A stretch of DNA of 64,000 nt from Brachyspira pilosicoli (lineage in GTDB: Bacteria; Spirochaetota; Brachyspiria; Brachyspirales; Brachyspiraceae), in assembly GCF_036997485.1 (NCBI RefSeq), contig NZ_JAWLPU010000003.1, positions 248,001 to 312,000 of the forward strand. Direction: 5' to 3'. The position numbers were made by a program, and so were the translations under genes. The notes under the pieces were generated by a model that was not told the origin of the DNA, did not search any database, and was given only the letters and a program-made list of their open reading frames with translations. Below are positions 1-64,000 of this stretch, in pieces (the first letter of the stretch is position 1; each line of letters starts with the position of its first letter).

Positions 1-1
1 G

Positions 2-205
2 CATTTATATTGTGTTGATCAAAATTTAACAGTTCAAGGAAAAGGTTGGTTCTTAGATTCTGTTGGTAAGTCTTCATCTGTAGATATGTTGGCAGATGGT
101 ACTATAGTTGTTGCTGCTGAAAAAGGTGGTGCTGAGAAAAACTACTTTATAAGATTGTTAAGATATTCTCAAAAAGAGATAGTAAAACAAACTACTGCTA
201 ACTAA
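2..205 (+). CDS. C-terminal end of an unidentified protein (partial)
   Basis: An open frame enters from the left edge and stops with TAA at 203-205, giving 67 residues that end in KQTTAN. The visible part (for example DMLADGTIVVAAEKGG) has the short beta-strand and turn character of a repeat or propeller protein. That would fit the sialidase-like gene downstream, but this is inference and I do not recognise the family. A strong terminator follows within 20 bases, so this is the true end of a transcription unit. Confidence 0.6.
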   Translation, partial: HLYCVDQNLTVQGKGWFLDSVGKSSSVDMLADGTIVVAAEKGGAEKNYFIRLLRYSQKEIVKQTTAN

Positions 206-220
206 ATTATAGTTTAGAAA

Positions 221-250
221 AAAGAGGGGGGGATATCCCCCCTCTTTTTT
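221..250 (+). terminator. Rho-independent terminator
   Basis: The GC-rich stem GAGGGGGG (224-231) pairs with CCCCCCTC (237-244) around a tight loop and is followed by a T run. It ends the unit of the partial gene at the left edge. Confidence 0.9.
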
Positions 251-260
251 TAATAATTGC

Positions 261-289
261 TTGACTTTACTGTGTAATTTATATATATT
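261..289 (+). promoter_or_regulatory. Sigma-70 promoter for the sialidase-like gene
   Basis: TTGACT (261-266) and TATATT (284-289) are separated by 17 bases, 33 bases before the ATG at 323. Confidence 0.65.
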
Positions 290-322
290 TTATATATAAA
301 TTATGTTTTTATAGGATTTGTT

Positions 323-1642
323 ATGTTAAAAAAATATATACTGTTTTTTGTTTTAATATATATTCTCACAGGATGCGGAACAGATTATATGCTTTCAAGC
401 TTTTATTTACGTCAAGATTTTGCATGGCCCACTTCGCCGTCTCAGCAGAAAACTCTTGATTATTACAAGAATATAGCAGGCGATTTACTAGAATTTAATC
501 TTTATACATCACCATCTATACTTGCTACCCCAGAAAATTATCTATTGGTATTTTATGAAATTAGAGATAAGCCAGCAGATCCTAAAGTATATGGCGTAGA
601 TGGAATAAAAGATATGGGTGTATATGTTGCTATTTCTAAAAATGCTGAAACATTTAGTGCATCTCCTATAAGAGTTGGAAATACTTCTGATACTTATGGT
701 TCTCCTGTCTCTTTTGTTAAAGGTAATCGTGTTGTAGTATTGGCTACAGGAGGGATTGGGTTTGGAGATGGACAAGCTGACGAAGTTACAAAAATATCTG
801 TTAGTATAAGTACTAACAACGGATATAATTGGACAGCATGGACTAATGTAATAGATACAGATATTTTTAAGCCTCTTTTAAAAGACTATAATAGATTTTA
901 TACTAATCCTGGTAATGGCGTAGTATTGGCTAACGGTGCTTTGGTTTGTATGATAGATTATAAAGTTAAAGGAACTGATACTACTCCAGCAGGTGCTGCA
1001 ATAATTTATTCAACAGATAATGGTATTACTTGGCAATTAGGTTCAACTATTACATATTCAGGTCATAGATGGGCAAGAGTAATAGCAGAGAGAACCGATG
1101 GAAAATTGTTAATAGCAGCTGTGCCAAATACTACAGGAGATGTTACTGCTGTATATAATAATAATGGAGCTTTAGCTTGGTATATGGCATCTTCTTTAGA
1201 AGGTAATATATCTTCATTTCAGCCTTCTGGGTTGCCTAATAATAGTGGCGGCAGTATTTCTGGTGATAGAATTCAATATACTGAAAATGGTATATCTAAA
1301 TCTGGTATATTATTGTTGCATTCATCCCCAGATAGAGATTATACAAACCCTGGAGACACTAGTCCAACAGGTCAAGTAAAAAATGCTATGTCTATGTCAA
1401 TAAGTGAAGATGAAGGACAAACTTGGACACTTATTACTAATGCTATTGGTACATCTCCATTTAGAAAAACAAGCTTTAGACAAAGCATGAAAGTATTAAA
1501 AGATGGAAGTATTGCAACTTGTATAGAAGAGGGTGAAAGAGAAGAAATACAAAATGCAGCTGGAAAAACTTTTTATATTGTTTATAAAAGAATGGGGTTA
1601 TATGTATTGTCAGGAGGAAAATATTCTTACGAAGGTATATAA
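323..1642 (+). CDS. Sialidase-like (BNR/Asp-box) lipoprotein
   Basis: The protein has 439 residues. The N-terminus is a lipoprotein signal (hydrophobic core, then LTGC with Cys18), so it is probably anchored to a membrane and exposed to the periplasm or outside. Three Asp-box motifs are visible: STNNGYNW near 163-170, STDNGITW near 230-237 and SEDEGQTW near 361-368. These mark the six-bladed beta-propeller of the exo-alpha-sialidase (GH33/BNR) superfamily. The segment YEIRDK near 79-84 sits where the FRIP-type Arg-containing motif lies in sialidases, and a Glu-rich segment near 402-408 could hold the catalytic Glu. Sialic acid release from mucin would suit a gut spirochaete, but substrate and activity are inferred. 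It is a single-gene unit with its own promoter and terminator. Confidence 0.8.
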   Translation: MLKKYILFFVLIYILTGCGTDYMLSSFYLRQDFAWPTSPSQQKTLDYYKNIAGDLLEFNLYTSPSILATPENYLLVFYEIRDKPADPKVYGVDGIKDMGVYVAISKNAETFSASPIRVGNTSDTYGSPVSFVKGNRVVVLATGGIGFGDGQADEVTKISVSISTNNGYNWTAWTNVIDTDIFKPLLKDYNRFYTNPGNGVVLANGALVCMIDYKVKGTDTTPAGAAIIYSTDNGITWQLGSTITYSGHRWARVIAERTDGKLLIAAVPNTTGDVTAVYNNNGALAWYMASSLEGNISSFQPSGLPNNSGGSISGDRIQYTENGISKSGILLLHSSPDRDYTNPGDTSPTGQVKNAMSMSISEDEGQTWTLITNAIGTSPFRKTSFRQSMKVLKDGSIATCIEEGEREEIQNAAGKTFYIVYKRMGLYVLSGGKYSYEGI

Positions 1643-1663
1643 TCCATAATAATTAATATATAA

Positions 1664-1695
1664 ATAAAAGAGGGTGTTTTTGCCCTCTTTTTTTA
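1664..1695 (+). terminator. Rho-independent terminator
   Basis: AAAAGAGGG (1666-1674) pairs with CCCTCTTTT (1683-1691) and a T run follows. It ends the sialidase-like unit. Confidence 0.9.
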
Positions 1696-1730
1696 TTTTT
1701 ATAATTTTTTATATTATTAAGTTTAAATTA

Positions 1731-1759
1731 TTTACTAAAAATTAATTTTATTGTATAAT
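1731..1759 (+). promoter_or_regulatory. Sigma-70 promoter for PEP carboxykinase
   Basis: TTTACT (1731-1736), a 17-base spacer and a perfect TATAAT (1754-1759) lie 32 bases before the start codon. Confidence 0.65.
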
Positions 1760-1791
1760 AATCGCAACAAATTTTTTAAGGAGTATAATTA

Positions 1792-3585
1792 ATGAGGCTT
1801 GAAGATTTAAAACATGAAAAGCTTAAAGCTTGGATTAAAGAAGTAGCTGATATGTGCGAACCTAAAGATATATATGTTTGCGATGGTACTAAAGAAGAAT
1901 ACGATAGATGTATGCAAGGACTTGTTGATTTAGGTTTGGCTCATCCATTAACTAAAAGACCGCATAGCCACTCTTTTAGAAGCGACCCTTCTGACGTGGC
2001 TCGTGTTGAAGACAGAACTTATATTAGTTACCCTAACAAAGAAGATGCAGGTCCTACTAACAACTGGATGTCTCCAGATGAATTAAAAAGCACTATGAAA
2101 GGTTTATACAAAGGTTGTATGAAAAATAGAACTATGTATGTTATTCCTTTCTCTATGGGTCCTGTTGGTTCTCCTATAGCTAAAATTGGTGTTGAGCTTA
2201 CTGACAGTGCTTATGTTGTATGTAACATGCATATAATGACAAGAGTTGGTACTAAAGTATTAGATGTATTAGGTTCTAACGGTGAGTTTATACCTTGTCT
2301 ACACTCTGTAGGTGCTCCTCTTGCTGATGGTCAAAAAGACACTAAATGGCCTTGTGCACCAATAGAGAAAAAATATATTTCCCATTTCCCTGATGAAAAC
2401 TTAATCTGGTCTTATGGTTCTGGTTACGGCGGAAACGCTTTACTTGGTAAAAAATGTTTCGCTTTACGTATCGCTTCTGCTATGGCTAGAAGAGAAGGTT
2501 GGATGGCAGAACACATGCTTATCTTACGCCTAACTAACCCTGAAGGTAAAAGATTCCACATTGCTGCAGCTTTCCCAAGTGCTTGCGGTAAAACTAACCT
2601 TGCTATGTTACAGCCTACAATCCCTGGTTGGAAATGTGAAACTATAGGTGATGATATTGCTTGGATGAAAATAAATCCTGAAGACGGCAGACTTTATGCT
2701 ATTAACCCAGAAGCTGGTTTCTTTGGTGTAGCTCCTGGTACTTCTTATGATTCTAACCCTATGGCTATGGATTCTATAAAAGAAAACACTATATTCACTA
2801 ACTGTGTAGAAACAGATGACGGTGATGTATGGTGGGAAGGTATGGGTCCTGCTCCTAAACATGGTAAAGACTGGAAAGGTAATGACTGGACTCCAGAAAG
2901 CGGTGAAAAAGGTGCTCACCCTAATGCAAGATTTACTGCTCCTGCTAGACAATGTCCTGTTATATGTAAAGACTGGGAAGACCCTAAAGGTGTACCTATA
3001 GATATTTTCATTTTCGGCGGAAGAAGAGCTTCTGTTATGCCGTTAGTACATGAATCTTACAGCTGGGATCATGGTGTATTTATGGGTTCTACTGCTGCAA
3101 GTGAAACTACTGCTGCTAACATTGGTGCTGCTGGTCAGTTAAGATTTGACCCATTTGCTATGCTTCCTTTTGCTGGTTACAACATGGGTGATTATATGAA
3201 CCACTGGCTTGAAATGGGAGATAAATTAGGCGATAAAGCTCCTAGAATCTTCTATGTAAACTGGTTTAGAAAAGATGCTGACGGTAAATGGTTATGGCCT
3301 GGATTTGGTGACAACTCAAGAGTATTAAAATGGATGTGTGAAAGAGTTGAAGGCAAAATTGATGCTGTTGACACTCCTATAGGTAAAATGCCTAAAGATG
3401 GCGATTTAGACCTTAAAGGTTTAGATATTCCTGAAGCTGATTTCAAAGAGCTTATGAGAGTAGATGTTGAGGCTTGGAAAGATCAAGCTAATCAGATTGA
3501 AGCTCATTATGCTAAATTTGGTTCAAGACTTCCAGCTAGACTTAAAAAACAATTAGAAGAATTAAGAGCTAGATTAAGCAAATAA
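1792..3585 (+). CDS. pckG: Phosphoenolpyruvate carboxykinase (GTP)
   Basis: This cytosolic enzyme interconverts oxaloacetate plus GTP with PEP, CO2 and GDP. The 597-residue length and the kinase-1a P-loop [11 protein letters not shown] (about 261-271) are characteristic of the GTP-dependent class, not the ATP class. The strongly conserved blocks [13 protein letters not shown] and [13 protein letters not shown] lie further on. The start follows TAAGGAG with good spacing. Codons here are richer in C and G third positions (AAC, GAC, TTC) than in the neighbours, as expected for a highly expressed gene. In an anaerobic fermenter it probably acts at the PEP/oxaloacetate node, in either direction. 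It is monocistronic, with its own promoter and terminator. Confidence 0.97.
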
Positions 3586-3609
3586 TTTAGTCTTTCTTAA
3601 ATAATAATT

Positions 3610-3652
3610 AAGCCAATAGTTTAATTAAAACATTAAGCTATTGGCTTTTTAA
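3610..3652 (+). terminator. Rho-independent terminator after pckG
   Basis: AAGCCAATAG (3610-3619) pairs with CTATTGGCTT (3638-3647); the stem extends through TTAA pairs and is followed by a T run. Confidence 0.9.
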
Positions 3653-3673
3653 TATATTTTATAAAAAATTTTA

Positions 3674-3701
3674 TTTACAAATTAAAAATAATTATTATAA
3701 T
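3674..3701 (+). promoter_or_regulatory. Candidate promoter of the H-cluster maturation operon
   Basis: TTTACA (3674-3679), a 16-base spacer and TATAAT (3696-3701) lie about 70 bases before the first gene. The long leader may carry control elements, but I see no known riboswitch fold in it. Confidence 0.55.
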
Positions 3702-3773
3702 ATTATTAACCTAAATGAATAACTGTTAATGTTTATCATGAAGGAATATTTTAAGTTTTATATTATCTAATTT

Positions 3774-4025
3774 ATGGAAAATAATAGAATTGCTGTTATA
3801 GGTATAATAATTGAAAACACCGATAATGCTTCAAAGGTGAATGAAATTTTGCATGAGTACAGCGATTTTATTATAGGAAGAATGGGGATTCCTTATAGAG
3901 AAGAGAATATAAATATAATCAGCATAGTCTTAAATGCTCCTAATGATAAAATTAATAGTTTGACTGGTAAACTTGGCATGCTTGAAGGTGTTTCTGCTAA
4001 GGCACTTTATGCAAACAAAAAATAA
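3774..4025 (+). CDS. TM1266-family iron-only hydrogenase system regulator
   Basis: The protein is a small 83-residue ferredoxin-fold (ACT/NikR-C-like) protein. The pattern is typical of the TM1266 family: an N-terminal strand RIAVIGIIIE, the block GRMGIPYREENINIISIVLNAP, and GKLGMLEGVSAKALY at the end. These proteins lie beside hydE/F/G in many anaerobes and are thought to regulate [FeFe]-hydrogenase expression. Position as first gene before hydG supports the call. The start is uncertain: no Shine-Dalgarno sequence lies just before the ATG, and the nearest AAGGA is over 20 bases upstream. Confidence 0.85.
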   Translation: MENNRIAVIGIIIENTDNASKVNEILHEYSDFIIGRMGIPYREENINIISIVLNAPNDKINSLTGKLGMLEGVSAKALYANKK

Positions 4026-4065
4026 TAATAATAAAATAACAGTTTAATTATTAGGAGTTTATATT

Positions 4066-5490
4066 ATGTCTTCTACTACTTTATTTAAGTACGATTCAAA
4101 GTCAAGAAATGCAAATGAATTTATTAACGATGAAGAAATATTAAAAACGATATCTCAAGTTGAAAGCGGCAATTACAATATAAGAGATATACTAAACAAA
4201 GCTAATGAAATGAAAGGGCTTGAACCTAATGAGGCATTGGCTTTACTTCTTTGCGATGATAAAGATATAGAAAATGAAATGTTTGAAATAGCAAAGAAAA
4301 TAAAATTAGAAATATATGGAAAGAGAATAGTTTTATTTGCTCCGCTTTATTTATCAAATTATTGTGTTAATGGTTGTGTTTACTGTCCTTATCATGCTAA
4401 AAACAAACATATAGCAAGAAAGCAATTAACTCAAGATGAGATTAGAGCGGAAGTGATAGCATTGCAGGATATGGGGCATAAAAGGCTTGCATTAGAAACA
4501 GGAGAAGACCCAGACTATGCAAGCATGGAGTATTTACTTGAATCAATAAAAACAATATACAGCATTAAACACAAAAACGGTGCAATTAGAAGGGTGAATG
4601 TTAATATTGCGGCTACTACAGTAGAAAATTATAAAAAACTAAAAGATGCAGGCATTGGTACTTATGTATTATTTCAAGAAACATATCATAAACCAACTTA
4701 TGAGAAAGTTCACCCAAGCGGTCCAAAAAGTAATTATGAATATCATACTGAAGCAATGGATAGAGCTATGGAAGGCGGGATTGATGATGTTGGTATAGGG
4801 GTATTATTTGGGCTTTACAATTATAAATATGATTTTACTGCTATGCTTTATCATGCTAAACATTTGGAGGACACTTTCGGGTGCGGACCTCATACAATAA
4901 GTGTTCCGAGAATAAGACCTGCAGATGATGTTGATGTGAAGAGTTTTCCTAACGCTATAACAGACAGTTTATTTAAAAAAATAGTTGCTGTTTTAAGGAT
5001 TGCAGTTCCTTATACTGGAATAATAGTTTCTACAAGAGAAAGCCAAAAATCAAGAGAGGAGGTTTTAGAGGTTGGAGTTTCACAGATAAGCGGAGGTTCA
5101 AGAACAAGTGTGGGCGGATATGTTGAAGAGGAGGAAGAGAACTCTAAACAGTTTGAAATATCTGATAACCGTTCACTTGATGATGTTATAAAATGGCTTT
5201 GCGATATAGATTATCTTCCGAGCTTTTGTACTGCTTGTTATAGAGAAGGAAGAACAGGCGACAGGTTTATGTCATTTGCTAAAAGTGGACAGATAAAAAA
5301 TTTCTGTCAGGCTAATGCTATAATAACTTTGAAAGAGTATGAGAATGATTATGCCAAAGAAGAAACTAAAAAATCAATAGACAAAGTTATGAATAATGAA
5401 ATAGAACGCATACCTAATGAAAAAGTTAAAGTAAAATTGGCAGAAGCTTTAAAAGGAATAGACGAAGGAAGGAGAGATTTTAAGTTTTAA
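4066..5490 (+). CDS. hydG: [FeFe]-hydrogenase maturase HydG (radical SAM tyrosine lyase)
   Basis: HydG cleaves tyrosine to p-cresol and dehydroglycine and builds the Fe(CO)(CN) synthon of the H-cluster. The 474-residue length is usual. The radical SAM CX3CX2C motif is at Cys100, Cys104 and Cys107 (CVNGCVYC). The HydG-specific C-terminal cluster motif is CTACYREGRTGDRFM followed by NFC near 387-413. AGGAG precedes the ATG by about 8 bases. It lies 40 bases after the regulator and about 310 bases before hydF, a gap filled by a repeat element. The hydrogenase structural gene is not in this window. Confidence 0.97.
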   Translation: MSSTTLFKYDSKSRNANEFINDEEILKTISQVESGNYNIRDILNKANEMKGLEPNEALALLLCDDKDIENEMFEIAKKIKLEIYGKRIVLFAPLYLSNYCVNGCVYCPYHAKNKHIARKQLTQDEIRAEVIALQDMGHKRLALETGEDPDYASMEYLLESIKTIYSIKHKNGAIRRVNVNIAATTVENYKKLKDAGIGTYVLFQETYHKPTYEKVHPSGPKSNYEYHTEAMDRAMEGGIDDVGIGVLFGLYNYKYDFTAMLYHAKHLEDTFGCGPHTISVPRIRPADDVDVKSFPNAITDSLFKKIVAVLRIAVPYTGIIVSTRESQKSREEVLEVGVSQISGGSRTSVGGYVEEEEENSKQFEISDNRSLDDVIKWLCDIDYLPSFCTACYREGRTGDRFMSFAKSGQIKNFCQANAIITLKEYENDYAKEETKKSIDKVMNNEIERIPNEKVKVKLAEALKGIDEGRRDFKF

Positions 5491-5532
5491 ATATATTTAT
5501 TTTAGTGTATATATTTAAGTTTTTGATTTTTA

Positions 5533-5716
5533 TTTTTCTTTTTCCCGCAGCTACACTGTGTGGACTTCGTCAAAAGAACCAAAAAGTGCGAGTAATTAAT
5601 ACTAAATCATATTAATTTTATTTTACTGTAATATAAATCAGTAGCTTTAAGCTAAAATATAGCCTTTTTGCTTCTTTGTGGCAACAAAAGAAGTGGGGTT
5701 TGGGGCAAAGCCCCAA
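5533..5716 (-). repeat. Modular hairpin repeat, copy 1 (inside the hyd operon)
   Basis: A complete copy, read from tail to head on the plus strand. The tail is TTCTTTTTCCCGC with loop cassette GTGGACTTCGTC, and the L1 linker includes TAGCTTTAAGC. The head hairpin is CTTCTTT (5671-5677) with AAAGAAG (5687-5693), and the outer hairpin is GGGGCAAAGCCCC. It fills the hydG-hydF gap; nothing else is seen there. Confidence 0.85.
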
Positions 5717-5801
5717 TGCTAAATATTAATTTAAATACATTACAATAGTAAATATGTCAAAATCAAACATATATATTATTTATAAATAGGGTATAGAAAA
5801 T

Positions 5802-6980
5802 ATGAATGATACACCAAATTCAAATAGAACACACATTGCAATATTTGGACGAAGAAATGTAGGTAAATCAAGTATTATCAATGCAATTGCAAATCAAGAT
5901 GTTGCAATAGTTTCAGATACTGCAGGAACTACTACTGACCCTGTTAAAAAAGCGATAGAAATAAATAAAATAGGAGCATGCACTATTGTTGATACTGCGG
6001 GCTTTGATGATGAGGGTGAGCTTGGGGAATTAAGAATAAAAAGAACAAAAAAAATAATAGAGTTAGCTGATATTGCTTTGCTTGTTTTTGATGCTAATTT
6101 TAATGATTATTTGCTTGAGTTAAAATGGAAAAATGAATTAACAAGTTTAGATATACCTGTTGTGGCAGTTCTAAACAAAATAGATTTAAATAATGATTAT
6201 AAACAAATAGAACAAAATATAAAAGAAATATTTGATTTGGAAACTGTTTCAATAAGTGCTAATAACAAAATTAATATAGATTTATTAATTGACACTATAA
6301 AATTAACAATCCCAAAAACAGAAGAGATTAGTATAACAGGGCATATAATAAAAGAAGATGATATTGTAATGCTTGTTATGCCTCAGGATATTCAAGCTCC
6401 AAAAGGCAGGCTCATTCTTCCGCAGGTTCAAACTATAAGAGATATTTTAGACAATAAGGCTGTAATAATGGCTTCTACATTTGATAAATTTGAAAATGCA
6501 TTAAAAGCATTAAGCAAAGCTCCTAAAGTTATAATAACAGATTCTCAAGTGTTCAAAGAAGTAGAAAGATTGAAACCAAAAGAGAGTTTACTTACATCGT
6601 TTTCTGTACTTTTTGCAAGATATAAAGGAAATGAAGAAGTATACAAAAGAGGAGCTAATTTTATAGATAGTCTAACAAAAGAAAGTAAAATATTAATAGC
6701 AGAAAGCTGTACTCATATACCGCTTGAAGGAGATATAGGCAGAGTGAAAATTCCTAATCTCTTAAAAAAGAAATTCGGTTTTGAGTTTGATATAGATTAT
6801 GTAGCAGGTACTGATTTTCCAGATGATTTATCAAAATATGATTTGGTGATACACTGCGGAGGATGCATGGGTAGCAGAAAACATATTTTAAATAGAATAA
6901 GAATATGCGAAGAGCAGAATGTACCTATCACTAATTACGGTATGACTATAGCGAAAATTAATGGAGTTAAGTATATATAA
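5802..6980 (+). CDS. hydF: [FeFe]-hydrogenase maturation GTPase HydF
   Basis: HydF is the scaffold GTPase on which the 2Fe subcluster is assembled before transfer to HydA. The protein has 392 residues. The P-loop is GRRNVGKS at 16-23, with DTAG (switch II) and NKID (guanine specificity) following. The C-terminal cluster ligands of the family are present: CTHIPLEGD near residue 303 and HCGGCM near residue 350. It is the third gene of the maturation operon and is flanked on both sides by repeat-derived sequence. Confidence 0.96.
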   Translation: MNDTPNSNRTHIAIFGRRNVGKSSIINAIANQDVAIVSDTAGTTTDPVKKAIEINKIGACTIVDTAGFDDEGELGELRIKRTKKIIELADIALLVFDANFNDYLLELKWKNELTSLDIPVVAVLNKIDLNNDYKQIEQNIKEIFDLETVSISANNKINIDLLIDTIKLTIPKTEEISITGHIIKEDDIVMLVMPQDIQAPKGRLILPQVQTIRDILDNKAVIMASTFDKFENALKALSKAPKVIITDSQVFKEVERLKPKESLLTSFSVLFARYKGNEEVYKRGANFIDSLTKESKILIAESCTHIPLEGDIGRVKIPNLLKKKFGFEFDIDYVAGTDFPDDLSKYDLVIHCGGCMGSRKHILNRIRICEEQNVPITNYGMTIAKINGVKYI

Positions 6981-7006
6981 CTAATTACATTTTATTAATT
7001 TTTTGT

Positions 7007-7064
7007 TGTTCTTTTTCCCACAGCTCGCGGTGCGGACTTCGTCAAAAGAACCAAAAAGTGTAAA
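7007..7064 (-). repeat. Modular hairpin repeat, copy 2 (tail hairpin only)
   Basis: Only the tail module is present. GTTCTTTTT pairs with AAAAGAAC around the cassette GCGGACTTCGTC, followed by CAAAAAGTG. It lies between hydF and hydE, making a second interruption of the same operon. Confidence 0.8.
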
Positions 7065-7133
7065 ATAATATTAGTTGTGTTTCATATTTAAGATAATTTA
7101 TTAAATTTTTTAAAAAAATAAAGGAATATAAAC

Positions 7134-8255
7134 TTGATTAATATAAATAAAGCAAAAGATATTATTAACAAAATAGAAATAGAAAAAAAAATATCAAAAG
7201 AAGATGCTTTCATTCTTTTATCATCTTTTGAATATGACAATAATATTAATATAAAAAAATTAAATAATAAAGAAAAAGAAGAAGTAAAAAAATTAAAAGA
7301 ATATTTAAGAATTAAGGCAAGAGAAAAGGCTGATAAAATATTCGGAAAATATGTTTTTATGCGTGGACTTATAGAGTTTACTAATTACTGCAAGAATGAC
7401 TGCATATACTGCGGAATAAGAAAGAGCAACAAAAATGCTGAACGTTATAGACTAAGCAAAGAAGATATTTTATCATGCTGCGAGCTTGGTTATGAAATAG
7501 GCTTTAGAACATTTGTATTACAAGGAGGTGAAGACCCTTATTATAATATAAACATAATGTCTGATATAGTTGAAGCAATTAAAACTAAATTTTATAATTG
7601 TGCTTTAACATTATCTATAGGTGAAAAAAAAGAGGAATATTATAAAGTATTAAAAGAAAAAGGGGCAGACAGATTTTTACTTAGGCATGAAACTTCTGAC
7701 AATATTCACTACTCAAAACTTCACCCTAATAATATGAGTTTAGAAAATAGAAAAGAATGTTTAAGAACTTTAAAAAAATTAGGCTATCAAACAGGCACAG
7801 GTATAATGGTTGGAAGTCCTTATCAAACTTTGGAAAATATTGCTGATGATTTAATGTTTATGCAAGAGATTAATCCTGAGATGATAGGAATAGGACCTTT
7901 TTTGCCTCATAAAGATACACCTTTTGCCAAAGAAAAAAAAGGAGAGTTAGAACTTACTTTAATATTAATAAGCATACTCCGCTTAATTTTTCCATTGGCA
8001 CTGATACCAGCTACTACTGCTTTGGGTACTATTAAAGAAGGAGGAAGAGAGCTTGGCATACTTTATGGAGCTAATGTTGTTATGCCTAATTTATCTCCTC
8101 TTGATGTGAGAAAGAAATATTTATTATATAATAACAAAATAGCAACAGGCACAGAATCTGCCGAAGGAGTTGAAAGCCTTAGAAAAAATATGGAGAATAT
8201 TGGCTACACACTCACAGGAGAACGAGGAGATTTTGATATAAATAGAGGAAAATAG
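7134..8255 (+). CDS. hydE: [FeFe]-hydrogenase maturase HydE (radical SAM)
   Basis: HydE is a radical SAM enzyme that acts on the HydG-derived Fe-cysteine complex during diiron-subcluster assembly. The protein has 373 residues and a BioB/HydE-like TIM barrel. CX3CX2C is at Cys86, Cys90 and Cys93 (CKNDCIYC), followed by GGEDPYY and the LRHET block typical of HydE. The start is TTG, chosen because AAGGA (7121-7125) lies 8 bases upstream. It is the last gene of the operon. Confidence 0.96.
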   Translation: MININKAKDIINKIEIEKKISKEDAFILLSSFEYDNNINIKKLNNKEKEEVKKLKEYLRIKAREKADKIFGKYVFMRGLIEFTNYCKNDCIYCGIRKSNKNAERYRLSKEDILSCCELGYEIGFRTFVLQGGEDPYYNINIMSDIVEAIKTKFYNCALTLSIGEKKEEYYKVLKEKGADRFLLRHETSDNIHYSKLHPNNMSLENRKECLRTLKKLGYQTGTGIMVGSPYQTLENIADDLMFMQEINPEMIGIGPFLPHKDTPFAKEKKGELELTLILISILRLIFPLALIPATTALGTIKEGGRELGILYGANVVMPNLSPLDVRKKYLLYNNKIATGTESAEGVESLRKNMENIGYTLTGERGDFDINRGK

Positions 8256-8416
8256 TTTTTTATATATTACTCAAAAAATAATATGTAATTGATATTTTTA
8301 TTTCTTAATAGTAAAATAATACTATTATATTTGTTTGCAATAATTATAATAAAAATTATAAGTCATCAGTGAAATATTATGATTAGATTACTCAATAAGT
8401 ATATAGGAACTATGCT

Positions 8417-8704
8417 TTGAATGATGAGAATAATTCATGCAACAATAGAGGTTTTTATAATATAGCAAACAAGTCAAATTATTTTACTATAGAGCATGAA
8501 TATTGTAATGATGATTCTGATAAGCTTATGTTTTATATAACATTTAAATTATATATGAACATAAAAAATATCTATTTATATAGATGCAGTGCTGTTGTTA
8601 AGAGAACTCAATTTGATACAGATGTTGATAGTTTAGGAAGAAGAGTTTTATATGATGAGGTTACAGAGGATATGCTTGTGAAACTAATATTTTATTATAT
8701 GTGA
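8417..8704 (+). CDS. Small hypothetical protein
   Basis: The protein has 95 residues, a TTG start and AGGA (8405-8408) at proper spacing. It contains many Asn, Asp and Tyr residues, no signal peptide and no motif I recognise. The reading is plausible but unsupported by homology I can name. It could be a genus-specific gene or the remnant of a longer one. Confidence 0.4.
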   Translation: MNDENNSCNNRGFYNIANKSNYFTIEHEYCNDDSDKLMFYITFKLYMNIKNIYLYRCSAVVKRTQFDTDVDSLGRRVLYDEVTEDMLVKLIFYYM

Positions 8705-8800
8705 GGGTATATGATAGCATTATTTTATAAGTGTACTATTAATTTTTTAAGAAATTTAAAGTTATAAATAATTAAAAAAATATTATTAGGAGATAAATAT

Positions 8801-9799
8801 ATGACAAAAGAAAAGTTTGGAGAAAATGGATTTTTATATACATTAGAAAACAATAATGGCTTAAAATTAAAATTAGCAGATGTTGGAGCTTCTATAACAG
8901 GGATATTTTTCAAAAACAAAAGAGGAGAGAATATTGAAGTAGCTTTTGGTTCTGATGATGTTAGTTTTTATAGTGCCAAGGCAAAAAATGGTCACATGGG
9001 TGCTACTGTTGGAAGGGTAGCTGGTAAAACTTTGAACTCTTCTTTTAAAATAGGAGATAAAGAATATAAATTGAATCCAAATAAGCCTCCTCATCATACA
9101 CATGGAGGAGTTGATGGGCTTTCTTATGTATTTTTTACTTCAAAAGAAATTGACAAAAATAAAATAGAGTTTCATTATCTATCAAAAGACGGTGAAGAAG
9201 GTTACCCAGGTAATTTAGATTTAATTGTTACATACGCACTTACAGAAAATAACGAAATTATAATAGACTATAAAGCAACAACTGATAAGCCAACCCCAGT
9301 AAACATAATGAATCATTCTTATTTTAATTTGAATGGAAAGGGTAAAATTAATAATCATAAAATATCGATAGATGCTGATTATTATTTAGCTGAAGATGAA
9401 AGCGGTGATAGTTCTGGTGAGATTCTAAAAGTGGATAATACTCCTTATGATTTTAGAAACATGAAAGAGATTGACACTATAATAGAATCTAAAGGCGGAT
9501 GCGATAACTGTTTTGTATTTGATGATAATGATATAAAAAAATCTAAAGTAAAAGTTATTTCAGAAGAAAGTTTAATATCTTTAGAGGTGTTTACAGATAT
9601 GCCTTCTGTTTTGTTATACACTGCTAATTCTCTAAACAATTTAGAAGTGAGAGGACAAGTATTAAACAAACATGAGGCTTTTTGTTTGGAGACACAGTAT
9701 TTTACTTTAGCATTAAATTATAATCATTTTCCAAGCATAATACTTTATCCAGACAGGGAGTTTAAGCATAGAACTATTTATAAGTTTGCAGCTTTGTAA
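8801..9799 (+). CDS. galM: Aldose 1-epimerase (galactose mutarotase)
   Basis: The enzyme interconverts alpha and beta anomers of galactose/glucose in the cytosol. The protein has 332 residues. It shows the family's substrate-binding block GHMGATVGRVAGK, a histidine-rich HHTHGG near 98-103, the catalytic-His motif MNHSYFNLNG (His172) and the catalytic Glu motif LETQYF near 297. TTAGGAGA precedes the ATG. There is no neighbouring gal operon, and two repeat copies follow immediately. Confidence 0.95.
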   Translation: MTKEKFGENGFLYTLENNNGLKLKLADVGASITGIFFKNKRGENIEVAFGSDDVSFYSAKAKNGHMGATVGRVAGKTLNSSFKIGDKEYKLNPNKPPHHTHGGVDGLSYVFFTSKEIDKNKIEFHYLSKDGEEGYPGNLDLIVTYALTENNEIIIDYKATTDKPTPVNIMNHSYFNLNGKGKINNHKISIDADYYLAEDESGDSSGEILKVDNTPYDFRNMKEIDTIIESKGGCDNCFVFDDNDIKKSKVKVISEESLISLEVFTDMPSVLLYTANSLNNLEVRGQVLNKHEAFCLETQYFTLALNYNHFPSIILYPDREFKHRTIYKFAAL

Positions 9800-9865
9800 T
9801 AGATTTGTTTAAAATTAAATATTTATATTGTCTTAATTTTATTATTTGTATAAATTTTTTATTTT

Positions 9866-10083
9866 ATTCAACTTTTTCCCGCCGCAAAAAGTTGCAAAAA
9901 GTGCAAATATTAAAATTATATATCTAAAAAAATAGATATATAATAATTCCATAAGTTTGTGGCTATACTTGGTAGAAATGGAGTCCTTTTGCTTCTTTGG
10001 GTCACCACCGAGTAGGTGCCTAATCGGCAAAAGAAGTAGGGGTTTGTACCCTAAGGGCACGCTTCGCAGGGGACTAGTCCCCA
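9866..10083 (-). repeat. Modular hairpin repeat, copy 3
   Basis: A complete copy. The tail stem CAACTTTTT (9869-9877) pairs with AAAAAGTTG (9886-9894). The head stem CTTCTTT pairs with AAAAGAAG around the cassette ACCGAGTAGGTGCC...CGGC. The cassette CCCTAAGGGCACGCTTCGC precedes the outer hairpin GGGGACTAGTCCCC. It is joined to copy 4 by the L2 linker (AGTATACACTTAAACAACTA). Together with copy 4 it fills the gap between the convergent galM and Gx-family genes. Confidence 0.85.
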
Positions 10084-10160
10084 AAATAAAAAACTTTTAA
10101 TAAGCTTAAAAATTTTTAGTATACACTTAAACAACTATATTTTACAATTTATGTTTTTGT

Positions 10161-10385
10161 TTTATTCAACTTTTTCACGCAGCAAAAAGAACCAAAAAGT
10201 GCAAATATTAAAATTTCATATCTAAGAAAATATATATAATAATTCTATTATTTGTGGCTATATTTAATAAAATTGCAGTTCTTTTGGTTCTTTTATACCA
10301 ATACCACAGGCACTTCCTTCGGTCGTCCTGAAGGACTCCCTTTGGTCGTAAAAGAACTGGGGTGCGGGGCAAAGCCCTGCAAATA
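10161..10385 (-). repeat. Modular hairpin repeat, copy 4 (hybrid tail arms)
   Basis: A complete copy with cassette CACTTCCTTCGGTCG plus CCTGAAGGACTCCC in the head loop. Its tail arms are mismatched: CAACTTTTT (10167-10175) faces AAAAAGAAC (10184-10192). One arm is of the CAAC type and the other of the GAAC type. Part of an L2 linker (AAATAACTATATATT) follows. Confidence 0.85.
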
Positions 10386-10476
10386 ATTAAAATAAATAAA
10401 GTTAAAATTTTCAATATATTCTGAAATAACTATATATTGTTGTTTAATATAAATTTTGAAACACTTCTAATATTTT

Positions 10477-10986
10477 TTATTCTCTGTTAAAAATAATAGT
10501 AAATATTCCTATTATGCTGCCTGTTATTAATGATATTATTAACACAGGAAGTATTAAAAATTTTATATCTGGTAAATTAAAAAGATATTGTGATAGTATT
10601 GCCTGTGATAAATTGCTTACTAATGCTCCGGCAATACTTACACCCAAAAGCGAAAAAATGTTTTTAAAATTTCTAATTAACTTCATTACTATAACAGACA
10701 TAATGCCTCCAGTTATTCCAAGATAAAATGGAGGGGTGAGAATATATGCAAATACTATAGCAACCGATATGTTTTTTATAGCTATCATAAGAAGAAGCTC
10801 TTTTAAATTAAATGAATCTAAAACCATCAATATAATAATAAAAGAAAACCCAATCCTAAAATATGGTATGGGTCTTGGAAACATGTTCTCTATTGCCGCA
10901 ATAAATGAAGATAAAAAAGCAAAAAATATTATATCATAAACTCTTCTTTTTCCGGTATGTGTTTTAATTTCTTCAAAAAGTGTCAT
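10477..10986 (-). CDS. Gx transporter family / heptaprenyl diphosphate synthase component I-like membrane protein
   Basis: The protein has 169 residues and is very hydrophobic, with about five membrane segments. It matches the family called heptaprenyl diphosphate synthase component I or Gx transporter (PF07456). In spirochaetes and Firmicutes this family is typically encoded next to a NusG-II-domain protein, exactly as here. Real function is unsettled: an isoprenoid-related role and a transport role have both been suggested. It is the last gene of a four-gene minus-strand operon, 27 bases after the NusG-II gene. Confidence 0.75.
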   Translation of the reverse strand: MTLFEEIKTHTGKRRVYDIIFFAFLSSFIAAIENMFPRPIPYFRIGFSFIIILMVLDSFNLKELLLMIAIKNISVAIVFAYILTPPFYLGITGGIMSVIVMKLIRNFKNIFSLLGVSIAGALVSNLSQAILSQYLFNLPDIKFLILPVLIISLITGSIIGIFTIIFNRE

Positions 10987-11013
10987 ATATTAAAAAACCT
11001 TTATTCATAACGT

Positions 11014-11391
11014 TTATTGTACAACAGAATCTATTGTTATATCATTTTCAGTATTTTTTTCAAATCTTATTAATACCCCATTGGGCATGCATATTATAGG
11101 GGCATTTTTTAATTCTCCTGCTTTTATGCAAAGCTTATCCCTGCATGGAGAATATTCAAATTTTACTTTTTTATCTTTTATAATAATGGTAGTCTCTCCA
11201 ATAAGCCCTTCTACTACAATTTCTCTGTCTGTATTCAAATCATACCTTAAAGATTTTGAAGGAGTATCTATTATAATTTTATTTCCCTTATTTTCAATTA
11301 AGTTTTTGGCATAATAAATAATAGATATTACTATAATTAAAATAATAATAATATCTCCAAATCTAATATTTTTTATTATTGATTTGTCCAT
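11014..11391 (-). CDS. NusG domain II-containing membrane-anchored protein
   Basis: The protein has 125 residues. One N-terminal membrane anchor (residues about 12-28) precedes an extracytoplasmic beta-rich domain. The motif SPCRDKLCIKAGELKNAPIICMPN is the signature of the PF07009 (NusG_II/DUF1312) family, with paired cysteines. It overlaps the upstream YbbR gene by 16 bases, so it is translationally coupled, and precedes the Gx-family gene with which the family is normally paired. Function is unknown. Confidence 0.85.
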   Translation of the reverse strand: MDKSIIKNIRFGDIIIILIIVISIIYYAKNLIENKGNKIIIDTPSKSLRYDLNTDREIVVEGLIGETTIIIKDKKVKFEYSPCRDKLCIKAGELKNAPIICMPNGVLIRFEKNTENDITIDSVVQ

Positions 11392-12344
11392 ATTTTTTCT
11401 ACTTCTATATTGAAAAATGAAGGCTCTATATATGATAATTTAGCATAATCTGGAATATTTGCTTCTATTGAAATATTAGAATATATACCTTCGTTTGTGA
11501 TATTTATGAGATTTAGTGAGAGTAATATATCTTCTTTTTTTAAGTTTTCTATTAAGTTTTTATTCATTTCTAATACAATTTTTTTTACAATTAAAGGTTC
11601 ATTATATTTTATATTAAATCTGCTGTTTAAATTATTAATATTCAATTCTATATTTTCAAATGTTACTATTTCTATATCTTTATCAAAAATTATACTTGCA
11701 TCTACTCTAAAAGTATCGGATTTAACATTAGGCGGTATGTTTAAACTAAGCTTAGTATTATAATCTAAATATTTATCATTAAGGTCTATAGTTTTTGTAT
11801 ATAATTTATCTATTTGAGAGATTAAAGTTTTAGGTCCAGATATTATTGTGTTTGAAGGATTAATAATAATATTTTCAATTTCAAGTCCTAATGAGGCTTT
11901 TCCTACAGTTTGTACTTCTATAGGAACAGTTTTATAAGCTAACTGGTCTAATACTACAGGTATTTTATTTGGAGTTATATTGATATTGAGTGATGAATAA
12001 TCTGCATCATTTTCTAAATATACTCTATACATATTGCTTCCAATTTGTGCATTAGTTAAATCTATATAAGCAGAAAAATCTCTTGGAAGCTCATATATAT
12101 TATCTTTAAATCCTTTTACGCTGACAGTTATAGTTTCTTTAATATTGTTTGCAATTAAAAGTTTTGCTGGAAGGTTTTTTATATTTAGTTTTGTGGTATA
12201 TTCTTTATTGTATTCCTGCTGATATCTTACATATAAAAAAAGCATAAAAGACATTGATAAACATAAAGCTTTAATCCAAAATCTATTTGTTATATAGGAT
12301 AACAATTTTTTATGTTTAAATTTTTTTATTATAATATCTTTCAT
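11376..12344 (-). CDS. YbbR/CdaR-like regulator of diadenylate cyclase
   Basis: The protein has 322 residues. One N-terminal membrane segment (about 26-40) is followed by several YbbR-type beta repeats outside the cytoplasm (KLNIKNLPAKLL, KTVPIEVQTVGKA, IINPSNTIISGPKTLI). In Firmicutes the cognate protein CdaR binds CdaA and modulates c-di-AMP synthesis. Here the gene starts one base after the cdaA stop codon, which supports the same partnership. It is shorter than Bacillus CdaR, so it probably has fewer YbbR repeats. Confidence 0.85.
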   Translation of the reverse strand: MKDIIIKKFKHKKLLSYITNRFWIKALCLSMSFMLFLYVRYQQEYNKEYTTKLNIKNLPAKLLIANNIKETITVSVKGFKDNIYELPRDFSAYIDLTNAQIGSNMYRVYLENDADYSSLNINITPNKIPVVLDQLAYKTVPIEVQTVGKASLGLEIENIIINPSNTIISGPKTLISQIDKLYTKTIDLNDKYLDYNTKLSLNIPPNVKSDTFRVDASIIFDKDIEIVTFENIELNINNLNSRFNIKYNEPLIVKKIVLEMNKNLIENLKKEDILLSLNLINITNEGIYSNISIEANIPDYAKLSYIEPSFFNIEVEKIWTNQ

Positions 12345-12345
12345 T

Positions 12346-13131
12346 TTAATCTACTTTTACCTCTAAAAGTTCTCCAAGCCTTTTATATAATTCATCTCTG
12401 CTTAAATTATATTCTAATATCCCACCATGAACAATAGAGACGCATTGAGTTTCTTCTGATACCACCACCACAACAGCATCAGTTTGTTCAGATATACCAA
12501 TTGCTGCCCTATGTCTGGTGCCTAATCTTCTATTTTTTATTTGAGGCTCTGTTTCTGTAAGGGGTAAATATGCACTTGCTGCCGCTATTCTATTTTCCAT
12601 TATGATGGCAGCACCGTCATGTATGGGGTTGTTTTTAAAAAATATAGATTCTAATAGTTCTATAGAGATGTCGGCATTAATTTTTACTGCTTTGTCTACA
12701 AGAGAATGGAGAGATATATTTCTTTGAAACACTATTAAAGCTCCATAACCTTTGTATGATAAATTAAAAGTTGCACTCATAATTTTTTGTATTTGGTCTT
12801 CGTTGTATCCGAATGATTTTTTAAACAATGCTCTTCCGCCTAATATTCTTAGACCATGTTTTATTTCTGCCTGAAAGAGAACTACTATTGCAATAAGACC
12901 TACTTGGAAAAATTTATCAAATAACCATGAGAGGGTGGTAAGACCAAAAACTTTAGCTATTAATGTGATAAAGAAAAGGATTATAAAACCTAAGGCTATG
13001 CTGTATGCTCTGGTATTATACATAAGCATGTAAAAAATATAAAATAATATTGCTACTAAGATTATATCAAGACTATAAAAGAGATAACGCCAATTTGAAG
13101 TTGATATAAAATTGTTGATATTATACAGCAT
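12346..13131 (-). CDS. cdaA: Diadenylate cyclase CdaA
   Basis: This membrane enzyme joins two ATP molecules to form the second messenger c-di-AMP. The protein has 261 residues. Three N-terminal transmembrane segments (about 16-85) precede a DAC domain with the catalytic DGA motif at 172-174 and the RHR motif at 206-208. It is first in the operon cdaA-ybbR-NusG_II-Gx, read on the minus strand, and is divergent from the outer-membrane-like gene. c-di-AMP commonly controls potassium/osmotic balance and wall homeostasis; targets here are not visible. Confidence 0.95.
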   Translation of the reverse strand: MLYNINNFISTSNWRYLFYSLDIILVAILFYIFYMLMYNTRAYSIALGFIILFFITLIAKVFGLTTLSWLFDKFFQVGLIAIVVLFQAEIKHGLRILGGRALFKKSFGYNEDQIQKIMSATFNLSYKGYGALIVFQRNISLHSLVDKAVKINADISIELLESIFFKNNPIHDGAAIIMENRIAAASAYLPLTETEPQIKNRRLGTRHRAAIGISEQTDAVVVVVSEETQCVSIVHGGILEYNLSRDELYKRLGELLEVKVD

Positions 13132-13207
13132 ATATTTATTATATCATATATATGTATATTTGCAAATAATAAAAAATATTATAATATTGAAACTGAGGTG
13201 TTTTTTA

Positions 13208-13882
13208 ATGTATTTTTCTAAAAGGTTAATAATAGTTTTTGTTTTTATTTTTATTTTTACTATGAGTGCTAATGTATTTGCTCAGAAAAATAGATTTGAA
13301 GTATTATTGAATGTGCCTTTTGGAATGAGCATTGGTTTTTCAGATTCTAAGCTTATTACTAATCCTACTGTGCTTAGCATGAAAAGTTTTGTGGATTTTG
13401 AGACTGGGGTTTCTTTGCAATTTGGATATATGTATTTAATATCTGATAGAATGGCTTTAAGCATATTGGCTGAGTTTGGATATAGCCATGATAGTTATTC
13501 TTATAGCTCTAAAGATTTAAAAACCACTTATTCTTATTATTTTGAAAATATTCTTGTTGGAGTTTTACCTAAGTTTATTATTGATAATTTTTCTATTGGT
13601 TTTGGAATTGGTGTGAAAATGCCTACGGTTGTAAACTATATAGAGAGAGTTGATAGTAAAAATATTTATAATACAAGTTTATATTACAGTGAGGCGGCTC
13701 CTGTTACTTTTATTAAATTAGCTTTTGATTATTCCTTTGTTATTAATAGATATATAAATATTAACCTTGGAAGCTATATTCTTTATGATGTATTTGTGCG
13801 GGTTAATAATCCTCATTATCAGTATCATAATATCAGTGCTCTTACTGTTGGAATGCAATTAGCTTTAAGATTTATTATATAA
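13208..13882 (+). CDS. Outer-membrane beta-barrel-like exported protein
   Basis: The protein has 224 residues from the ATG at 13208, chosen because TGAGGTG lies upstream and a clear signal peptide follows (KRLIIVFVFIFIFTMSANVFAQ). The open frame extends further upstream, but that extension would place hydrophobic sequence ahead of the signal. The mature part alternates polar and aromatic residues in short strands (FGYMYLISDRMALSILAEFGYSH, GFGIGVKMP) and ends in LRFII, as in small porin-like barrels. I do not recognise a specific family. It lies 35 bases upstream of yjbQ. Confidence 0.65.
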   Translation: MYFSKRLIIVFVFIFIFTMSANVFAQKNRFEVLLNVPFGMSIGFSDSKLITNPTVLSMKSFVDFETGVSLQFGYMYLISDRMALSILAEFGYSHDSYSYSSKDLKTTYSYYFENILVGVLPKFIIDNFSIGFGIGVKMPTVVNYIERVDSKNIYNTSLYYSEAAPVTFIKLAFDYSFVINRYININLGSYILYDVFVRVNNPHYQYHNISALTVGMQLALRFII

Positions 13883-13917
13883 TAATAAAAATAATAAAAA
13901 ATTAAGGAGTGTATTAT

Positions 13918-14313
13918 ATGCATACTATTAATGTAAAAACTAACTCAAGATTTGACATTATAGACATCACTGAAGAAGTGAAAAAATGTATTTGTCAAGA
14001 GAATGCAGAATCCGGCATAGCGGTTATATTTACGCCTCACACTACTGCAGGTGTTGGTATTAATGAAAATGCAGACAGCAATGTTTTATTTGATATGAAG
14101 AATGCATTTAATAAAGTAGTTGCGCAGCATGATAATTATAGGCACTCTGAAGGTAATTCTCAGGCACATGTTTTGTCGTCTTTGGTTTCTCCGAGTTTAA
14201 CTGTTATAATAGAAAATGGAGAAATAGTATTGGGAGTTTGGCAGGATATATATTTTTTTGAGTTTGATGGGGCAAGGAATAGAAAAGTTTATGTGCAGGT
14301 AATGAAAAAATAA
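13918..14313 (+). CDS. YjbQ/UPF0047 family protein (secondary thiamine-phosphate synthase enzyme)
   Basis: The protein has 131 residues. It carries the family signature FTPHTTAGVGINENAD with its conserved His and Asn residues, then GNSQAHVLSSLVSPSLTV and the end motif GVWQDIYFFEFDGARNRKVYVQV. Some members show weak thiamine-phosphate synthase activity, but the physiological role is unclear. The ATG at 13918 is preferred over the in-frame GTG at 13909 because AAGGAG (13904-13909) gives 8-base spacing. Confidence 0.9.
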   Translation: MHTINVKTNSRFDIIDITEEVKKCICQENAESGIAVIFTPHTTAGVGINENADSNVLFDMKNAFNKVVAQHDNYRHSEGNSQAHVLSSLVSPSLTVIIENGEIVLGVWQDIYFFEFDGARNRKVYVQVMKK

Positions 14314-14317
14314 ATAG

Positions 14318-14357
14318 TATTATTGCACTTGGGAGGAGTAGCCCTTGTGCAATAATA
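14318..14357. terminator. Long stem-loop after yjbQ
   Basis: TATTATTGCAC and GTGCAATAATA form an 11-bp stem, with a second GGG/CCC block inside. There is no clear T run on the plus strand, so it may act as a terminator or an mRNA 3'-end structure. The next 150 bases are AT-rich with no further feature seen. Confidence 0.55.
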
Positions 14358-14509
14358 TTAGGGTTAATGTTTGTCTATTTTTGAAATTTCTTTTTTATAA
14401 AGTTTATAATTGAACCAATTAAATCTATTAATATTCACATATATATACCTTTTATATAAAAAATTATATAAAAAAAATATTATTTGTCAATATACATATA
14501 TGAGGTATT

Positions 14510-14980
14510 TTAAAAAATCATCGGGTGGAAATGAACGCCGTTTTCTACTTTTATATTGTCATAAATAGCAACAAATCCCAATTTTTTATAGAAGTTTATA
14601 GCATAATCGCTTGAATTAACAGAGTATTTATCGCTTTTTATTATATCTTTAGCTCTTTCAAAAAGTCCTTTTCCTAAGCCTAATCTAAAATATTTATCAT
14701 CAACAAACAAAAGTGATATATGATTATAATTTCTTATTTCTATAAACCCAACAATGATATTTTTTATTCTATCTTTAGCTTTAAGAATGAGAGAGCCGTT
14801 AATATATGTTCTCATTAGAATATTATCATGATTAATAAAAGTTAATATATTATTTTTCCCTTCATCGGTATCTAATGATGAATTGTATTTAAGATATATT
14901 CTTTTAGCTAAATTACTAATTTCTTCTAAATCTTCTATTTGGGCTGTTTTTATTTCAAAATTATTATTGATTAAACACAT
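14510..14980 (-). CDS. GNAT-family N-acetyltransferase
   Basis: The protein has 156 residues. The fold is recognisable by IKTAQIEDLEEISNLAKRIY at the start, IIVGFIEIRNYNHISLLFVDDKYFRLGLGKGLFERA (motif A, acetyl-CoA pyrophosphate loop RxxGxGxxL) and NSSDYAINFYKKLGF (motif B). The substrate cannot be told. It overlaps the upstream thioredoxin-like gene by 17 bases. Confidence 0.85.
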   Translation of the reverse strand: MCLINNNFEIKTAQIEDLEEISNLAKRIYLKYNSSLDTDEGKNNILTFINHDNILMRTYINGSLILKAKDRIKNIIVGFIEIRNYNHISLLFVDDKYFRLGLGKGLFERAKDIIKSDKYSVNSSDYAINFYKKLGFVAIYDNIKVENGVHFHPMIF

Positions 14981-15326
14981 TCATAATTCTTTGAAAAGGC
15001 AAATGATTAGTATCTTTAATAAAATTGCCGTTTTTATAATATCTCAAATAAGGAATAAGGTCATTTTTCCATTCATTTTCTTTGAAGTTCATAAAGTCTT
15101 CATAAAGGCTGCTTTCATTGTAAGTACATATAAACACAGTTAAATCTATATCGCTATTTTGTTCATTAGCATTTAATTCTCTTTTTAATCCTTTCCAATC
15201 TCCGCACCAATCTTGTGTAAATATAGCAAGCACTTTTTCGGCAATATTTTTAATATTGCTGCTTACTTCTTTGTTTTCCATAATATATTTCATTTCATTA
15301 TCATCTATATTTTTAAAAGTTATCAT
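14964..15326 (-). CDS. Thioredoxin-like protein with a single active-site cysteine
   Basis: The protein has 120 residues. The segment VLAIFTQDWCGDWKGLKREL matches the strand-helix start of a thioredoxin fold, but only one Cys (Cys41) is present where CxxC is expected (CGDW). Later, IPYLRYYKNGNFI matches the usual cis-Pro strand and the following strand. It may be a monothiol or non-redox member. Translational coupling with the GNAT gene suggests a shared but unknown role. GGGAGA precedes the start. Confidence 0.7.
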   Translation of the reverse strand: MITFKNIDDNEMKYIMENKEVSSNIKNIAEKVLAIFTQDWCGDWKGLKRELNANEQNSDIDLTVFICTYNESSLYEDFMNFKENEWKNDLIPYLRYYKNGNFIKDTNHLPFQRIMNVFNQ

Positions 15327-15403
15327 AATATCTCCCTTATTTAATTATATATATTTATTTACATATTTTATTTATAAAATACTATAGCATAATAATATTT
15401 TTA

Positions 15404-16387
15404 TCAATAGAGTATATTTTCAAATTTTTCTATTACCTCATTAGGTTTTATTACTTCTCGGCATTCAAAGGTGTTAATGGAGCATTTTCTGCCGCCGCAG
15501 ATGCAAGCTTTATTATCTGGTTTTTTTTCTATTATATGGCTGTTAACACCTATTGGAAAGTTTATACCGGCGGGTGTTGCAAAATATAGAGCCAAAGTAG
15601 GTATACCCACTATAGAAGCAACATGCATAGCTCCAGAATCGTTTCCTATAAATCCATTGCATAAGCTAAGTATTGCTGCTATGTTATCTAATGAAGTATA
15701 TGGTATAATAGGTTCTTGTTTTAGCATGGATTTTATTTTATCAGATATTTCTTTTTCATTTGGAGTTGTTATAAATAAAGTTAAAGCATTATGTTTATGA
15801 GATAAATAATTTATAACTTCAGCAAAATATTCTTCTTTCCAGATTTTGCCAAAACTATTAGTAGCCCCTATGCCATAAGCAAATATTTTTTTATTTTCTG
15901 GATTTATAGTTTTAATATATTCTTTAGCATTGTTTAGTATATCTTCTTTTATATTTAACTTTATAGTAGGGCGAGGTTTATTGATGTTTATAGCTTTGAG
16001 TAAATTAACATAATAATCAGCAGTATGAATCCATCTTACACTTTCTCTCTCAACAGCGTCAGTAAGCATAAAACTTCTGTAGTCTGCTTTATATCCTATA
16101 CGCCTTTTTATGCCATGTCCAAATATTCTAAAAGCACTTTCAAAAGAATTCGGAAAAAGTAAAGCCGTATCAAAATGATATTTTCTTAAAGCTGGGAAAT
16201 TTTTTAATTCTATTACATCATCAACCAAACCGCTTACAGTAAGTATTCCAAACATTGATTTCTTTGCTAATACAGTTATTTTTATGTCTTTATATTCTTC
16301 TTTTATTAAATGTATTGCAGGTAAAGACATAACTATATCACCAAGCCAATTTGGAGCATGTATTAATAAATTTTTTATTTTCTTCAT
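15404..16387 (-). CDS. Glycosyltransferase family 9 (heptosyltransferase-like)
   Basis: The protein has 327 residues. The N-terminal motif HAPNWLGDIVMSLPAIHLIKE and the C-terminal nucleotide-sugar block FIGNDSGAMHVASIVGIPTLALY are typical of the WaaC/WaaF heptosyltransferase family. It probably adds a sugar to a lipooligosaccharide core at the inner face of the inner membrane. Whether the donor is ADP-heptose is not known. A Cys-rich tail (CICGGRKCSINTFEC) is present. It starts within the stop codon of the next upstream gene (TAATG overlap). Confidence 0.88.
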   Translation of the reverse strand: MKKIKNLLIHAPNWLGDIVMSLPAIHLIKEEYKDIKITVLAKKSMFGILTVSGLVDDVIELKNFPALRKYHFDTALLFPNSFESAFRIFGHGIKRRIGYKADYRSFMLTDAVERESVRWIHTADYYVNLLKAININKPRPTIKLNIKEDILNNAKEYIKTINPENKKIFAYGIGATNSFGKIWKEEYFAEVINYLSHKHNALTLFITTPNEKEISDKIKSMLKQEPIIPYTSLDNIAAILSLCNGFIGNDSGAMHVASIVGIPTLALYFATPAGINFPIGVNSHIIEKKPDNKACICGGRKCSINTFECREVIKPNEVIEKFENILY

Positions 16388-17145
16388 TAAGATATATCCA
16401 ATTGAGAAACAAACTCTTCATATTTTGCTATAATACCAATACATACATTTCTATTCATAACAAGTTTATTAGTTTTTCTCGTATTAATAAAATAATCGTA
16501 AAGCATAGAAAAATCATTTCCATAGAAAATGCTAAGCCATGTATCTCTTGCCTCATCTACAACAGATGTGTTTTTAGATTTTATTATATAATAATTTAAT
16601 TTCTCTTCTTTATCTTGAACAGATATTACAACCTCTATTTCATTATCATTTATTAAAGTAATTTGGTCTTGTATATATGTTTTTTCTATTATACTATCAT
16701 TATTTTTTATAATAAACTCTTCTTTATCTATAGTGTTGTTAGAATGATAATAAACATTTTCAAATATCATTTTTACTATAAATGGTTTTAAGTCTATATT
16801 GATAGCCTTCGTTTCTATTAAAGTTTTAGCTAAATTAGCCACCCCTACATCGAGAAGTGTTAATGTAAGTTTATTATTATCTATTTCTAAATTATTAATA
16901 ATGCATCCATGCATCTGATTAAGCCCCAAATAATTTAAAGATTTTCCAAGCCTATTTGAGTTTGATAAAATAAAGTTTCTATATATTTTTTCCTCTATAT
17001 AAACCTCATCAAATACTTTATCATCTAATACAATAGCATTTTTATCAGCCCTTATTTCGTATTGATTGTAAAATATAGTCTCGTATATACTCGGAGAAAG
17101 CAAAGGGGCTAACTCATATAATTTTTTATTACTATAATAATCCAT
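16387..17145 (-). CDS. Hypothetical protein in a glycosyltransferase operon
   Basis: The protein has 252 residues, is probably cytoplasmic, has no signal and is rich in Asn, Ile and acidic residues. I do not recognise it. It overlaps the GT9 gene by one base and lies 6 bases after the P-loop ATPase gene, so the three are surely co-transcribed. The central block LTLLDVGVANLAKTLIE looks like a small alpha/beta unit. Confidence 0.75.
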   Translation of the reverse strand: MDYYSNKKLYELAPLLSPSIYETIFYNQYEIRADKNAIVLDDKVFDEVYIEEKIYRNFILSNSNRLGKSLNYLGLNQMHGCIINNLEIDNNKLTLTLLDVGVANLAKTLIETKAINIDLKPFIVKMIFENVYYHSNNTIDKEEFIIKNNDSIIEKTYIQDQITLINDNEIEVVISVQDKEEKLNYYIIKSKNTSVVDEARDTWLSIFYGNDFSMLYDYFINTRKTNKLVMNRNVCIGIIAKYEEFVSQLDIS

Positions 17146-17151
17146 ACTAAG

Positions 17152-17838
17152 TTATACAACATTCCCTATATTTTTTATATCATATTCTATATTAAATAAT
17201 TGATATTTTGTTTTTATATTTTGTTTAATTAAATTGTTATTAACACAACTGCATACAACATTTATATTTTTTTCTTTAGAGAGTTTTTCTGCTATATCTT
17301 CTCCTTTTATAATATCTTTTAAAGTGGTATCATTCATAAGGTGGGTGTTATTTACTATGCCTGTAACATTTAATGTTAGTGCAGCTTCTATAGATATAAG
17401 ATGCCCCAATGCAAGTTCAAATGTTGAATTTTCTTTTCTGTTTGCATTCAAAACAAAAAATACATCAGTTTCATCAGTTTGAACATATTCTCTAAAAGTA
17501 GCAAAAGATAAGCTTCCAACAGAGTTTCCTCCCATGTCTATTATTCCTACAATATCTTTATTATTAAATATAGAATAAACTTCAGCAGATACTGCAGGCA
17601 AATCTGAACCAGATTGAGGAAGATAAGTTCCTATTATTTTTATATCTTTATCTTTTAGGTTTTGAGAATGTTCTCTTGAGCGAAAGTAAGGATTAACAAC
17701 ATCCAAGTCGGCTATATATATTTGCTTTTCTGTTTTGTTTTTTAAATAGATGGCATAATTAATGGAGAATGTTGTTTTCCCTGAGCCATAATGTCCGCAT
17801 ATTATAGTTACCCTATTATTTTTTATATTCATATCCAC
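17152..17838 (-). CDS. P-loop ATPase of the MinD/ParA/CobQ type
   Basis: The protein has 228 residues. The Walker A is GHYGSGKTT (15-23), followed by IADLDVVNPYFRSRE, matching the switch region of SIMIBI ATPases, and GIIDMGGNSVG as a Walker B-like strand. The Walker A departs from the classic deviant KGGxxK form, so it is a divergent member. Role is unknown. It is first gene of the three-gene minus-strand operon with the hypothetical and GT9. The 260-base gap beyond it (17839-18101) is AT-rich and holds only promoter-like TATAAT runs. Confidence 0.8.
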   Translation of the reverse strand: MDMNIKNNRVTIICGHYGSGKTTFSINYAIYLKNKTEKQIYIADLDVVNPYFRSREHSQNLKDKDIKIIGTYLPQSGSDLPAVSAEVYSIFNNKDIVGIIDMGGNSVGSLSFATFREYVQTDETDVFFVLNANRKENSTFELALGHLISIEAALTLNVTGIVNNTHLMNDTTLKDIIKGEDIAEKLSKEKNINVVCSCVNNNLIKQNIKTKYQLFNIEYDIKNIGNVV

Positions 17839-18101
17839 CTACATTAAAAAACTTTTTTATAGAATATTTCATATTATAATATAATATATTTTAGAATATT
17901 TTCAAATTTTAGTATACATAATTATTATGTAATTATTATAATACCATTGTTTTTGTAAATAAAATAATTTTATAATAAATAATTTTATATGTTTTATATA
18001 TATATAAATTATAAATATATATTTTTAAGTATATGTAAAAAAAATAATTAAATTAAAAATATAGTCGATACTATATTATAGTTTAAAGTAGGTAAAGTAT
18101 T

Positions 18102-18749
18102 ATGAGATATATATTAATAATGATGATTTTGTTTTGTGCTAATTTGTTTAGTCAATATGCTACTAATGACGCCTATACACCTCCGCAAAACAATAACACA
18201 ACAACAACAGAAGAAAGTTATATAACCAATGATGCTGTAGTTGGAAGAAAACCTGCAGTAATTAATGTGCCTATCACAGGATTTAAAAATATAAAATTAG
18301 GCTCCACAAGAGAAGACACAATTAGAGCTATATTAGAAGATAATACTATGTTGCTTCCTAAGGAGTATATGCTTAATACAAACGGTGTTGATTTGGCTTC
18401 TGAGGAGAGTGCTGATTTTTTATCTTTAGAAGAGAATAAGTTTTATAAGAGCGGATATTTTATTTTTAAAGATGATTCTTTATATTCTATTACTATATAT
18501 TTTCAGCCTGACCAGGTGGATTTTTTAGAATTATTATCTTCTTTGTCGGCTAAATACGGTAAGGGAGCTTTTTTGGATGCTGAGACAGTTTCTTGGCAAA
18601 ATGGAGATAATAGAATTATATTGGAACGTCCGAGTATTATTAAATATATTAATATGAATAATATTACAACTACTTCTCAAACGAGAATAAGAGAGAAAGA
18701 ATCTATACCTCCTCAAAACAATAGAAAAGAGATATTGGAAGGGCTTTAA
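18102..18749 (+). CDS. Exported hypothetical protein
   Basis: The protein has 215 residues. A signal peptide (MRYILIMMILFCANLFSQ) is followed by a Thr/Asn-rich linker. A globular part begins GFKNIKLGSTREDTIRAIL, resembling SmpA/BamE-like or periplasmic domains in which a GxT/S turn precedes a helix. It is probably periplasmic. It lies 4 bases upstream of a lipoprotein gene, so the two are one operon. The specific family is not recognised. Confidence 0.75.
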   Translation: MRYILIMMILFCANLFSQYATNDAYTPPQNNNTTTTEESYITNDAVVGRKPAVINVPITGFKNIKLGSTREDTIRAILEDNTMLLPKEYMLNTNGVDLASEESADFLSLEENKFYKSGYFIFKDDSLYSITIYFQPDQVDFLELLSSLSAKYGKGAFLDAETVSWQNGDNRIILERPSIIKYINMNNITTTSQTRIREKESIPPQNNRKEILEGL

Positions 18750-18753
18750 TTTT

Positions 18754-19248
18754 ATGCATAATACTATTTTAACAATTTTTTTATTTGTTTTATTTAGTTT
18801 ATTTGGATTATTTATTTCTTGCGGGAGTGGGAATAAAAAAGTAGAGATTATTTTAAGCGATGAAAAAGAAGAGGCTGTTGAGGTAAAAAATTATGATGAA
18901 GAAGAATTAAAAACAAGTGCTTTAAAATCTTTAGAAGAGTTTTTGTCTTTGCCTTATGATGAAGAGAGTGTAAAGATGGCTTATGATAATTTTTATTCAT
19001 CTAACTACAAAGAAGTTTTAGCTAAGACACGCAATGTGAAAAATGCAGATGAATATGCTGCTTCTAATCCTTCATTAGATTTTGAGTTTGAAGCAAAGAT
19101 AGAAAAAGTTTATGGTATAAAGCTTGAAGGAAAAAATGCTTATATAGATGTTGCTACTTCTGTTTATGATAGAGTAAATAAATCCACAGCAAATATGAGG
19201 CAAACATTTATTATGGAGCAGGAAAATAATAAATGGGTCATTAATTAA
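18754..19248 (+). CDS. Small lipoprotein, possibly NTF2-like
   Basis: The protein has 164 residues with a lipoprotein signal ending LFISCGSG. The mature part is acidic at first, then has a helical stretch and ends in strands (KNAYIDVATSVYDRVN, MRQTFIMEQENNKWVIN). That end pattern is typical of DUF4878/NTF2-like lipoproteins; the fold assignment is inferred. It is co-transcribed with the exported protein before it. Confidence 0.7.
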   Translation: MHNTILTIFLFVLFSLFGLFISCGSGNKKVEIILSDEKEEAVEVKNYDEEELKTSALKSLEEFLSLPYDEESVKMAYDNFYSSNYKEVLAKTRNVKNADEYAASNPSLDFEFEAKIEKVYGIKLEGKNAYIDVATSVYDRVNKSTANMRQTFIMEQENNKWVIN

Positions 19249-19417
19249 TTTTTTATAATTTTACTAATATTTTCAACAGTAAATATTTATCAAAAGTATT
19301 AAAATTAATATATTTAAAGTGTATTAAGTTAAAAAATATTTGAAGAATAAAAAAATATTAATGAAAAGAATAATATTCCGAGAATATTAACATAATACTT
19401 TATTTAGGAGTTTGACC

Positions 19418-20668
19418 TTGAAAGAGCCAATAATAGCTGGTGTAGATATCGGCACTTCATCAATAAAAACTGTAATAGCAAGGGTTAATGAAGATAAACT
19501 TGATATTATAGGCATAGGGGAGAGCGAGAGTGACGGCATTAGAAAGGGTATTATAGTAAATATAGATGCTGCTGCTGATGCTATAGAGAAATCTATCAAT
19601 AAAGCAGAAGATATGGCAGGTCTTCAGGCTCCTGATGTGATAGCTACTATAGGCGGCGACCATATAAAGGGCATGAATAGTAAAGGGGTTATAGGTGTTA
19701 ATACAAAAGATAAAGAGATAACTCCATTAGAAATAGAGAGGGTATTAGAAAGTGCGAAAAATGTTCGTTTGCCTTCAGATATAGAGATTATAGAAACTAT
19801 AGAACAGGAATATTCTTTAGACGGTCAAGATGAGATAAAAAATCCTATAGGAATGTCTGGTACAAGATTAGAAACTAAGGTTCATCTTATCACTGGGCTT
19901 AAATATGTTAGTGAAAACTTAAGAAGAACTTTAAACAAGATGAAGTTCAGCGGCAAAGATTTTATAGTGAGTGTACGCGGAAGTGCCGAGGCTTGTCTTA
20001 CAGAAGATGAAAAAGAGCTTGGAGTGGTTGTGTTTGATATAGGTCATTCTACTACATCACTCATGGTTTTTCTGGAAGGCTCTGTTTGGCATACTGCTGT
20101 TATACCTATAGGAAGTCAGCATATCACAAACGACATAGCCGAAGGTTTGAGGGTAACTATTCCTACAGCAGAGAGATTAAAATGCGAATATGGCTGTGCT
20201 TTTGTTGATATGGTAGGCGATAAAGAAATAGTAGAAGTTCCTACTACAAGCGGCAAGAGTAAGGCTATTCCTAAGAAGTTTTTAACAGAAATTATACAAG
20301 CGAGAGTAGAAGAGATACTCAGTTTATGCGGTAAAGAATTATCAAAAATGAAATATATAGATTCTTTATCTGCTGGTATGGTTTTTACAGGAGGCGGTTC
20401 TTTGCTTCCCGGTTTAGTTGAATTAGCTAAAGCTTATCAAAGCACAGTGAAAGGTTCTATGCCTATTACAGCGAGAATAGGAGTTCCTAATAATATTTAC
20501 GGCATTACTGATATTGCTAATAATCCGGCATATTCTGCAGTTATTGGCATACTTATGATGAGCTTAGACGAGGCTACTAAGGTTAATATCCCTAATGCTA
20601 AAAAAACAACCGAGAAAAAAAGATTTACATTGAAAATAAAAAATCCGTTTTCAGAGTTTTTTAAATAG
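19418..20668 (+). CDS. ftsA: Cell division protein FtsA
   Basis: FtsA is an actin-like ATPase that tethers FtsZ to the membrane at the division site. Motifs: phosphate-1 AGVDIGTSSIK at the N-terminus, the 1C (SHS2) domain region with IEQEYSLDGQ, phosphate-2 VVFDIGHSTTSLMVF, and adenosine motif GMVFTGGGSLLPGL. The C-terminus RFTLKIKNPFSEFFK looks like the amphipathic membrane-targeting helix. The TTG at 19418 is preferred because AGGAG (19406-19410) lies 7 bases upstream; the earlier in-frame TTG at 19412 is too close. There is no ftsZ in the 200 bases that follow, where flaA begins instead. Confidence 0.94.
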   Translation: MKEPIIAGVDIGTSSIKTVIARVNEDKLDIIGIGESESDGIRKGIIVNIDAAADAIEKSINKAEDMAGLQAPDVIATIGGDHIKGMNSKGVIGVNTKDKEITPLEIERVLESAKNVRLPSDIEIIETIEQEYSLDGQDEIKNPIGMSGTRLETKVHLITGLKYVSENLRRTLNKMKFSGKDFIVSVRGSAEACLTEDEKELGVVVFDIGHSTTSLMVFLEGSVWHTAVIPIGSQHITNDIAEGLRVTIPTAERLKCEYGCAFVDMVGDKEIVEVPTTSGKSKAIPKKFLTEIIQARVEEILSLCGKELSKMKYIDSLSAGMVFTGGGSLLPGLVELAKAYQSTVKGSMPITARIGVPNNIYGITDIANNPAYSAVIGILMMSLDEATKVNIPNAKKTTEKKRFTLKIKNPFSEFFK

Positions 20669-20689
20669 ATATTTATTAAAAATAAATAA

Positions 20690-20716
20690 AAAAATCATAT
20701 AAAATTATGATTATTT
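20690..20716 (+). terminator. Weak terminator after ftsA
   Basis: AATCATA (20693-20699) pairs with TATGATT (20705-20711) and is followed by TATTTTAT. It is AT-rich and therefore weak. Confidence 0.5.
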
Positions 20717-20807
20717 TATAATGTTAATTTAATATTTTAATTTTTAGATTATGTCAACTAAAATTACACATTATTTTTATAGATTTAGTTATTTTTATTA
20801 AATCTAC

Positions 20808-20836
20808 TTGACAAATTGGGTAATTTAGTGTATAAA
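20808..20836 (+). promoter_or_regulatory. Strong sigma-70 promoter of flaA
   Basis: A perfect TTGACA (20808-20813), a 17-base spacer and TATAAA (20831-20836) lie 46 bases before the start. Spirochaete flaA genes are generally read by sigma-70 rather than the flagellar sigma-28, which agrees. Confidence 0.85.
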
Positions 20837-20882
20837 ATACTATTATTATGCTTATTAATTAGTACAAGGAGTGCAATAAATT

Positions 20883-21839
20883 ATGAAAAAGTTATTCGCA
20901 GTATTAGCTTCTATTTTTGTTGCTGCATCTGCTTACGGTGTAACAAATTCAACTTTAATTGATTTTGCTATAACAGGTAATGCTGATAATTTGCAGCCTG
21001 CAGGAGATGATACAAATGAAGTAGTTTCTGTTCAGCAAAATCTTTACAACGATAACTGGGTAGTATGGTTGAATGAATCTGCTAGATTAACAGAAAACCG
21101 CAGGAATTCATATGTTACTAACGTAGATAGTAAAGGTAATAACGGAGCTTGGGAAGCTGGAAAAGTTCTTGGTGTAAGAGTACATTTCCCATTACAAGCT
21201 TGGAATAGCTATGCTTTAGTAAAACCTGCTTATCAACTTGAAATGTATGGCGGAACTGATGGTACAAAATATACAGACGGCAAAGGTGTAATACACAATG
21301 TTGGCGAAATTAAATCTATTAGTTCTTGGGTATATGGACGTAATTATTTAGTTACTTATTTTGTAAACTTACAAAATGAATTAGGCGAGTTAAAATCTTA
21401 TCCTATGGGTGCTCTTTACTTCAGCGGTTGGAGACAAGTAAAATGGGAAAATAGAGAATATTTAGCTAATGTTCGCGACAGAGTATTAGTAAGAAAACCT
21501 CTTTATCCTAGAATGATTCCTTCTGTAAAATTAGACTCTTTAGGTTTCTATAGAACTAAAGATACTCAAGGCGGAGATTTCATTGCTTATGTTAAAGACG
21601 TAACTATGGAATATGATGTAGTAGTTGTTGATTTTGAAGAAGATATCGACGATGAAGCTACTTGGCAGTTATTAAAAACTGAAAATGAAAGAAAACAAGC
21701 TATTGAAAATGCTAGAGTTCGTGAAGCTGCTGAGTTACAAGAATTAGAACAAAGACGTATTAATGGCGGCGATGCTCAGCAACAAGATGCTGGTGCAGCA
21801 GCTCAAAATACACAAACTGAAGAAACTGCTGCTCAATAA
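20883..21839 (+). CDS. flaA: Periplasmic flagellar filament outer layer (sheath) protein FlaA
   Basis: FlaA coats the FlaB core of the spirochaete periplasmic flagella. The protein has 318 residues with a cleavable signal peptide ([18 protein letters not shown]). Conserved FlaA blocks include [38 protein letters not shown] and [19 protein letters not shown]. The C-terminal tail is rich in Gln and Ala. AAGGAG precedes the ATG. Codon use is richer in C-ending codons than in the neighbours, consistent with high expression. It is a single-gene unit with a strong promoter and terminator. It resembles the Brachyspira FlaA1 (44-kDa sheath) proteins. Confidence 0.95.
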
Positions 21840-21864
21840 TAATTAAGCGAGTTTAAAAAGTTTT

Positions 21865-21900
21865 AAGGGGAAGCAAATATTTAAGTTGTTTCCCCTTAAT
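21865..21900 (+). terminator. Rho-independent terminator after flaA
   Basis: AAGGGGAAGCAA pairs with TTGTTTCCCCTT (one G-T pair) and is followed by AATTGTATTTT. Confidence 0.85.
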
Positions 21901-21954
21901 TGTATTTTATAAAATCATATTTTATAATAAGTTTTTAATTTTAAGGATTTATTT

Positions 21955-22512
21955 ATGAAATTAATGAATCAACCTATATTAGATAAAAATGATTCTTTAT
22001 ATATTTGTATAGATTTGCAAACCAAGCTTCTTCCTGCTATGGATAATTTGGATAATCTTATAAAAAAGTCTAATATTCTACTAAAAACTTCTGAAATATA
22101 TAACATACCTCTTTTAGTTACTGAGCAGTATCCTAATGGTTTAGGAGCCACAGATGAAAGAATAATTCTTCCTAAGCATCATAAATTATTTGCTAAGACT
22201 CATTTTAGTGTTTTTGCCACTGAAGATTTTGTTCAGGAGTTTAATAGTTTAAATAAAAAAAATATTATAGTGTTTGGAGCTGAGACACATGTATGCGTAT
22301 ATTATAGTGTTTATCATTTGCTTCAAAATGGATATAATGTTTATGTGGCTGCTGATGCTTGTGCTTCGAGGACTGATAATGATAAACAGATTGGCTTAGA
22401 GCAGATGAGGAAATTGGGGGCTAATATTATAACTGCTGAGATGGTTCTTTTTGGATTTATAGAGAGTTCAAAAGTGCCTAATTTTAAAGATTTAAGTAAT
22501 TTATTAAAATAA
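21955..22512 (+). CDS. Isochorismatase-family cysteine hydrolase
   Basis: The protein has 185 residues. The catalytic triad regions are visible: Asp in LYICIDLQTKLLPAM, Lys in HHKLFAKTHFSVF, and Cys in GAETHVCVYYSVYHLLQNGY. The family hydrolyses amides (nicotinamide and related) or vinyl ethers; the substrate here is unknown. It lies 17 bases before tpiA, so it is probably co-transcribed with it. Confidence 0.9.
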   Translation: MKLMNQPILDKNDSLYICIDLQTKLLPAMDNLDNLIKKSNILLKTSEIYNIPLLVTEQYPNGLGATDERIILPKHHKLFAKTHFSVFATEDFVQEFNSLNKKNIIVFGAETHVCVYYSVYHLLQNGYNVYVAADACASRTDNDKQIGLEQMRKLGANIITAEMVLFGFIESSKVPNFKDLSNLLK

Positions 22513-22529
22513 TAAGGAGAATAATTATT

Positions 22530-23288
22530 ATGAGAAGAAAACTTATAGCTGGTAACTGGAAAATGAATAATACTAACAAAGAGGCTTTAGAGTTAGTAAA
22601 ACAGTTAAAAGATTTAGTAAAAGATGTGAAAGACAGAGACATTATGATAGCACCTACTTTTACTTGCTTGAGCGATGTTAATAATGCTATTAAAGGAAGC
22701 AATATCAAATTAGGAGCACAGAATTTATATTTTGAAGAGAAGGGTGCTTTTACTGGTCAGATTTCTGCTGATATGCTTTTGGCTGTAGGATGTGAATATG
22801 TTATTATAGGGCACTCTGAATGCCGTGATATATTTGGCGAAAAAGATGAACTTATAAACAAAAAAGTAAAAAGAGCTTTAGATAAAAATTTAGTTCCTGT
22901 TTTATGTGTTGGTGAACATTTAGAAGAGAGAGAGAAGGGCATTACTTCTAATATAGTAAGCAGTCAAGTAAAAGAGGCTTTCAAGGGTTTAAGTGAAGCT
23001 GAGGCTAAAAAGGTAGTTATAGCTTATGAACCTGTTTGGGCTATTGGTACTGGTAAAACTGCTACTCCTCAAGATGCTGATGATGTACATAAAACTATAA
23101 GAGACACATTAAAGTCTATTTATAATGAGAGTGTTGCTGAAGGTATGATTATACTTTATGGCGGAAGTGTTAATGAGAAGAATGCTGATGATTTACTTAA
23201 TATGCCTAATATAGATGGTGCTTTAGTCGGCGGTGCTTCTTTGGTTGCTGACAAGTTTGCAAGAATAGTTAATTATATAGCTAAGTAA
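22530..23288 (+). CDS. tpiA: Triosephosphate isomerase
   Basis: Glycolytic enzyme interconverting dihydroxyacetone phosphate and glyceraldehyde 3-phosphate. The protein has 252 residues, the standard length. Active-site motifs: AGNWKMN (Lys), IGHSECRD (His), and AYEPVWAIGTGKTA (catalytic Glu and loop 6). The phosphate-binding end is LYGGSVNEKNA and GALVGGASL. AAGGAG precedes the ATG, and a strong terminator follows. Confidence 0.98.
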   Translation: MRRKLIAGNWKMNNTNKEALELVKQLKDLVKDVKDRDIMIAPTFTCLSDVNNAIKGSNIKLGAQNLYFEEKGAFTGQISADMLLAVGCEYVIIGHSECRDIFGEKDELINKKVKRALDKNLVPVLCVGEHLEEREKGITSNIVSSQVKEAFKGLSEAEAKKVVIAYEPVWAIGTGKTATPQDADDVHKTIRDTLKSIYNESVAEGMIILYGGSVNEKNADDLLNMPNIDGALVGGASLVADKFARIVNYIAK

Positions 23289-23311
23289 ATTATTAAATAA
23301 TTTTTATTTGA

Positions 23312-23340
23312 AAGGGGGATATAAGTCCCCCTTGTTTTAT
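23312..23340 (+). terminator. Rho-independent terminator after tpiA
   Basis: AAGGGGGA (23312-23319) pairs with TCCCCCTT (23326-23333), followed by a T-rich run. Confidence 0.9.
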
Positions 23341-23388
23341 TTTTTCATTTATATTATTATATTTAAACTATAATATATGGGTTTTTAA

Positions 23389-24423
23389 ATGAAAAAAGTT
23401 GCGTACATTTTTTTGTTATTTTCTTCTTTACTCTTTTGTCAAAATGCAGAGATATCAAAAAAAGATTTTTATTTTCTTAAAGGAAATATTGGTAATACTC
23501 CTATAAGTATGTATTTATATAGAGATAATAATAATCTTGTAGGGAGATATTATTATGATACTATAAAACAAATTATTAGCCTAAAGGGAAATATAAACGG
23601 AAATAGTTTTCATCTTGATGAGAGCATTAATGATAGGATAATAGGTTCTTTAGATGGTGAAGTTAATGACGAGATGGTTTTTATGGGTAATTGGGTTTCA
23701 GCTGACAAAAACAATACTTTCAATTTTTCTTTTTCTTTAGATAGTAATTATCCTATAAATAAAATTAAAATTATAAATGCTAAATTAGATATTAAAGATG
23801 ATAATGGGAGTTTCGAATCAAGCAGAGATGCAATTATTATAGAAAACTATAAAAACACAAAAGCAATAAACAGAATATCTTTAGACATTGATGAAACTAA
23901 ATCTATAGATGAAGAAAGTATAACGGCAGCACTTAATAATTTAATTTTATCACAATATAATACTTGGAAAGAAACCATTGCTGAAAATGATAAGTTTAAT
24001 ATGCAAAGAAATATTGATATATCATTTATAGATGATAAGATAATATCGTTTTCTTTATATAATTATTCTTATGCAGGCGGGGCTCATGGTATATATAATG
24101 TTCAGCCTAATATATATTTAATATCAACTGGAAAGAGAGTGGGGTTGAATGTATCTGAGCTTATAGATGATGTAGCGGATATTGACTTAATTAATTTAAT
24201 GCGTACAAAACTTACAGCGAATATGTCAGAATCTGATTTTTTTGATTTTGATTCTATTACATTAAGCGATACATTTGACATTACTCCAACAGGCATAAAG
24301 TTTATATGGCCTGCTTATAAGATATCCGATTATGCACATGGTATTATTGAAATAGAGTTTAGATATTCTGAATTAAAGCCGTTTGTAAAAGAAGATTCTG
24401 TGTTTATGTATTTATTTGAGTAG
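23389..24423 (+). CDS. Exported DUF3298 (RsiV-type) domain protein
   Basis: The protein has 344 residues with a signal peptide (KKVAYIFLLFSSLLFCQ). The N-terminal half is a lipocalin-like series of strands (GRYYYDTIKQIISLKGNINGN). The C-terminal half carries the DUF4163/DUF3298 pattern: YSYAGGAHGIYN, then LNVSELIDD and IKFIWPAYKISDYAHGIIEIEF. The domain is also found in RsiV, a lysozyme-binding anti-sigma factor, but this protein has no transmembrane anti-sigma part. It is probably a periplasmic or surface protein of unknown function. It ends just before nth. Confidence 0.8.
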   Translation: MKKVAYIFLLFSSLLFCQNAEISKKDFYFLKGNIGNTPISMYLYRDNNNLVGRYYYDTIKQIISLKGNINGNSFHLDESINDRIIGSLDGEVNDEMVFMGNWVSADKNNTFNFSFSLDSNYPINKIKIINAKLDIKDDNGSFESSRDAIIIENYKNTKAINRISLDIDETKSIDEESITAALNNLILSQYNTWKETIAENDKFNMQRNIDISFIDDKIISFSLYNYSYAGGAHGIYNVQPNIYLISTGKRVGLNVSELIDDVADIDLINLMRTKLTANMSESDFFDFDSITLSDTFDITPTGIKFIWPAYKISDYAHGIIEIEFRYSELKPFVKEDSVFMYLFE

Positions 24424-24435
24424 GTGAGTTGTTTT

Positions 24436-25089
24436 ATGAATGATAAAGATATACACCCTATAATGAAAGAGCTTACAAAAGTTACCAAGTCTATGCCTAT
24501 GCCTGTGGTAACAGAGATAAAGCTTATTACAAACAGAGATGCTTATAAAATATTAATTTCCACTATGCTTTCTCTTAGAACAAAAGACCCTACAACAAGA
24601 GATGCTTCAATGAGGCTGTTTGAAAAGGCAGGCAGTGCCAAAGAGATGATAAAGCTTACAGAAGAAGAGATTGCTAAGCTTATTTACCCTGTGGGTTTTT
24701 ATAATGTGAAGGCAAAAAATATACTTGAAGTTTCTAACATGATTATTGATAATTATAATGGGGAAGTGCCTGATGAGATTGATGAACTTTTAAAACTCAA
24801 AGGGGTAGGGAGAAAGGTTGCCAATTTAGTAGTTACAGAGGCTTTTGATAAAGACGGAATATGTGTTGACACGCATGTACATAGAATATCAAATAGATTC
24901 GGTTATGTTCACACCAAGACGCCGGAAGAGACAGAGTTTGCTTTGAGGGAGAAATTGCCTAAAGAATATTGGCGGGTTTATAATGACACATTAGTTGTTT
25001 ATGGACAGAACCTATGTAAGCCCATTAGCCCTTTATGCAGTGAATGTACGGTTTCACAGTATTGCGACTATTTCAAGAACAAGAAATAA
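24436..25089 (+). CDS. nth: Endonuclease III
   Basis: DNA glycosylase/AP lyase that removes oxidised pyrimidines in base excision repair. The protein has 217 residues. The helix-hairpin-helix [15 protein letters not shown] carries the catalytic Lys, and [12 protein letters not shown] carries the catalytic Asp. The 4Fe-4S cluster loop has the spacing C-X6-C-X2-C-X5-C ([17 protein letters not shown]). The ATG at 24436 is chosen because AGGTGAG lies 7 bases upstream; an in-frame GTG at 24424 is less likely. Confidence 0.97.
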
Positions 25090-25106
25090 AATTTTTATGT
25101 TTTTAT

Positions 25107-25312
25107 TATTTGCAGGGCTTTGCCCCCTGCGAAGCGTGCCCGTAGGGTAGCACCCCAGTTCTTTTATTGGTATAAAAGACCAAAAGAACTGCATTTAATA
25201 GATTATAGCTTTTTATGTATAGATAAAAATATCTTATATTTATATTTACCAATATACAAAGCTATAACACTTGCACTTTTTGCAACTTTTTGCGGCGGGA
25301 AAAAGTTGAATA
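25107..25312 (+). repeat. Modular hairpin repeat, copy 5
   Basis: A complete copy in head-to-tail orientation. The outer hairpin is TTTGCAGGGCTTTGCCCC, followed by cassette CTGCGAAGCGTGCCCGTAGG. The head stem is GTTCTTTT with AAAAGACC (one defect). The tail stem CAACTTTTT (25283-25291) pairs with AAAAAGTTG (25300-25308). An L2 linker (TAGTTATTTAATATATACTA) joins it to copy 6. Confidence 0.87.
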
Positions 25313-25368
25313 AAAATAAAAACATAAATTATAGTTATTTAATATATACTAAAAAAATTTAAGTTTTT

Positions 25369-25573
25369 TGTTTGTGGTGGCTTTGCCCCCACACCCCCAG
25401 TTCTTTTATTGGTATAAAAGAACCAAAAGAACTGCATTTAATAGATTATAGCTTTTTATGTATATCAAAATATAGCTATTGTTTTATATATTCCAAAATA
25501 TAAAGCTATAACACTTGCACTTTTACGAAGCGTGCCCGGAGGGCAAAAACTTTGTTACGGTAAAAGTTGAATA
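25369..25573 (+). repeat. Modular hairpin repeat, copy 6
   Basis: A second copy directly after copy 5, same orientation. The head stem is GTTCTTTT with AAAAGAAC. The tail region carries an inserted cassette ACGAAGCGTGCCCGGAGGGC, which disrupts the tail arms (...TTTGTTACGG...AAAAGTTG). Confidence 0.85.
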
Positions 25574-25610
25574 ACACAAAACACAAAAAATATAATCCTT
25601 CAATTAAGCA

Positions 25611-25790
25611 CTAAAAATTATACCCAACTTCAAATTCAAAAGTAAATGGCTTTGCTACTGAATAGCCTGATAACATAGGGGTTCTATTCAAAATATTCTT
25701 AAAATGCATAGAAAATATTAAATGCTTAAACCATATAGAATAAAATGATATATTTAAATTATAAAACTTTTTTAATTTTGAAAAGAGAAG
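25611..25790 (-). pseudogene. C-terminal remnant of an outer-membrane beta-barrel protein
   Basis: On the minus strand the last 50 or so codons read as alternating aromatic/polar strands ending SVAKPFTFEFEVGYNF-stop. This is the classic beta-signal of an outer-membrane barrel with a terminal Phe. Upstream sequence is low-complexity Lys/Ile-rich and has no signal peptide, so only the 3' end of the gene survives, next to two repeat copies. The identification rests on pattern only. Confidence 0.5.
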
Positions 25791-25857
25791 TATACAGCAA
25801 AAAAAATCTATGTCAAGAAATATTATTTTTTTATATTTCTTAATATTAATATTATGC

Positions 25858-25886
25858 TTGACATGCAGGCGTTTTTTTATTATTAT
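25858..25886 (+). promoter_or_regulatory. Sigma-70 promoter
   Basis: A perfect TTGACA (25858-25863), a 17-base spacer and TATTAT (25881-25886) lie 45 bases before the GTG start at 25932. It probably drives the three-gene run that follows. Confidence 0.75.
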
Positions 25887-25931
25887 ATCACAAATATTTC
25901 TTATGCTTATTAGTTTTATGGAGAGAGTATT

Positions 25932-26978
25932 GTGATTAGCTATTTTCAAAAGAACAAGAAGAGAAAAAGTATATTAAATAAAATTAAAGAAAAAAGAATA
26001 ATTATAAATGATTTTTACGTGCCTTTAGGTATAGTTCCTGCAGAGTCTTCTAAACCTAAAGAGGGTGTGAGTATAGAATTAAAAACTTCTGAAGACAGTG
26101 ATGATATGTATTCTTACAGCATTTCAATATCAGCAAATAGGCTTTCAGATTTATTTCTTAAATTAATAAAATTATTGCCATATTACGCTACTATGGTGAT
26201 AGAGAGAAAGAGCGAAGATATAAACAGAGAGTTTGATGTGCTTATGAGCGACCCTGATATATCTTTAAGCGAGATTAGAAGGGTGTTTAAAAAATATAAT
26301 GAGCTTTGGGTAGAATGCGGTTTTGTTGGTTTTGGGGTTATTGATGAGTATAATGATTTTGAGATTTTTATTAATTTAGATAAAGAAATCATTATAAACA
26401 CTCCTTTTAAAAATATTAAAAAGATTAACAGAATATTAGATTCTTTTAATCTTTTAGATGAGACTCCTGTTTTTATTAGTTCTGATATTCACTGGCATTA
26501 TTCTTTATCTTCTATAGTATCTTATGAGAGTTATAGCGAAACTTATGAATATATATTTGATTATTATGATATTATTAATAATTTAAAGCATAGTTTTGGT
26601 TTTGTGATGATTAATGATGATGAGAAAATAATAGATAAAGAGCCTAAATGGTGGAATGTTACTGTTCGCTGTCTTGGTAAGTGTAAGACTGTATCTTTTG
26701 TTTCTACATATTACATAGTAGCAAACACAATAGAAGAGATGGAAACTGTAATAGAAGAAAAAATGAAAGAGCTTGATATAGAGTATTATTATATATACGA
26801 CTATTACAATGTTGACCCTAACAATTATCATCATAAAAGCGTAAACTTATCAAACAAAGATAATTTATTTTTTAGGAAAGCACCTTTTGGAATATGGGCA
26901 GAGTCTGACATATTTATAAGCAAGGTAAAAGATATTAGTTTGTTTTATATAAATAGAAGTTATGAAAGAGCATATTAA
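25932..26978 (+). CDS. Hypothetical protein
   Basis: The protein has 348 residues and a GTG start after GGAGAGAG. It has no signal peptide and is rich in Ile, Asp and Tyr. It contains WWNVTVRCLGKC and an acidic block with many Tyr (DIEYYYIYDYYNVDP). I do not recognise a family. It overlaps the Nudix gene by 17 bases, so the two are translationally coupled. Confidence 0.75.
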   Translation: MISYFQKNKKRKSILNKIKEKRIIINDFYVPLGIVPAESSKPKEGVSIELKTSEDSDDMYSYSISISANRLSDLFLKLIKLLPYYATMVIERKSEDINREFDVLMSDPDISLSEIRRVFKKYNELWVECGFVGFGVIDEYNDFEIFINLDKEIIINTPFKNIKKINRILDSFNLLDETPVFISSDIHWHYSLSSIVSYESYSETYEYIFDYYDIINNLKHSFGFVMINDDEKIIDKEPKWWNVTVRCLGKCKTVSFVSTYYIVANTIEEMETVIEEKMKELDIEYYYIYDYYNVDPNNYHHKSVNLSNKDNLFFRKAPFGIWAESDIFISKVKDISLFYINRSYERAY

Positions 26979-27489
26979 AAATCAATTTAAATACTGTCCC
27001 TATTGCGGAGAGAAAGATTCTTTTATATATAATGGTGTAAAGATATTTAATTGTTCAAAGTGCGGGAGGAGCTATTTTGTTAATCCTGCTTCTGCGGGCG
27101 GAATGGTTGTTGAAACACCTAAAGGCATTGTATTTGTTGAGAGAAAGTTTGAACCTAAGAAGGGTTATATTGATTTGCCTGGCGGGTTTTGCGAGCCTTA
27201 TGAAAAAATAGAAGATGCTGTTAGAAGAGAGCTTTTTGAAGAGACTAATATAAAAATAGATAATATACATTTTCTTATAAGCGGTAGTAATGAGTATATT
27301 TATGAAGGCATGATGTATGTTACTACTGATATGTTTTTTTATGCCAAAATAGATTATGTGCCTGATGTTAAACCTTCTGATGATGCATCTGAGGTGGTAT
27401 TTATAAAAAAAGAGAATATTGATTTTGACAGATTAGCTTTCAAATCATCAAAAGAGGCTTTAAGAGAATATATTAAAATAACTCAGTAA
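26962..27489 (+). CDS. Nudix hydrolase with N-terminal zinc ribbon
   Basis: The protein has 175 residues. A zinc ribbon (CPYCG near 12-16, CSKCG near 31-35) precedes a Nudix domain with the box GGFCEPYEKIEDAVRRELFEETNI, complete for GX5EX7REUXEEXGU except that Asn replaces the final Gly. This zinc-ribbon layout is shared with NADH pyrophosphatase-like and ADP-ribose-type Nudix enzymes; the substrate is unknown. It lies between a hypothetical (overlapping) and the DUF1848 gene (4 bases apart). Confidence 0.9.
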   Translation: MKEHIKNQFKYCPYCGEKDSFIYNGVKIFNCSKCGRSYFVNPASAGGMVVETPKGIVFVERKFEPKKGYIDLPGGFCEPYEKIEDAVRRELFEETNIKIDNIHFLISGSNEYIYEGMMYVTTDMFFYAKIDYVPDVKPSDDASEVVFIKKENIDFDRLAFKSSKEALREYIKITQ

Positions 27490-27493
27490 TTAT

Positions 27494-28378
27494 ATGATAA
27501 TAAGTGCAAGCAGAAGAACGGATATTCCTTGTTATTACTGTGATTGGTTTTTTGACAGAATAAAAGAGGGGTATTGTTTAGTAAGAAATCCTTTTAACAG
27601 TCATCAGGTAAGTAAAATAGATTTGTCGGCTGATGTTGTTGATTGTATAGTGTTTTGGACTAAAGATGTCTCTCCTATGATTGATAAACTATATTTAATT
27701 AAAGACTATAAATATTATTTTCAATTTACAATTAACTCATACGGTGAAGATATAGAAAATGTTATTTCAAAGAGAAAAGAGAAAATAATATATTCGTTTA
27801 AAAGGCTTTCAGAGAAGATAGGAAAAGAAAAAGTTTTGTGGCGTTATGACCCTATTATTTTAAGCGATAAATATAGCCTTGATTATCATAAAAAACATTT
27901 TGAATATTTAATAAAAGAGCTTCATAACTATACCAAAAAATGCATAATAAGTTTTGTTGATATCTATAAAAAAATAGAAAGCAAAATAAAAGATATAAAT
28001 ATAAAAAAAGATGATGAGCATATTTTTGAATTATCTTCTTTTATTAGCGATATTTCTAAACATTATAATATAACTGTAGAAGCTTGCTGTGAGGATTTGC
28101 CTAATATTGCTAAAAGTAAATGCATTGATGAAAAGCTAATATCAAAGATAGTAGGGTATAATATAAAAGCAAAGAAAGACAAAAATCAAAGGCTTAATTG
28201 CGGGTGTGTTGAAAGTATTGACATAGGAGCTTACAACACTTGCTTATCTGATTGCATTTACTGTTATGCGAATAATAAAAATAACATCAAAAACTCTTCT
28301 GTATTTTTGGAGCAGTATAAGCAATTAAGTGATTTGGATATTGTTACAGAGAGAAAGTGCTATTCTTTAAAAGAGTAA
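27494..28378 (+). CDS. DUF1848 family protein (SPL-like radical SAM relative)
   Basis: The protein has 294 residues. The start MIISASRRTDIPCYYCDWFFDRIKEGYCLVRNPF is the DUF1848 signature. The block VFWTKDVSPMI and the run LWRYDPIIL are also typical. A CX3CX2C motif (CLSDCIYCYAN) lies near the C-terminus, an unusual place for a cluster motif, but this is normal for the family. Biochemical function is unknown. Confidence 0.9.
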   Translation: MIISASRRTDIPCYYCDWFFDRIKEGYCLVRNPFNSHQVSKIDLSADVVDCIVFWTKDVSPMIDKLYLIKDYKYYFQFTINSYGEDIENVISKRKEKIIYSFKRLSEKIGKEKVLWRYDPIILSDKYSLDYHKKHFEYLIKELHNYTKKCIISFVDIYKKIESKIKDINIKKDDEHIFELSSFISDISKHYNITVEACCEDLPNIAKSKCIDEKLISKIVGYNIKAKKDKNQRLNCGCVESIDIGAYNTCLSDCIYCYANNKNNIKNSSVFLEQYKQLSDLDIVTERKCYSLKE

Positions 28379-28452
28379 TTTATAATTTTATATATTTTTT
28401 TATATTTTATAATTTTTTAAAATGTATATAATTAAAAATTATGGAGGATGTT

Positions 28453-31400
28453 ATGGACTTAGAAAAAAAACTTGAACAATATTATGAAATCAATATAATG
28501 GATAATATAAAAATATGCGAATCTACAAATGATTTTAGCAAAATAAGAATGGGTCCTTATGATTATTTTTATAGTCAAGATGAATTTTTGAAAGATTATT
28601 TTTCTATAGAAGATGAGAAATTAAAAAAAAGATATGAACATTTAATGAAGATATTTATTTACGGAAAAGATAAGAAAGGAGAATACGGATATAGGTATGT
28701 TATTTTTGATTATATAGTCAATAGAGATTTTGAAAAGTCGCTTAGATATCTTACCTATGAATATGATAAAAAATATAAAGAGTATTCAAGAACTCTAAAT
28801 GGTGAAGGTTCAATATATAAAGTTTTTGATGATTTTAATAAATACTTTAGCAAAGAGTTTCATAAATATACAGATAAATATATTGATATTATTAATAACA
28901 ATGATAATAAAAAAATATTAAAAAAAATGGACAGAGATGCTGTAATACCATTGATTGCAATATGTTCTGTGATAAAAAATAATAAAGAATGCGATGAAAA
29001 ATATATTAATGCAGCTATAAAATCATTCGATGTTCTTCCTAATGTTTATGATACTTTAAATGTAATTGCTGCTCTTTTGGATAAAAATGAAGATATAAAA
29101 AATAAATTTATAGAAGTGCTTAATAAAAATGAAGAATATATCATTGACATGAATATTATACTTGGATATTATTTAAGAACATTAGATTATACAAATCCTT
29201 ATAAAGCTAAAGAGAAATTCTTTAATGCAATAAATTATCCAAATGATTTTACATTTATAGCACAGCATTTTGAGAACTATTTTCATTATGAGTTTATTTA
29301 TGGGGCAAGAGATTTATATTTGAATCATAAAGAAGATTTTTATAAAATTTATAATTTTGTAGGAAACAGTTTAAATAGTGATAGGTACAATATTAATAGA
29401 AATAATGATAGAAACAAAAGAATATTTTTAGTGCTTAGCGGTATTTTATTAGAACATAATGATAAAAAAATAGACAATAATAATTTAAAAAAAGCTGCTG
29501 CTGTATTACAAACAATAGTGAATCATTTTACAAAAGAGGATACTGATAGATATACGAAACTTCCTCTTTTTTCTACTACAGAAAATATTGAAGAGATATT
29601 TGATAAAGATAAAAATAAAAACTTTGATGAGCTTATTAAATATTATACAGATAAAAGAAATGCTTATGTGCTTTACAGCAGATGGGATACTGCTCCAGAA
29701 ATAAGACTTAATTCAGAGCTTTATTATATATATCCGTTGTTTAATTATGACAGTGATGAAACAAAAAAATATAAAAAGTTTGCTATTGATGTTTTGAAAT
29801 ATTTGCCTATTCATCTTGGAATAAGAAAATATATAGAAGTTCAAGCCTCTATAGGAAATAAAACTCTAAAAGAAGTTATTGACAGTTTATTAAATAACAA
29901 AGAATTAAATATTACATTAAAAGAAATTTTATTATCATATTATTTTGATTATGCGGGAGATGCTTCTGGGTATTATTATAATGATGGAAGATGTTTGCCT
30001 ACGCTTTATCATGAGCTTAGATGTTTAGATGAAAATAATAATGTAGTGATAAACAGTGTGAAAGATGAATTATTTAAAAGCTATTTTGATGAAGTGCTAA
30101 ATATATTAAATGATGATAAGTTTCTAAAAGATAATATAGCACCAAACAAAAACGCTGCATTAGATTTATTGAAGAGTATATATAATAAAATTAATGATTA
30201 TAATATAGTTTACAAAGTTCTTGAAAATACAAATAGGGCAGAGGTTAAAAGATATTGTTTAAAACTTATTTCTGACAATGAAGCTATTACAAGAGAGTAT
30301 GTTGAAAAAATGTCTGAAAAAATAAAATCGTCAGAGCTTAAAGGAGCTTTAAAAAATATTATTAAGAATTGGAACTTAAAAAAATACGGTGATAATTTCA
30401 AAAGTATTGATGAGGCGTTGGAGTTTATTGACATTTACTACAACAAAAACTATGAGAAAAATATAAAGTTTTTAGATGATGTTAAGCTTACAAAAGTTTT
30501 ATACAAAAATGGCAAAGAGGCTGATGAGAGAGTATTTAAATATATTGTTATGGAGTATATGAATTTAGTAGAGCCTGCAAGATTAAAAGACTGCGACATG
30601 CTTGTTGATATTCTTGATGATTCTTCATTTGCTGATGCTTTGGAGAGTCTTTATAGTTATTGGAGCGATTCTAACTATGAAGCTGCAAAGAAAAATATAT
30701 TAATACCTTATTTGATATATTCTTATGATTTGAAAATAGATAAGGTTTATCCGCTCATAAAAGAGTTTGCAAAAGGCTCACGTACTGTTATGGCAGGATT
30801 TATTATAAAGTGTATGGCATTAAACGGAAAAAACTATGCATTAATATTGGTAGACGGACTTACAAGAAAAGCTCCTACTGCAAAAATAAAAGAAGTTGCA
30901 ATAGAGACAATGGAGAATGCTGCTTATATGCTTGATATGACCGCAGATGAGCTTTCAGATAGAATAATACCTAATTTTGGATTTAATCAAAAAGGCGAAA
31001 AAGTTCTAAACTACGGCGGAGAAGCTAAAAGAACATTCACATTATCAATAAACAATAATCTTGAACTTACAATTACAGACAATGAAAAAGAAAAGATAAT
31101 AAAATCACTTCCTGCCCCAAACAGCAAAGACGATAAAGCAGAAGCAGACAGTGCCAAAAAAGAATATACTACCCTCAAAAAAGAAATAAAGACTTTGATA
31201 CAGAATCAGAAAATAAGGCTTCAAAAAGTGTTATTAAACGGCAGAAAATGGACTTACAACAATTTTAAAACTGTATTTGTAGAAAACCCAATAATGAACA
31301 TGTTTGCTTTAAAACTTATTTGGGGTGCTTATGATGAGAACAACAATTTAATACAAAGTTTCAGGTATATGGAAGACGGCACTTTTAATACTGTTGACGA

Positions 31401-31899
31401 AGAAGAATATACTCTAAAAGAAGATAGCTTAATAACTTTAGTTCACCCTTTAGAATTAGATTCTAACACTATAGAGAAATGGAAAAGTCAATTATCAGAT
31501 TATGAGATAGTTCAGCCGATAGAGCAGCTTAATTTAAAATATGAAGAGATTACAGAAAAAGACATTAATGAAGATAGAATTAATTCTTTAAACTCCAAAA
31601 CAATAAAGGCAGGAGTATTAATGTCATTAGCAAGCAAATACGATATGGCAAGAGGTGAGACTATGGATGGAGGAAGTTTCTCTGAGTACATATTAAAAGA
31701 CAGTTACCTTAACATATCAGTTCACATTTCATTTGACTATATGTATTTCGGAATGGACGCTAATGAAGATGTTGGTTTTGGGGACATTGAGTTTTATGAG
31801 ATTAGTGACGGCATTGAGACTTTGATTAATCCTCTAAAAGTTAATAAAAGATTTGCTTCATCAATTTACAGTATAGTGAAGAGCGTTTTTGCTGACTAA
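28453..31899 (+). CDS. Giant DUF4132-domain protein
   Basis: The protein has 1148 residues. The ATG at 28453 is preferred over an in-frame ATG at 28441 because GGAGG (28443-28447) lies 5 bases before it. The first 700 residues are helical HEAT-like repeats rich in Lys, Asn, Asp and Tyr, with no signal peptide. The last 300 residues contain the DUF4132 pattern: NQKIRLQKVLLNGRKWTYNNFKTVFVENPIMNMFALKLIWGAY, then VHPLELDSNTIEKWKSQLSDYEIVQPIEQL. DUF4132 is related to WGR/MolR-type proteins; function is not established. It is probably monocistronic with a terminator. Confidence 0.8.
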   Translation: MDLEKKLEQYYEINIMDNIKICESTNDFSKIRMGPYDYFYSQDEFLKDYFSIEDEKLKKRYEHLMKIFIYGKDKKGEYGYRYVIFDYIVNRDFEKSLRYLTYEYDKKYKEYSRTLNGEGSIYKVFDDFNKYFSKEFHKYTDKYIDIINNNDNKKILKKMDRDAVIPLIAICSVIKNNKECDEKYINAAIKSFDVLPNVYDTLNVIAALLDKNEDIKNKFIEVLNKNEEYIIDMNIILGYYLRTLDYTNPYKAKEKFFNAINYPNDFTFIAQHFENYFHYEFIYGARDLYLNHKEDFYKIYNFVGNSLNSDRYNINRNNDRNKRIFLVLSGILLEHNDKKIDNNNLKKAAAVLQTIVNHFTKEDTDRYTKLPLFSTTENIEEIFDKDKNKNFDELIKYYTDKRNAYVLYSRWDTAPEIRLNSELYYIYPLFNYDSDETKKYKKFAIDVLKYLPIHLGIRKYIEVQASIGNKTLKEVIDSLLNNKELNITLKEILLSYYFDYAGDASGYYYNDGRCLPTLYHELRCLDENNNVVINSVKDELFKSYFDEVLNILNDDKFLKDNIAPNKNAALDLLKSIYNKINDYNIVYKVLENTNRAEVKRYCLKLISDNEAITREYVEKMSEKIKSSELKGALKNIIKNWNLKKYGDNFKSIDEALEFIDIYYNKNYEKNIKFLDDVKLTKVLYKNGKEADERVFKYIVMEYMNLVEPARLKDCDMLVDILDDSSFADALESLYSYWSDSNYEAAKKNILIPYLIYSYDLKIDKVYPLIKEFAKGSRTVMAGFIIKCMALNGKNYALILVDGLTRKAPTAKIKEVAIETMENAAYMLDMTADELSDRIIPNFGFNQKGEKVLNYGGEAKRTFTLSINNNLELTITDNEKEKIIKSLPAPNSKDDKAEADSAKKEYTTLKKEIKTLIQNQKIRLQKVLLNGRKWTYNNFKTVFVENPIMNMFALKLIWGAYDENNNLIQSFRYMEDGTFNTVDEEEYTLKEDSLITLVHPLELDSNTIEKWKSQLSDYEIVQPIEQLNLKYEEITEKDINEDRINSLNSKTIKAGVLMSLASKYDMARGETMDGGSFSEYILKDSYLNISVHISFDYMYFGMDANEDVGFGDIEFYEISDGIETLINPLKVNKRFASSIYSIVKSVFAD

Positions 31900-31910
31900 G
31901 TTTATTTAAC

Positions 31911-31992
31911 ACGCACGGTAATTAGATTAGAAATTTAAAGTAGTTAATAATGCAATTTGTGTTGTTAACTACTTTTTTGTTTGTCGTGCGGT
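31911..31992. repeat. CGCACGG...CGTGCGG element enclosing a terminator
   Basis: The ends ACGCACGGTAA (31911-31921) and CGTGCGG (31985-31991) are inverted. Inside, AAAGTAGTTAA (31937-31947) pairs perfectly with TTAACTACTTT (31965-31975) and is followed by TTTTG, which is a rho-independent terminator for the DUF4132 gene. The element is about 80 bases long, like those in the array downstream. Confidence 0.7.
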
Positions 31993-32021
31993 TTAAGATT
32001 TATATGTAAAAATCTATACTT

Positions 32022-32116
32022 CTTAAATGCAGTTCTTTTGGTTCTTTTATACCAATACCGAGTAGGTGCCTATCGGCAAAAGAACTGTGGGCGTGGGGGC
32101 AAAGCCACCACAAATA
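32022..32116 (-). repeat. Modular hairpin repeat, copy 7 (head only)
   Basis: The head hairpin GTTCTTTT with AAAAGAAC encloses the cassette ACCGAGTAGGTGCC, followed by the outer GC-rich part GGGGGCAAAGCC. No tail is present; the tandem array begins instead. Confidence 0.8.
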
Positions 32117-32142
32117 ATAAAAAACATAAAAATTTTATTGTT

Positions 32143-33045
32143 CTTTTTCCCCCCTTTAGGCTTTCTGTTTTTTCTTTTGTTTATGTCTTGATTTTCTTTT
32201 TTGTTTATGCTGTTGTTTTAGCTGCCCACCCAAGTTTTTTTATTTTTTAGTTTACATAACGCACGCTAAGATGAGCAAGGTTTGTAAATCGATTAATAAT
32301 ATAATTTTTGTTATGTTTAATAATAAGTTTACCGTGCGGAAAATGAAGCATTATTTAAAATAAAAATTTAATTACATTTCCCCCCTTTAGGCTTTCTGTT
32401 TTATTTTGTTTATGCGTTGATTTTCTTTTTTGTTTATACTGTTATTTTAGCTGCCCGCCCAAGATTTTTTTAAATTTATAGTTCGTACAACGCACGCTAA
32501 GATGAGCAAGGTTTGTAAATCGATTAATAATATAATTTTTGTTATGTTTAATAATAAGTTTACCGTGCGGAAAATGAAGCCCTGATTCAAATAAAAATTT
32601 AAATTACGTTCCCCGCCCTTTAGGCTTTCTGTTTTTTATTTTGTTTATGCGTTGATTTTCTTTTTTGTTTATACTGTTGTTTTAGCTGCCCACCCAAGTT
32701 TTTTTATTTTTTAGTTTATATAACGCACGCTAAATTAAGCAAGGTTTCTAAACTAATTAATAATGTAGTTTTTATTATATTTAAAAATCTTTTCACCGTG
32801 TGGTAAATGAAGCCCTGATTCAAATAAAAATTTAAATTACGTTCCCCGCCCTTTAGGTTTTCTGTTTTTTCTTTTATTTATGCGTTGATTTTATTTTTTT
32901 TGTTTATACTGTTATTTTAGCTACCCGCCCAAGATTTTTTTAAATTTATAGTTCGTACAACGCACGCTAAGCTAAGCAAGGTTTGTAAATCAATTAATAA
33001 TATAATTTTTGTTATGTTTTAAAACAATTTCACCGTGCGGTATTT
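32143..33045. repeat. Non-coding tandem array, four units of about 231-237 bases, alternating A-B-A-B
   Basis: Each unit runs from CCCTTTAGG through a T-rich stretch and AGCTGCCCRCCCAAG to an 80-base element starting CGCACGCTAA (32260, 32491, 32724, 32961) and ending ACCGTGYGG (32331, 32562, 32795, 33032). Units 1 and 3 share CCCACCCAAGTTTTTTTATT; units 2 and 4 share CCCGCCCAAGATTTTTTTAA and TTCGTACAACGCACG. The period therefore doubles to about 463 bases. On the minus strand each unit keeps a short frame ending LGRAAKITV, LGRVAKITV, LGWAAKTTA or LGWAAKTTV before a stop. No gene is seen in this 1.2-kb stretch. Confidence 0.88.
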
Positions 33046-33103
33046 TTGATATAGTCAAAGCAGAGTAGGTGATGTAAATTCTATTTATCATTTTGCTTCA
33101 TTA

Positions 33104-33131
33104 TTGACTTTAATATTATGTTTGTTATAAT
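33104..33131 (+). promoter_or_regulatory. Sigma-70 promoter of the STAS gene
   Basis: TTGACT (33104-33109), a 16-base spacer and TATAAT (33126-33131) lie 34 bases before the start. Confidence 0.7.
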
Positions 33132-33165
33132 ATTCTAAATAAGTCTTTAAGGAGAATAATATATT

Positions 33166-33498
33166 ATGAGTTTAAATATAGAAGATAAAGGTAAAGCAAA
33201 AATTGTTATGTTAGAAGGTAAATTAGATGTTAATTTATCTGTATCTTTAGAAAGTGAGTTAGATGCATTAATAGATTCTGGAAGTAATAATTTAATTTTA
33301 GAGATTTCTAAAGTTGAATATTTAAGTTCAAGCGGAATTAGAGTGTTTATTAATATGATGAGAAAGGTAAAAGATAAAAACGGAAGACTTGTTTTAGCTT
33401 CAGTGCCAGGCTCAATAAAAAAAATATTAAAAACTGTAGATTTAGAAGATTTATTTGAAGTTTTTGATACTGTTGATGAGGCTTTAGCTACATTCTAA
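33166..33498 (+). CDS. STAS-domain anti-sigma factor antagonist
   Basis: The protein has 110 residues and is a single STAS domain of the SpoIIAA/RsbV type. The phosphorylation-site loop YLSSSGIRVF (Ser at 54-56) follows strand NNLILEISKVE. It probably binds an anti-sigma kinase and is switched by serine phosphorylation. No partner kinase gene is adjacent. TAAGGAG precedes the ATG. It lies about 60 bases upstream of the giant lipoprotein, so possibly co-transcribed. Confidence 0.9.
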   Translation: MSLNIEDKGKAKIVMLEGKLDVNLSVSLESELDALIDSGSNNLILEISKVEYLSSSGIRVFINMMRKVKDKNGRLVLASVPGSIKKILKTVDLEDLFEVFDTVDEALATF

Positions 33499-33558
33499 AA
33501 TATTTTGAATGTTTTGTTTTAAGAATAATGATTTTTTAATTATTATTATAAAAGGTTT

Positions 33559-36500
33559 ATGAAATTAAGGCTATTATTATTACCATTATTTATTTTATTA
33601 TCTTGTGCATCCAGTCAAAAGAGTGCAGATTCTATTTTTAATAGCAGACCTTTTTTAAGAGAGTATAAAAGATATTCTCTAACTTCTGGAGAGGGGAATC
33701 CTGTATTAGATTCAGTTATAGACAGGGAAGGAACTTGGGTATATTATTCGAGAGAAAATGCAGGAAATACTGATATATTTGCTGTAGATTCTTATACGCT
33801 TGAAACTTTTAGGCTCACAAGAAGCCCGGGAATAGACTCCTCTGTATCTGTGGATAGTAAATCAAAATATTTGGTATTCTCTTCTACGAGAGATGATGCT
33901 TTTTCTGATATTTATTTATACAAATTAGTTAATCTTGGTATTAGAGCTTCAAAAAATAATTTAGAAAATTTAGAGCAGAGTATAATAAGAATAACAGACT
34001 ATAAAGGCTATGATACAGACCCAGAAATCTCTCATAATGCCGATATGATAGCTTTTGTTTCAGACAGAGAAGATAATATAAAAAAACTCTTCACAGTTAA
34101 GCCAAATGGTAAGGAAATAATTAAAAGAGCAGATATAGAAGCCTCTTCTCCTACATTCTCTTTTAATGACAGACATATTGCTTTTATTACTTCAAAAATA
34201 GGTGAGCCTTATTCTCAATTAGCAGTAGTAGACTTGCAAGCTAACTCCTACATCACAAATGATATTCAAACCAATTTGATGATTTTAACTGATACTAAAA
34301 CCTTTAAGTTTAATCCGTCATTTTACAACAACGACACTATAATTTATTTTGAAATAGCAAATGATACTGATAAAGACGGTAATTTAACATATAATGATAA
34401 AAGAAGATTAATGTCTTATTCTTTGTCTACAGGACAATATTATGTATTAGAAGAAAATACAAGTTTAAGCACATTTAATGTAGCTTATGAATCTGCTTTA
34501 GTAGGAAGCTATGTATTAAGCACTTCAGGCACTAGTATAGTAACTATGGGCTCTACCAAAGAATATTTCATTAAAGATGCTAATGCTAATGATATGTATA
34601 ATACCTTTGTTGCTTTGCCTTATAACAGAAAAGTTGAAGTAATAGAGAAGTTTTCAGAGTATTTCCCTTCAGATGAAGATAGGGGCAATGTATCAAAGGC
34701 TTATTTCGATGTAATGTATCAGGCCTATACTAATAACAACAGAGATATTTACAATACTTCAAAAAATGTTCTAACAACAGAATATACTAACACTTTTTAC
34801 GGATTTTTGGCTTTAAAGATAGATGAAAATTTTGACACTAATGATAATTGGCTTAATGCTTCATATTATACTACAAATGAATCAATTATCACAAGCAATG
34901 AAAATATAGTAAATGCTTTATCTTGGGCGGGTTACATATCTGCTAATGAAAAATATAATAAAAATAACACAAATGCTTCAACATTAGAAATGCTAAATAG
35001 TATAATAGACTATGACAGCAGCAAAGATTTATATGTATTAATATCAAAATTATATTCTCATTCACTTGAAGATAATAATTATAAATATCCTGCAGATGAG
35101 GATTTGTATAATAAACCTTATAGAAGAAAAGATTTAATATTTGCAGACAGACTTGAAATAGCAAAAGATTTTATAAAAGATTCAAAGATTCCTTATCAAA
35201 CTATAATAGATAATTCCCACCCATACTCACCATTATCTGTAGCAAGCAGACTTATATATTTAGACGGACTTATACTTGCTAAAAATTATGATGCGGCAAC
35301 CAATTTATTTCAGCCGTATATGGAATCAAAAAATGATATAATGCTTGCTTTGGGTTATTATGCTAATGCTAAAATATTATTAGACAAAAAAGATGATGCA
35401 GCTTATCAATTATTAGTAAATGCCGTAAAAAGCGGAGGCAAAAACTTTGAGCCTACTTATGAAGCAAAAGAATCCAAAAGAATACTTGCCAACTATTATA
35501 GAACTTTAGCAGACAATGCTTATAATGAAGAGAGATATAATATTGCTTATGACAATTATCAAGAAGTTTTAGTTTATAATCCTAATGATGCCAATGCTTC
35601 TTCAAGAATTATTGAAAGCGGACTTAGAGCATACAGCACCATAGAATCACTTGAGAAAACTATAGCAGAGAGGGAGAGAACTCTTTTATCTACAAGATAT
35701 TCAGAGCATGCAGCACATGCAGAGCTTGCTAATGCCTACTATTATTTGGCTAATAGATATTACGGCATAGCTATGTCTAAACAATATGACAGCGAAAGGT
35801 ATGTGCTTAGCGAGAAAAAAAGAGAAGACGGATTTTATTTGTATTTGAATAAGTCTTTTAATACTATAGTAGATAAAGCAGTCTCTTATATGGATTTTGC
35901 TATATTCCTTTATCCTGATGAAGAGAATTATTATATAAAAAAGGCTGAAATGCTTACATTTGCAGAAGCCTTAAAGATGCAGGTGCTTCAAAGCGATAAA
36001 ACATATAAAAGCATAATGGAATTAGTGCCAAGCTATAAAGACAATAATGTAAATAATGATAAATATATAGGCTACAATCAATTAACTCTTCAAACGCCAA
36101 ATTTGGAAAGCGAAATAATTGATTCTCTTATAATGGCTAAAAGCAAAATAAAAACTAAGCCTAATGTTGTATCTATAATGCTTGCAAACTCTTACTTAAT
36201 AAACGGCAGATACTCTGATGCAGCTAATGAATATAAAGAAGCTGAAATGCTATTAAACAGTGTAGGAAGCGACAAGAGTAAGGCTTGGTATCATTTCTTC
36301 TATGGATATTCTTTGTGGATGAACAATGATATTAATGGAGCTTATAGAGAATATAATAAAGCCAGAGAGATTTTTGAAAGACTTGGAGACAGTGAAGCAG
36401 TATACAAAATAGTAGGATACACTTCAGTTGCTGCCATTGAACAAAAAGACTACACTAAAGCTATTGAATCTTTATTAGAAAGAAATACTATAATTACAAA

Positions 36501-39500
36501 CAATGTAGAGCAGAATGAACTTAATGAACTTCTTATTGCTGCTTGCTACTTAAAACTTGAAGATTATAACAATGCATTAAAATACTGCGACAATGTGAAG
36601 GCAAAAATAGACAGTTTGGATTCTTCTTCATATAATCCAAATTATGTAAGTATTACTTTATATGGTGCTAATATCAATGTTGTAAACTTAGGGCTTGCTT
36701 CTTTCGGAGGATATATACCGGGTGAGCCTCTTAATGTTGATAAACAGCAGATGCTTTATTCTATATATCAAGAGCTTTATGAGAAGATGGGAAGATATTC
36801 AGAGGCAAGAGAAGCTTTATCTTCATATAGAAATTATATTATTAAAGATAAGCCAAAAAAATCAATACAGCCTTTAATGCTTTCTACCTACTACAATAAT
36901 GAAGGTTATTTATATTATAAGCAAGGCTCTGTTTCTAATTCTATTATGTCTTTTAGAAAGTCTATAGAAGAATACAGAAAAACTATAAACTCTAATGCCC
37001 TTAACAATAACCCAAGTTTAATATACGAAAATGCTCAAAATGATGCTAAAAACTATTTGAGCTTATCATCACTTTATTTAAGATATTTATCGCAAAATGA
37101 TTTAACTGCTATGAGAAGAGATTTTTTTATGGAGTTGTTTGATACTATAAAAACTCTTCAGGTGCTTTCTACAAACAACAGCGTAAGCTCTAAAGACAGA
37201 TTATTATTATATTCACATATAGCAGCTTTTCAATATATAATGGCTTTGAAGCTTACTTCTGAAGCTAATGATTTAATGCTTAACAGAAAGAAAAATGACG
37301 GCTCTTTGGATATGAGCATGCATGATGTTAATGTTCAAAGACTTTATATGCTAAAAAATGCTATTGATAGATATAAATATATACTCTCATCAAACTCAAA
37401 CTTCCCTGTGGACTTAAAGACTGAAATAATTATTCGCTATAATTTAGCTAAGGCTTATGAGCTTGCGGGCAATATTGAAGAGGCGGCGAGAGAATATATA
37501 TCTGCTTTTTCTAAGGCTAAGGTTAATGCTTTTGCAGTTGAGGAGATTGCCATACTTACTACTTTAATAGATTTTAGTGAGAAGTATAGAGATATTTATC
37601 CTGACAGTCTTGATGAGCCTGTAATGTATGTGTTTAGAATATTACAGAGATTAAGAGAAAGCGTATTTATGATTACTTTTGCAGAAGAAAATAACCCTAT
37701 ACTGCAGGAAGCAAGGTATAAAGTAATAGAGTTTTTGGAAGGCAATTATCCTGATGCGAGCATTAATATACTTGCTATGTTTGATGCAATAGATATGCGT
37801 AAGGATTTTTTAGATAAAAGGCTCTATACACTCGGAGAGAATAATTATTATCTTAGAGATTATTATAAACTATATGAAAAAGCTCTCTATGCTTATCAAA
37901 AATATTTGTCTGCAGTAACAGCTAATTATGACAAAAAATTAGAAGCATCATCTCTAAAAGAAATTACAGAATATGAAAAAGAGGCTATTAAAACTTTTGA
38001 AAATACGCCTATAAAAAATATAGTAATTTGCGATGTGAAGGCTACAGATATAGATAAATCAATGCGTAGTGATGAGACTCTAATATGGGATACTTATTTA
38101 GGTTATAGATTTGTGAGGGAGAACAAAAAGACTTATTTCTATTATCAAACTAATGACTTAATAAAGACAAAAAACTATGTTACTCATATTGGTGAGAGTC
38201 CTATTGTTATGAGCAGTAATAACAACGCATTTGTACGCGAGCTTTATGATTCTACTGAGTATATGCTTCCTCCTAAGGTTGCTTATGTTGATAACAGATT
38301 AATTTCTTTTTATAAGGTTAATAGAAACGACAGAAAAAATATAGATATGACTGCCTCTTCTGCAAGCAACACTCTTCTTACAAATAATGTAAACTATGCA
38401 GATAATTATAGAGAAAATGAAGCAAGAGTGATGCAGGTTAATTATGTAGAAAATGATAATAATGAAATTGATAATGAAATCAGTACTAATAATATAATTA
38501 CTAATAATATAACTAATACTACTACTCGCTCTACTAACAGAGTAAGAAAGTTTAGGTTTATACCGTTTAATGATTTATTAACTAACTCCTATGTGCCTTT
38601 GGTTGTGGACATTACAGATGCTAAGGCTTCTGATATATCAAACTTAATGAAAAAGAATTTCTACATACTTTATGCAGACAAGAAAACTTTTGATGAAAAT
38701 AAAGAAGTATTAAAAGAAGTTAATAATATAGCATTAGTAGTAGGCAATTCTAATACATATTCAAGAATAATGTTTTATACTAATTATTTCCAAAGTCTTG
38801 TAAGCAACTCTTTGGAAGATAGTATGAAAGGCTATGACAACAATCTCTTTACAGTATACGGAAAGCCAGATAATAGCATGACAACTCTTTCAAATGAAAC
38901 TTATAATTTCAAAAGCCGTTTGCTTGCATCATACAAAAAAACGCCTTCTGTTAGCATGATTTCTAATATTATAAGCTATTCACAATCTCCTAATGAGATT
39001 ATGTATAATTATGCTTATTTTATAGAAGATAGATATAATGTAAAAGACACCAACACTGCATACAATCTCTCTGAAGACGGATATAAATATTTTGCTTCCT
39101 CCTACAGTAATATAAGCGATTCTAATGCCTACTACTTTATGAAGGCAATGCTTCCTGTTTATAGAAGACTTGGAGATGAAGGGGCTGTTAAGGGTGCTAG
39201 AAGAGCTTTGCATTTTATGTATCTATACACAAATGAAAATTATCATTTAATAGATGAATACTTTACTCCTCGCACATTGTCAAGATTCTTAAAGTCAGGG
39301 GAGACTGTAGAAAATAATGTAAGATATGTAAATTATATAGCACAGAGAACTACAGGCACAAATAAAAATAAAATATTAGAAATAGCAGTGCTTTATGATT
39401 TAATATATGCTAAAACTCCTTTAGATAAAGTAACAAACTTGCTTACTCTAATGACAAATACAAATCAAATACTCACAGTTGCAAATACAATATTAGATAA

Positions 39501-40518
39501 TAAAACTACAAATGAGGCTAATATATTCTTAACTATGGATTATATTTACGGCAATCAGTATATATTTGAAGCTAATACTATTTCATCATTTGCTAATTTA
39601 TTTTATTCGCTTTATAAAGATAAGCCAAGTTATATATACGGACTTCTAAATAAAATAAGAGTGCCTGAGAGCGATTTTAGAAAGAATATTTATAATGCAT
39701 ACAACATATTTAGTAATGAAAACACCAATACTATGTTTATATTCTATTCTTATGAAGATGATAAATATACTTCTTACAGTTATGTTGTTGGTGATAATGA
39801 AGTAAAAAAATCTTCTCTTGTATCTATTGATAAATTGAGAGATAGTTTAACTGCATTTACAAATGCTCCTAATGCTAATGAAAGAATGAAAGCATTAAAA
39901 ACTATAGAGTCTCAAATGCTTCCTTCAGATGTATCTAAAAATGCATCAAGGGTGAACACTGTTTATATTACAGGCTCTTATCCTAATTTGTTTACTATAC
40001 CTTTTGCTTATTTTAATGATTTTAAGAATGCTGATGTTATAAAGATAAGAGAGTTAAAGTACGTGCCTATGGACGTTATTAATATAGGCAAGGCTAATAT
40101 TAAATTAAATACTCAAACTAATTTTTACACATCATTAGAGAGTTTAGCTGTTGGTTATGGTAAGGGAAATAGAAAAGTGCCTCTTACTCACTATATAGGA
40201 ATAGACACCAACTACAATAAGCCTTATAATAAAGAAGATATATTCCTCTCTCCTGCAAGAAATGCTGATATATTTAGGTATTTAAGCGACAGAAGCAATA
40301 ACAAATTAATGTTTACATACAGTACAGACTTATCAGGCGATTATTACACTGTTATGAAATATTTGTATATGAACTTTAATAATGGCGTCATAGATTCTTA
40401 CAGATATATTAAAAATAATGCTGTAAACCCTAATATTATCAATGCTTCAGATATAAATACATTATTTAAGGGAAGCTATACTTTATTTGACTACATACTT
40501 CCTGGCATACCAAAATAA
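33559..40518 (+). CDS. Giant lipoprotein with a TolB-like propeller and TPR repeats
   Basis: The protein has 2319 residues. The lipoprotein signal ends LLSCASS (Cys16). Residues about 45-260 form TolB/PD40-type propeller blades (WVYYSRENAGNTDIFAVDSYT, YLVFSSTRDDAFSDIYLYKL, MIAFVSDREDNIKKLF). From about 600 to 1350 the sequence is dominated by TPR-like helix pairs, for example AWYHFFYGYSLWMNNDINGAYREYNKA. A low-complexity Asn/Thr stretch near 1640-1655 precedes a C-terminal region. There, NTVYITGSYPNLFTIPFAYF resembles the core strand of CHAT domains, but no His-Cys pair is visible, so any such domain would be inactive. It is probably a periplasm-facing scaffold; partners are unknown. The size is exceptional for this window. 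Confidence 0.8.
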   Translation: MKLRLLLLPLFILLSCASSQKSADSIFNSRPFLREYKRYSLTSGEGNPVLDSVIDREGTWVYYSRENAGNTDIFAVDSYTLETFRLTRSPGIDSSVSVDSKSKYLVFSSTRDDAFSDIYLYKLVNLGIRASKNNLENLEQSIIRITDYKGYDTDPEISHNADMIAFVSDREDNIKKLFTVKPNGKEIIKRADIEASSPTFSFNDRHIAFITSKIGEPYSQLAVVDLQANSYITNDIQTNLMILTDTKTFKFNPSFYNNDTIIYFEIANDTDKDGNLTYNDKRRLMSYSLSTGQYYVLEENTSLSTFNVAYESALVGSYVLSTSGTSIVTMGSTKEYFIKDANANDMYNTFVALPYNRKVEVIEKFSEYFPSDEDRGNVSKAYFDVMYQAYTNNNRDIYNTSKNVLTTEYTNTFYGFLALKIDENFDTNDNWLNASYYTTNESIITSNENIVNALSWAGYISANEKYNKNNTNASTLEMLNSIIDYDSSKDLYVLISKLYSHSLEDNNYKYPADEDLYNKPYRRKDLIFADRLEIAKDFIKDSKIPYQTIIDNSHPYSPLSVASRLIYLDGLILAKNYDAATNLFQPYMESKNDIMLALGYYANAKILLDKKDDAAYQLLVNAVKSGGKNFEPTYEAKESKRILANYYRTLADNAYNEERYNIAYDNYQEVLVYNPNDANASSRIIESGLRAYSTIESLEKTIAERERTLLSTRYSEHAAHAELANAYYYLANRYYGIAMSKQYDSERYVLSEKKREDGFYLYLNKSFNTIVDKAVSYMDFAIFLYPDEENYYIKKAEMLTFAEALKMQVLQSDKTYKSIMELVPSYKDNNVNNDKYIGYNQLTLQTPNLESEIIDSLIMAKSKIKTKPNVVSIMLANSYLINGRYSDAANEYKEAEMLLNSVGSDKSKAWYHFFYGYSLWMNNDINGAYREYNKAREIFERLGDSEAVYKIVGYTSVAAIEQKDYTKAIESLLERNTIITNNVEQNELNELLIAACYLKLEDYNNALKYCDNVKAKIDSLDSSSYNPNYVSITLYGANINVVNLGLASFGGYIPGEPLNVDKQQMLYSIYQELYEKMGRYSEAREALSSYRNYIIKDKPKKSIQPLMLSTYYNNEGYLYYKQGSVSNSIMSFRKSIEEYRKTINSNALNNNPSLIYENAQNDAKNYLSLSSLYLRYLSQNDLTAMRRDFFMELFDTIKTLQVLSTNNSVSSKDRLLLYSHIAAFQYIMALKLTSEANDLMLNRKKNDGSLDMSMHDVNVQRLYMLKNAIDRYKYILSSNSNFPVDLKTEIIIRYNLAKAYELAGNIEEAAREYISAFSKAKVNAFAVEEIAILTTLIDFSEKYRDIYPDSLDEPVMYVFRILQRLRESVFMITFAEENNPILQEARYKVIEFLEGNYPDASINILAMFDAIDMRKDFLDKRLYTLGENNYYLRDYYKLYEKALYAYQKYLSAVTANYDKKLEASSLKEITEYEKEAIKTFENTPIKNIVICDVKATDIDKSMRSDETLIWDTYLGYRFVRENKKTYFYYQTNDLIKTKNYVTHIGESPIVMSSNNNAFVRELYDSTEYMLPPKVAYVDNRLISFYKVNRNDRKNIDMTASSASNTLLTNNVNYADNYRENEARVMQVNYVENDNNEIDNEISTNNIITNNITNTTTRSTNRVRKFRFIPFNDLLTNSYVPLVVDITDAKASDISNLMKKNFYILYADKKTFDENKEVLKEVNNIALVVGNSNTYSRIMFYTNYFQSLVSNSLEDSMKGYDNNLFTVYGKPDNSMTTLSNETYNFKSRLLASYKKTPSVSMISNIISYSQSPNEIMYNYAYFIEDRYNVKDTNTAYNLSEDGYKYFASSYSNISDSNAYYFMKAMLPVYRRLGDEGAVKGARRALHFMYLYTNENYHLIDEYFTPRTLSRFLKSGETVENNVRYVNYIAQRTTGTNKNKILEIAVLYDLIYAKTPLDKVTNLLTLMTNTNQILTVANTILDNKTTNEANIFLTMDYIYGNQYIFEANTISSFANLFYSLYKDKPSYIYGLLNKIRVPESDFRKNIYNAYNIFSNENTNTMFIFYSYEDDKYTSYSYVVGDNEVKKSSLVSIDKLRDSLTAFTNAPNANERMKALKTIESQMLPSDVSKNASRVNTVYITGSYPNLFTIPFAYFNDFKNADVIKIRELKYVPMDVINIGKANIKLNTQTNFYTSLESLAVGYGKGNRKVPLTHYIGIDTNYNKPYNKEDIFLSPARNADIFRYLSDRSNNKLMFTYSTDLSGDYYTVMKYLYMNFNNGVIDSYRYIKNNAVNPNIINASDINTLFKGSYTLFDYILPGIPK

Positions 40519-40552
40519 AAAGCATATTTTTAAGTTAAAAACATAATTACAC

Positions 40553-40580
40553 TTGCAAAAAATTATATTTGTTCTATACT
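40553..40580 (+). promoter_or_regulatory. Candidate promoter of the TrpR-like gene
   Basis: TTGCAA (40553-40558), a 16-base spacer and TATACT (40575-40580) lie about 60 bases before the start. Confidence 0.55.
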
Positions 40581-40639
40581 TAACTATATATAAATATCAT
40601 AAAAAGTAATATTATATTTAATAATATATAGGAGTATCA

Positions 40640-40936
40640 ATGGACTTATTAGCACATATTTTAGCAACAGAAAATGATGAGAAGTTTATTAAAAGCCTGC
40701 TTTCAGAGCTTTTTACAAAGGACGAACAAGATATGATTCAGCAAAGACTTAGGATAGTCACCTTGCTAAGGAGGAAAATGCCTCAATACGAAATAGCAAA
40801 AAGCTTAAATGCTAGTCTTTGTTCCATTACAAGAGGGGCAAAGGAATTAAAAAAACAAGATAGTGCTTTGGCGGTTATAGTTGATAAATACCTAATGAAC
40901 AATAAAGAGTTTCAAGAATCTCTAAACAAATCATAA
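40640..40936 (+). CDS. TrpR-like (Trp repressor superfamily) regulator
   Basis: The protein has 98 residues. The segment LFTKDEQDMIQQRLRIVTLLRRKMPQYEIAKSLNASLCSITRGAKELKKQ aligns in pattern with the TrpR core (two helices, then helix-turn-helix with ITRG). The family also includes YerC-type regulators of other pathways. No trp genes are near, so tryptophan as ligand is uncertain. Its last codons overlap the convergent hemW by 6 bases. Confidence 0.8.
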   Translation: MDLLAHILATENDEKFIKSLLSELFTKDEQDMIQQRLRIVTLLRRKMPQYEIAKSLNASLCSITRGAKELKKQDSALAVIVDKYLMNNKEFQESLNKS

Positions 40937-42058
40937 AAACAATAAACTAATCTCATCTGCATAATTAAAATAATTTTCTTTTATAGATAAATATTCATCT
41001 GTTATAAGGAAATAATTTTTGTTGTTTTTTATAATGGCTGAATATTTGTCTATAAAGTCTTCTTTAAATAGAGTATTATAATTATTTATATCTATGCCTT
41101 TTACAGTCCTTAAAGAAAGAAATATAAACTCTTTTTTTTGTGTTTCTTTGTCTATATATTCTATTTCTCTATTAGGCTTTTTATTTTGTTTAACATGTTC
41201 GATATAGTCTTTAATGTTTCTTATGTTTTCGTATCTTTCATTGTTGTAGTATCCTACAGCAGAAGCTCCCAAGCCTAAATAACTTTTTAGTTTCCAGTAA
41301 TTTGAATTATGTATTGACTCATAATTATTAATAGCATAGTTTGATATTTCGTATCTTATAAATCCCAAATCTTTTAATGTGTTTGAAGATATTTCATAAT
41401 ATTCCACACTTTCCTCTTCTTTTGGCAGATAATCTCTCCATTTCTCTTCGAGTGATTTTGTAAGTTCCAAATAGTAAAGCGATATATGTTTTGTTTTGGG
41501 GAGAATATCTAATGCTTTTAGAATGTCTTTTTTTGTTTGAAGCTTATCATTTAGGGGAAGTCCAGATATGAAGTCAAGAGAGATGTTTGCTATAGCGGAG
41601 TCATTTATTATTTTTAGCGCTTTTATTATCTCTTCTAATTCTGTATGCCTATTGATGAGAGACAAAGATTTTTCATTGAATGTTTGAAGCCCTAATGATA
41701 TTCTTATATTTTCTATACTTTCTAAAAAACTAATATATTCACTGTTTATATCATTAATATTTGATTCTATTGTTATTTCTTTTATTAGTTTTATGTTTTG
41801 ATGATTTTTAAGAATGGTTAATATATTGTCTAATAAATATTTAAGTAAATTAGCATTTAATACTGAAGGAGTGCCTCCTCCGAAATATATTGTATTTATT
41901 TCTTCTTTATAATCATTTATTCTTAGTTTTAATTCTGATATAAGTGCTTCTGCATAGTTTTTATATGTTTCTTTTTCATTCATATTAACAACAGAAAAAA
42001 AATTACAGTAGCTGCATTTGTATGTGCAAAAGGGTATATGTATGTATAGACCAGACAT
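40931..42058 (-). CDS. hemW: HemW-like radical SAM protein
   Basis: The protein has 375 residues. The N-terminus GLYIHIPFCTYKCSYCNFFS holds the radical SAM CX3CX2C followed by F, typical of the HemN/HemW family. GGGTPS and the TIM-barrel strands follow (ISLGLQTFNEKSLSLINR, ISLDFISGLP). HemW proteins are haem chaperones rather than coproporphyrinogen oxidases, and the one-residue-shifted CX2CNF motif fits HemW. Its ATG overlaps the sigma factor stop (TAATG), so it is in the same operon. Confidence 0.88.
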   Translation of the reverse strand: MSGLYIHIPFCTYKCSYCNFFSVVNMNEKETYKNYAEALISELKLRINDYKEEINTIYFGGGTPSVLNANLLKYLLDNILTILKNHQNIKLIKEITIESNINDINSEYISFLESIENIRISLGLQTFNEKSLSLINRHTELEEIIKALKIINDSAIANISLDFISGLPLNDKLQTKKDILKALDILPKTKHISLYYLELTKSLEEKWRDYLPKEEESVEYYEISSNTLKDLGFIRYEISNYAINNYESIHNSNYWKLKSYLGLGASAVGYYNNERYENIRNIKDYIEHVKQNKKPNREIEYIDKETQKKEFIFLSLRTVKGIDINNYNTLFKEDFIDKYSAIIKNNKNYFLITDEYLSIKENYFNYADEISLLFL

Positions 42059-42912
42059 TAGTTTAAGAAATCTTTAAGAGAGCTGTATCTTTTATAATAC
42101 ATTTTTTTAAGGGCTTTTTTTTCTATTTGTCTTATACGTTCTTTTGTAAATGAATAGTTCTCTCCAATCTCTTTTAAAGTTTTTTTCTCTTGGTCAAGAC
42201 CATATCTTGCATTAACTATTTCTTTTTCTATATCGGAAAGCCCTTCCATAGCAATTTTCAATTCTTCAGTAAGCTCTTTATCAGATAGAATATCTTCAAC
42301 AGTTTTGCTGTTTTTATCTTCAACCACATCAACCAATCTGTCTTTAACCCCATCCATATTAAAGTCTTTTTCAAGCGACACATATTCATTATTCATAGCC
42401 ATAATATTTCTAATTTCTCTAGGCTCTTTTTTTAATATGGAAGCTAAATCCTCAACATCAGGCATGTGTCCAGTCTTGTAGTAGCATTGATGAACAGCCC
42501 TCTCTAAATCCACCAAATCCATAGCCTTATTCAAAGGAAGCCTTATGAGTCTTGATTTTTCATTGATGGCTCTTAATATGCTCTGTCTTATCCAATAAAC
42601 AGCATAAGAAATAAAATGATATCCCTTGTCAGGGTCAAATCTATCAGTTGCTATTATAAGCCCCAAATTGCCCTCACCTATTAAATCTTCCAAAAGCAAA
42701 CCGCTGTTTTTATACTGCTTGGCAATGCTTATTACAAATCTTAAATTGCTTCTTATAAGCTTAGCCCTCGCCTGAGAATCTCCCTTTTTTAGTCTTTGAG
42801 TTAATTCTATTTCCTCTTCTCTTGTAAGAAGTTTCTCTCTCTTGGCATCTGCAAAATATAAAGATATATTATTATTTTCTTCTAAATTACTCTTTGTTTT
42901 ACTGTTTGGCAT
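42058..42912 (-). CDS. Sigma-70 family RNA polymerase sigma factor (RpoD/RpoS group)
   Basis: The protein has 284 residues without a long region 1.1. Region 1.2 (ISLYFADAKREKLLTREEEIELTQRL), region 2 (RFVISIAKQYKNSGLLLEDLIGEGNLGLIIATDRFDPDKGYHFISYAVYWIRQSILRAI), region 3 and region 4 (KTLKEIGENYSFTKERIRQIEKKALKKM) are all present. The compact size and RLPLNKAM after region 2.4 recall the short sigma factors of Bacteroidetes-type bacteria. Whether it is the housekeeping or an alternative factor cannot be decided from this window. It lies 17 bases after lpxC and overlaps hemW. Confidence 0.93.
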   Translation of the reverse strand: MPNSKTKSNLEENNNISLYFADAKREKLLTREEEIELTQRLKKGDSQARAKLIRSNLRFVISIAKQYKNSGLLLEDLIGEGNLGLIIATDRFDPDKGYHFISYAVYWIRQSILRAINEKSRLIRLPLNKAMDLVDLERAVHQCYYKTGHMPDVEDLASILKKEPREIRNIMAMNNEYVSLEKDFNMDGVKDRLVDVVEDKNSKTVEDILSDKELTEELKIAMEGLSDIEKEIVNARYGLDQEKKTLKEIGENYSFTKERIRQIEKKALKKMYYKRYSSLKDFLN

Positions 42913-42929
42913 CTAATTTTAGCTGTCCT

Positions 42930-44210
42930 TTATAAATATCTATTAGCAAGATCATGTACAACAGAATGATTAAAGGAATGTGAAGATTTATTAGCTATCA
43001 CCCTTCCTATGATAGGTCTTCCTAATATATACAAGTCTCCTATTATATCTAAAATCTTATGTCTTACAAACTCATTATCGAAATGAAGTTTTGTATTAAT
43101 TACTTTACCGTCGCTAAGAAGTATATGGCTTCCTATCATGCCGCTTCCAGCCATACCCATCTTTTGAGCATAGTCAATATTATCTATAGTGTTAAAAGAC
43201 CTTGCCCTTCCTACTTCCTCAGTAAACTGCTCGAAATTATCAAACTTGTATGTATACTCCTGAACGCCGATTGTTCCTGCAAAATCTATACGCAAACTCA
43301 CCTCAAGACCATCATAAGGAGAAAGTATTATATAAGTTTCATTATCATTAACATTTCCATAGGTGAGAGTTTCATCTATCACTATAGGCTCTATATAATC
43401 ATCTTGCTCAACAAATCCAGCCTCTTTCAAAGCATTACAAAATACTAATGCAGAACCATCAACATTAGGTACTTCCCCGTCGCATTTTACTATTAAGTTT
43501 GTTATGCCCATCATGTGAAGTGCTGCCAAGAAATGCTCGGTTGTTTTTATATATCTGTTTCCTGCTACTAATGCTGTAGAGTTTACCGCTCCTGATTTAT
43601 CTTTTGAAAGTATGTTGGTGTGGTCTAATTTTATTTGAGTGTTGGTATTAATATCAATAAAAACGATGCCGGTATTAACTTCAGCAGGTACTAAAGTAAG
43701 GGCTGTTTTTCTTCCTTCCATTAGGGCAAAACCGCTTACAACTATACTTTTAGCTATTGTTCTTTGCTTCACTTTATATTTGTTGTTAGATTTATGATGA
43801 TGGATATTATTGTTATTTAAAGTATTATTTTCTATGCTTTTTTCATTTTTCTTAAAAACTTCATCGCATGAAGATAATAATTTGCTTATGCTGATAGGTT
43901 TTTCTAAAAAGTCATAAGCTCCCATTTTGGTAGCTCTTACAGCAGTTTCTACACCAGCATGTCCGCTCATCATTATAACAGCAGTATCAGGATATTTATT
44001 TTTTATTTTTGATAATATATCCAAACCATCTACATTAGGAAGCCATACATCTAAAAATACTAAATCTACCTTTTTGCTGTTAAATGTTTTTAAAGCTTCC
44101 TCATAACTGTTTGCAATATCAACATCATATCCTTCATCTTCTAATACATTTTTACAAGCATTCAAAATATCTTCTTCATCATCTATTATTAATACATTAT
44201 TTTTCATCAT
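42930..44210 (-). CDS. lpxC: Response-regulator receiver domain fused to LpxC deacetylase
   Basis: The protein has 426 residues in two parts. Residues 1-120 are a CheY/NtrC-type receiver: acidic pair Asp10-Asp11, phospho-acceptor Asp54 (VFLDVWLPNVDG), Ser82 and Lys104 (EKPIS). After an Asn/His-rich linker (about 121-148), residues 150-426 form LpxC, which deacetylates UDP-3-O-acyl-GlcNAc in the first committed step of lipid A synthesis. Catalytic residues are intact: Glu225-His226 (TTEHFLAAL), His384 and Asp388 (FVRHKILDIIGD), His411 (SSHSFNH). The usual GVGLHTG start is altered to GFALMEG (160-166). The fusion suggests lipid A synthesis is gated by a phosphorelay. It is first in the operon lpxC-sigma-hemW. 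Confidence 0.93.
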   Translation of the reverse strand: MMKNNVLIIDDEEDILNACKNVLEDEGYDVDIANSYEEALKTFNSKKVDLVFLDVWLPNVDGLDILSKIKNKYPDTAVIMMSGHAGVETAVRATKMGAYDFLEKPISISKLLSSCDEVFKKNEKSIENNTLNNNNIHHHKSNNKYKVKQRTIAKSIVVSGFALMEGRKTALTLVPAEVNTGIVFIDINTNTQIKLDHTNILSKDKSGAVNSTALVAGNRYIKTTEHFLAALHMMGITNLIVKCDGEVPNVDGSALVFCNALKEAGFVEQDDYIEPIVIDETLTYGNVNDNETYIILSPYDGLEVSLRIDFAGTIGVQEYTYKFDNFEQFTEEVGRARSFNTIDNIDYAQKMGMAGSGMIGSHILLSDGKVINTKLHFDNEFVRHKILDIIGDLYILGRPIIGRVIANKSSHSFNHSVVHDLANRYL

Positions 44211-44408
44211 AATTCAAATTTCCTACTTTAAATATAATATTATATTAATAATATAAAATCAATATATTATATATATAAATTATCGGAATTATGTTAATAT
44301 AATAGTATAATTATTCATTTTTTAATATAGTTTATATGTATATAAAAATGAAAAAAATATAAATTAATTAAATATATATATAAACTTTATAAGGATTAAT
44401 TTTTGTAT

Positions 44409-44615
44409 ATGAAAAAGATAATAATAATACCAGATTCATTTAAGGGAAGTGCGAGTAGTTTAGAGGTTTGCGAGTGTATAGAGAGAGGAGGTATTAAAGG
44501 CAGTTAAAGATGTTATTATAAAAAAGGTTCCTATAGAAGACGGGGCGAGGGTACAGTTGAAAGTGTGATTTATGCTGCTGGGGGAGAGTTTATAAGAGTT
44601 GATGTAAAAAAAACA
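44409..44615 (+). pseudogene. Decayed glycerate kinase (GlxK/GarK type), 5' fragment
   Basis: From ATG 44409 the sequence reads MKKIIIIPDSFKGSASSLEV and on to CIERG, the N-terminus of glycerate 2-kinases. Two frameshifts follow. The first comes after ERG (the frame resumes as VLKAVKDVIIKKVPIEDG). The second is a lost G within GACGGGGCGAGG, after which EGTVESVIYAAGGEFIRVDV continues. Only about 65 codons remain; the rest is replaced by repeat copy 8 starting a few bases later. The 200 bases before it are AT-rich with no other feature. Confidence 0.85.
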
Positions 44616-44621
44616 ATAGTA

Positions 44622-44856
44622 AAAATATTTGCACTTTTTGCTGCGGGAAAAAGTTAATAATTATAATTTATAAAAATATAATCACTTTAATACTTACTAA
44701 AGATTTTTATATTTTCTAAATTTATATTTTAAAATTAATATTTGTGGTGGCTTTTCCCCCTGCGAAGCTTGCCCTTAGGGTAGCACCCCAGTTCTTTTAC
44801 CGAGTAGGTACCTTTCGGTATTGGTATAAAAGAACCAAAAGAACTGCATTCAATAA
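44622..44856 (+). repeat. Modular hairpin repeat, copy 8 (tail, L2 linker, head)
   Basis: A tail fragment GCACTTTTTGCTGCGGGAAAAAGTT (44628-44652) is followed by an L2-type linker (ACTTACTAAAGATTTTTATA). Then comes a head with cassettes CCCTTAGGG and ACCGAGTAGGTACC and stem GTTCTTTT/AAAAGAAC. The head's L1 is cut short by the hsdS-derived tandem repeats. It directly abuts the broken glycerate kinase. Confidence 0.82.
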
Positions 44857-44889
44857 AGTATAACCTCTTATTAACATATATCTTTTATG

Positions 44890-45335
44890 CGTGCGGGTTG
44901 TTACTTTTTAGTACACAATAAATATATCCTATTAGTACACAATAAATATATCCTAAACTCTAACCTCGCCAGTTAATAACTTTTGCATAACTCCTTTTTT
45001 TTGAAGCTTTCGAAGGTGTAAGAGCTGTTTAAGAATTTCTATATCTTTATCAACTGCGAGCCGCAGCACCTTTCCGCACGATATAACCTCTTATTAACAC
45101 ATATCTTTTATGCGTGCGGGTTGTTACTTTTTAGTACACAATAAATATATCCTATTAGTACACAATAAATATATCCTAAACCCTAACCTCGCCAGTTAAT
45201 AACTTTTGCATAACTCCTTTTTTTTGAAGCTTTCGAAGGTGTAAGAGCCGTTTAAGAATTTCTATATCTTTATCAACTGCGAGCCGCAGCACCTTTCCGC
45301 ACGATATAATCTCTTATTAACACATATCTTTTATG
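44890..45335. repeat. Two tandem 223-base copies of the hsdS 3' end
   Basis: The units 44890-45112 and 45113-45335 are nearly identical and each begins CGTGCGGGTTGTTAC. On the minus strand each encodes the last HsdS residues (DKDIEILKQLL...QKLLTGEVRV-stop), the same as the end of the intact gene at 45375. Homology to the gene stops at about 45472. Each unit also holds a 46-base element with ends CCGCACG...CGTGCGG (45074-45119, 45297-45342). Confidence 0.9.
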
Positions 45336-45374
45336 CGTGCGGGTTGTTACTTTTTAGTACACAATAAATATATC

Positions 45375-46484
45375 CTAAACCCTAACCTCGCCAGTTAATA
45401 ACTTTTGCATAACTCCCTTTTTTTGAAGTTTTCGAAGGTGTAAGAGCTGTTTAAGAATTTCTATATCTTTATCAATGAGTGTAAGGAGTTCAGCAATTTT
45501 TTTTTGTTCTTCTATTGAAGGTGGTATATAAAAAGACATATCTAAAATAAATTTAAAATGTCTATTATACCCCGTGTTTGGTATATATTGATTGCTTAAG
45601 TGATAATACATAAATTTTGTATTAAATTTTTTGTTTGTTTTTAATAATTGTAGTCCGTCAGCACCTACTATAAAATTAAAATCTATATATTTAAAAATTC
45701 TTGTATGGTCTCCGAATGCAATTACATTATCGTTATTGAAAACTTTATCTATGTTATCACTATAAGCAGATATGTATTTTTTGCCTTGGTCAATTACAGG
45801 ATACTTGCCTATTTCTTTATATTCATTTTGATTAATTTGATATTTTTTAGCAGCTACTCTTATAAAGATATCTTCAAATTTATAGCTTTGCCATTTGTCT
45901 GTAAATCCATTGAAACGTACTTTCCCGCTTAAAATTTTTTGCATCACTCCTTTTTTGTAAAGCTCTTTTTTTTCTATTAGCTTTGTTAGATTTTCTATTA
46001 ACTTATCACATATAGAAAGTATGTCTGATATGCGTTTTTGTTCATCTATTGGTGGGAGAATTATATTGAAATTAATTATATCATCTTTTGTAATAGCGCC
46101 GAATGTTGTACCTTTTTGATTATTTAAAAGTTTATTTTTATAATATTTTAAAATATAAAATATATAATTGTTAATGCTTTTATTGTTAGAGTTTATTGCG
46201 CATAAACCTCTTCCTATACATATATTGGTATTAGCAATATTTACATCACCGACAGGAGCCCTAACGCTCATTAAAATAGATCCGCTTTTAGCTACTTTTT
46301 TTATATCAGAAGAATATATGTTGAATGTGGGGTATATATATCCAAAAGTTGAACTCCCTTGTAAAAAAGGCAAACCTTTATTATCTTTATTATAGAATTT
46401 AGATTTAGGTGATTGTCCCATTACTATATCTGCTATATCACCAAGTTTTACTTCTTCCCAACCGCTTGGCAAACTTCTATTCAT
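45375..46484 (-). CDS. hsdS: Type I restriction-modification specificity subunit HsdS (no hsdM/hsdR adjacent)
   Basis: HsdS gives type I systems their DNA target through two recognition domains. The protein has 369 residues: TRD1 begins LPSGWEEVKLGDIADIVMGQSP; central conserved region PPIDEQKRISDILSICDKLIENLTKLIEKKELYKKGVMQKILSG; TRD2 begins DKWQSYKFEDIF; distal repeat PPSIEEQKKIAELLTLIDKDIEILKQLLHLRKLQKKGVMQKLLTG. The two helical regions match each other, as usual. GGAGGAG precedes the ATG. No hsdM or hsdR lies on either side within the window. It may serve as a donor of TRDs for another locus or act with a distant methylase. Confidence 0.9.
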   Translation of the reverse strand: MNRSLPSGWEEVKLGDIADIVMGQSPKSKFYNKDNKGLPFLQGSSTFGYIYPTFNIYSSDIKKVAKSGSILMSVRAPVGDVNIANTNICIGRGLCAINSNNKSINNYIFYILKYYKNKLLNNQKGTTFGAITKDDIINFNIILPPIDEQKRISDILSICDKLIENLTKLIEKKELYKKGVMQKILSGKVRFNGFTDKWQSYKFEDIFIRVAAKKYQINQNEYKEIGKYPVIDQGKKYISAYSDNIDKVFNNDNVIAFGDHTRIFKYIDFNFIVGADGLQLLKTNKKFNTKFMYYHLSNQYIPNTGYNRHFKFILDMSFYIPPSIEEQKKIAELLTLIDKDIEILKQLLHLRKLQKKGVMQKLLTGEVRV

Positions 46485-46664
46485 TACTCCTCCTATTTAA
46501 AATATTCTATTATGAAATTTTTATTTTGGCAACTCTATTAATTAGTTAAATATGTAGTTTATATTATTGATTTTATATTTATTAGATTTATAATAGTAAA
46601 CATAATTTAATTAACATATTTATTTGAATAAGTATTTTATATGATAAATTATATATTTAATTAA

Positions 46665-46735
46665 AATAAATGCAGTCCTTTTGCTTCTTTGGGGCACCAA
46701 AAGAAGTGGGGGTACGGGGGCTAGCCCCCGCCATA
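46665..46735 (-). repeat. Modular hairpin repeat, copy 9 (head only)
   Basis: The head stem CTTCTTT pairs with AAAAGAAG around GGGGCACC. The outer hairpin is GGGGGCTAGCCCCC, a perfect palindrome. The rest of the 330-base gap is AT-rich without other features. Confidence 0.8.
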
Positions 46736-46815
46736 AATTTAAATAATAATTTTTATATAAACAAGCATTAAAAATAGTTTTAAAATAAGTATAATAAAAA
46801 ATAAGGAAAATCACT

Positions 46816-48018
46816 ATGAACAAAATGATACCTTTCTCTCCGCCAGACATTACAGACAATGAAATTGAGGCTGTAGTTAATGTTTTAAAATCTGGCTGGA
46901 TTACAAGCGGACCTGTAAACAAAGAGCTTGAAGAGGAGCTTTGTAAATATATAAATGTTAAGAGGGTAAAGCTTTTATCAAGTGCTACTATGGCTATGGA
47001 GCTTGCTTTAAAAATATTCGGCGTTACTCAAGGCGATGAGGTGATAGTGCCTGCGTACACTTATGCTTCTACTGCTAATGTGGCTATACATTTGGGGGCT
47101 AAGGTTGTGTTTATTGATGCGGCTGATGATGATTTTAATATAGATTTAGAGAAACTTGAAAAGGCTATCACACATAAAACCAAAGCTGTTATTGCTGTTG
47201 ATATTGCTGGAAAGCCTTGCGATTATGAGGGCATTATAAAAATACTTGAAAAGAAAAAAGATTTATTTACTCCATTAAACAAATATCAAAAGCAATTAAA
47301 CAGGGCTTTATTTTTGCTTGATGCTGCTCATTCTATCGGTGCTGTTTACAAAGGAAATAGGGTAGGAAGTCAGGCTGATTTTTCTTCTTTCTCATTTCAT
47401 GCTGTTAAGAATGTTACAACTGCTGAGGGGGGAGCTTTGAGTTTTAATGATATTGGCAACATTGACGCTGATGAAATTTACAGAGAAGTGTCTGTTTGGG
47501 CTTTGAATGGTCAGAACAAAAGTGCTTTAGATAAAACTAAATTAGGAAGCTGGAGATATGATATTGAGGTTGCGGGTTATAAATGCAATATGAGCGATAT
47601 TCATGCGGCTATTGGTTTATCACAATTAAAGAGATATGATGAGATGCTTAAAAATAGAAAAAACATTGTGAATATATACAACAGTGTTTTGGGTGCGAGC
47701 AAAAAAGTTATACTTCCTGTTTTCAAAGACGATGAGGCTGAATCATCTTATCATTTGTATTTATTAAGAATTAAGGACTATGAGGAGGCTGATAGGGATT
47801 TGCTTATAGAGAAGATGGCAGAGCTTGGCATAGTGCTTAATGTGCATTATTTGCCTCTTCCTTTTCACAAAGTTTATAAAGATTATATTGATAATAATTA
47901 TATAAATGCTTTTAATTTGTATAAGAATGAAGTAACTTTGCCATTATACAGCACACTTAAAGAGGAGGACGCTTTATATATTGCTAAGAATGTGCTTAGG
48001 TATTTGGAGAGCAACTGA
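46816..48018 (+). CDS. DegT/DnrJ/EryC1/StrS-family aminotransferase
   Basis: PLP-dependent transaminase of the sugar-aminotransferase fold, usually acting on nucleotide-linked keto-sugars for surface polysaccharide. The protein has 400 residues. Family motifs: FSPPDITDNEIEAVVNVLKSGWITSGP, VIVPAYTYASTANVAIHLGA, and SFHAVKNVTTAEGG with the PLP-binding Lys198. The C-terminal block NVHYLPLPFHKVY is present. An insertion near 145-165 (KKKDLFTPLNKYQKQLNRA) is longer than usual. AAGGA lies before the ATG. No sugar-nucleotide genes are adjacent. Confidence 0.93.
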   Translation: MNKMIPFSPPDITDNEIEAVVNVLKSGWITSGPVNKELEEELCKYINVKRVKLLSSATMAMELALKIFGVTQGDEVIVPAYTYASTANVAIHLGAKVVFIDAADDDFNIDLEKLEKAITHKTKAVIAVDIAGKPCDYEGIIKILEKKKDLFTPLNKYQKQLNRALFLLDAAHSIGAVYKGNRVGSQADFSSFSFHAVKNVTTAEGGALSFNDIGNIDADEIYREVSVWALNGQNKSALDKTKLGSWRYDIEVAGYKCNMSDIHAAIGLSQLKRYDEMLKNRKNIVNIYNSVLGASKKVILPVFKDDEAESSYHLYLLRIKDYEEADRDLLIEKMAELGIVLNVHYLPLPFHKVYKDYIDNNYINAFNLYKNEVTLPLYSTLKEEDALYIAKNVLRYLESN

Positions 48019-48055
48019 GCTTAGGGATAAGCGGTTGTGTTTTTTATGTTTTTTT

Positions 48056-48238
48056 ATTTGCAGGGCTTTGCCCCGCACCCCAGTTCTTTTATTGGTATAA
48101 AAGAACCAAAAGAACTGCATTTAATAAAATATAGCTTTTTATGTATAGCAAAATATAGATATTATTTTATATATTCCAAAATATAAAGCTAAAACACTCG
48201 CACTTTTTGGTTCTTTTTGCTGCGGGAAAAAGAACAAT
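48056..48238 (+). repeat. Modular hairpin repeat, copy 10 (clean reference copy)
   Basis: A complete, cassette-free copy. The outer hairpin is TTTGCAGGGCTTTGCCCC. The head stem GTTCTTTT (48083-48090) pairs with AAAAGAAC (48099-48106). The L1 linker runs TATAGCTTTTTATGTATA to AAAGCTAAAACAC. The tail stem GTTCTTTTT (48210-48218) pairs with AAAAAGAAC (48227-48235). It is followed at once by copy 11. Confidence 0.9.
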
Positions 48239-48250
48239 AATTTTTTTAAT

Positions 48251-48447
48251 TTTTGCAGGGCTTTGCCCCGCACCCCACTTCTTTTGTTGCCACAAAGAAG
48301 CAAAAAGGCTGCATTTAATAAAATATAGCTTTTTATCTATAACAAAATATAAATATTATTTTATGTATTCCAAAGATATAAAGCTAAAACACTCGCACTT
48401 TTTGGTTCTTTTGACGAAGTCCGCACAGCGAAGGCGGGAAAAAGAAC
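48251..48447 (+). repeat. Modular hairpin repeat, copy 11
   Basis: A tandem partner of copy 10 with almost the same linker. Its head arms are CTTCTTTT (48278-48285) and AAAGAAG (48294-48300), both changed relative to copy 10. The tail loop has gained the cassette GACGAAGTCCGCACAGCGAA. Confidence 0.9.
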
Positions 48448-48493
48448 AATAAAAAATATATAAAATAAAATAAATTAAAATTGAGTAATCATA

Positions 48494-49408
48494 GTGATTT
48501 ATATTTTTGTTAGTTTGATTATTGTTATTATAGCTATCCTTCTCTGCTATCTCTATTATGAAATAAAAATACACAACACTAAAAAAATAAATAATAATCT
48601 GCAAATAATGCTCGCTGTTAAAACTTATGATAATGACTTAATTAACATAATAAAAGATGATGATGTTAAAGGAATAATCATTAACATAGCCGATATTAAT
48701 ACAATTGAAAAACTAATAAAAAATATAAAAGAAAATATAAATAAAAAAATATTCATAGCATTAGACGAAGATTATAAGCCTACGCATAATTTATTTTTTG
48801 ACCAGCACTTTAAGGTTTATCAAAGCTATATTGGTGAGAGGCAAAGCGAAACTTATGCATACGATATTGCTAAAAAAAGGGCATCTACTCTTAAAGCTAT
48901 TGGCGTTAATATGTTTTTATCTCCTGTAGTAAATACTCTCTGTAATGAAAAATCTCATCTAAAAGAGCATATCTTCAGCGGCGATAAACAAATTGCTTCA
49001 AAGTTAATATCTCAAACAATTAAAGCGTATAAAGACAAAGGCGTCCTCACCGCCGCAAAATATTTTCCAAAATACTATGATGATGAGTTATATATAGAAG
49101 ATAATATGAAAAATGTTGAAAATATAATCGACTCAAAACAAACCTTCTTGTCGGCAATAGAAAGCGACTTCTTTGTGATGAGCCATATTAAAAATGAAAA
49201 ATTATATAGAGATTATCTTTTTAATAGCCTTAACTTTAATGGCGTTGTAATGACAGATTATATTAATAAATACTCTCTTATAAATAATAATTTGCTTAAT
49301 GTTATTGATTATAGGTTTTATAAATTAAATAGAGAAAAGATAAAAAATATTAAAACAGAGGATAGTGAATTATGCGTAAAAATTTCAAAGCTGTTAAATC
49401 GATTATAA
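48494..49408 (+). CDS. Degenerate glycoside hydrolase family 3-like membrane-anchored protein
   Basis: The protein has 304 residues from a GTG start, with an N-terminal membrane anchor (about 3-22). It aligns in layout with the GH3 lipoprotein downstream: YDIAKKRASTLKAIGVNMFLSPVVNTLC matches YNIAYNKANFLKDMGINMILGPLCDVP, and LNFNGVVMTDYINK matches MGFKGVIITDDLVM. Catalytic parts are lost: the GH3 motif KHFPGHGDT is AKYFPKYYDDE here, and the EEGG loop is replaced by DEDYKP. It is probably inactive. The Shine-Dalgarno is weak. It overlaps the active paralogue by 37 bases. Confidence 0.8.
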   Translation: MIYIFVSLIIVIIAILLCYLYYEIKIHNTKKINNNLQIMLAVKTYDNDLINIIKDDDVKGIIINIADINTIEKLIKNIKENINKKIFIALDEDYKPTHNLFFDQHFKVYQSYIGERQSETYAYDIAKKRASTLKAIGVNMFLSPVVNTLCNEKSHLKEHIFSGDKQIASKLISQTIKAYKDKGVLTAAKYFPKYYDDELYIEDNMKNVENIIDSKQTFLSAIESDFFVMSHIKNEKLYRDYLFNSLNFNGVVMTDYINKYSLINNNLLNVIDYRFYKLNREKIKNIKTEDSELCVKISKLLNRL

Positions 49409-50457
49409 TTTTATTTAGTTTTGTAATTGTTGGGTTAGCTATTAATTCTTGCACCAAAAAAGACAGCATCACAGAAGATGAAAAATATATTTTAGAATTG
49501 AAAAAAAAATATTCTTATTTATCTGATTATATAGATGAAGTTAATAGTATGAGCATTGAAGAGAGGAGAGGGCTTCTTACTATGGTGGGCATCACTGACA
49601 CAGTATTAAGCGAGGAAACTATAAAGACATTAAAAGATAATCATATTGCTGGCGTTATACTTTTTAATTACAACATAGTAGACGAGGAACAATTAAAAAA
49701 ACTCACATCAGACTTAAAGAAATATGTTAACAAAAATATGTTAATCTCTATAGACGAAGAAGGAGGAGAAGTCTTTAGAATACCTTTCGACAAATACAAA
49801 GACATTTCAGCAAAAATGATAGGCGACAGCAACAGCATTGAATATGCCTACAACATAGCCTACAACAAAGCAAACTTTCTAAAAGATATGGGTATTAATA
49901 TGATACTTGGTCCGTTATGCGATGTGCCAAGCAATAAAGATTCTTATATATATAATAGAAGCTTTTCTACAAATGTTGAAATGGTTTCAAAGATGATAGA
50001 AGCTACAATAAAAGCTCAGAAAGATGCCGGTATTATAAGCGTTGTTAAACATTTTCCCGGTCATGGGGACACCGCTGTTAATTCGCATGATGAGTTTCCT
50101 GTAATAGACAAGACTTTAGAAGAGCTTAAAAATAAAGAATTAATACCTTTTCAAAAGGCTATAGATTTGGGTGCTGAGATGGTTTTAATTTCTCATATAA
50201 AAAATAAATATATAGATGATGAGCTTCCTGCCAGCATGTCAGAAAAATATAGAAAATTGCTCGAGGAAGATATGGGTTTTAAAGGCGTGATTATTACAGA
50301 CGACCTCGTTATGACAGGCAAGATTAACAGCACTATCAATTATGGTATAAATCTCACAAGCAATATTTATAAAAATGTAAAAGATATGTTTAGAAATATT
50401 GAACCAGATATAATTTCATGTGCTAAGGTATTAAAGATAATGAGAGAAAATACCTAA
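49372..50457 (+). CDS. Glycoside hydrolase family 3 (NagZ-like) lipoprotein
   Basis: The protein has 361 residues with a lipoprotein signal ending LAINSC (Cys27). GH3 motifs are intact: SIDEEGGEVFRI near 127-138, KHFPGHGDTAVNSHDEFPVI at 226-245 (the His/Asp pair of NagZ-type enzymes), and TDDLVM at 309-314 with the nucleophile Asp. It probably removes beta-linked N-acetylglucosamine from muropeptides or glycans outside the cytoplasm. The start lies inside the end of the degenerate paralogue. Confidence 0.9.
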   Translation: MRKNFKAVKSIIILFSFVIVGLAINSCTKKDSITEDEKYILELKKKYSYLSDYIDEVNSMSIEERRGLLTMVGITDTVLSEETIKTLKDNHIAGVILFNYNIVDEEQLKKLTSDLKKYVNKNMLISIDEEGGEVFRIPFDKYKDISAKMIGDSNSIEYAYNIAYNKANFLKDMGINMILGPLCDVPSNKDSYIYNRSFSTNVEMVSKMIEATIKAQKDAGIISVVKHFPGHGDTAVNSHDEFPVIDKTLEELKNKELIPFQKAIDLGAEMVLISHIKNKYIDDELPASMSEKYRKLLEEDMGFKGVIITDDLVMTGKINSTINYGINLTSNIYKNVKDMFRNIEPDIISCAKVLKIMRENT

Positions 50458-50480
50458 CACATAAAATTATTATTTAGTTA

Positions 50481-50777
50481 TTAATTAGCTTTTTTCTTTT
50501 TTCTGTTGCTGTTTGGGTTTCTTTTGTATGTTAGAGTAGAATCTAATCCTTTAGCAACAAACTCATTTATGATGTTTACTACGGTATGATATGTTACATT
50601 ATATTGTTTAGCGATGTCAGTATGTGTCAGGCCAGTATTTTTTTTGTCATCTAAAGCTAATATAATGTTTGCTCTCGATATCAACCTTTTAGATTTACCT
50701 TCATTTTTGATAAAATCTTTAATCTTTTGCTTTTCTTCCTCTTTTAAAGATATTATGTGTTTAGTAGTTATACTCAT
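50481..50777 (-). CDS. IS630-type helix-turn-helix protein (truncated transposase or domesticated regulator)
   Basis: The protein has 98 residues. ISLKEEEKQKIKDFIKNEGKSKRLISRANIILAL followed by GLTHTDIAKQYNVTYHTVVNIINEFVAKGLDSTL is the winged-helix N-terminal domain of IS630/Tc1-like transposases. The catalytic DDE domain is absent; the protein ends in a Lys-rich tail (RKKKKAN) and a stop. AGGTTTAAA precedes the start. No inverted repeats were found at the edges. It may be a remnant or a small stand-alone DNA-binding protein. Confidence 0.75.
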   Translation of the reverse strand: MSITTKHIISLKEEEKQKIKDFIKNEGKSKRLISRANIILALDDKKNTGLTHTDIAKQYNVTYHTVVNIINEFVAKGLDSTLTYKRNPNSNRKKKKAN

Positions 50778-50980
50778 TTTTTAAACCTCCAATTTTAATA
50801 CTAAAACAACTAATAAAGATATTGTTTTAAGTTAAAAAAGAATTTAACTTAAGTCTATAACATAAAAACACAAAGAAAATATAAAAATACCATTTAATTC
50901 ATATCATATTTTAAGGGGAAATATAACATATTATAAAAAAATATCAATATGAAAACAATTACATGAAAATATGTTAATAA

Positions 50981-51628
50981 TTATCGTATGTCCAATAATT
51001 CAAAATGTACCTCCTTATATGTTTTTTTCATACCCCTTAAATAATATAAACATATATTTTTAATATTATGTAAAAAGTTTTCATCATTTATAGAATATAA
51101 ATTTATATTAATATTAACTATAGAACATTTTGCTGCAGCATATAATATTGTATACGCACATACTATATCGCTTATAACGCCCTCATTACCATATTTGTGA
51201 ATTATCTCAAAATGCTCTAATAACTCATAACAGCTTTTAAGCGTTTGAAGAGGAGGCTCTAATGCTTTTTTTGCTGCTTCAGAGATGGCGTTTTTTCTAA
51301 TCTCTTTTTGTTCATCGGTGTCTTTAGGCAATTTGTATGCGTCCATAATTAATTGAAACATATCAGCATCTTTATCTACAATTTCTATTAACTGAGATTT
51401 TATTTGTTTTATATTTTCTACAGCGTTATTGAAAGCAGTTTGTTTTTCTGTTTCTAATTCTTTAAACTTTTTTTTGTTTACGGTAAGATGAGCAACCATT
51501 CCAGCCAAAGCACAAGCCAAGCTACCAACAACAGCAGTAACGCTTCCGCCTCCCGGAGCAGGCAATGATGAATCTACATCATTAATATAATTTAGCACGC
51601 TTTTGTTTATGAGCTTTTCCATTTTCAA
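50981..51628 (-). CDS. Cyclodeaminase/cyclohydrolase family protein (FTCD-C/FchA)
   Basis: The protein has 215 residues. The N-terminal block SSLPAPGGGSVTAVVGSLACALAGMV is the signature of formiminotetrahydrofolate cyclodeaminase and related cyclohydrolases. The helical bundle with DADMF near 85 and LEPPLQ follows. It would release ammonia from 5-formimino-THF to give methenyl-THF in histidine/purine breakdown. No formiminotransferase gene is adjacent. AAGGAGAT precedes the ATG. Confidence 0.88.
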   Translation of the reverse strand: MKMEKLINKSVLNYINDVDSSLPAPGGGSVTAVVGSLACALAGMVAHLTVNKKKFKELETEKQTAFNNAVENIKQIKSQLIEIVDKDADMFQLIMDAYKLPKDTDEQKEIRKNAISEAAKKALEPPLQTLKSCYELLEHFEIIHKYGNEGVISDIVCAYTILYAAAKCSIVNININLYSINDENFLHNIKNICLYYLRGMKKTYKEVHFELLDIR

Positions 51629-51749
51629 AAATCTCCTTAAAAGTTTTTTAATGTTTTTTTGTGATGCGGTTAATAATTTATTTGAGAGTTCAATATACTA
51701 AAGATTTTATATTTTGTCAAAATTTGTTTTTATATTTTTATAAATTATA

Positions 51750-51983
51750 ATTATCAACTTTTTCCCGCCTTACGCTCTGCGGACTTCGTCAAAATAACGA
51801 TAAAGTGCAAGAGTTTTAACTTTGTCTTTTGGAATATATAAATCTAAAATAATATCTATGTTTTCGTATACATAAAAAGCTATAATTTATTGAATGCAGT
51901 TCTTTTGCTTCTTTTATATCAATAAAAGAAGTGGGGTGCTACCCTAAGGGCACGCTTCGCAGGGGGCAAAGCCCTGCAAATAT
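51750..51983 (-). repeat. Modular hairpin repeat, copy 12
   Basis: A complete copy. Tail CAACTTTTT has loop cassette GCGGACTTCGTC and a decayed second arm (AATAACG). The head stem is CTTCTTTT with AAAAGAAG, with cassette CTACCCTAAGGGCACGC and outer hairpin GGGGGCAAAGCCC. An L2 linker (TAGTATATATTTAAATAACT) joins it to copy 13. Confidence 0.86.
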
Positions 51984-52059
51984 TAACTTCAAAATAGAAA
52001 TTTAGAAAATACAAAAATCTTTAGTATATATTTAAATAACTGATTTATGTTCTTATTTT

Positions 52060-52180
52060 TATTCAACTTTTTCCCGCCTTCGCTGTGCGGACTTCGTCAA
52101 AAAGTTGCAAAAAACGCAAGTGTTTTAGGTTTATATTTTGTCTATATATAAAAAGTTAGGTTTCATTAAATGCAGTTCTT
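52060..52180 (-). repeat. Modular hairpin repeat, copy 13 (tail and L1 only)
   Basis: The tail stem CAACTTTTT pairs with AAAAGTTG around CCCGCCTTCGCTGTGCGGAC. The L1 linker ends at ATTAAATGCAGTTCTTA, where the head should start but is missing. Confidence 0.83.
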
Positions 52181-52215
52181 ATATTTAGTATATAGTATAA
52201 TAAATACAATAACTT

Positions 52216-53301
52216 TCACTTCCTCTTTAAGTGCTTAAACTGCTCCTTTGTCGCTTCTATTACCTCTTCTAATGTCATACTCTCTCTGCCTAACTCCCGC
52301 TCTAATTCCTCCATCTTTTTCTTCTCTTCAAGCAATGCTTTTTCTCTCTCCCTTTTTTGTTTTTGAAGTTTTCTTGCCCTTTCTAATAATTGTTCTTCTG
52401 TGTAATGGGGCTTTATGACTTTTTCTTTGTCCCCATCTCTTAAATAGATTTTTAAAAAACTTAAAAAATCAAGCCATAATGTTGGTATGTTGTTTTTCTC
52501 TTTTGCTTTTAATTTGGCATATTTAATACACTCCCTCCAATCATACTTTCTTTCGTTAAAAATCTTTAATAATAGTTCTTGTTTTTCTTTGCTCTTAAAA
52601 CCGTATAACTCAGAGATTTTGGAAGCATTGTTGTAAGTGAAATTATTAAATACTTGGCATAATTCTAATACAAAAGAATCAAACTCTGAGAGAAGAAAAT
52701 TACTATTAATTATATTATTATTTTTATTATTAATTATATTATTATCTTTAACTTTTTCTTTAATACCATCTAAGCAATTTTGATTATACTCTTTTATATT
52801 ATTTGATAAATCTGTATCATCATTTAATTTAATTCTATTAACTAATTTTATTTTTGCTAATGAGAAAGCATCATCATTTTTATTGGTATTGTTGTTTTTA
52901 TTAATGCTTTCATTTTCTTTATACTCTTCAATGCTGATGTTTTCTTTGATGTTAGTGATTTCTTCATTGTTTTTTAATTCTTCATTTTCTAACTTTTCAT
53001 TATCTAATTTTTTATTTTCAAGATTATTTATATATATCTTTCTCTTATCTACATTCTTCTCTTTTATATCATAAACCACCCTTATATAATTATGCTCTTT
53101 TAATTCTGATATGCATCTCGATATGCTTACATTGCTCATAGAATACAAATTAGCAAAATAGGCATTTGTGGCAAAACAGTAGCCTTTTTCATTGGAGAGG
53201 GCTGTAATCTCTCCGTATATTAATCTTGTGAGAGGGCTTAATCTTTTATCGTATCTAACATTTGCGGGTATTACGGCATAATAATTTTTTTTGTTATTCA
53301 T
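52216..53301 (-). CDS. Helix-turn-helix protein resembling plasmid/phage replication initiators
   Basis: The protein has 361 residues. The N-terminal 90 residues (YYAVIPANVRYDKRLSPLTRLIYGEITALSNEKGYCFATNAYFANLYSMSNVSISRCISELKEHNYIRV) form a winged helix of the HTH_36 type found in phage and plasmid replication proteins. The middle is a low-complexity Asn/Glu/Lys region (about 90-200). A DnaD-like helical part and a long Glu/Lys/Arg coiled coil (about 300-345) follow. AGGTGG precedes the ATG. No other phage genes are near. It could be a relic of an integrated element or a genus-specific regulator. Confidence 0.75.
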   Translation of the reverse strand: MNNKKNYYAVIPANVRYDKRLSPLTRLIYGEITALSNEKGYCFATNAYFANLYSMSNVSISRCISELKEHNYIRVVYDIKEKNVDKRKIYINNLENKKLDNEKLENEELKNNEEITNIKENISIEEYKENESINKNNNTNKNDDAFSLAKIKLVNRIKLNDDTDLSNNIKEYNQNCLDGIKEKVKDNNIINNKNNNIINSNFLLSEFDSFVLELCQVFNNFTYNNASKISELYGFKSKEKQELLLKIFNERKYDWRECIKYAKLKAKEKNNIPTLWLDFLSFLKIYLRDGDKEKVIKPHYTEEQLLERARKLQKQKREREKALLEEKKKMEELERELGRESMTLEEVIEATKEQFKHLKRK

Positions 53302-53513
53302 TATAAAACCACCTATTAATATTTTCTTTATACTAAATTCAATTTTTATAATGATTTATAAGCTTAATTTCTGGTCTTTTATGATTTTTTGTAAATTTTT
53401 TTCTAATTTTATTATAATTAATATGGTTTTATTACGATTTTTAATTGTTAAGTATAAAAAGTATAGTTTATAGAGCAAACTGTAAATAAACAGTAAAAAA
53501 ATGTAAATAAATA

Positions 53514-53542
53514 TTGACATTTCTTGATAATTTTTGTATATT
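53514..53542 (+). promoter_or_regulatory. Sigma-70 promoter of the PepSY-like gene
   Basis: A perfect TTGACA (53514-53519), a 17-base spacer and TATATT (53537-53542) lie just before the ribosome binding region. Confidence 0.75.
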
Positions 53543-53564
53543 ATAGTTAGGGAGTTTATTACTG

Positions 53565-53996
53565 ATGGCTAAAAGATATTCACTTTTAATTATCGTTTTT
53601 GTAATGCTATCTTCTGCATTATTTGCCGATGATTGGATGCTTCCTGCTTCTGCATTGCCAAAAAAAGCACAGGACTTTATCGCTTCAGCCTATCCGGGGG
53701 TTACAATATGGAAGGTTGAGCGCGATGACGGAAAGTTTGAAGTGGATTTATCTAATGGTGTTTCTATAGACTTTTATATGAACGGCGATTGGAAGAGCAT
53801 TGACGGTGAATATATGGGTGTTCCTAAAACAGTGCTTCCTGCCAATATAGCAAATGTTGTTGAAAAGACTTATCCTTCATCTATAATCATAGAAATAGAG
53901 AAAGAGTGGGGCAATTACAAAGTAAAGCTCAATAACATGATGGAATTATATATTTCAGCAGATGGTCAATTAATGGGTCAGAAATTTGACGACTAA
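53565..53996 (+). CDS. Exported PepSY-like (DUF2874) protein
   Basis: The protein has 143 residues. A signal peptide (KRYSLLIIVFVMLSSALFA) is followed by two matching PepSY-like repeats: LPKKAQDFIASAYPGVTIWKVERDDGKFEVDLSNGVSIDFYMNGDW and LPANIANVVEKTYPSSIIIEIEKEWGNYKVKLNNMMELYISADGQL. It is a small periplasmic protein of the type common in Bacteroides and spirochaetes. It has a good promoter and is monocistronic. Function is unknown. Confidence 0.88.
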   Translation: MAKRYSLLIIVFVMLSSALFADDWMLPASALPKKAQDFIASAYPGVTIWKVERDDGKFEVDLSNGVSIDFYMNGDWKSIDGEYMGVPKTVLPANIANVVEKTYPSSIIIEIEKEWGNYKVKLNNMMELYISADGQLMGQKFDD

Positions 53997-54015
53997 AAAA
54001 ATTATTATTAAATAA

Positions 54016-54298
54016 AATGCAAGTGTTCTAACTTTATCTTTTTTGAATATATAAAATAATACCTATGTTTTCGTATATATAAAAAGCTATGGTTTATTAA
54101 ATGCAGCCTTTCGCGAAGCGTATCCGAAGGATATAAGGTTCTTTGTGGCAATACCGAAGGCACTTCCTACGGTCGCCCTGAAGGACTCCCTTCGGTCGCA
54201 CCGAGTAGGTGCCTTGCCTACGGCACGCAGAGCGTCGGCAAAAGAATTGGGGTGCTACCCTAAGGGCACGCTTCGCAGGGGGCAAAGCCCTGCAAATA
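54016..54298 (-). repeat. Modular hairpin repeat, copy 14 (most heavily cassetted)
   Basis: L1 and head only. The head loop carries at least four GC-rich cassettes in a row: GCGAAGCGTATCCGAAGG; CACTTCCTACGGTCG with CCTGAAGGACTCCC; ACCGAGTAGGTGCC; and TACGGCACGCAGAGCGTCGG. Then come CTACCCTAAGGGCACGC and the outer GGGGGCAAAGCCC. Confidence 0.86.
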
Positions 54299-54317
54299 AA
54301 AAAACTTATTAATTCTA

Positions 54318-54537
54318 TTGTTCTTTTTCCCGCCTTCGCTCTGCGGACTTCGTCAAAGTTTTTGCCCTCCGGGCACGCTTCGCGAAAGTGCAAGTGCTAT
54401 AGCTTTATATTTTAGAATATATAAAATAATATCTATATTTTGTATATGCATAAAAGTTATAATTTATTGAATGCAGTTCTTTTGGTTCTTTTATACCAAT
54501 AAAAGAACTGGGGGTGCGGGGGCTAGTCCCCGCAAAT
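54318..54537 (-). repeat. Modular hairpin repeat, copy 15
   Basis: A complete copy. The tail begins GTTCTTTTTCCCGCC and carries two loop cassettes (GCGGACTTCGTC and GCCCTCCGGGCACGCTTCGC). The head stem GTTCTTTT pairs with AAAAGAAC, and the outer hairpin is GGGGGCTAGTCCCC. An L2 linker leads to copy 16. Confidence 0.87.
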
Positions 54538-54624
54538 AAAAAACTTAAAAAATATTTTAACAAACTCAAAATATTTTAATATATATTTTAAAAAGTATAT
54601 TTTGTAATTTATATTTTTGTTTTT

Positions 54625-54801
54625 ATTCAACTTTTTTGTCGCTCTCGCACCTATACCTAAAGGTACTTCCTTCGGTTGCCCTGAAGGACTCCTTTCAGTC
54701 GCACCGAGTAGGTGCCTTACCTACGGCACGCAGAGCGTCGGCAAAAGAAGTGGGGGTACCTACCCTAAGGGCACGCTTCGCAGGGGGGCTAGCCACCGTA
54801 A
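54625..54801 (-). repeat. Modular hairpin repeat, copy 16 (L1 deleted)
   Basis: The tail arm CAACTTTTTTGTCGC runs straight into head cassettes (TACTTCCTTCGGTTG, CCTGAAGGACTCC, ACCGAGTAGGTGCC). It then reaches head arm AAAAGAAG and the outer part CTAGCC. The L1 linker is absent. The remaining sequence to folC is an L2-like linker (TTTAGTATATATTATAGC). Confidence 0.83.
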
Positions 54802-54895
54802 ACAATAAAAAATATAAAAAATATTTTGACAAACTTAAATTTTTTTAGTATATATTATAGCATATTTTATTTACAAAAAAACGGAAAACTTCAAT

Positions 54896-56194
54896 ATGGA
54901 AAATATTAATGACGCTTTAGATTATATATACTCTTTTATGAATAAAAAAAATCTTCATAAAAAAAATAATAATCATATAAGCAATGTAGAAAATATTTTA
55001 AATATATTAGGCTATAAACAAAACTTCAAAATAATACACATTACAGGCACTAAAGGAAAAGGTTCTACTACTTTGAGTTTGGCTCATATTCTTAGTGCAT
55101 GCAATTACAAAACAGGTGCTTTTATATCTCCGCACATCATAAACGAAAGAGAGAGAATATCTATTAATGATGAATGGATTAGCGAGAATGATTTTATTTC
55201 TATAGTAAAAAAGATAAAGAATGTAATAGAAGAAAATAAGCTTGATGAGAGCATAACTGTTTTTGAGTTTTTTACTATAATAGGGCTTTATTACTTTTTT
55301 ATTAACAAAGTGGATTATGCTTGTATAGAGGTTGGTATTGGCGGGAGGTTTGACTGTACTAATATTGTAGACTCTTCAATTAGTATATTAACTTCTATTT
55401 CTTATGACCATGTTGATATATTAGGAAACACCATAGAAGAGATAACTTATCAAAAGGCCGGCATTATAAAAAATAATTCTATAGTAATATCAGCAATGCA
55501 AGAGAAGAACTCTATTGAAATAATAGAAAATGTGTCAAAAGAAAAAAATAGCACACTATATACATTTGGTAAAGATTTTTATTCTAATATCATAAAAAAC
55601 ACAAGTGAAATATTAGAGTTTGATTATATAGAAAAAGAAAATAAATATCATTTTACAACCACACTTTTAGGGGAACATCAAAGCGAAAATATAGCATTAT
55701 CATTCAAGGCTTTTACACTATTAGAAAGCAAAAAAGAAAACAAAAAAGAAAATATAAAAAAAGCAATAGACTCACTTCGTAATTTTAATATAAAGGCGAG
55801 ATTAACTTTTATAGAGAGAAATCCAGACATTATAGTAGACGGTGCTCATAATGCCAAATCATTAAGCAGAATATTAAAGACTATTTATAAATGGTATGAC
55901 AGTGTGGTGATATTATTTGCTCCTATAAGCGAAAAAGATGTAGGCGGAATGTGTGAGGTATTAAAAGAAAACAAAGACATAATTATAATAAGTTCTACGA
56001 AATCAAAATATAAAGACTCTGACAGCTTTAAGACTTATGAATATTTAAAAGAAAAAGAGAATGTGTATCATATAGAGAGTTTTGACTTGGCGGTAGAAGA
56101 GATGAAGAAGATATCTAAGGAGAAAAATATACCAGCGTTGGTGATAGGTTCGCTTTACAGTGCGAGCGACTATATAATTTCACAAGATGAGTGA
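54896..56194 (+). CDS. folC: Bifunctional folylpolyglutamate/dihydrofolate synthase
   Basis: Adds glutamate to folates (and, in bifunctional members, to dihydropteroate). The protein has 432 residues. The Mur-ligase-type P-loop is ITGTKGKGSTT (49-59). CIEVGIGGRFDCTN, SYDHVDILGNTIEEITYQKAGIIK and IVDGAHNAKSL are all characteristic FolC motifs. There is no obvious Shine-Dalgarno. It stands alone between repeat clusters. Confidence 0.95.
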   Translation: MENINDALDYIYSFMNKKNLHKKNNNHISNVENILNILGYKQNFKIIHITGTKGKGSTTLSLAHILSACNYKTGAFISPHIINERERISINDEWISENDFISIVKKIKNVIEENKLDESITVFEFFTIIGLYYFFINKVDYACIEVGIGGRFDCTNIVDSSISILTSISYDHVDILGNTIEEITYQKAGIIKNNSIVISAMQEKNSIEIIENVSKEKNSTLYTFGKDFYSNIIKNTSEILEFDYIEKENKYHFTTTLLGEHQSENIALSFKAFTLLESKKENKKENIKKAIDSLRNFNIKARLTFIERNPDIIVDGAHNAKSLSRILKTIYKWYDSVVILFAPISEKDVGGMCEVLKENKDIIIISSTKSKYKDSDSFKTYEYLKEKENVYHIESFDLAVEEMKKISKEKNIPALVIGSLYSASDYIISQDE

Positions 56195-56226
56195 AGTTAT
56201 ATTGTAATTTTTTTATAAATTATAAT

Positions 56227-56498
56227 TATCAACTTTTTTGTCGCTCTCGCTATGCGGACTTCGTCAAAAAGTTGCAAAAAACGCAATTGTTTTGCTATGT
56301 ATTTTTGGGATACGTAAATCTAAAAGAATATATATTTTGTCTATACATAAAAAGCTATAATTTATTGAATGCAGTTATTCGCGAAGCGTATCCGAAGGAT
56401 ATAAGGTTCTTTTATACCAATACCGAGTAGGTGCCTATCGGCAAAAGAACTGGGGGTACTGCACGGTGTGTGCTTCGCAAGGGGCTAGTCCTTGCAAA
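56227..56498 (-). repeat. Modular hairpin repeat, copy 17
   Basis: A complete copy. The tail stem CAACTTTTT pairs with AAAAGTTG around GTCGCTCTCGC and GCGGACTTCGTC. The head carries GCGAAGCGTATCCGAAGG and ACCGAGTAGGTGCC cassettes. The outer hairpin is AAGGGGCTAGTCCTT. Confidence 0.86.
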
Positions 56499-56599
56499 TA
56501 ATAAAACTCAAAAAAATCTCTATACCTTTTTGTTATAAATAATTATAAAACATAAGTATTTGATATAATTCTATAATAATTTAAACTACTGCTTAGGTC

Positions 56600-56630
56600 T
56601 TGACATTGGAGCATACTCTAATGCTATAAT
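56600..56630 (+). promoter_or_regulatory. MerR-type promoter with operator in a 19-base spacer
   Basis: TTGACA (56600-56605) and TATAAT (56625-56630) are 19 bases apart, the overlong spacing typical of MerR-activated promoters. The spacer holds the dyad ATTGGAG-N4-CTCTAAT, centred between the boxes. It lies directly upstream of the merR-like gene, implying autoregulation and control of the downstream redox genes. Confidence 0.85.
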
Positions 56631-56658
56631 TAAAACAAAAAAGACTATGGGGTAAATT

Positions 56659-57039
56659 ATGACAATAGCTGAGGTAAGCAAAAAGACAGATTTATCAACC
56701 GACACTTTGAGGTATTATGAGAGAATAGGGCTTATACCAGAAGTCGAGAGAACCGAAAGCGGCATACGAAATTATACTGATTATGATATAGGCTGGATAG
56801 AGTTTGCTAAATGTATGCGAAGTGCCGGAATGGGTATAGAGTCATTGATAGAATATATAAAACTCTACAACAAAGGCGATGCTACAATAGAAGCAAGAAA
56901 GCAATTATTATTAGACCAAAGAGATATAATAGAAAGTAAAATTAATGAGCTTAAAGAGACTTTAGAAAAATTAAATTACAAAATAAACAATTATGATACA
57001 AAGATAAGGGAATGTGAAAAAAAATTGTCAAAGAGATAA
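56659..57039 (+). CDS. MerR-family regulator, aldehyde/electrophile-sensing type
   Basis: The protein has 126 residues. The N-terminal winged helix (MTIAEVSKKTDLSTDTLRYYERIGLIP) is followed by the dimer coiled coil. Cys52 in FAKCMRSAGMGIESLIEYI lies where AdhR/NmlR-type regulators keep their sole sensing cysteine. There is no metal-binding Cys tail, so it is unlikely to be a metal sensor. Its promoter shows the 19-base MerR spacing. It lies 20 bases before the next gene and heads a run of oxidoreductases. Confidence 0.92.
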   Translation: MTIAEVSKKTDLSTDTLRYYERIGLIPEVERTESGIRNYTDYDIGWIEFAKCMRSAGMGIESLIEYIKLYNKGDATIEARKQLLLDQRDIIESKINELKETLEKLNYKINNYDTKIRECEKKLSKR

Positions 57040-57059
57040 TAAATAAAAAAGGATAAAAA

Positions 57060-57494
57060 ATGAAAATACTATTAAGCTTTTTAATTTTTATGATAACAGC
57101 ATGCAATTCTATTTATGGAGATAGTGCAACCATGAACACTTTAAATAATTATGTTAATTTAAGAATAAACAACAAAGAATACAAGTTAATATTGTATGAT
57201 AATGACACGGCAAGAGATTTTTTAAAAATGCTTCCTCTCACAATTACAATGAATGATTTAAACAGCAATGAAAAATATTATAATTTAAGTTCAGCACTTA
57301 CAACAAAAAGCGAAAGGATAGGAAGTATAAAAAGAGGCGACTTTATGTTATACGGCAATAATTGTTTGGTGTTGTTTTATGAAAGTTTTTCAACATCATA
57401 TAGCTACACGAAAATTGGATATATAGAAAATACAGACGGCTTAAAAGATTCACTTGGAAGAGGAAGCATAGAAATAACTTTTAGTGCGAACTAG
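57060..57494 (+). CDS. Cyclophilin-like fold lipoprotein
   Basis: The protein has 144 residues. A lipoprotein signal ends MITAC (Cys15). The mature part LRINNKEYKLILYDNDTARDFLKMLPLTITMNDLNSNEKYYNL, then IKRGDFMLYGNNCLVLFYESF and GYIENTDGLKDSLG, matches the cyclophilin-like domain (PF18050). That domain is often encoded beside aldo-keto reductases and flavodoxins in gut anaerobes. No prolyl isomerase activity is shown for the family. Confidence 0.88.
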   Translation: MKILLSFLIFMITACNSIYGDSATMNTLNNYVNLRINNKEYKLILYDNDTARDFLKMLPLTITMNDLNSNEKYYNLSSALTTKSERIGSIKRGDFMLYGNNCLVLFYESFSTSYSYTKIGYIENTDGLKDSLGRGSIEITFSAN

Positions 57495-57567
57495 TTTTTT
57501 GAAAATTAATTAAAAAAAATAAGTTCATAAAAGAGGTTCATAAAGAGGATTTTTAAAGGAGTTTTGT

Positions 57568-58413
57568 ATGAAAAAAGTAAAATTAAGTAATGGGCTTGAA
57601 ATGCCTATACTAGGTTTTGGTGTTTTTCAAATACCAGATTATGAGGAATGTAAAAAGTCGGTATTGGATGCAATTGAGGCAGGATACAGATTAATAGATA
57701 CAGCATCAGCATACAACAATGAAAAAGCGGTAGGAGACGCCATAAAAGAAAGCGGAGTTGATAGAAAAGAATTATTTATCACCACAAAATTATGGATAAG
57801 CGACAGCGGCTATGATAATGCTAAAAAGGCTTTTGAAGTTTCTATGAATAAGCTTAATTTAGATTATTTGGATTTATATTTGATACATCAGCCTTTTGGG
57901 GATTATTACGGCTCTTGGAGGGCTATGGAAGATTTATATAACGAAGAAAAAATTAAAGCTATAGGGGTATGCAATTTTTATCCTGATAGATTATTAGATT
58001 TTGTTATGCATAATAAAACGGCTCCTATGGTTAATCAAATTGAAACGCATCCATTCTTTCAAAGGGAAGAAGATAATAAACTTATGAAAGAGTATAATAT
58101 TCAAATAGAGTCTTGGGGGCCATTTGCTGAGGGCAGGAATAATATGTTTACTAATGAGGTTCTTAAAAAAATAGCAAGTAAACATAATAAAACAGTTGCT
58201 CAGGTTATATTAAATTGGCTTATAAAGAGAGATGTTGTTGTGATACCTAAGAGCGTACACAAAGATAGGATTGTAGAAAACTTTAATGTGTTTGATTTTG
58301 AGTTGGACGACAATGACATGAAAGAAATATCTAAATTAGACACTAAGCAGAGTTTATTTTTATCGCATACAGATATTGAAACAGTAAAATATTTATGCAA
58401 TTATAAGATTTAG
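57568..58413 (+). CDS. Aldo-keto reductase (first of three)
   Basis: The protein has 281 residues, a TIM-barrel NADPH-dependent carbonyl reductase of the 2,5-diketo-gluconate reductase type. The catalytic tetrad is visible: Asp and Tyr in [12 protein letters not shown], Lys in ITTKLW, His in YLIHQPFG. The NADPH-binding end is [30 protein letters not shown] precedes the ATG. It belongs to the MerR-controlled cluster. Confidence 0.93.
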
Positions 58414-58456
58414 TAGTTTTATAAAAAATTGTAGTTTAAAATGATTCTTTGAAATA

Positions 58457-58671
58457 TTTGCAGGGCTTTGCCACGCACCCCACTTCTTTTGCGACCGTAG
58501 GAAGTGCCTTCGGTATTGCCACAAAGAACCAAAAAGGCTGCATTTTTATTATAAATTTCATAATTTAATTGTACATTAAAATGCATTCCCCCGCACGACT
58601 AAGAAGTTATAGTTAAAGCATAGTATTACCGTGCGGCAAGGTGGTACAGCTCGTACGCGGGAAAAAGAACA
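58457..58671 (+). repeat. Modular hairpin repeat, copy 18, with a nested 46-base element
   Basis: The head is TTTGCAGGGCTTTGCC with stem CTTCTTTT and AAAGAAC. The head loop holds cassette GCGACCGTAGGAAGTGCC. The L1 linker is replaced or invaded at 58591-58636 by a CCGCACG...CGTGCGG element. The tail end GCGGGAAAAAGAAC survives. It occupies the gap between two aldo-keto reductases. Confidence 0.84.
58591..58636. repeat. 46-base CCGCACG...CGTGCGG element
   Basis: The terminal inverted repeats CCGCACG (58591-58597) and CGTGCGG (58630-58636) enclose an AT-rich core. It has the same length and ends as the elements at 45074-45119 and 45297-45342, but a different core. Confidence 0.7.
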
Positions 58672-58763
58672 GAAAAAATTACAGAATGTAAAGTTTTAAT
58701 ATGTATTTAAAAAGTTACTGCTTAATAATACATGAAACTTAAATTTTTATAAAAGGACTAATA

Positions 58764-59651
58764 ATGAAAAATACTTTTATAACTTTATTACTAATTTTTA
58801 TAATATCACTAAACATAAAAGCAGAGGTCAATAATATGAAAGGCAATTTTAATTTCAATACAAAAACTGTTAAACTAAATAATGGTTATGAAATACCTTT
58901 AAATGGAATAGGCACATACAGTTTATTAAATGATGTTTGTTACAACTCTGTGCTTTATGCTTTACAAAATGGGGTGAGATTAATTGACACGGCTTATATA
59001 TACCGCAATGAAGAGGAGGTGGCAAGAGCTGTGAGAGATTCTAAGATTGATAGAAAAGATATTTTTGTTATTACAAAGCTATATCCTAATCAGTATAATG
59101 ATGCAAAAAATGCAATAAACGAAGCGTTAAAAAAATTAGGCTATATTGATATGATGCTTCTTCATCACCCAGGAAATAATGATGTTGAAGCGTATAAGGC
59201 AATAGAGAAAGCTGTAAAAGAAGGAAAGATAAAATCTATTGGTCTTTCTAATTGGTATATAAAAGAATTAAAAGAGTTCTTGCCAAAAATAAATATTATG
59301 CCTGCTTTGGTTCAAAATGAAATACACCCATATTATCAAGATACTGAAGTTGTAGAATATATTCAAAGTTTGGGAATAGCTGTTCAAGCGTGGTATCCAT
59401 TGGGGGGAAGAGGTCATCAAAGAGAGCTTTTAAATGATAGCGTATTAAAAGAGATAGCTAAAAAGCATAATAAATCTGTTGCTCAAATTATATTAAGATG
59501 GCATTTACAGAGGGGAGTGATTGTGATACCCGGTTCAAGCAATAGGGCTCATATAATAGAAAATACAGAATTATATGATTTTGAATTGAGCGATGATGAG
59601 ATGAGAAAAATATCAGCACTTAACCGCAATGAAAAGCATGACTGGTATTAA
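58764..59651 (+). CDS. Aldo-keto reductase with N-terminal signal sequence (second of three)
   Basis: The protein has 295 residues. The first 22 (KNTFITLLLIFIISLNIKAEV) look like a signal peptide or membrane anchor, unusual for this NADPH-dependent cytosolic family. The catalytic tetrad is intact: RLIDTAYIYRNE, VITKLY, LLHHPG. The NADPH block VIVIPGSSNRAHIIENTELYDFEL is at the end. AGGA precedes the ATG. An internal ATG at 58838 (MKGNFNF) could give a cytosolic form, but it has no good ribosome site. Confidence 0.88.
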   Translation: MKNTFITLLLIFIISLNIKAEVNNMKGNFNFNTKTVKLNNGYEIPLNGIGTYSLLNDVCYNSVLYALQNGVRLIDTAYIYRNEEEVARAVRDSKIDRKDIFVITKLYPNQYNDAKNAINEALKKLGYIDMMLLHHPGNNDVEAYKAIEKAVKEGKIKSIGLSNWYIKELKEFLPKINIMPALVQNEIHPYYQDTEVVEYIQSLGIAVQAWYPLGGRGHQRELLNDSVLKEIAKKHNKSVAQIILRWHLQRGVIVIPGSSNRAHIIENTELYDFELSDDEMRKISALNRNEKHDWY

Positions 59652-59690
59652 TTAAAATATTAATTATGTAAACAATGTAAATTATAATAA

Positions 59691-60674
<984 letters not shown>

Positions 60675-60772
60675 TATAGTTGTTATAAAATTGAAAGCAT
60701 AAATATATTATAATTTATAATGAGCATTTTATGTTTTTAATATTGTAAAACAATTATTGTATATAAAGTATA

Positions 60773-60862
60773 AAAATGCAGTCTTTTTGGTTCTTTGTGC
60801 CAACAAAAGAACTGGGGTTTTACTCTACGAGTACGCTTCGCAGGGGGGCAAAGCCCCAATTA
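60773..60862 (-). repeat. Modular hairpin repeat, copy 19 (head only)
   Basis: The head stem GTTCTTT pairs with AAAAGAAC around GTGCCAAC. A varied cassette CTCTACGAGTACGCTTCGC precedes the outer hairpin GGGGGGCAAAGCCCC. Confidence 0.82.
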
Positions 60863-60896
60863 TAAAATATTAAAATAAGAACTATAGGAACTTAAA

Positions 60897-61400
60897 ATGA
60901 AAATATTGATAGCTTATTATTCGCATTCAGCAAACACTAAAAAACTTGCTGATACAATAGCAAAAATTATAAAAGAAGAATCACAAAATGTAGAAATAGA
61001 CTTTTTTAATACAGAGCCAGAGAAAGCATATTCGCCAAACTATAGCACCGTATTAAACGAAGCTAAAAGAGATATAAACAGCGGTTACAAACCAAAATTA
61101 AAAAACAGCATAAAGAGCATAGACGATTATGATATTATATTTGCAGGAAGTCCTAATTGGTGGAACACAATGGCTCCTCCGTTAAATACATTTTTGAACA
61201 GTTTTGACTTTTCTAATAAAATAATAATGCCTTTCTGTACGCATGGCGGCGGAGGGTGTGGAAGCATTAAAAGAGATATAGAAAAAGAATCAAAGTCTAA
61301 AAATGTAGCTAAAATATTAAGCGTATATGGAGGCTCTGCGTCAAGTGCTGAGAGTGAAATAAGAAAATGGGTTAAGGATATATTTTTAAAAATAAAATAA
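60897..61400 (+). CDS. Flavodoxin
   Basis: The protein has 167 residues. The FMN phosphate loop is YYSHSANTKKLADTIA (8-23). The isoalloxazine-binding segments are AGSPNWWNTMAPPLNTFL and FCTHGGGGCGS. It is a small electron carrier or quinone-reductase-like flavoprotein, likely serving the redox-stress cluster. It lies 18 bases before the cupin gene, so the two are co-transcribed. Confidence 0.93.
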   Translation: MKILIAYYSHSANTKKLADTIAKIIKEESQNVEIDFFNTEPEKAYSPNYSTVLNEAKRDINSGYKPKLKNSIKSIDDYDIIFAGSPNWWNTMAPPLNTFLNSFDFSNKIIMPFCTHGGGGCGSIKRDIEKESKSKNVAKILSVYGGSASSAESEIRKWVKDIFLKIK

Positions 61401-61418
61401 TAAAAAGGAGAAAATAAA

Positions 61419-61865
61419 ATGTCTGATTATAAATATCAAAAATCACCAGAAAAAACTTTATTCATAAAAAATGGAGAAGGCAAAAAGTTTAAAGGAGCTA
61501 AAGAATATTTTACAGGCGATGTTGAAGTAGAGATTCTCACAGAGCCTAATGAAGATTCTCATTTTTCTGTAGCCTATGTAACATTTGAGGCAGGTGCAAG
61601 AACAGCATGGCATACTCACCCTTGCGGACAGCATTTAATAGTAGTTGAAGGAATAGGGCTCACACAAGAAGAGGGCGGAGAAGTTTTAGAGTTTCACAAA
61701 GGCGAGGCATTATACTGCCCTAAAGATAAAAAGCATTGGCATGGAGCTTCACCAGATTGCAAAATGAAGCATATTGCTATAACAGGCGACAAAGACGGCA
61801 ACAATGTAACTTGGTTAGAGCATGTTACTGATGAAGAATATAATGCTTATAAAAAGAATAGATAA
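61419..61865 (+). CDS. Cupin-domain protein
   Basis: The protein has 148 residues. Cupin motif 1 is AWHTHPCGQHLIVVEGIG (metal-ligand His pair and Glu) and motif 2 is YCPKDKKHWHGASP. It is the single-domain type that often accompanies flavodoxin and aldo-keto reductase genes. AAGGAG precedes the ATG. The enzymatic role is unknown; it may bind a metal. Confidence 0.9.
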   Translation: MSDYKYQKSPEKTLFIKNGEGKKFKGAKEYFTGDVEVEILTEPNEDSHFSVAYVTFEAGARTAWHTHPCGQHLIVVEGIGLTQEEGGEVLEFHKGEALYCPKDKKHWHGASPDCKMKHIAITGDKDGNNVTWLEHVTDEEYNAYKKNR

Positions 61866-61895
61866 GTTTTTATATTTATAAGATTTTTTATTTTA

Positions 61896-62223
61896 TTGTT
61901 TGTGGGGCTAGTCCCTGCAAATAATAAAAATAAATAAAGTTGAAATTTTAAGTATATTCTTAAATAACTATATTTTTATATGAGTTTTTTATTCAACTTT
62001 TTCCCGCCTTCGCTGTGCGGACTTCGTCAAAGTTGCAAAAAGTGCAAATCTTTTTACTTTATATATTGGAATATGTATAAACTGTAAGATAGTGTCTATA
62101 TTTTAAGCTAAAAATGCAGTCTTTTTGCTTCTTTGGGCCACCACCGAGTAGGTGCCTAATCGGCAAAAGAAGTGAGGGTGTGTACCCTAAGGGCACACTT
62201 CGCAGGGGGCAAAGTCCCCACAA
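61896..62223 (-). repeat. Modular hairpin repeat, copy 20, preceded by a head remnant and L2
   Basis: An outer-hairpin remnant GGGGCTAGTCCCTGC (61903-61918) and an L2 linker (AGTATATTCTTAAATAACTA) lead into a complete copy at 61990-62223. The copy has tail CAACTTT with AAAGTTG around GCGGACTTCGTC, head CTTCTTT with AAAAGAAG, cassette ACCGAGTAGGTGCC and outer GGGGGCAAAGTCCCC. Confidence 0.86.
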
Positions 62224-62270
62224 ATAATAAAAAAAATCAAAACATAATTCTTTTATATAAACTAATATAT

Positions 62271-63152
62271 TTATAATCTATTTCTTAGCTTGCCCAAAAA
62301 CACTTTTGATGCCTCTGAAAATATCTGGTTTTTCTTCCATATCACCCTCGATTCTATTTCCAATTTAGGCTTTAATGGAACAAAACAAAGTTCTTCTGAA
62401 TTGTTTACCAGTTTGTCCATAGTTAAAATATATCCAATACCTGCTTCAGCCATAATGGCCGCATTGTAAATAAGATTGTAAGTTAATATAATATTTAATT
62501 TGTCAAAGTCTTTTCCTATCCATTCATCGAACTTTGAAGTTTGTATTTTATTATTAAAAAATATCTTAGGGCACATTATAGGTATACTAAGTAAATCTTT
62601 TTTTTCTATAAATTTCTTTTTTGACAGAGGCGAAGTTTTTTTCATTAATATACCGTAAACTTCTTTATATGGTATCTCCAAGCATTCATATTTGGAAGAG
62701 TCAAAATTGCCTATCACAACGCCGAAATCCAAAAGCCCTTTATCGAGTTTTTCTGTAATCTCTGAATATGCACCGCTGTGTATATGATAAATTATATTAG
62801 GGTATTCATCTCTCATATTTTTTATAACATCAGCAATAAGTTTAACATAATAAGTTTCAGCACTTCCTATATGAATGTCGCCTGCTATAACATCATCAGA
62901 AGATTTAAACTCTTTTTTAGTTTTCTCCATCAAGTCAATAATCTCTTCTGCTCTTTTTTTTAGAAGCATTCCGTCTGCTGTGAGTTTTATTGTGTAGTTG
63001 CTTCTAATAAACAATTTCTTTCCTATTTCTTTTTCTAAGTTGGATATTTGTCTTGATAGGTTAGGCTGGGTTAGATTAAGAGAGTTTGCTGCTTTAGTGA
63101 TGCTACCTTCTCTTGCCGAAATTAGAAAATATTTCAAAGCTTTTATGTCCAT
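62271..63152 (-). CDS. LysR-family transcriptional regulator
   Basis: The protein has 293 residues. The winged helix MDIKALKYFLISAREGSITKAANSLNLTQPNLSRQISNLEKEIGKKLFIR is followed by a linker helix and a periplasmic-binding-like effector domain (GDIHIGSAETYYVKLIADVI). It is encoded opposite to the redox cluster, so it could regulate the cluster or the flavoprotein gene to its right. Separated from the latter by repeat copy 21. Confidence 0.93.
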   Translation of the reverse strand: MDIKALKYFLISAREGSITKAANSLNLTQPNLSRQISNLEKEIGKKLFIRSNYTIKLTADGMLLKKRAEEIIDLMEKTKKEFKSSDDVIAGDIHIGSAETYYVKLIADVIKNMRDEYPNIIYHIHSGAYSEITEKLDKGLLDFGVVIGNFDSSKYECLEIPYKEVYGILMKKTSPLSKKKFIEKKDLLSIPIMCPKIFFNNKIQTSKFDEWIGKDFDKLNIILTYNLIYNAAIMAEAGIGYILTMDKLVNNSEELCFVPLKPKLEIESRVIWKKNQIFSEASKVFLGKLRNRL

Positions 63153-63193
63153 TATAGTACCTCATAGATTTATAGATGTATTTTTAAGTTTTT

Positions 63194-63404
63194 TATTTGT
63201 GGTGGCTTTGCCCCCTGCGAAGCGTGCCCTTAGGGTACACGCCCCCAGTTCTTTTGCCGCCGCAAAGAACCAAAAAGGCTGCATTTTTATAAATCAATTT
63301 TTAAATATAGCCGAATTTTTATGAATTGTACTATATTTAAAAGATATAATGTAGTAGTATTTGCGTTTTTTGCAACTTTTTTGTGCGGCAAAAAAGTTGA
63401 TAAT
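63194..63404 (+). repeat. Modular hairpin repeat, copy 21
   Basis: A complete copy. The outer part is GGTGGCTTTGCCCCC with cassette GCGAAGCGTGCCCTTAGG. The head stem is GTTCTTTT with AAAGAAC around GCCGCCGC. The tail stem CAACTTTTTT pairs with AAAAAAGTTG around GTGCGGC. The following 200 bases are AT-rich. Confidence 0.86.
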
Positions 63405-63613
63405 ACATCTATAAAAATAGATAAATTTATAAAATATATTTACCTTACTTTTATACTAACATATTACAAATTTTTATCAATGCCTTTTAGTTATAATTGA
63501 TTATAAGACATAAATATTTAATATAGTTGCGTTAAATAATTATCAGTATAACTTTTAATGAATGGAGAATTGAATATAAAAATTAATAAACTTAAAAAAT
63601 ATATTAAAAAAAT

Positions 63614-63647
63614 AAATTGGCATACCTTTTTTAAGATATACCAATTT
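63614..63647 (-). terminator. Terminator for the flavoprotein gene
   Basis: On the minus strand AAATTGGTATA pairs with TATGCCAATTT (one mismatch), followed by a T-rich run. It lies about 45 bases after the stop of the minus-strand gene. Confidence 0.65.
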
Positions 63648-63692
63648 TTTAATTACATTGAAATTGTTTATGATTTTATAAAATTTAAATAA

Positions 63693-64000
63693 TTAAATAT
63701 TCAATCCCATATTGTATGCGTCTTGCATAAATTTTTTATCATTGATTTCGCCTTTATTCCAAACACTATGTGCTAATATAATTCCTTTCTCTCTCACATC
63801 TTCTAAACAATCCAAAAATCCCCTAAAGCCGTCAATAGTTCTAAGCATTTCTTTTTCATCTTCAGTAGCAGCAGTTGCAATAAAATAAAAATCTTTGTTT
63901 TTAATCTCTAAATATTTAGTAACGCATCTGTCTATAAAAGTTTTCATTTGGGCATTCATTGTATAAAAGTAAACAGGTGTAGCCATTACTATTACATCAG
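63693..64000 (-). CDS. NADPH-dependent FMN reductase-like flavoprotein (partial, runs off the right edge)
   Basis: The visible 102 residues read DVIVMATPVYFYTMNAQMKTFIDRCV at the left and continue to a stop at 63693. The ATPVYFYxMxxQMKxFIDR motif is diagnostic of the flavodoxin-like NADPH-dependent FMN reductase family. The N-terminus with the FMN phosphate loop lies beyond the window; an internal ATG at 63986 is not the true start. It fits the redox-stress character of the region. Confidence 0.88.
   Translation of the reverse strand, partial: DVIVMATPVYFYTMNAQMKTFIDRCVTKYLEIKNKDFYFIATAATEDEKEMLRTIDGFRGFLDCLEDVREKGIILAHSVWNKGEINDKKFMQDAYNMGLNI

Follow-up and report, generated by a model that had tools for sequence, protein, structure and literature searches.

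A response-regulator receiver fused to LpxC in Brachyspira and related spirochaetes, and an NtrY-like candidate kinase for it

Introduction

LpxC catalyses the committed step of lipid A synthesis; it is under tight control and is a target for drugs. In the window analysed here, a 64,000-nucleotide stretch of the Brachyspira pilosicoli genome (G000:C3:248001-312000; genome size 2.72 Mb), LpxC is encoded together with a response-regulator receiver domain in one gene. This locus raises the question of whether lipid A synthesis is gated by a phosphorelay that acts on LpxC itself, as the original prediction from this DNA had proposed, and if so, which histidine kinase would be the partner. The modes of LpxC control known so far are the FtsH-LapB-YejM route, MurA binding and Lon (PMC12444477), as well as transcriptional control in Desulfovibrio by the regulator DVU2934 of a two-component system (PMC3333781). 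Here we describe the fusion protein, its spread and the selection acting on it, the type of receiver that it carries and a candidate kinase.

Results

The fusion protein has an intact receiver and an intact LpxC domain

The coordinates of the fusion gene, its domains and the genes discussed with it are listed in Table 1. A search of the whole source genome revealed no second LpxC, so that the fusion is the sole LpxC. Its LpxC domain scored well above the Pfam cut-off (PF03331, 236.7 bits against 27) and also above the NCBIfam equivalog cut-off (TIGR00325 lpxC, 201.8 against 187.25), and the fold of the protein matched solved LpxC structures in Foldseek. The zinc and catalytic residues E225, H226, H384, D388 and H411 align to E78, H79, H238, D242 and H265 of E. 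coli LpxC. The receiver is CheY-like and has the complete switch set, consisting of two acidic residues (D10, D11), the phospho-accepting Asp (D54), the Ser/Thr switch (S82) and the Lys (K104). The original prediction of one protein joining an intact receiver to LpxC was correct, as was its placement of D10, D11, D54, K104 and the aligned zinc and catalytic residues. By its domains and residues the fusion protein is a response regulator with LpxC as its output domain, predicted to accept phosphate and to function as a deacetylase.

Table 1. Coordinates of the receiver-LpxC fusion gene, its parts and associated genes. Plain coordinates are positions in the window; those with an L prefix are positions in the respective locus.
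Feature	Position	Strand	Basis or remark
hemW	40931..42058	-	TIGR00539 above cut-off; 1 bp overlap with the sigma-70 family gene
Sigma-70 family (RpoS/RpoD-like) gene	42058..42912	-	Downstream of the lpxC fusion, 17 bp gap
Receiver-LpxC fusion gene	42930..44210	-	426 aa, single open frame without stop
LpxC domain, residues 149-422 (E225, H226, H384, K385, D388, H411)	42945..43766	-	Pfam PF03331 E 4.3e-70; alignment with E. coli LpxC; Foldseek
GFALMEG replacing GxGLHSG, residues 160-166	43713..43733	-	Brachyspirales-specific change
Variable linker, residues 121-146	43773..43850	-	Predicted disordered (pLDDT <50 at 121-143); omega 0.3-1.4
NtrX-type receiver domain, residues 6-113 (D10, D11, D54, S82, K104)	43872..44195	-	Pfam PF00072 E 2.8e-32; NF051870 E 4.8e-35; LDxW and EKP signature
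Codon of predicted phospho-acceptor Asp54	44049..44051	-	Residue alignment of fusions
Stand-alone receiver-like protein without phospho-Asp	L123:3270-3632	-	
Stand-alone receiver-like protein without phospho-Asp	L124:3299-3652	-	
Stand-alone receiver-like protein without phospho-Asp	L125:3255-3650	-	
Stand-alone receiver-like protein without phospho-Asp	L126:1121-1486	+	

An AlphaFold model of the fusion (pTM 0.67) contained two well-predicted domains joined by a disordered linker, with no confident docking of the receiver on LpxC. Structure prediction, which had been suggested as a means of seeing the contact between the two domains, gave no confident one, and we claim no receiver-LpxC interface.

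E. coli LpxC runs about 25 residues past the C-terminal end of the fusion protein in the alignment, and the FtsH degron tail of the E. coli enzyme is missing here. No LapB was found in the source genome, where the sole match to the LapB zinc-ribbon Pfam model was RadA. Since neither the degron tail nor LapB was found, the enterobacterial FtsH-LapB route is unlikely to operate in this organism. These observations bear on an alternative in which the receiver sets the lifetime of LpxC: phosphorylation would uncover or mask a site on which Lon, ClpXP or FtsH acts, replacing the E. coli route of C-terminal degron and LapB. LpxC levels are controlled by proteolysis in several bacteria (PMC12444477), and the absence of both the degron tail and LapB would require a different degradation route. 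However, the protein carries no sequence sign of a protease site, and a receiver joined to LpxC fits allosteric control equally well; we regard control of lifetime as unlikely and favour an effect of the receiver on LpxC activity.

The fusion is fixed in one spirochaete clade and is under purifying selection

LpxC was searched in 393 Spirochaetota genomes and found in 110 of them. The fusion is present in 34 genomes. These are all 26 of Brachyspira, five others of Brachyspirales (three from two further genera of the same family, two from a sister family) and three from a distant order, in which every genome (3/3) is fused. The frames of 33 of them were read, from 25 Brachyspira, the five other Brachyspirales and the three members of the distant Spirochaetota order, and each frame starts with the receiver; in the remaining genome, G147, a contig edge cuts the gene and the fusion was assigned from the frame only. 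The other 76 LpxC-bearing Spirochaetota were classed as unfused, 34 by frames read and the others by frame length, an assessment that leaves aside a divergent 439-aa paralogue in G198. It had been considered that the two domains could be separate proteins in other strains; they form a single protein in every genome of the fused lineage that was read. The survey of the fusion covers Spirochaetota; one wider contig scan with patterns from the window protein returned close relatives only, the closest being two B. pilosicoli genomes with 95 and 93% protein identity. In viral contigs the full fusion was not found, as matches spanned either the receiver alone or LpxC alone.

Conservation of the receiver residues in orthologues was a further point on which the original prediction could have failed. 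An alignment of 13 diverse fusions revealed that D10, D11, D54, S82 and K104 of the receiver, and E225, H226, H384, K385, D388 and H411 of LpxC, are invariant in all 13. Omega between the window gene and seven within-family orthologues was 0.06-0.21 in the receiver and 0.04-0.10 in the LpxC domain, as compared to 0.3-1.4 in the linker; synonymous sites are close to saturation in the more distant pairs. Purifying selection on the two domains is strong, and constraint on the linker is much weaker. Having been read in 33 genomes, with purifying selection on both of its domains, the fusion lies far beyond chance. Rare fusions can appear by chance and then drift, and a functionless accident of this kind, or an artefact of assembly or annotation, could be put forward to explain the gene. 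Against it stand the low receiver omega beside a weakly constrained linker, switch residues that are all invariant, and the fact that none of the 34 genomes, many of them sequenced independently, has gone back to an unfused LpxC; this account is extremely improbable and is nearly excluded by the selection data.

The same invariance bears on whether the receiver is merely a structural or dimerisation module, or a reverse sensor that reports the state of LpxC to a kinase, with LpxC itself not being regulated. A long flexible linker would weaken mechanical coupling between the domains, which speaks for such a role, but the conservation of D10, D11, D54, S82 and K104 across two orders would be left unexplained. 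We consider this very unlikely, and continue with a receiver that would regulate LpxC through phosphorylation.

Phylogenetic analysis of 48 LpxC domains placed all fused ones in a single clade (bootstrap 100), which makes a single fusion event the simplest account. The simplest account of these sequences would be that an NtrX-type receiver was joined once to the N-terminus of LpxC, in the ancestor of Brachyspirales and the second Spirochaetota order.

The GFALMEG motif and the sigma/hemW operon are not tied to the proposed mechanism

The altered motif GFALMEG had been proposed to reflect contact with the receiver. This was rejected on the basis of three fused proteins that retain the canonical His motif, with GKGLHTG in G011, GIGLHSG in G035 and GTALHSG in G024. 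Since these three are fused and have the His, the GFALMEG change took place only in Brachyspirales and after the fusion. The His of GLHSG is Met in all aligned Brachyspirales fusions, an odd change given that it is retained in the other LpxC examined, whether fused or not.

The operon with a sigma factor and hemW, which the original prediction had also pointed out, is present in the window. The fusion-sigma-hemW order is shared by Brachyspira and the sister genus g2 and is missing from the other, more distant fused genera. Its linkage is lineage-specific, so the operon was rejected as a part of the proposed mechanism.

Several other features were observed in the window. At 44405-44500 there is the start of a glycerate-kinase-like frame (MKKIIIIPDSFKGSASSLEVCECIERGGIKG) that reaches a stop after about 30 codons, a broken remnant. 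Between this frame and a gene for a type I restriction specificity subunit (HsdS, PF01420; 45375-46484), next to which no hsdR or hsdM frame was recognised, lies a tandem repeat at 44859-45377 (period 223 bp, 2.3 copies, 98% matches). Two overlapping tandem genes at 48494-49408 and 49372-50457 encode glycosyl hydrolases of family 3, the first being far more diverged than the second, and a putative lipoprotein of 2319 aa with weak matches (TPR, WD40-like) is encoded at 33559-40518.

The fused receiver is of the NtrX type

The best NCBIfam response-regulator model for the fused receiver was that of NtrX (NF051870; Table 1). Two signature positions mark the type, a Trp two residues past the phospho-Asp (LDxW) and a Glu ahead of the Lys-Pro (EKP). 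Both were present in 12/12 fused receivers of the second tree set and in 17 of 23 receivers of NtrX encoded next to an NtrY-like kinase, compared to 0 of 11 receivers of other kinds. In six unfused genomes that encode NtrX next to the kinase (G003, G004, G006, G018, G033 and G040), the top match to the fused receiver was that NtrX. On two receiver trees of ~120 sites the fused receivers fell near NtrX; support of the deep nodes was near 30, so that descent of the receiver from NtrX is likely rather than proven. The Pfam search revealed neither a sigma-54 AAA+ domain nor a DNA-binding domain in the fusion protein, residues 149-422 being LpxC, and the fusion protein is therefore not an NtrX.

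An NtrY-like membrane kinase is the candidate partner

The source genome has few histidine kinases, five besides two CheA. Two of these five have a regulator as partner, a PhoB-like one for the PhoR-like kinase and a sigma-54 one for the NtrB-like kinase; the others are a GAF kinase, the NtrY-like kinase and a Nudix-kinase fusion. The Nudix-kinase fusion is one protein of 514 aa in which a Nudix hydrolase domain is joined to a HisKA-HATPase kinase (L086:379-1920 (+), in the G000:C2:329247 region).

The search for a partner kinase, which had been proposed with the original prediction, led to the NtrY-like orphan. This kinase (G000:C1:970529-972295) is predicted to have four membrane segments, its H-box is intact, and its gene is not adjacent to the fusion gene, the two being on contigs C1 and C3. 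Over most of its length it (L084) matches the kinases that are encoded directly upstream of NtrX in G003, G004 and G006. Its best NCBIfam model was NF047496 with a score of 159.8 against a curated cut-off of 750, and none of the top models is named NtrY; because of this low score we call the kinase NtrY-like only, a label based on the below-cut-off model, the position in relatives and the kinase's own likeness. A homologue was found in all 34 fused genomes (26 Brachyspira and eight others), the likeness being weak in G035 and G024 (25-27% identity), where the assignment also uses the shared psd neighbourhood.

What lies beside the kinase differs between fused and unfused genomes. For unfused Spirochaetota that have LpxC and a well-scoring NtrY-like kinase, and whose contig continues for 1.1 kb or more behind the kinase gene, the NtrX sigma-54 regulator is encoded directly downstream of the kinase in 22 of 25 genomes (the exceptions being G052, G037 and G002), whereas it is in this position in none of the 31 fused genomes that had as much downstream sequence. 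The fused genomes form one clade, so these 31 cases are not independent, and the disappearance of NtrX from this position and the origin of the fusion amount to few events. Next to the NtrY-like kinase gene and in convergent orientation, the Brachyspira genomes and those of one sister genus (G051, G043) carry a gene for a stand-alone receiver-like protein without the phospho-Asp (IFNPNLVW and similar; Table 1). This protein might be what is left of NtrX, or a pseudo-receiver acting on the kinase as a modulator.

A different phosphodonor could in principle serve the same switch, namely the GAF, Nudix or NtrB-like kinase, or a small donor such as acetyl phosphate. Receivers are generally able to accept phosphate from small donors, and further orphan kinases are present in the source genome (L086, L090). 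Three points argue against another donor: the kinase-NtrX pairs in relatives, the presence of the NtrY-like kinase throughout the fused genomes and the NtrX-type signature that the receiver carries. We hold such a donor to be improbable, and the NtrY-like kinase is our candidate in what follows.

In the distant fused order, the kinase gene is located directly behind psd (phosphatidylserine decarboxylase) in 3/3 genomes (L136, L208, L210); the psd of G035 passes TIGR00163 and those of G011 and G024 were assigned by sequence likeness. From this position, the same kinase may balance phospholipid against LPS in this order, one sensor acting on both.

Discussion

We propose that the NtrY-like membrane kinase would sense the state of the envelope and pass phosphate to Asp54 of the fused receiver. 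The phosphorylated receiver would shift its conformation or dimerise and, via the flexible linker, alter the activity of LpxC or, less likely, its stability, so that direct gating of LpxC would take over from the NtrX transcription factor. On balance, we think it probable that phosphate from an NtrY-like envelope kinase reaches the receiver and that this gates LpxC directly, in place of NtrX. The invariant residues, the one-protein architecture and the candidate kinase all support the phosphorelay control that was originally predicted; the phosphotransfer, the effect on LpxC and the sign of this effect are what we infer from them. Taken by itself, the sequence is compatible with possible control of LpxC activity, of its stability or of its localisation. 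For the evolutionary course, we see about even chances that the NtrX receiver left its sigma-54 activator and joined LpxC, with the NtrY-like kinase now setting lipid A synthesis by phosphorylating the committed enzyme. NtrYX and LpxC are also linked elsewhere, at the level of the transcript: in Rhodobacter sphaeroides, where NtrYX is tied to the envelope, deletion of ntrYX raised the lpxC transcript 8.8-fold and increased LPS, and an NtrX binding site is absent upstream of lpxC (PMC7240162).

The two halves of the protein are each of a known kind, and their union is undescribed in the literature that we found. In common with LpxC (PF03331, TIGR00325), the protein has the full domain, all zinc and catalytic residues and the solved fold; it differs in the added N-terminal receiver, the missing degron tail and, in Brachyspirales, the Met in place of the GLHSG His. 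With NtrX of the NtrYX system it shares the receiver type (NF051870, LDxW and EKP) and the presence of an NtrY-like kinase in the same genome, whereas here the AAA+ sigma-54 and DNA-binding domains are absent, the output is an enzyme and the gene is away from the kinase. To our knowledge, the enzymatic outputs of response regulators have so far all been signalling ones (methylesterase, c-di-GMP enzymes), in contrast to the committed biosynthetic enzyme found here. The combination of a receiver with a catalytic domain, and action without transcription, are common to the fusion and to such regulators (CheB, GGDEF, EAL, HD-GYP; PMC4114195). The LpxC-FabZ fusion of Bacteroidetes, Chlorobi and Verrucomicrobia is another naturally occurring LpxC fusion that became established in a lineage, but it unites two lipid enzymes rather than adding an N-terminal signalling domain (PMC3087551). 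The described modes of LpxC control act on the same control point, and that of Desulfovibrio is likewise two-component, but none has a receiver inside LpxC (PMC12444477, PMC3333781).

Our literature search, with most subscription journals outside its reach, found no published description of a receiver-LpxC protein, and neither a 2025 review (PMC12444477) nor a 2026 paper on LpxC control mentions a receiver or response regulator. Since a plain Pfam scan displays the architecture, domain databases probably list the fusion already.

If our reading is true, a phosphorelay within LpxC would be a further mode of control beyond proteolysis, a binding partner and transcription, and one kept in at least two spirochaete orders; a direct test is feasible with two purified proteins. 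It would also be a clear case of a two-component output that moved from gene regulation to an enzyme, and relatives that still have the older kinase-NtrX layout are available for comparison. In these spirochaetes, the outer LPS layer may be controlled by signalling to the enzyme itself and not via gene expression or protein breakdown.
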